18,061 nt of DNA from a bacterium (GTDB taxonomy: Bacteria > Campylobacterota > Campylobacteria > Campylobacterales > Sulfurimonadaceae), in assembly GCA_018824795.1 (NCBI GenBank), contig JAHJFL010000039.1, forward strand, positions 1-18,061. Reading direction: 5' to 3'. Position 1 is the first letter of the stretch. Each line of letters opens with the position of its first letter. The notes beneath the pieces are model-generated. The model worked only from the letters and a program-made list of their open reading frames with translations. It was not told where the DNA came from and did not search any database. Of this stretch, positions 1 through 18,061 are shown one piece after another. The translations under genes and the position numbers were made by a program.

Positions 1-1248
1 AAACAAGAACTCAAAGAAAGTAAAACGAAAGTGAATTCCAAGGATGAAAAGGCTGGATTTCCCTATAGAATAGAGAAAATAAACTTTTTGTCTGGAAGTG
101 CAAAGTTTGCGGATCTTTCACTCCCGATAAAGTTTCAGACTAATATTCATGATGTCAGCGGCTCTATTCTTGCAATTTCAAGTATTCCAGGTGATGTCAG
201 TTATGTTGACGTTGTAGGTGAGGTTGATGCGTATGGCTCAGCAAAACTCAAAGGAAGCCTAGATAGTGCGAATCCTAAAAAATTTACTGATTTAGGATTG
301 GTTTTTAAGAATCTTGAACTCAACTCTATGAGCGGGTACAGTGCTTCTTTCGCTGGGTATGCAATAGACAGCGGGAAGCTTTATCTGGATTTAGGTTACA
401 AAATTAAAGATTCAGAGCTTTTGGGAAGCAATAGTATTATCATTAAAAAAATCAAACTTGGGGAAGAGATAAAAGATGAGAATAGAAGTTCTCTGCCTCT
501 TGGATTTGTGATTGCTCTGCTTGAGGACAGTGAAGGAGTAATCGATATAGACATGCCTGTTGAAGGAAATATGGATGCGCCTGATTTTAAATATGGGGCT
601 TTGGTTCTCAAAACTTTGGGGAATTTAATTCTTAAAGCCGTCGCTTCTCCTTTTAAATTCTTAGGCTCAGTTATGGGAATTGAGAGTGAGAAGTTAGAAT
701 ACATCTCTTTTGAAGCTGGCAAAGCAGAAATACTTCCGCCACAAAGAGAAAAATTGGATCAGATTTTAACAATACTCACAAAAAGACCGAAAATGCTGCT
801 CTCTTTGAGCGGTGTGTATGATGTGCAAAGTGATAAAAAAGCACTTGGGCTTGAAAAACTCATTGCTTTGGCCATTAAAGAGAGCGGGGCAAAAAGTAAA
901 GAAGAGCAGCAAAACGCAATGAACATCGATACGCTTGAAGATATTTATGAAGATATGAAAGATGATGATAAACTGGATAAAATAAAAGATGCTCTGGAAG
1001 AGAAATATGAGGGAGATGAATTTAAGCGGGAGTATCTTAAAGCCCTTGTTGCAGAAAATATACTTTTGCAAGCAGTAAGTAAAGAAGAGTTAGAAGCTTT
1101 AGCTGCTGTACGTGTAAAAAATATTAATACATATTTGACGAAAGAGCATAAGCTTGAGCCACAAAGAGTCTTAAACGCAGAGATTAAAGCTATTGATGTT
1201 CCTGAAAATAAATCTGTTAGAATGAATCTCGCAGTTGAGGTTAAATAG
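1..1248 (+). CDS. DUF748 / AsmA-like envelope protein, C-terminal part (5' end outside window)
   Basis: The reading frame is open at base 1 and has no stop upstream of the GTG at 31, so this is the last ~415 residues of a longer protein, not a GTG-started gene. It shows the typical DUF748 C-terminal pattern: a beta-rich stretch about keeping track of an inner 'SLPIKF' strand, then 'SLPLGFVIALLEDSEGVIDIDMPVEG', followed by a Gly/Ala-rich helix ending in 'SPFKFLGSVMG', then an acidic, Lys-rich helical tail. Proteins of this group are large, periplasm-facing, inner-membrane-anchored and related to AsmA/TamB; several are implicated in lipid transport or outer-membrane homeostasis. The role here is inferred from family only. 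The gene ends 45 nt before the next gene, which has its own promoter. The family call is fairly sure; the function is not. Confidence 0.75.
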   Translation, partial: KQELKESKTKVNSKDEKAGFPYRIEKINFLSGSAKFADLSLPIKFQTNIHDVSGSILAISSIPGDVSYVDVVGEVDAYGSAKLKGSLDSANPKKFTDLGLVFKNLELNSMSGYSASFAGYAIDSGKLYLDLGYKIKDSELLGSNSIIIKKIKLGEEIKDENRSSLPLGFVIALLEDSEGVIDIDMPVEGNMDAPDFKYGALVLKTLGNLILKAVASPFKFLGSVMGIESEKLEYISFEAGKAEILPPQREKLDQILTILTKRPKMLLSLSGVYDVQSDKKALGLEKLIALAIKESGAKSKEEQQNAMNIDTLEDIYEDMKDDDKLDKIKDALEEKYEGDEFKREYLKALVAENILLQAVSKEELEALAAVRVKNINTYLTKEHKLEPQRVLNAEIKAIDVPENKSVRMNLAVEVK

Positions 1249-1260
1249 TTTTTAGAGATT

Positions 1261-1269
1261 TGCTATAAT
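1261..1269 (+). promoter_or_regulatory. Extended -10 promoter for the YeiH-family gene
   Basis: TGCTATAAT has a TGn extension directly before a perfect TATAAT (1264-1269). Initiation would fall near 1276, giving a leader of under 20 nt with an AAAGG ribosome-binding site at 1283-1287, six bases before the ATG at 1294. A strong -10 with no clear -35 is usual for Campylobacterota sigma-70 promoters. Confidence 0.65.
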
Positions 1270-1293
1270 TGCGTTTTCATATAAAGGCAGACA

Positions 1294-2358
1294 ATGGCAT
1301 TTTCAAAAGCAAAACGTAAAGATACAATGAGCGGTATCATTTTTGTTGCAATTTTTGCAGCAGCGGCTACAATGATAGCGGATTTACCCGCTATAAGTTC
1401 ACTCGGAATTTCTCCTCTAGTGGTGGGGATAGTATTTGGTATTTTTTATGCAAATACATTACATAATAAACTTCCAAGAGAGTGGGATGGCGGTATAACT
1501 TTTTCAGCGAAAAAGATTTTAAGATTTGCGATAGTTTTTTACGGGTTTCGCATTACTTTTCAACAAATTGCCGACGTAGGAATGGACGGCTTTCTTGTTT
1601 CACTCATCATGTTAAGTACAACTTTTGTATTAGGTACTTACCTAGGGCATAAAATATTTAAAATGGATAAAGATACATCAATGCTTACAGCTTCTGGTGC
1701 GGCGGTATGTGGTGCTGCGGCAGTTTTGGCTACAGAACCTGTTTTAAAAGCTGAAGAGCATAAAACAGCCATAGCGGTTTCAATGGTGGTCTTATTTGGA
1801 ACAATAGCGATGTTCTTATATCCTGTGATGTATACCATGATTATTGAACCGGCAAGCGGGTTTTTACATATGACGCAACAGGAATTTGGAATCTATGTAG
1901 GTGGAACAATTCATGAGGTAGCACAGGTCGTGGCAGTTCCGGCTTCTATCCCGGGTGCGAGTGCAGAGATGGCAAACAGCGCCGTTATTGTCAAAATGAC
2001 ACGTGTTATTATGATTGCACCTATGCTTATTATATTAGGTATTTATCTTTCTTATTCTGCGCAAAAAAGCGGTGGAGCTTCGAGTAAAGTAAAACTTGTA
2101 ATTCCTTGGTTTGCAGTTTATTTTATTGGTATGGCCGGGTTTAACTCACTACAGATTGTTCCTGAGAATTTAGTTTTTATTATTAATGAAATAGATACAT
2201 TTTTACTCACAATGGCTATGACGGCACTCGGAATGGGCACAAGATTTGCAAAGTTCAAAGGGCTTGGTTTGGCACCGCTTTACACTGGTGGAGCCATGTT
2301 TATATGGCTACTTGTGGGCGGTTTCATCGTAACAAAACTTATTGTAGATATCTTTTAA
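1294..2358 (+). CDS. YeiH/UPF0324-family putative sulfate (anion) exporter, inner membrane
   Basis: This 354-residue polytopic membrane protein belongs to the conserved family called YeiH or UPF0324 (E. coli YeiH is about 349 aa). Recognisable segments are 'ARFAIVFYG'-like residues near 78-85, the small-residue run 'TASGAAVCGAAAVLA' at about 131-145, and 'GGTIHEVAQVVA' at about 203-214; these are the most conserved parts of the family. About ten hydrophobic segments are visible along the chain. Family members are annotated as putative sulfate exporters and some are linked to taurine or sulfonate breakdown, but few have been tested. The start is supported by an AAAGG six bases upstream. The gene stands alone between two promoters. 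In a sulfur oxidiser, export of sulfate or sulfite would be a sensible role, but that is inference. Confidence 0.85.
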   Translation: MAFSKAKRKDTMSGIIFVAIFAAAATMIADLPAISSLGISPLVVGIVFGIFYANTLHNKLPREWDGGITFSAKKILRFAIVFYGFRITFQQIADVGMDGFLVSLIMLSTTFVLGTYLGHKIFKMDKDTSMLTASGAAVCGAAAVLATEPVLKAEEHKTAIAVSMVVLFGTIAMFLYPVMYTMIIEPASGFLHMTQQEFGIYVGGTIHEVAQVVAVPASIPGASAEMANSAVIVKMTRVIMIAPMLIILGIYLSYSAQKSGGASSKVKLVIPWFAVYFIGMAGFNSLQIVPENLVFIINEIDTFLLTMAMTALGMGTRFAKFKGLGLAPLYTGGAMFIWLLVGGFIVTKLIVDIF

Positions 2359-2381
2359 TAAAACTCTTTATATAAAGATTA

Positions 2382-2387
2382 TATAAT
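2382..2387 (+). promoter_or_regulatory. Probable -10 box of the 2419-6096 operon
   Basis: A perfect TATAAT lies in a very AT-rich stretch 32 nt before the ATG at 2419. No convincing -35 is visible. An AGGAG ribosome-binding site follows at 2404-2408. This is the only gap of any size before the gene run that continues to aroC, so it is the likely promoter for the whole run. Confidence 0.55.
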
Positions 2388-2418
2388 TTTTGTAATCCAA
2401 CAACAGGAGCCAGATTAG

Positions 2419-2886
2419 ATGTCGCATCTTCCGAACACACTCAACTCTTTCTGGCTTTGGCGTGAAGTCTACTCAAAACTCGGCATCTCTAATCCGGCAT
2501 ACAAATACTGGAAAGAGACACCAAATATTAAACTCAACAACAAATACGTTTTTGTACAAAAAAATACTCTTCCTCAAAAATATGACTATGTAGAGCCAAT
2601 TCTTACAGATTTAAGCGGTTATCTCCCCATAAAATTTGCAGCTGATCAGATGCATGTTAATGAACATATCTTCTCTTATGAAAAAATGAGACTTCATAAA
2701 GAGTTTGAGTATAAATTTGTTGAAGATGTAAAATTTGTAAATATAAAAAAATTTTTTAGAGAAAACGGTATAAGGGTGGGTAAAAATTCGATAGTTCAGC
2801 TTGGAAAGATAAGAGATTTAGAACTCACTTCAGAGGCTACATTCTACAATCTCAAAAATGATTATGCCGTAGTGGTTTACGACTGA
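2419..2886 (+). CDS. Conserved hypothetical protein, 155 aa, cytoplasmic
   Basis: I do not recognise a family. The protein is 155 residues, has no signal peptide, membrane segment or cysteine, and is rich in Lys, Asn, Tyr and Phe. It looks like a mixed alpha/beta globular protein: an N-terminal helix with Trp residues ('NSFWLWREVYSK'), then beta-type segments around 'YDYVEPILTDLSGYLPIKF' and a basic helix near 'FVNIKKFFRENG'. The ATG has AGGAG about ten bases upstream. Its stop overlaps the start of the next gene by one base, so the two are translated together. It leads an operon with an LPS-control-like TPR protein and RNA/aromatic housekeeping genes; this gives no firm functional clue. Confidence 0.7.
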   Translation: MSHLPNTLNSFWLWREVYSKLGISNPAYKYWKETPNIKLNNKYVFVQKNTLPQKYDYVEPILTDLSGYLPIKFAADQMHVNEHIFSYEKMRLHKEFEYKFVEDVKFVNIKKFFRENGIRVGKNSIVQLGKIRDLELTSEATFYNLKNDYAVVVYD

Positions 2887-3932
2887 TGAATACATTTTTT
2901 ATAGAGTACAGAGATCCTCTCTTTTCAATTATCATCTTTTTTGTACTTATTTTTGTGATAGCTTTCTTTTCTTATTGGCTAGGAAGATATAGAAAGAAAG
3001 AAGACTCGAGATATTTAGACAAGTTTTTGCAAGGTTTTCGTTCCCTCCCTTCTCATGATGAGCTCAAAGTGCTTATCTCTTCAGGGGAACTTTCTGAAAA
3101 GTCGTGGCTATTGTTGGCGCAATCATATTTTAAAAACGGTGATTATGAAAAAAGTATAGAGATTTATAATGAACTTTTGAGTGTTGGCGGTAAAGCAAAT
3201 GCCCGTGATACAATGTTTTTACTTGGACGTACCTATTTCAAGGCAGGTTTTTTAGAAAGAGCGAGAAAAATATTTTTAGAGATTTTAAAAAACAATCCAA
3301 GAACACCGCAAGCCCTCAATTATCTTCTTTTGGTCTATGAGTATATGCGAGATTATAAATCAGCCATAGAAGTTCTGGAACCTTTAGGTGAGTTACAAAA
3401 AGAAACAGTGAATGATGCTGCATATCTGCAGTCTCTCATGCTTATAAATGATGAGTCTAAATCTAGCACCGAAAAAGCAGAAGCTTTACTGAAAATCTAT
3501 AAAGAGACCAATATTTTGTCCTATATGGTATTTGAATACCTTTTTCGAATAAATCCAAAGCTTGCATGGAAGAATTTTGACAGCTCTAAGAGTGAGCAGT
3601 TGAGTGAGTTGTTATGGCAGCTTGATACAAAAAAATTGGATTTAGATATAATTTCACAAAACGGCTACCTGAAGGAACTGTATACGGCTCGAGGGGATGT
3701 GAAACTGGCAAGTAAAAGTTCAGTTTTTGAATTTGATATACTTATTAAATTGGAAGGAAAATCAAACGCAACTCTTGCGTTTGAGTATATTTGCGATAGC
3801 TGTAAACAGACGCACCCTTTTATTTTTAGCCGCTGCAGCTCATGCCATTCTATTGACACGGCCCGAGTAGAGCTAAGTTTAACAAAAGATTATTATAGGA
3901 ATTTAGTTGAAGAAAATAACTCTTTTCAGTGA
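2886..3932 (+). CDS. LapB/YciM-like protein: N-terminal membrane anchor, TPR repeats, C-terminal zinc ribbon
   Basis: The 348-residue protein has one N-terminal membrane helix (about 12-34) followed by basic residues, placing the rest in the cytoplasm. TPR-type helix pairs run from about 72 to 190, for example 'LLLAQSYFKNGDYEKSIEIY' and 'FLLGRTYFKAGFLERARKIF'. The C-terminus has a CxxC...CxxC ribbon (C303, C306, C317, C320). This order of anchor, TPR array and rubredoxin-like knuckle is that of E. coli LapB (YciM, 389 aa), which helps FtsH degrade LpxC and so sets LPS synthesis. Whether it does this here is inference; the TPR region is shorter and more diverged. It overlaps the previous gene by 1 nt and the following rnhA start by 26 nt. 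Confidence 0.7.
   Translation: MNTFFIEYRDPLFSIIIFFVLIFVIAFFSYWLGRYRKKEDSRYLDKFLQGFRSLPSHDELKVLISSGELSEKSWLLLAQSYFKNGDYEKSIEIYNELLSVGGKANARDTMFLLGRTYFKAGFLERARKIFLEILKNNPRTPQALNYLLLVYEYMRDYKSAIEVLEPLGELQKETVNDAAYLQSLMLINDESKSSTEKAEALLKIYKETNILSYMVFEYLFRINPKLAWKNFDSSKSEQLSELLWQLDTKKLDLDIISQNGYLKELYTARGDVKLASKSSVFEFDILIKLEGKSNATLAFEYICDSCKQTHPFIFSRCSSCHSIDTARVELSLTKDYYRNLVEENNSFQ
3897..3909 (+). promoter_or_regulatory. Ribosome-binding site and TTG start of rnhA inside the upstream gene
   Basis: AGGA at 3897-3900 lies six bases before TTG at 3907. The TTG gives the expected RNase HI N-terminus ([11 protein letters not shown]). No ATG or GTG in frame gives this N-terminus, so the rare TTG start is well supported. 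The site lies within the last nine codons of the preceding gene, which suggests translational coupling. Confidence 0.75.
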
Positions 3933-4335
3933 TGGAAGCGCGCTTGGCAACCCAGGGCCAGGCGGATATGGAACCATCCTGAGATTTGGTAACAAAGAGA
4001 GAGCTATTGTTGGAGGCGAACCGCATACGACCAATAACAGAATGGAACTTCTTGGAGTCATTGAAGGCTTAAAAGCTCTCAAAGAACCTTGTGAAGTTGA
4101 TGTTATTTCTGATTCATCTTACGTTGTTAAGGGAATTAACGAATGGCTCGAAGGCTGGATTAAAAGAGATTTTAAAAAAGTTAAAAATGTAGACTTGTGG
4201 AACGCGTACACAGAAGCTTCCAAGGGGCATAAGATACATGCAATTTGGGTGCGGGGACACAATGGGCATGATGAAAATGAGCAATGCGATAAGCTGGCTC
4301 GAGACGAGGCCGAAAGGCAAAAAAGTTTATTATGA
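3907..4335 (+). CDS. rnhA: Ribonuclease HI
   Basis: RNase HI cleaves the RNA strand of RNA-DNA hybrids, removing Okazaki primers and R-loops in the cytoplasm. The 142-residue protein has the full catalytic set: D9 in '[16 protein letters not shown]', E47 in 'TNNRMELLG', D69 in 'VISDSSYVV', D128 in '[12 protein letters not shown]', and H118 in 'VRGHNGH'. The basic handle region (around '[17 protein letters not shown]') is present. Length is slightly below the 155 aa of E. coli. It starts with TTG inside the upstream gene and ends eight bases before the preferred rnc ATG. The rnhA-rnc-aroC order is known from Campylobacter. Function is nearly certain. Confidence 0.96.
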
Positions 4336-4342
4336 GGGTAGT

Positions 4343-5023
4343 ATGAAAAAAAATTTAGAAGTTTTACAAAAAGTAATCGGCTATAAATTTAAAAATGAAA
4401 AGCTCCTTATCGAAGCGCTGACACACAAAAGTTTTAAACAGCCCTACGATAATGAGCGCTTAGAGTTTTTAGGTGACGCCGTTTTGGATTTAATAGTCGG
4501 AGAATATCTCTACACAAGGTTTGCAAATTCTAATGAAGGAAAGCTCTCAAAAATTAGAGCTTCTTTAGTAAACGAAACTGGATTTCAGAAATTAGCAATT
4601 TATTTGAATCTGGGGGATTATATTTACCTCTCAAACGCAGAAGAGAATAATGGCGGTCGTGAAAAGGCTTCTTTACTTTCTAATGCGTTTGAGGCATTAA
4701 TAGGAGCTATTTATCTGGAATCAGGGCTTCTTGTTGTCCAAAAAATAGCAATAGAGTTGATAGAAAAAAATCATGATGAGATATCCTTGGATTATCTTTT
4801 TAGAGATTATAAAACAACACTGCAGGAGTTAACGCAGGCAAGATTTGGGACAATTCCTGAGTACAAGCTTGTTGCAAGTCGTGGGCCTGACCATAAAAAA
4901 GAGTTTGAAGTTGCCGTTTATATAGAAGACAAAGAGTATGCACGGGCTCTGGGAAAAAGTAAAAAAATTGCCCAGCAAGAAGCCGCAAATATAGCTGTTG
5001 ATATGCTCAAAAAGGAAAAATAA
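4343..5023 (+). CDS. rnc: Ribonuclease III
   Basis: RNase III cuts double-stranded RNA, processing rRNA precursors and some mRNAs. From ATG 4343 the protein is 226 residues, the same as E. coli. The catalytic domain has the signature '[14 protein letters not shown]' with E38, E41 and D45, and the second metal-binding helix '[15 protein letters not shown]' with E117. The C-terminal dsRNA-binding domain runs from about 155 to 224, including '[15 protein letters not shown]'. Position 114, Asp in E. coli, is Asn here (codon AAT at 4682-4684). The frame is open further upstream, but those codons overlap rnhA and lie outside the normal domain. An AGGG at 4335-4338 sits four bases before the chosen ATG, which is close but workable. 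The stop overlaps the aroC ATG (TAATG). Confidence 0.95.
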
Positions 5024-6096
5024 TGAATAGTTTTGGTCAAAAATTAAGATTTAGCACTTTTGGTGAGTCACATGGAACAGCCCTTGGCTGTCTAATTGAC
5101 GGTGTTCCTGCCGGACTTTTTATAGACGAAGCATATATTCAGAGTGAGCTAGACCGTAGAAAACCAGGTAAAAGTGAGTTTGAGACAGCCAGAAAAGAAG
5201 AAGATAAAGTTGAAATTCTCAGCGGTGTTTTTGAAGGTTTGAGTACTGGTACGCCAATTGCCATGATTATTTACAATACAAATCAGAAATCTAAAGACTA
5301 TACGAACATAAAAGATGTGTTTCGTCCAGGACATGCTGATTTTACTTACTTCCATAAATACGGTATACGTGATTACCGCGGCGGCGGACGCTCTTCTGCG
5401 AGAGAAACTGCAGCGAGAGTCGCAGCCGGAGCTGTTGCAAAACTGATGCTCAAGAGTTTAGAGATAGAAGTTATGAGCGGTATAAGTGAAGTCGCAGGCA
5501 TAAAAAGCAAAAAATTTGACTATGAGAGTGCAAAAAGCAGCATAATTTACGCGCTTGATACTGAAAAAGAAGAAGCACAAAAAGAGGCAATTTTAAAAGC
5601 AAAAAATGCACATGACTCTGTCGGTGGCGTTTCTCGCGTTCTTATTAAAGGTGCTCCAAAAGGCTTGGGACAACCGCTTTATTATAAACTTGATGGCGTT
5701 TTAGCAGAAGCAATGATGGGCATAAACGCAGTTAAAGCTGTAGAAATTGGAGATGGTATTTTAAGTGCATCAATGCTTGGTTCACAAAATAACGATCAAA
5801 TAAGAGCCAATGGTTTTGAGTCCAATCATGCTGGTGGAATTCTTGGCGGTATCAGTAATGGTGAAGATATTATAATGAACGTCTATTTTAAGCCGACGCC
5901 ATCGATTTTTAAAGAGCAACACACCGTTACAAATGAAAACACAGAGGTAGACTTTTCTCTCAAAGGTAGACATGACCCTTGTGTAGCTATTCGCGGAACA
6001 GTTGTCTGTGAAGCTATGGCCGCCTTAGTTATAGCTGATATGCTACTTCTGAATATGGGTTCAAATATGAGCGGAGTTATGAAGTACTATAAATAG
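5023..6096 (+). CDS. aroC: Chorismate synthase
   Basis: Chorismate synthase makes chorismate from 5-enolpyruvylshikimate 3-phosphate, the last shared step toward aromatic amino acids, folate and quinones, and needs reduced FMN. The 357-residue protein is full length with all hallmark blocks: 'FGESHGTALG' (H17), 'DRRKPGKSEFETARKEEDKVE', the basic 'RPGHADFTYFHKYG' followed by 'DYRGGGRSSARETAARVAAG', and the C-terminal 'GRHDPCVAIRG' near residues 315-325. The ATG overlaps the rnc stop by one base, so it is translationally coupled. It is the last gene of the operon, with no strong terminator directly after it. Confidence 0.97.
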   Translation: MNSFGQKLRFSTFGESHGTALGCLIDGVPAGLFIDEAYIQSELDRRKPGKSEFETARKEEDKVEILSGVFEGLSTGTPIAMIIYNTNQKSKDYTNIKDVFRPGHADFTYFHKYGIRDYRGGGRSSARETAARVAAGAVAKLMLKSLEIEVMSGISEVAGIKSKKFDYESAKSSIIYALDTEKEEAQKEAILKAKNAHDSVGGVSRVLIKGAPKGLGQPLYYKLDGVLAEAMMGINAVKAVEIGDGILSASMLGSQNNDQIRANGFESNHAGGILGGISNGEDIIMNVYFKPTPSIFKEQHTVTNENTEVDFSLKGRHDPCVAIRGTVVCEAMAALVIADMLLLNMGSNMSGVMKYYK

Positions 6097-6170
6097 TATT
6101 TATTTCGCTCGTTCAATCTCTTTTGAGATGTAACGTATAGATAAAACGCAGTAAAAACGAAACGGTAGAT

Positions 6171-6194
6171 GTTCCAGCTCAGGAGAGGTGGAAC
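6171..6194 (-). terminator. Hairpin at the 3' end of mrp in the convergent aroC/mrp gap
   Basis: GTTCCAGCTC, loop AGGA, GAGGTGGAAC forms a ten-pair stem with one G-G mismatch. It starts at the last base of the mrp stop codon. Read on the - strand it is followed six bases later by T-rich sequence (CGTTTCGTTTTTAC), so it may terminate mrp. On the + strand no U tract follows, so it is a poorer aroC terminator. A second small stem, ATCTC-TTTT-GAGAT, lies at 6116-6129. Confidence 0.45.
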
Positions 6195-7234
6195 TAGAGG
6201 TTAAACGCAGAGTTTTTGAGAATATTCTCTACAATATCCTGATAATATTTTTTCTGTTCAGTGTTACCTAATGAAACAGGTGGCTCGCCTTTATCTGAAC
6301 CTTCACGGATTTGCATGTCGAGTGGAATGGCTCCAAGGAATGGAATGTCATATTTGGCCGCAATTTTTTCTCCGCCGCCTGTTCCAAAAATATCATAACG
6401 GTTTTTTGTGTCTGGAGCGATGAAAAAGCTCATGTTTTCAACAATTCCTGCCATTTTTACGCCAATATCTTTAAACATCATGACAGCACGGCTTACATCG
6501 TCTGTTGCTACTAACTGAGGTGTTGTAACTAAAACAGCCGCTGCTATTGGCAACTCTTGGGCAATTGTCAGTTGCACATCGCCCGTTCCCGGAGGCATGT
6601 CTATAACCATAAAATCAAGCTCGCCCCATGCTACGTCTTCCAAAAATTGAATTAATGCATTGACAGCAACCGAACTTCTCCAGACAAGCGGTGTGTCTTG
6701 TGTTGGTGTCGTAAGTGCAACACTCATGATTTTTATGCCGTAATTTTCAGCGGGGATGATTTTATCATCATCATTCCACTGAATTCTTTCTATGTCTGTA
6801 TTAGTCAGCCTAGGAATATTTGGACCATAAACATCGGCATCGAGTATGCCTACTTTATAGCCTTTTTGCGCCAGTGCAATTGCAATATTAACACTTACTG
6901 TACTTTTTCCAACGCCGCCTTTTCCGCTTGTGACAGCTATAATATTTTTAGCATAGGGGGCACGATTATTGGGAGCGGCAGAATTTCCGTAATTCATATC
7001 TTTTTTTGCCAGATTCTTTTTGGTAATATTAAGGCGTTCAAATTTATCTGAAAAATTATCTTCTATAAGCTTTTTGACATTTAAGTAAGATTCATCACTG
7101 ATGGTGAGAAGCTCAATATTTGCAATATTCGCTGTTACTTTTATTTCACCCAAGAGTTTGAGTTCACCAATGCTTCTGTCTACTCCAGGGTATTTTAAAG
7201 TATTTAGTGCAGTTTTTAAATCGTTACTATTCAT
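6194..7234 (-). CDS. mrp: Mrp/ApbC-family P-loop ATPase (Nbp35/MRP type) without cysteines
   Basis: Mrp/ApbC proteins bind and hydrolyse ATP and act as Fe-S cluster carriers. The 346-residue protein has an N-terminal MIP18/DUF59 domain (about 1-75) and a P-loop domain with deviant Walker A 'SGKGGVGKS' (103-111), 'LDADVYGPNIPR' and 'IDMPPGTGDVQLT'. The loop that holds CxxC in many Mrp proteins reads 'FFIAPDTKNRY' (271-281), and I find no Cys anywhere in the chain. The start at ATG 7234 is chosen because AAGGAA (7241-7246) lies six bases upstream and residue 1 then begins the MIP18 domain; a longer form from 7318 would mostly overlap the upstream gene. The start overlaps the upstream gene's stop by eight bases. 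Family call is secure; cluster binding is doubtful. Confidence 0.93.
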   Translation of the reverse strand: MNSNDLKTALNTLKYPGVDRSIGELKLLGEIKVTANIANIELLTISDESYLNVKKLIEDNFSDKFERLNITKKNLAKKDMNYGNSAAPNNRAPYAKNIIAVTSGKGGVGKSTVSVNIAIALAQKGYKVGILDADVYGPNIPRLTNTDIERIQWNDDDKIIPAENYGIKIMSVALTTPTQDTPLVWRSSVAVNALIQFLEDVAWGELDFMVIDMPPGTGDVQLTIAQELPIAAAVLVTTPQLVATDDVSRAVMMFKDIGVKMAGIVENMSFFIAPDTKNRYDIFGTGGGEKIAAKYDIPFLGAIPLDMQIREGSDKGEPPVSLGNTEQKKYYQDIVENILKNSAFNL

Positions 7235-7598
7235 ATGGATTTCCTTTAACTTCTCTTGCAAGTAAAGATGCTGTAGAATTTGCTTTTTGGGCAAGTTTAG
7301 CAAGTTCCGACGCAGCACCCGGATAGTCTTTACTCAAAGTATGATAGGCTGCAACTCTCTCTTGTATAAGAGTATTTAAAAGCTGTGTAGTCTGTCCAAG
7401 TGTTCCATTGGCATCACTTTTATTTAAAAGTTCTTTTATAAGAAGTTCTCTTGAATTCATACTCATTGCAATATCTACTTTTTTACCTATATTTATAAAC
7501 TCTTTCGCATTAATGTAGATACCAGAGAAAAAAGTATTTAAAAATTGATTTTCTAAGGCGGTAAATCTGCTTTTTATACTTCCATGTTTATGTTTCAT
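7227..7598 (-). CDS. Conserved hypothetical protein, 123 aa, helical
   Basis: No family is recognised. The protein is 123 residues, without signal peptide, membrane segment or cysteine, and appears all-helical. It opens with a basic stretch ('MKHKHGSIKSRF') and then amphipathic helices such as 'GQTTQLLNTLIQERVAAYHTLS' and 'AASELAKLAQKANSTASLLARE'. ATG overlaps the stop of the upstream LRV gene (ATGA, four bases), with GAGAG upstream as a ribosome-binding site. Its own stop overlaps the mrp start by eight bases. The three genes are therefore one translationally coupled unit and may act together, but what this one does is unknown. Confidence 0.75.
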   Translation of the reverse strand: MKHKHGSIKSRFTALENQFLNTFFSGIYINAKEFINIGKKVDIAMSMNSRELLIKELLNKSDANGTLGQTTQLLNTLIQERVAAYHTLSKDYPGAASELAKLAQKANSTASLLAREVKGNPYE

Positions 7599-8200
7599 GC
7601 TCTGCTCTCTAGGTTTGCTTGTGCTGCCATGGCAACATTTGTATCTTTATCTTCTGTGAGCTCATTTAAAATTTCTTTAGGAGCATTTTTGTTTTCAGCA
7701 AGTCTCATTCTGACCATTTTATCGGCATCATTCGCTAAAATTTTCAATATCTTAACAGGGGTGTTAGGATTGCCTGAAAGACCATCTCTAACTATTTTTT
7801 CATCACTGAAAAATTTTTCTAAAACGGCTGGAGAAGTTTTTGGGTTTGTAGCCACAAGAGCACGCACCAAGTTTACCTCGTCTTTTGCAAGTTGTGAAAG
7901 AACATCCTCTGGAGTATGAGGATTTTTGGCAACTGCCCATCGTGCTCCCATATCTGCTGTATTCTGAGCTAAATCACGGAGCAACTCCACGATGGTTTCA
8001 CTGTATTCTAGTTCTCTGTCATAGACGGAAGTTCTTAAACTAAGGTTCATTGCAACCTGCCCGACAATTTCTTTATGGTCTTTAAACGGGTAATAAATTG
8101 CTTTGACCATTTCAATGTCGAGCGCTTTGTCTTCAAGTAAATCTATGATTTTTGCTTCATCTCTATTCTGGATAATATTTTTTAAATCGATATTTGACAC
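7595..8200 (-). CDS. LRV-type (leucine-rich repeat variant) helical repeat protein
   Basis: The 201-residue protein ends in four repeats beginning NPHTPEDVL (93), NPKTSPAVL (119), NPNTPVKIL (144) and NKNAPKEIL (170), spaced 25-26 residues apart. Each has the form N-P-x-T-P-x-x-x-L-x-x-L-A-x-D-x-x-x-x-V-R, the pattern of LRV repeats described from an Azotobacter vinelandii protein. That protein has a Cys-liganded [4Fe-4S] domain before the repeats; here the N-terminal ~90 residues contain no Cys. Such repeats usually bind proteins. The start is GTG at 8200, seven bases after AGG in AGTAGGTACAC; no better in-frame ATG lies nearby. It leads the operon with the 123-aa protein and Mrp, so a role as an Mrp partner is possible but inferred. 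Confidence 0.75.
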   Translation of the reverse strand: MSNIDLKNIIQNRDEAKIIDLLEDKALDIEMVKAIYYPFKDHKEIVGQVAMNLSLRTSVYDRELEYSETIVELLRDLAQNTADMGARWAVAKNPHTPEDVLSQLAKDEVNLVRALVATNPKTSPAVLEKFFSDEKIVRDGLSGNPNTPVKILKILANDADKMVRMRLAENKNAPKEILNELTEDKDTNVAMAAQANLESRA

Positions 8201-8234
8201 GTGTACCTACTTATTAATGTGATTATTTTGTGAG

Positions 8235-8253
8235 AATATAGCTAAGTCTAGCT
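8235..8253 (-). promoter_or_regulatory. Possible -10 and overlapping palindrome for the LRV-mrp operon
   Basis: On the - strand TATATT (8240-8235) would start transcription near 8228, about 28 nt before GTG 8200. Immediately upstream is the inverted repeat AGCTA-AGTC-TAGCT (8240-8253), which could be an operator. On the + strand that repeat is followed by TTTT, so it could instead be a weak terminator for an antisense transcript. Evidence is pattern only. Confidence 0.3.
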
Positions 8254-8340
8254 TTTTGTACTCTAAAATATGGTTCTAATTCACAAATTTAAGTCAACAC
8301 GACATTTTTTTAAAATTTAATATAAAATTTATTTATATTA

Positions 8341-8348
8341 CCTATAAT
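8341..8348 (+). promoter_or_regulatory. Possible upstream -10 of the Mo-enzyme operon
   Basis: CCTATAAT with TATAAT at 8343-8348, within very AT-rich DNA. Transcription from about 8355 would give a leader of ~175 nt that contains the hairpin structure at 8423-8471. The same eight bases recur at 8426-8433. Confidence 0.35.
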
Positions 8349-8422
8349 AAAATTAGATATGTTTCATTTAGTAATATAAATTATGTGATATCTTTTTGAT
8401 TTAATTAATTCATAAGAGACAC

Positions 8423-8471
8423 AAGCCTATAATGTGATGTTATTCCGTTGAAAGGTATTTCAGGCTTTTTT
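8423..8471 (+). promoter_or_regulatory. Terminator-like leader structure (possible attenuator)
   Basis: AAGCCT (8423-8428) pairs with AGGCTT (8462-8467), and the closing arm runs straight into TTTT (8468-8471). Between the arms lie two smaller hairpins: ATAA/TTAT (around 8429-8443) and TGAAA-GGTA-TTTCA (8449-8462). Together this resembles a small junction ending in an intrinsic terminator, 58 bases before the rhodanese start. The individual stems are short, so chance is possible in AT-rich DNA. No known riboswitch consensus was recognised. Confidence 0.35.
8426..8433 (+). promoter_or_regulatory. Possible downstream -10 of the Mo-enzyme operon
   Basis: CCTATAAT with TATAAT at 8428-8433. Initiation near 8440 would give a ~90-nt leader lacking the 5' arm of the 8423-8471 structure. 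TTAATT at 8405-8410 is at the right distance for a -35 but matches it poorly. Confidence 0.4.
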
Positions 8472-8529
8472 AGCATACTTAGCTTATAGAGTTAATCGAA
8501 ATATACAAAAAAATTTAGAAGGAGCACGG

Positions 8530-9672
8530 ATGAATAAAATGTTAAAGACATTAGTTTTTGCAGCAACATTGACGTTTACCCCGCTTATGGCATCTGATGA
8601 TTATGCAAATAAGGATATTCTTATTTCTGCTGAAGAAGCTATGAGTTTAATTGGTAAAAAAGACGTAATGTTTGTTTCAGGTGATAGTGATGATGTATAT
8701 AAATTAGGACATATTAAAGGTTCTGTTGAAATGTATGCACACCATTTACATCATTCTGATATTACTGGAGATATGCATTGTGCACCACTCTATCGTTGTG
8801 TGGATGATGCTGAGGCATATATTGGTTCAAAAGGAATAGATAATAATACTATGATTATTGCTTATGACGATTTTAAAGGACCAAATGCTACTGGCGTTTA
8901 TTCTTTTTTCACTAGTTATGGACATAAAAATGTAAAAGTTTTAAATGGTGGACGTTCTGCAATGATGGCTATTGACCCGGCACAGATTAAATATGACGGA
9001 CTCAAAGATAAAATCAAAGATATTAAAGATGCCGCTAAACCAGCTAAAAATAAACTCAAAGATGCTAAAAAAGGCACAATTACTTTAACTGCTGCTGAAA
9101 AAGCAGAACTTGAAGCGATTATGAAAAAAGCTTCAGATGATGAAAAAAGTTTAAAAGCTGAAATGGATGCACTTGAAAAAGATTTGATTGTTGTTAAAGG
9201 TGAAGAAAAAGTTGAGCCTAAAACATATAAAGTTGATACAAAAAACATTAATTTAACTAACATAGCAGCAAAAGAAGAAGTGGCGCATGCAATGGAAGAT
9301 ATCCTTAAAAACGGAAAAAATTCTAAGTATGTGATTATTGATTCACGCGGTATGGCTGAGATTATTGGTGAGAGAAAAATGGATAATGTTGCTCGCGGAG
9401 GACACGTTCCAGGTTCAATTTTTATGGAATGGAATAAAATTTCTGATCTTGAAAATAGAAAATCTTTTAAATCCGCAAAAGAGTTACAAGATTTATATAC
9501 TAAATATGGTGTAACAAAAGATAAAACTATTTATGCATACTGCATGGTTGGTGCTGGACGTGGTTCTGAGCATATTACAGCGCTTCAACTTCTTGGCTAT
9601 AAAAATATTAAAGTTTTCACAGGTAGCTGGGACGTTTGGGGTAATGATATGAATTTACCACTAAAAAGATAA
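8530..9672 (+). CDS. Secreted tandem-domain rhodanese (sulfurtransferase family) with Lys-rich linker
   Basis: Rhodaneses move sulfane sulfur from a donor to an acceptor through a Cys persulfide. The 380-residue protein has a Sec signal peptide (cut near LMA-SDD, about residue 21). Domain 1 (about 28-148) ends in 'VKVLNGG' but has Asp, not Cys, at the active position ('AYDDFKG', ~112), as usual for the inactive half of two-domain enzymes. Domain 2 (about 245-378) has 'GGHVPGS', active C338 in 'YCMVGAGRGS', and 'TGSWDVWGN'. Between them lies an unusual ~85-residue Lys/Asp/Glu-rich, partly coiled-coil insert (150-235). The active loop is C338-x5-R344, one residue longer than the usual Cx4R. AGAAGGAG lies five bases before ATG. 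It is the first gene of the Mo-enzyme operon, 16 nt before the catalytic subunit. Confidence 0.88.
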   Translation: MNKMLKTLVFAATLTFTPLMASDDYANKDILISAEEAMSLIGKKDVMFVSGDSDDVYKLGHIKGSVEMYAHHLHHSDITGDMHCAPLYRCVDDAEAYIGSKGIDNNTMIIAYDDFKGPNATGVYSFFTSYGHKNVKVLNGGRSAMMAIDPAQIKYDGLKDKIKDIKDAAKPAKNKLKDAKKGTITLTAAEKAELEAIMKKASDDEKSLKAEMDALEKDLIVVKGEEKVEPKTYKVDTKNINLTNIAAKEEVAHAMEDILKNGKNSKYVIIDSRGMAEIIGERKMDNVARGGHVPGSIFMEWNKISDLENRKSFKSAKELQDLYTKYGVTKDKTIYAYCMVGAGRGSEHITALQLLGYKNIKVFTGSWDVWGNDMNLPLKR

Positions 9673-9688
9673 GGGAGAGGTTTAAAAT

Positions 9689-12589
9689 ATGACAAAAGTT
9701 ATGAATAATAAGCGTAGAAACTTCCTTAAAGTTTCTGGGATGACTGCAGCACTCGTTGCTTCTCAAGGTAGTCTCTTTGCAAAAACAAATGCGTTAAGTG
9801 TTGAGAATGGAAAGAACGATTATCCAAACACGAACTACACGGAAAATATGTACAGAAATGAATTTTCTTTTACGTATGGTAAAAAAGAAGAGCATGGTTT
9901 TGCTTACCACTGTGTAAACTGTCAAGGTAACTGTGCTTGGGAAGTATGGTCTCATAATGGTGTTATCACTCGTGAAAATCAATCTGCTCGTTATCCAGTA
10001 ATCAATGCAAAAATCCCTGACTTCAACCCTCGTGGTTGTAACAAAGGTGTTCAGCATTCACAAGTAATGTATCAAAAAGATAGAATTCTTTATCCAATGA
10101 TCCGTACAGGTGAGCGTGGTGAAGGTAAATGGAAACGTGCTAGCTGGGATGAAGCTGCTGAAAAAATCTGCCAAAATATTTTTGATACTTTAACAGATCC
10201 AAAACGCGGTCCAGATAAGTTGATGGTTCATGCGGGTACAGGTCTCTTAACTGAAGGTCGTCGTGGTTCAGTACTACGTTTTTCTACTCAGTTGGGTGCT
10301 AACCGTATTTATCCGTCTTCTTACCTAGGAGATATGTTCTCTGGTGCTGCTATTGCTTATGGTGAGGGTAACCTTGGATGTACTTGGGATTTTATGTACA
10401 CAGTAGATACTGCTGTTATGTGGGGTGGTAATCCATCTGTTTCACGTATTCCAGATGCTCACTTCGTGTGGGAAGGTAAATATAATGGTGCGAAAATCAT
10501 CGTAATTACTCCTGAGTTTAATGCAACTGCAAAGTCTGCTGACCTTTGGATTCCTATTAAAGCGGGTTCAGATAATATCTTAGCAATGAGCGTTATCTAC
10601 ACTATCTTAGATCAAAAAATGTATAAACCGGAATTTATGAAGCTTTATACTGACTTGCCATTTTTAGTTGATACAAAAACTCAAAAAATGATTCGTCGTA
10701 ACGATATGGAACATACTGAAAATAAAGAAGACCACCATGCATGGGGTGAACAGTTCTATTGTATGAATACAACAGACTCTAAGCCATATTTAATGCCTGG
10801 TACAGAAACACATGAAAATAAATCACTGCGTTTACCTGCTGATGTAAAGCCAGCTCTTGAAGGTACGTTTACAATTACTGATGTTCATGGTCATAAGCGT
10901 GAAGTTACAACTGTATTTGAAATGTTGAAAAAATCTGCTGCAAAATTTGCTCCAGAAGTTACAAAAGATATTACAGGTGTTCACCCAGAGACTGTTGTTC
11001 AATTAGCAAAAGACATAGCTCTTCCAAAAGTTGTTGAAATCACTACTGGTTTCTCATTGAACAAGTACTTCAATGGTATGATGACAATCTGGAATGTTGC
11101 TTCAATTTGTGGTTTAACAGGAAGAATGGGACCATACGGTGGTTTAAATACTGAAAATGAGTTCCAACTTTCAGGTCTTGGTGCTTTATCAGGGTTTAGC
11201 GGTAAATATGCGCCTCGTTTTGGTTCAGGATTTGTTGGTGAATTTATGAACGGTAACGGCATGAAAACATTCGACAAGTACTTTAATGACGAAGATGTAA
11301 AACGTGCACAAAACGGCATGAGTAAAAAAGAGTATATGGCAGTTCTAAGTGAAATGCTTGAAGCTGGTAAGAATGGCGGAGCTAATAAAGAGAGCAAACA
11401 TGGTAATGTTGTAAAACCTTGGTGGTTACCAACAACAGCACTAATCGTAGCTGACTCTACTTTCAGACGTAACAAGGGTAGTGAATATCGTAAAGCATTC
11501 TTAGGCAGAATGGACTTTTATGCTTATGTAGATTACAGAATGAGTGAAGCGGCACAATATGCTGATGTACTTCTTCCTGCAAAATCTCACTATGAAGTAT
11601 ACGATTTACGTACATCTCCGGGTTACCACCGTTTTACAAACTTGGCACAACCTGTTGCTAACATTAAAAATGTTGGTGAGGCTATGGATGAGTGGAGTAT
11701 GTTTACACTTTTAGCGAAAAAACTAGAAGAGATAGCAAACCGTCCTCAAAATATAGCAAAAGCTAAAGTTAAAGATGAAGTTCGTTATGCTAAACCAGGT
11801 TTCCATGACCTTACAATTTTTCATAAAGAGTATACAAATACGGATGAAGAGTCAGAAGGTGAAGGTGAAGTTTATTTAGGTACAGACAAAATGGCTGTTC
11901 AGGCTGCGCTTGAGAAGTGTGATCAGTACCAACCATGGACTATGGAAAAAATGTATAAAATGGGTGGTTTCTTGCTTATTAATGATAAGGCAGCAAAATC
12001 GTCTCCTTTATATTCTGATAAGCCATACTCGTCAATGGAAAATCATCTTTACAAATTTGAAAGACTTGATACGGTGTCTGGCCGTCAAACTTTCTATGTT
12101 GACCATGATATGTACATTAGAATGGGTGCAGCGACAAATACTGGTATGGAAGGAATCCGTCCACAACGTAAAGAATATCCTTACGTATTGATGACTCCTC
12201 ACGCGAGATGGTCAATTCACTCGAACTACAAAACATCTCGTACATTATTGCGTTTACAGCGTGGTGTACCTGCAATGCAACTGAATCGTGTGGTAGCTGC
12301 TGCAAAAGGCATTAAAGATGGAGATACAATCCGTATTTTCAATAATCTTGGTGAATTCTTTGCAATGGCAAAATTAAGTTCTTCTGCACCGGCTGATGGT
12401 CTTGTAATGGAACATGGATGGGAACCGTACATGTATAAATTCAACAAGGGTCATAATGAAGTTGTGCCTACTTCTCTTAACTTATTAGAGATGGCAGATG
12501 GTTGGGGTCACCTAAAATTCGGTGGTCTGTGGGATGGTAATCAGTACGCATATGATGGCGCTGTTAACTACGAAAAAGCAAAAGTTTAA
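9689..12589 (+). CDS. Tat-exported molybdopterin (bis-PGD) catalytic alpha subunit, type II DMSO reductase family
   Basis: This 966-residue protein is the catalytic subunit of a periplasmic Mo (or W) enzyme. A twin-arginine signal, 'NKRRNFLKVSG' (7-17) with a hydrophobic stretch to about 31, marks folded export. The FS0 [4Fe-4S] ligands are H74, C78, C82 and C117, that is H-x3-C-x3-C-x34-C, the same spacing as in NarG. D215 in 'YLGDMFSG' is the likely Asp ligand to Mo. The C-terminal cofactor domain includes 'MTPHARWSIHSNYKTSRTLL'-type residues near 835-855. Length is near ethylbenzene dehydrogenase alpha (about 976) rather than NarG (about 1247). GGGAGAGG sits eight bases upstream. With the following genes it forms an alpha-beta-gamma complex. 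Reaction and substrate are unknown; candidates are DMS, selenate, chlorate, hydrocarbons or inorganic sulfur. CGT is common for Arg, unlike the housekeeping genes nearby. Confidence 0.9.
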   Translation: MTKVMNNKRRNFLKVSGMTAALVASQGSLFAKTNALSVENGKNDYPNTNYTENMYRNEFSFTYGKKEEHGFAYHCVNCQGNCAWEVWSHNGVITRENQSARYPVINAKIPDFNPRGCNKGVQHSQVMYQKDRILYPMIRTGERGEGKWKRASWDEAAEKICQNIFDTLTDPKRGPDKLMVHAGTGLLTEGRRGSVLRFSTQLGANRIYPSSYLGDMFSGAAIAYGEGNLGCTWDFMYTVDTAVMWGGNPSVSRIPDAHFVWEGKYNGAKIIVITPEFNATAKSADLWIPIKAGSDNILAMSVIYTILDQKMYKPEFMKLYTDLPFLVDTKTQKMIRRNDMEHTENKEDHHAWGEQFYCMNTTDSKPYLMPGTETHENKSLRLPADVKPALEGTFTITDVHGHKREVTTVFEMLKKSAAKFAPEVTKDITGVHPETVVQLAKDIALPKVVEITTGFSLNKYFNGMMTIWNVASICGLTGRMGPYGGLNTENEFQLSGLGALSGFSGKYAPRFGSGFVGEFMNGNGMKTFDKYFNDEDVKRAQNGMSKKEYMAVLSEMLEAGKNGGANKESKHGNVVKPWWLPTTALIVADSTFRRNKGSEYRKAFLGRMDFYAYVDYRMSEAAQYADVLLPAKSHYEVYDLRTSPGYHRFTNLAQPVANIKNVGEAMDEWSMFTLLAKKLEEIANRPQNIAKAKVKDEVRYAKPGFHDLTIFHKEYTNTDEESEGEGEVYLGTDKMAVQAALEKCDQYQPWTMEKMYKMGGFLLINDKAAKSSPLYSDKPYSSMENHLYKFERLDTVSGRQTFYVDHDMYIRMGAATNTGMEGIRPQRKEYPYVLMTPHARWSIHSNYKTSRTLLRLQRGVPAMQLNRVVAAAKGIKDGDTIRIFNNLGEFFAMAKLSSSAPADGLVMEHGWEPYMYKFNKGHNEVVPTSLNLLEMADGWGHLKFGGLWDGNQYAYDGAVNYEKAKV

Positions 12590-12598
12590 GGAGCATAG

Positions 12599-13726
12599 AT
12601 GTCAAAAAGACAATTAGCAATGGTTATGGACCTGAACAAATGTATCGGGTGCCAAACATGTACAGTTGCATGTAAAACTCAGTGGACAAATAGAAATGGC
12701 CGTGAGTATATGTACTGGAATAATGTTGAAACTTATCCAGGTACTGGTTATCCAAAAAATTGGATGGAGTTAGGCGGTGGTTTTGATGCTGCTGGCGACT
12801 TACAACCAGGTGTTATTCCAAATCTTGAAGCAGACTATGGTGTGCCTTGGGATTATAACTATGATGCACTACAAGGTGGAGCATCGTTTGAGCCGAATGT
12901 AGAGCCTACATGGGGACCAAACTGGGATGAAGATGAAGGTGCTGGTGTTTTCCCACAAGATAACTACTTCTTCTACTTACCTCGTATTTGTAATCACTGT
13001 ACAAATCCGGGTTGTTTAAGTGCGTGTCCTCGTGATGCAATCTTCAAACGTGAGCAAGATGGTGTTGTTTTAGTTGACTTAGACAGATGTCAAGGTTACC
13101 GTTATTGTATAGCGGGATGTCCTTACAAAAAAATCTATTTCAATCCAAAAATCTCGAAATCTGAGAAATGTATTCTATGTTTCCCAAGAATTGAGCAAGG
13201 TCTTCCACCAGCGTGTGCACAACAGTGTGTTGGACGTATTCGTTTCGTTGGATTCTTAGATGATGAAGAAGGTCAAGTACACAAATTAGTAAACAAATAT
13301 AAAGTAGCAATCGGTCTTAGAACAGACTATGGCACTCAACCAAATGTTTATTATGTACCACCAACCGAATCACCGGCAAAATTTGATGCTGATGGTAAAA
13401 TTATTGAAGGTTCAACTCGTCTTCCAATTGAAGAGTTAGAAAAATTATTTGGTCCAGAAGTTCATGGAGCAATTAAAACTCTTAAAGCTGAAATGAAAAA
13501 ACGTAAAGAGACTGGAGAGAGTGAATTGATGGATATCTTAATTGCATACCAACATTCAGATATGTTCCGTCTTGACAATAACTATTACAACCAAGTTGCA
13601 AAAGAGAATGGCCAACATCCTTTAGCACCTGTTGATACTCGTTATATAGCTGGTAAACATACAAAAACTGGCCATGAAATGAAGTTTTTTCATGGTGGAG
13701 ACATTAAAGCAGGAGGACACCATTAA
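12599..13726 (+). CDS. Four-cluster Fe-S electron-transfer beta subunit (NarH/DdhB/EbdB/SerB type)
   Basis: The 375-residue subunit passes electrons between the Mo subunit and heme b. It has no signal peptide and presumably crosses the membrane with alpha. Four Cys groups are visible: C15/C18/C21/C25; C131/C134/C139/C143; C164/C170/C174; and C191/C194/C206/C210. In the third group Tyr167 replaces a Cys ('CQGYRYCIAGCP'), where NarH has Trp; this predicts one [3Fe-4S] and three [4Fe-4S] clusters, as in other type II enzymes. The region 30-125, rich in Trp, Tyr and Gly, is the typical insert between groups I and II. AAGGAG lies five bases before ATG. It starts nine bases after alpha ends, and its stop overlaps the gamma start by one base. 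Confidence 0.93.
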   Translation: MSKRQLAMVMDLNKCIGCQTCTVACKTQWTNRNGREYMYWNNVETYPGTGYPKNWMELGGGFDAAGDLQPGVIPNLEADYGVPWDYNYDALQGGASFEPNVEPTWGPNWDEDEGAGVFPQDNYFFYLPRICNHCTNPGCLSACPRDAIFKREQDGVVLVDLDRCQGYRYCIAGCPYKKIYFNPKISKSEKCILCFPRIEQGLPPACAQQCVGRIRFVGFLDDEEGQVHKLVNKYKVAIGLRTDYGTQPNVYYVPPTESPAKFDADGKIIEGSTRLPIEELEKLFGPEVHGAIKTLKAEMKKRKETGESELMDILIAYQHSDMFRLDNNYYNQVAKENGQHPLAPVDTRYIAGKHTKTGHEMKFFHGGDIKAGGHH

Positions 13727-14922
13727 TGAAAAAATTAACTAGTACATTATTAGCAGCAGCTACTATTGCTTCGGCATTAGCAGCAGATTCTGCAATAAAT
13801 GCTCTTAAAGTTTCAGGTAGTCTTGATAAAGTTACTAATACATCAGCTATTTGGAAGGGTGCAAAGTTTTCTGCTGTAACTTTGTATCCGCAAACTACTA
13901 TTGAAATGAACGATAAAAAAGCAAATGAATTAAATGCAAACCCTAAAGCTGTTAAAGCAGAAGTAGCGGCTGTATATAATAAAGATAAAATTGCATTTTT
14001 AATCAAATGGCCTGATGGAACAAAGAATGTTCAAGAGAGTGGTAAAACTGACACATACGGTGATGGTTTTGCGGTTCAATTTGCAAGCAACTACTCAAAT
14101 CCAGCAGAACTTCCATACATTGGTATGGGTTCTGAGGGGCGTCAAGCAGTTATTCACTTACAAAAAGAGACAGCTAAAACTTATGAGCCAAATGGAAATG
14201 GTGATGTTGGAAGCCAAGTAAATCCAAATCAAACAGATTTGTTTAATAAAGATTTAAAAGCATTTAATAAAACTGTAGATGCCTTAGGCAATGCTGATTA
14301 TGAAAAATCATATGTTGGAGAAGGTTTCCGTTCAATGACAGAAATCAAAGACGGCAGTAACCATTCTACTTCTAATATGACGTATACTAAAAAAGCTTGG
14401 GCAGGAACTTTATCTCGTCCACTTAAAGATGAATATGTTGATTTAAATGCTGCTGCTATTCCCGTTGCATTTGCCGTATGGGATGGAGAAAAAATGGGCC
14501 GTAATGGTCTTAAATATCTTACTCAATGGACAGCAGTTGTTCTTAAAAAAGGTGACGACAAATTAGTAAATGCTCTTCATGGTAAAATTGAAGGTGATGC
14601 TGCTAAGGGTAAAGAGTCAGCTGTAGCTAACGGTTGTACAGGTTGTCACCAAATGGAGAAAACAGAGGCTGCTAACCTAATGGGACCATCATTAACTAAC
14701 ATTGGTGGTTATGCTACTGTTGATTATTTAAGAGAGTCTTTGGTAAAACCATCTGCGGTTGTTGTTCCAGGGTATAACAGAAATGCTCACAGCAACTATG
14801 CATGGTATAACATTCAAGATGGAAAAAGAGTATCTACGATGCCTGATCACAGTTGGATGGAAAAAGCTGACATTGATAATATCGTGGCATATCTTAAAAC
14901 TTTAAAAGCGGAGGCTAAATAA
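13726..14922 (+). CDS. Gamma subunit: ethylbenzene-dehydrogenase-type heme b domain fused to a monoheme cytochrome c
   Basis: The 398-residue protein has a Sec signal peptide (cut near ALA-AD, about residue 20). Residues ~35-275 fit the EB_dh heme-b fold of EbdC/DdhC/SerC: 'PYIGMGSEGRQAVIHL' offers M134 as one axial ligand, and 'GLKYLTQWTAVVL' offers K263 as the other, by analogy with the Met/Lys pair in EbdC. Residues ~280-398 form a cytochrome c domain with CxxCH (C304, C307, H308) and M372 in 'STMPDHSW' as the probable sixth ligand. Known EbdC-like subunits are only the b domain, so this is a b-c fusion. It overlaps beta by one base (TAATG) and the next gene by one base. It should take electrons to or from soluble periplasmic carriers. 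Confidence 0.85.
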   Translation: MKKLTSTLLAAATIASALAADSAINALKVSGSLDKVTNTSAIWKGAKFSAVTLYPQTTIEMNDKKANELNANPKAVKAEVAAVYNKDKIAFLIKWPDGTKNVQESGKTDTYGDGFAVQFASNYSNPAELPYIGMGSEGRQAVIHLQKETAKTYEPNGNGDVGSQVNPNQTDLFNKDLKAFNKTVDALGNADYEKSYVGEGFRSMTEIKDGSNHSTSNMTYTKKAWAGTLSRPLKDEYVDLNAAAIPVAFAVWDGEKMGRNGLKYLTQWTAVVLKKGDDKLVNALHGKIEGDAAKGKESAVANGCTGCHQMEKTEAANLMGPSLTNIGGYATVDYLRESLVKPSAVVVPGYNRNAHSNYAWYNIQDGKRVSTMPDHSWMEKADIDNIVAYLKTLKAEAK

Positions 14923-15347
14923 TGAAAAATATTAATTTAATCTCTTCAGCATTGGTAATGTGTGCAGTTTTTGCACTCAATGCTTTTGCTTCTGAATTAA
15001 CTCCTATTGAGAAATCAGGTTTTTTAACAACAAGCGGATGTGCTGCTCAAGGCGCATTCAGAGATTGTTATTTAGAAAATTATTCATGTGGAAGTGATGG
15101 TTGTTTTGAAACAGCTGTAGCTGGAGAAGCTGCAAAAGATGTACAGGTTGTATTATTCTCACATAACGATGGGATTACTTACAAGCTTGATCTTAAGGCA
15201 GTAAATCTGTCTAATGTTGACAAAAGTATTAATCGCAATGAGGTAACTGTAATAGGTAATTACAATGCGGATACAAATACTATTTCTGCAACAGAAATAA
15301 AACCACCACCACCACCAACAAAGTCGTTCTTCAAAGGTTGTCTATAA
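14922..15347 (+). CDS. Small secreted Cys-rich protein with proline-tract tail ending Gly-Cys-Leu
   Basis: No family is recognised. The 141-residue protein has a Sec signal peptide (cut near AFA-SE, about residue 24). Four Cys cluster early in the mature part (C40, C49, C56, C61, within 'GCAAQGAFRDCYLENYSCGS'), then a beta-rich middle ('VQVVLFSHNDGITYKLDL', 'NEVTVIGNYN'), then five prolines (128-132) and a short tail 'TKSFFKGCL' with C140 next to the end. The pairing of a flexible Pro-rich arm with a near-terminal Cys recalls the SoxY carrier tail, although the motif is not the same. The four inner Cys may form disulfides or bind metal. It overlaps the gamma gene by one base, so it is probably made in proportion to the enzyme. 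A carrier or accessory subunit is inferred. Confidence 0.75.
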   Translation: MKNINLISSALVMCAVFALNAFASELTPIEKSGFLTTSGCAAQGAFRDCYLENYSCGSDGCFETAVAGEAAKDVQVVLFSHNDGITYKLDLKAVNLSNVDKSINRNEVTVIGNYNADTNTISATEIKPPPPPTKSFFKGCL

Positions 15348-15371
15348 TCTTAAAGCCTTATGGCTTTAAGA
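15348..15371 (+). terminator. Strong hairpin after the Cys-tail gene
   Basis: TCTTAAAGCC, loop TTAT, GGCTTTAAGA is a perfect ten-pair stem beginning at the base after the stop codon. The U-rich stretch (GTGTTTTTCTT) comes only about 12 bases after the stem, so it may be a partial terminator or an RNA end that protects the upstream operon mRNA, letting the chaperone genes be expressed at a lower level. Confidence 0.6.
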
Positions 15372-15427
15372 GACAATCTAGGTGTTTTTCTTATAACTTC
15401 TTCTAAGTGCTTCTAAATAAGTGAAAT

Positions 15428-15459
15428 TATGATAAAAACTCCTATCAATCCTATATAAA
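15428..15459 (+). promoter_or_regulatory. Candidate promoter elements for the torD-like/ferredoxin pair
   Basis: TATGAT (15428-15433) and TATAAA (15454-15459) precede ATG 15475. If the first is the -10, transcription starts near 15440. No clear -35 is visible, and the ribosome-binding site (GGA at 15463-15465) is weak, consistent with low expression of chaperone genes. Confidence 0.35.
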
Positions 15460-15474
15460 ACTGGAATATTATTT

Positions 15475-16050
15475 ATGAACAAAGAGTACAGACTCTATAT
15501 TTACGCATTTTTATCGAGAACTATGACAAGTACAGTCGATAAAAGATTTATTAAAGATTTAAGAGAAAATAAAGATTTATTGGAAATTTTAGGTGAAGAA
15601 ACTACAAACTATTTTAATGAAAATAGTGATGAATTTCTTTTAGATGCGCTTAATGAAGACTTCTCTTCTATGTTTGTAATTAATACTCAAGCCGTTGAAT
15701 CTTTTGTACTTGATGCTAAAAATGAGACATTAGTAGGACTTCAAAATCCTGTTATGAACTTTTATTACTCACATGGCTTTGAGCTTAATATGGATCAAAC
15801 AGAGTTAATGGCTCCAGATCATCTATCAATAGAACTTGCATTTATGCAAACATTAATTTTCAGAGATGAAAAGAAGCCACAGTTAGAGTTTTTACAAGAA
15901 CATCTTATGAAATGGGTTGTGCCCTACATGATTGGCATGAAGAGTATGTCGTTGACTCCTTTTTACAAAGATTTGTGTGATTTTATAGTTGAATTTATTG
16001 TGGCAGATTTTGAGTATTGTTCTTCACTAGTAGAGAGTGCTCATGAGTAA
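15475..16050 (+). CDS. TorD/DmsD-family molybdoenzyme maturation chaperone
   Basis: TorD-family proteins bind the Tat signal and apo form of a dedicated Mo enzyme in the cytoplasm, holding it until cofactor insertion. The 191-residue, all-helical protein has the family signature 'APDHLSIELAFM' (about 113-124), preceded by 'NPVMNFYYSHG' and the acidic helix 'LNEDFSSMF'. No signal or membrane segment is present. Its position directly after the only Mo enzyme in the window makes the alpha subunit at 9689 the likely client. It overlaps the following ferredoxin by eight bases. The ribosome-binding site is weak. Family call is good; client is inferred. Confidence 0.88.
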   Translation: MNKEYRLYIYAFLSRTMTSTVDKRFIKDLRENKDLLEILGEETTNYFNENSDEFLLDALNEDFSSMFVINTQAVESFVLDAKNETLVGLQNPVMNFYYSHGFELNMDQTELMAPDHLSIELAFMQTLIFRDEKKPQLEFLQEHLMKWVVPYMIGMKSMSLTPFYKDLCDFIVEFIVADFEYCSSLVESAHE

Positions 16051-17128
16051 TATAAATTTTATTCAAAAATCTGAACTTTTTACCTATAGCGGAACAAATT
16101 GTATAAGAAATGATTATTATCATAATGATTGTCAACTATGTGTCGAAATCTGTCCTGAAAATGCTTTTCATATTGTAAGAAATAAGATGACACTTTTTTC
16201 AAATGAGTGTATAGAATGTGCTGCTTGTATAGGAAGTTGTCCGACTGAAGCACTTAGCATTATTAGTTTTGATCCAAATGCTTATACTGCAAGTTTTAAA
16301 GAGAATGAAGAGAAGCTTCTTTCATGTAAAAAAACTACGAGTTGTTTAGGAGCTTTTGATGCACACCATTACAGTGCTATGGCCCTTCAAAGTGCTGAAG
16401 GACCTCTTTGTGATTTGTCACACTGTGCTGATTGTGCTCTCAATAAAGACAAAAAGGTAGAAGAATTTATAAGATTTGAGATAGATAAAGCAAATAATTT
16501 TTTACAGGCATGCGGAGTTGAAAATTCTCTTTCGATTAGAGAAGAAAAACCGGAAGAAAATGCAAAACGTATGCTCTTTAAATCAGCTTTTGCAAAAGTG
16601 AAAAATGCAGCTACTGAAAGTGAAGTAAAAGCTCTCTCTATGACTCAGGCCTACCAGAAAAATAATCCTGGAGTTGTTCCATTGAAGTTTTTGCAGTTTA
16701 AAAATGCAATAAAAGAGAATATATCAAAAATTTCAAAAACAACACATAATACAGGTTTTGGTCTCTTTACAAAGAAAGAAATTTCCTTTACTGAGTGTAC
16801 AAATTGTGGAGATTGCAGTCAGTTTTGTCCAACAGGCGCATTGATTACTACAAGCAATAAGCAGGGGATTAACTTTAATGTAGGAAACTGTATATCTTGC
16901 GGTATATGTAACGACATTTGTAAAACAGATGCTATTAAAGATATTGATGCTATTGATTTAGTTGATTTTGCTTATGACCGCGGTGTTGAGTTAGTTTATT
17001 ATGAGATGGTTATGTGTCATGAATGCAGATGCCCTTATCCATATCGCGGAGGAGACCCGATCTGTCATAGATGTGCAGATTTTAAAGTTGACTTTAGTCA
17101 TGTGTTTACAATGGAAAAAGACCTTTAA
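16043..17128 (+). CDS. Cytoplasmic polyferredoxin with at least four [4Fe-4S] motifs and a C-terminal Cys knuckle
   Basis: The 361-residue protein has no signal peptide. Cys groups are C20/C30/C33/C37; C56/C59/C62/C66; C252/C255/C258/C262; and C283/C286/C289/C293, the last three being classic CxxCxxCxxxC ferredoxin motifs. A middle set (C95, C101, C123, C128, C131) and a C-terminal set (C325, C328, C330, C341, C344; 'CHECRC' then 'CHRC') may hold further clusters or zinc. ATG 16043 is preferred over GTG 16037 because GAGAG (16033-16037) lies five bases before it. It overlaps torD by eight bases, so the pair is coupled. By analogy with NapF beside NapA, it may serve Mo-enzyme maturation in the cytoplasm rather than respiration; this is inference. 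Confidence 0.85.
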   Translation: MSNINFIQKSELFTYSGTNCIRNDYYHNDCQLCVEICPENAFHIVRNKMTLFSNECIECAACIGSCPTEALSIISFDPNAYTASFKENEEKLLSCKKTTSCLGAFDAHHYSAMALQSAEGPLCDLSHCADCALNKDKKVEEFIRFEIDKANNFLQACGVENSLSIREEKPEENAKRMLFKSAFAKVKNAATESEVKALSMTQAYQKNNPGVVPLKFLQFKNAIKENISKISKTTHNTGFGLFTKKEISFTECTNCGDCSQFCPTGALITTSNKQGINFNVGNCISCGICNDICKTDAIKDIDAIDLVDFAYDRGVELVYYEMVMCHECRCPYPYRGGDPICHRCADFKVDFSHVFTMEKDL

Positions 17129-17138
17129 GATGCAAACG

Positions 17139-17176
17139 CAGCAAAACAATACAAAGTTTTTGTTATTGTATTGCTG
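17139..17176. terminator. Bidirectional terminator hairpin between convergent genes
   Basis: CAGCAAAACAATA pairs with TATTGTATTGCTG, a 13-bp stem with one mismatch and a 12-nt loop. It lies 11 bases after the ferredoxin stop and 15 bases beyond the end of the opposing gene. On the + strand it is followed within a few bases by CTTCTTTTT. It can serve both genes. Confidence 0.65.
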
Positions 17177-17191
17177 AACTTCTTTTTAAAA

Positions 17192-18061
17192 TTACTTCTC
17201 TTTTTTATCCATAGCATCTTTGGCTGATTTTATAGCACTGCTTAGCGCTGTTTTAGCTACGCTAAAAGCTTGTTTTCCCATTCGCTTAGCCTCTTGAGCC
17301 TTTTGAGAGTTTAAAGCAGAGTCCGCACTCTTCACTGCTTTTTTAGCAAAGCTGGAGAATTTATCTTTCATGACATCTGCTGTCTCTTTTGAGAGATGTA
17401 CTAATTCATCTAAGTCATAGCGCATATTCTTATTTGTTTCAATTAAAATTGTTCTGCTGTTTTGAGAATATTGTGACGCCTGAGTTATGATTACTTGTGA
17501 GAAGAGAGTATCTGTTTGGTTTAAATCTTCTATAATAGTGTCATAATCTTCTATGAGAATATGCTTCGCTTCCACAGGCATAAACGCAAGTCTCTTTTTA
17601 AATCTGTCAATGGCTTTAAAAAGACCGCTTCTCATACCTCTCAGCGTTGCGGGGAGTATTTCATCCGCTCTATTTGGAGTCGCCTCAGCAACTTCTATTG
17701 CAGACTGAAGAATGGTAGATAGTATTTTTCTAATTCTTATAGTGTTGAGAGAACCCTCTTTAATGGCTTCAAAAGTTATATCTTTGATAACTTCTTGGAT
17801 AGTCTCTTTTATATCACCATCCTTCTCTTTCTCAAGCGCACTGATAACTGCTGACTCAACAAGTTCACTTAAAAAATCGAAAAGATCAATAGATTGGAGT
17901 TTAATTTGATGGAGTTTTAGTAAAGCTTCGTCCTGATTAACAAGCTTGGCTTCTATTGCATTAAAAACACTGTACTTAGACTCTTGTAGCTCTTCTGATT
18001 TTTTTTCTAATTTTCTTTCCAGTTGCTCTTTTTGTGCTAAAAGCACTTCAAGTTCATCATG
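17192..18061 (-). CDS. Helical coiled-coil protein of unknown function (5' end outside window)
   Basis: I do not recognise a characterised family. The frame is open from the window edge; a GTG at 18046 gives 284 residues, but the codons upstream of it (HDELE...) continue the same heptad-like helix, so the true start is probably beyond 18061. The visible part starts with a charged coiled coil ('QKEQLERKLEKKSEELQ'), then a long helical middle with 'DIKETIQEVIKDITFEAIKEGSLNTIRI' type helices and 'LRGMRSGLFKAIDRFKK', and ends in a Lys/Ala-rich tail ('AKTALSSAIKSAKDAMDKKEK') that looks like phasin- or apolipoprotein-type amphipathic helices. There is no Cys, signal peptide or membrane segment. It converges on the ferredoxin gene and has no clear link to it. 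Confidence 0.7.
   Translation of the reverse strand, partial: HDELEVLLAQKEQLERKLEKKSEELQESKYSVFNAIEAKLVNQDEALLKLHQIKLQSIDLFDFLSELVESAVISALEKEKDGDIKETIQEVIKDITFEAIKEGSLNTIRIRKILSTILQSAIEVAEATPNRADEILPATLRGMRSGLFKAIDRFKKRLAFMPVEAKHILIEDYDTIIEDLNQTDTLFSQVIITQASQYSQNSRTILIETNKNMRYDLDELVHLSKETADVMKDKFSSFAKKAVKSADSALNSQKAQEAKRMGKQAFSVAKTALSSAIKSAKDAMDKKEK

Follow-up and report, generated by a model that had tools for sequence, protein, structure and literature searches.

Described systems close to the locus studied here share individual parts with it. Dimethylsulfide (DMS) dehydrogenase, DdhABDC, comprises alpha, beta and heme-b gamma subunits and a TorD-like chaperone, is periplasmic and cytochrome-c linked, and oxidizes a sulfur atom; to our knowledge, it has no rhodanese, Cys-tail protein, cytochrome c fusion, LRV protein, or u123. 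In the SoxCD/SoxYZ system, a Mo enzyme oxidizes sulfur on the C-terminal Cys of a carrier, SoxC being a sulfite-oxidase-type protein. DsrC, a cytoplasmic protein serving DsrAB and DsrMK, bears a penultimate Cys on a C-terminal arm. In Wolinella, the periplasmic rhodanese Sud supplies the Mo enzyme PsrABC, as the rhodanese of our locus may do for its own enzyme; unlike the latter, Sud has a single domain, and its partner has a quinone-linked membrane subunit and no Cys-tail protein. For Campylobacterota whose Sox system is truncated or missing, PMC12403661 and PMC4288042 infer that oxidation halts at S0.

Gene composition and conservation of the locus

The window, that is, the whole analyzed stretch of 18,061 nucleotides (GCA_018824795.1, contig JAHJFL010000039.1; Sulfurimonadaceae, Campylobacterota), holds seven ORFs at 8530..17128, all on one strand, with neighbors overlapping or separated by at most 127 bases. 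Domains were assigned by Pfam and NCBIfam profile searches, and signal peptides by eye. The positions and assignments agree with the seven genes and part types of an earlier sequence-only reading; in addition, the unit reaches upstream past 8530, and two minus-strand genes belong to it too:

7227..7598, minus strand: u123, small helical protein, cluster-linked copy (carrier-built profile A5; no Pfam or NCBIfam match)
7595..8200, minus strand: divergent LRV repeat protein, probably a maturation or assembly factor (PF01816/PF25591)
8530..9672, plus strand: tandem rhodanese, exported, with active-site Cys338 and a helical hairpin between its two domains
9689..12589, plus strand: alpha, Tat-exported molybdopterin catalytic subunit, Asp215, His74-type FS0 motif (TIGR03479 below cut-off, conserved residues, tree)
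12599..13726, plus strand: beta, Fe-S electron transfer subunit (TIGR03478 above cut-off)
13726..14922, plus strand: gamma, fusion of EB_dh (heme b) and cytochrome c domains (PF09459, PF00034 above cut-off)
14922..15347, plus strand: Cys-tail protein, exported, predicted OB fold, Pro-rich linker, C-terminal FFKGCL, penultimate Cys140
15475..16050, plus strand: TorD/NarJ-type chaperone (PF02613 above cut-off)
16037..17128, plus strand: polyferredoxin, putative maturation or electron protein (Fer4 domains)

The seven genes stay together far more than expected by chance. We considered the best 80 of 147 confirmed genome loci (alpha identity 66–95%), scoring a gene by tblastn (E 1e-3) only where the contig leaves room for it. 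Beside alpha, the rhodanese is kept in 69/69 loci with room, beta in 71/71, gamma in 66/66, the Cys-tail gene in 63/63, TorD in 58/62, and the polyferredoxin in 49/55; where the contig has space for the whole set, 45 of 50 loci contain it complete. Thus the possible refutation named by the sequence-only reading, absence of the rhodanese and Cys-tail genes next to most close alpha homologs, did not materialize. The survey took in 397 Campylobacterota genomes, many of them MAGs whose completeness is unstated: 53 have the alpha family, and these 53 are also the ones with the Cys-tail gene.

The LRV gene lies divergently upstream of the unit in 43 of the 57 fetched loci with room, and at E 1e-15 it is matched in 27 of 32 tested carriers (of 53) vs. 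none of 32 tested non-carriers with SoxC (of 344). For u123, each of the 32 tested carriers (of 53) gives a match of at least 81.4 bits to profile A5, which was made from carriers alone and hence is biased toward them; in 31 of these, u123 adjoins alpha on the same contig, and the copy in G213 is on another contig. In the 32 tested non-carriers with SoxC (of 344), the match is weaker in 21 (at most 79.5 bits) and absent in 11. Searches of u123 against Pfam and NCBIfam gave no match.

The catalytic subunit and its clade

Alpha has the residues of the type II DMSO reductase family at the Mo-ligand Asp position and in the His/Cys FS0 motif. Positions R9, R10 (the twin arginines of its Tat signal), H74, C75, C78, C82, C117, D215, and K459 are invariant in 78/78 complete alphas; D215, H74, C78, C82, and C117 align with stretches of NarG, PcrA, and EbdA, and we take D215 to be the Mo ligand and the other four to be FS0 ligands. 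The score against TIGR03479, 724.4 bits, is under the cut-off (984.75). In the tree, which sampled NarG, PcrA, ClrA, EbdA, and proteins named DMS dehydrogenase (SerA was left out), alpha forms its own clade (stem 1.17, support 100/100), its sister being the proteins named DMS dehydrogenase (fork 99/96; 37–40% identity). The latter label comes from source names and the R. sulfidophilum protein P0334, presumably DdhA. Alpha falls outside this clade, and its assignment to DdhA was rejected; it also lies outside the other sampled clades of known substrate, so that the second possible refutation named by the sequence-only reading, a place inside such a clade, did not occur among those sampled. Against nitrite oxidoreductase NxrA it scores just 120.9 bits, and the SoxC family TIGR04555 is absent from its 25 NCBIfam matches.

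A PcrA/ClrA identity was also rejected: the clade is separate, and no chlorite dismutase domain was found among the ten window proteins scanned, as the sequence-only reading had stated. Chlorite dismutase (PF06778, 84.9 bits) is encoded at a PcrA locus elsewhere in the phylum (L110).

Some JGI records name the protein "nitrate reductase / nitrite oxidoreductase, alpha subunit," and genes of the operon have been called narGH (PMC9938260), yet reduction of nitrate or another oxyanion is very improbable. The alpha clade is separate from NarG, PcrA, and ClrA; NarGHI was rejected on the clade and on the score against TIGR01580 (230.9 of 1084 bits), the NarG family matched at 1e-30 in 0/31 carriers; the motif F[YF]DWY-x-D of NarG, PcrA, and haloarchaeal pNar is YP[SA]SYLGD in 16 family rows; and a carrier, S. 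arcachonense, is negative for nitrate and nitrite as acceptors, as well as for arsenate, DMSO, and thiosulfate, selenate being left out (PMC11406935 Table 1).

Electron transfer subunits and maturation proteins

Beta exceeds the TIGR03478 cut-off (510.9 vs. 480.7 bits), with 15 Cys invariant in 72/72 sequences. Gamma reaches 86 bits against the type II NCBIfam gamma profile (cut-off 170), and its profile matches the nitrite oxidoreductase gamma subunit NxrC (7b04_C) at 6.6e-13. Gamma residues M134, K147, K263, C304, C307, and H308 are kept in 67/67 sequences; M134, K147, and K263 align with Met and Lys residues of EbdC, and M134 and K263 also with those of NxrC. According to PMC8840923 (Table 1), the Met/Lys-ligated heme b has a potential of +256 mV in EbDH and +324 mV in DMS dehydrogenase; since gamma keeps the Met/Lys pattern, its heme b would probably be too high for S0 reduction.

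The chaperone is above the PF02613 cut-off (37.5 bits), below those of PRK04976 and TIGR03482, and scores 38 bits against the type II NCBIfam chaperone profile (cut-off 152). In the polyferredoxin, 24 Cys are invariant in 54/54.

The rhodanese and the Cys-tail protein

The rhodanese, a putative thiosulfate/mercaptopyruvate sulfurtransferase, has two rhodanese domains with the active Cys (Cys338) in the second; this Cys and the loop C-[HQM]-V-G-[AT]-G-R are kept in 72/72. The Cys-tail protein (141 aa) has no match at 1e-3 in Pfam or NCBIfam, the SoxY (PF13501/TIGR04488) and DsrC profiles included; structure prediction and fold comparison give an OB fold. GCL ends 66/66 complete copies, and FFKGCL 117 of 118 database proteins, the window's own included in both counts. 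The model has no secondary structure beyond residue 127; counting against the carrier reading, the tail is not strongly disordered (mean pLDDT 71 at residues 131–140, 48 at the last residue). The C-terminus looks like a penultimate-Cys arm, resembling SoxY and DsrC in logic without matching their profiles.

This protein is unlikely to act instead as a chaperone for heme or another cofactor, or to be a permanent structural subunit, the link to sulfur then coming from the rhodanese alone or being misleading. CcmE and SilF are among the OB folds in the comparison lists, and C40 and C49 of the body are invariant as well; on the other hand, the penultimate Cys is nearly invariant behind a Pro-rich linker, and the gene is strictly paired with the rhodanese.

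Proposed function

From the observed gene set, co-occurrence, conservation, clade, and SoxC pattern (below) we infer the transfer and redox steps of a Sox-independent, cytochrome-c-linked periplasmic sulfane dehydrogenase standing in for SoxCD, a reading we hold to be somewhat more probable than its negation. The exported rhodanese would load sulfane sulfur from thiosulfate, polysulfide/S0, or SoxY-bound sulfur left by SoxB on Cys338, and hand it over to Cys140, the penultimate residue of the Cys-tail protein; the OB-fold carrier would then insert its proline-hinged arm into the alpha funnel, where an Asp-ligated Mo center, akin to that of DMS dehydrogenase, may place water-derived oxygen stepwise onto the bound sulfur. 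The Fe-S clusters would pass the electrons on to gamma with its heme b and heme c; a periplasmic cytochrome c would accept them there and supply an oxidase or an enzyme of denitrification. The reaction would yield a Cys-bound S-sulfonate, to be set free as sulfite or sulfate, via SoxB where present. TorD, the polyferredoxin, LRV, and u123 are assumed to be maturation parts. The direction, left open by the sequence-only reading, is one in which the evidence favors oxidation. If so, the system resembles SoxCD/SoxYZ in having a Mo enzyme oxidize sulfur on the C-terminal Cys of a carrier, with no SoxC profile match for alpha and no SoxY profile match for the Cys-tail protein.

Relation to SoxC across Campylobacterota

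SoxCD rarely shares a genome with this system. Carriers make up 24/26 of the SoxY-positive, SoxC-negative genomes, 3/92 of those with both, and 26/278 of those with neither. On the rpoB tree of 118 SoxY genomes, Pagel LR is 36.6 (p 2e-7), with rates partly at bounds and a single gene tree; nine disjoint pairs, chosen greedily, give seven cases of exclusion, two with SoxC on both sides, and none of the reverse. Counting against the proposed function, SoxC is also found in three of the 27 SoxY-positive carriers, and SoxY is absent from 26 of 53 carriers. As SoxY matches in SoxC genomes can stem from a soxCDYZ cluster, SoxY is not an independent frame.

The chances are about even that this is a third, modular sulfur-feeding route, in which a rhodanese-loaded OB-fold arm with a penultimate Cys serves a DMSO-type Mo enzyme, and that it replaced SoxCD repeatedly across Campylobacterota (seven of nine independent contrasts) while also working without Sox proteins.

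The same parts might oxidize another sulfur substrate (thiosulfate, sulfite, or a sulfide that is organic or methylated), with the rhodanese and Cys-tail protein for delivery or product removal. Rhodaneses commonly take thiosulfate, and alpha is sister to proteins named DMS dehydrogenase; but a protein carrier is unneeded for DMS, and DdhABC, as far as we know, does without both proteins. The SoxC pattern indicates sulfane sulfur, and sulfite may be handled elsewhere, given a sub-cut-off SoxC/SorA-like match in 19 of 54 carriers. We consider such a substrate unlikely.

Carrier organisms

Sulfuricurvum kujiense DSM 16994 (G365) is a carrier with SoxX, Y, A, and B above cut-off and no SoxC above cut-off. 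Its electron donors, as given in PMC4288042, are sulfide, S0, thiosulfate, or H2; as a point against the proposed function, the same source ascribes metagenome SoxCD to Sulfuricurvum, yet the Sulfuricurvum bin holds BAXYZ only. With this cultured type strain as a carrier, the proposed sulfane dehydrogenase is a candidate explanation of sulfane sulfur oxidation in cells without SoxCD; if true, sulfate production by vent, cave, and aquifer Campylobacterota has been under-called.

S. arcachonense (L048) respires S0, and the table of its traits has no sulfur compound among donors tested (PMC11406935). Nitrosophilus alvini (P0088, G062), a carrier on a contig of 1,807,889 bases, has H2 as the sole donor reported, and S0 and thiosulfate as acceptors, in PMC7728183; its H2-only donor use does not fit well with sulfane oxidation. 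Respiration of S0 by both species would suit a sulfur reductase, in which cytochrome c electrons reduce polysulfide or S0 brought by the rhodanese and Cys-tail protein, and Sud with Psr is such a pair of rhodanese and Mo enzyme in the same phylum. However, gamma appears from its residues to be of the high-potential type, and reduction gives no reason for the SoxC pattern; we regard it as improbable. The role of Sud is cited in PMC7952632.

Overall, the earlier idea of an enzyme that would act on sulfane sulfur is partly supported: it gains from the SoxC pattern, S. kujiense, S. arcachonense, and Thiovulum, and loses from the poor fit of N. alvini.

Ca. Thiovulum stygium is a carrier as well (L035). 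The claim that the system was undescribed needs qualification, since the operon was noted once, in a Thiovulum genome paper, as narGH with a rhodanese (PMC9938260); by its description that operon is almost surely this unit, L035 being from the same genome. It was read there as a nitrate reductase, the small gene was left unannotated, and the operon was not generalized; if our reading is right, narGH-named genes in at least this one genome paper encode a sulfur enzyme.

Gene Set and Its Conservation

Seven genes on one strand at 8530–17128, as claimed in the sequence-only reading, are borne out by the gene layout of the window.

Genes of the window. Genes 1 to 7 lie in this order within 8530–17128 and, except gene 5, were assigned by the Pfam/NCBIfam scan.
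Gene 1 (+): tandem rhodanese
Gene 2 (+): alpha, Tat-type molybdopterin subunit
Gene 3 (+): beta, Fe-S subunit
Gene 4 (+): gamma, EB_dh/cytochrome c fusion
Gene 5 (+): Cys-tail protein, 141 aa, without a Pfam or NCBIfam match
Gene 6 (+): TorD-type chaperone
Gene 7 (+): polyferredoxin
7595–8200 (-): LRV repeat protein (LRV), divergent, upstream of the set
7227–7598 (-): small helical protein u123, divergent, upstream of the set
Beyond LRV and u123, upstream side: mrp

Of 7898 candidates in the protein search with alpha, 903 had an E value no higher than 1e-100 (best 120 listed, down to 70% identity), and the genome scan confirmed 147 loci, of which the best 80 were kept for locus counts, 77 labelled as Campylobacterota lineages and three only as “bacterium” or “Proteobacteria.” Among these best 80 of 147, with each gene counted only where the contig has room for it, the rhodanese (69/69), beta (71/71), gamma (66/66), and the Cys-tail gene (63/63) are always present, TorD is found in 58 of 62 loci, polyferredoxin in 49 of 55, and the complete seven-gene set in 45 of 50. 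A panel of 397 genomes represented the phylum to which S. arcachonense belongs; alpha was matched at 1e-60 in 54 of them, namely, 53 with family members (carriers) and G295, and the Cys-tail profile had matches in the same 53 carriers and in none of the 344 others. The G295 protein was rejected as a family member, being PcrA by the tree, with chlorite dismutase on the same contig: its locus L110 (2466–12452) holds PcrA, beta, and chlorite dismutase (PF06778, 84.9 bits) among transposase-like ORFs, as well as a TorD-like ORF and a small cytochrome, the last two and the transposases labelled by eye.

Alpha is in pieces in four of the 53 carriers and contains a stop in a fifth. At locus L115 of G254 (6510–11629), alpha is matched in six pieces and beta in three, with gaps of ~120–210 bases, and parts of these pieces share one long open frame; this may reflect insertions or assembly trouble. 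G036 (locus L117), G041, and G149 have alpha in two pieces and keep the Cys-tail match, alpha being apparently frameshifted by decay or sequencing error.

The N-domain of the rhodanese contains a conserved AHHLHH stretch (window 8737–8799), as well as C84 and C90, which suggests a metal site or a disulfide in a rhodanese domain without the active Cys. Downstream, a DUF6781 gene (17192–18046, -) adjoins the cluster in close relatives; it has weak matches (28–35%) in a few distant relatives and is absent from many.

Subunits and the Cys-Tail Protein

In the 46-row tree, containing the window and 15 family members out of 78 complete ones, the alpha family forms a single clade (support 100/100, stem 1.17). 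It joins (99/96) a 15-protein clade including Rhodovulum sulfidophilum P0334 and proteins named dimethylsulfide dehydrogenase, these labels being loose source names also borne by several chlorate-reductase-like proteins. ClrA is the next branch and NarG/PcrA/pNar are distant, in a tree built without SerA (unnamed proteins may include one), with partial PcrA, EbdA, and NarG rows and a long-branch warning for EbdA, NarG, and pNar. Identities over aligned columns are 37–40% to DdhA-type, 33–36% to ClrA-type, 32% to PcrA, 31% to NarG (498 columns), 30% to pNar, and 28% to EbdA. Lys459 of alpha, aligned with the lysine of GFSSAKSYHG in EbdA, is kept in 78/78 proteins, and position 181 holds His in 68 of them and Gln in the other 10.

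The gamma profile matched 2ivf_C (EbdC) at 2.4e-13 and 7b04_C (NxrC) at 6.6e-13; its cytochrome c part scored 30.4 against the SoxX model, below the cut-off of 61.

The Cys-tail protein looks exported, with a lipobox-like start in five of 66 copies by a strict pattern. C40, C49, and C140 are invariant (51/51 aligned), and FFKGCL is the C-terminal end in 117 of 118 database proteins, the window's own included; the exception, P0198, has four residues beyond it. In the AlphaFold2 model (mean pLDDT 79, pTM 0.65), strands (E) and helices (H) follow one another as E-H-(H)-E-E-H-E-E and the core blocks stand at pLDDT 90–95; the VIA structure-comparison rows are mostly OB folds. No secondary structure is modelled beyond residue 127, and mean pLDDT is 71 for residues 131–140 and 48 for residue 141. 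By analogy with DsrC and SoxY, the penultimate Cys, set behind a Pro-rich linker, has the layout of a swinging arm.

Relation to Sox

SoxC (TIGR04555 over the cut-off) was called in 93 of the 397 genomes and SoxY (PF13501 at 1e-10) in 118. SoxC occurs in three of 53 carriers vs. 90 of 344 non-carriers (Fisher 4e-4). Carriers make up 24 of the 26 genomes with SoxY and without SoxC, and thus the truncated Sox system is nearly always accompanied by the gene set. They account for three of 92 genomes with both proteins and 26 of 278 with neither; the single genome with SoxC and no SoxY is a non-carrier. Fisher tests gave 1e-19 in both the SoxY and the SoxC-less sets, without tree correction, and the SoxY frame is not independent of SoxC, since SoxY in SoxC genomes may stem from a soxCDYZ cluster.

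On a FastTree phylogeny of RpoB from the 118 SoxY genomes, carrier status changes nine times and SoxC ten times, and the Pagel test, with some of its rates sitting at their bounds, gave LR 36.6 (p 2e-7). Greedy selection gave nine disjoint pairs: exclusion holds in seven, SoxC is present on both sides in two, and the reverse is seen in none. SoxXYZAB of genome G034 and SoxX, Y, A, and B of S. kujiense are all over the NCBIfam cut-offs, the latter with a candidate SoxZ-like frame; G138 has SoxY, SoxZ, and SoxA-type domains. Five of the 27 SoxY carriers have SoxY no more than 20 kb away from alpha.

We lean toward the gene set being a sulfane dehydrogenase used in place of SoxCD, which would account together for the rhodanese, the arm, the kinship of alpha, the type of gamma, and the SoxC pattern. 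Less probably, the enzyme may act on other sulfur substrates or have a reductive role, or the Cys-tail protein may serve as a chaperone.

Physiology of Carriers

The carrier N. kaiyonis (P0110, G261) reportedly oxidises sulfur and thiosulfate, going by a paper title. Genome G365 belongs to S. kujiense DSM 16994, as 6000 bases taken from the 118,585-base plasmid are 100% identical to NC_014754; for S. kujiense an excerpt of PMC4288042 gives growth on sulfide, S0, thiosulfate, or H2. For S. arcachonense DSM 9755 (locus L048), Table 1 of PMC11406935 lists O2 and S0 as positive acceptors, and nitrate, nitrite, arsenate, DMSO, and thiosulfate as negative. The excerpt of PMC7728183 names H2 as the only electron donor of N. 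alvini, which counts against growth-supporting sulfur oxidation in this organism. According to part of PMC9938260, the authors' search of Ca. T. stygium yielded neither sox nor sulfite dehydrogenase, and the rhodanese of the nar operon is ~five-fold above the organism's other pair; our SoxY search of 397 genomes found no SoxY in this genome (G005) either.

Upstream Genes

Specificity of LRV and u123 was assessed in 32 of the 53 carriers and a non-random sample of 32 of the 344 non-carriers, all SoxC-bearing. LRV was found in 27/32 carriers vs. 0/32 non-carriers, the carriers lacking a match being G001 (S. arcachonense), G002 (Sulfurospirillum sp. SCADC), G150, G232, and G251. The cluster-linked copy of u123 is present in all 32 carriers tested, and the non-carriers have only weaker, paralogue-like matches (21/32). 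In a haloarchaeal type II Mo operon on a Haloferax larsenii plasmid (locus L089, 11514–11956), a HEAT-repeat gene lies two genes after TorD, a possible parallel to LRV.
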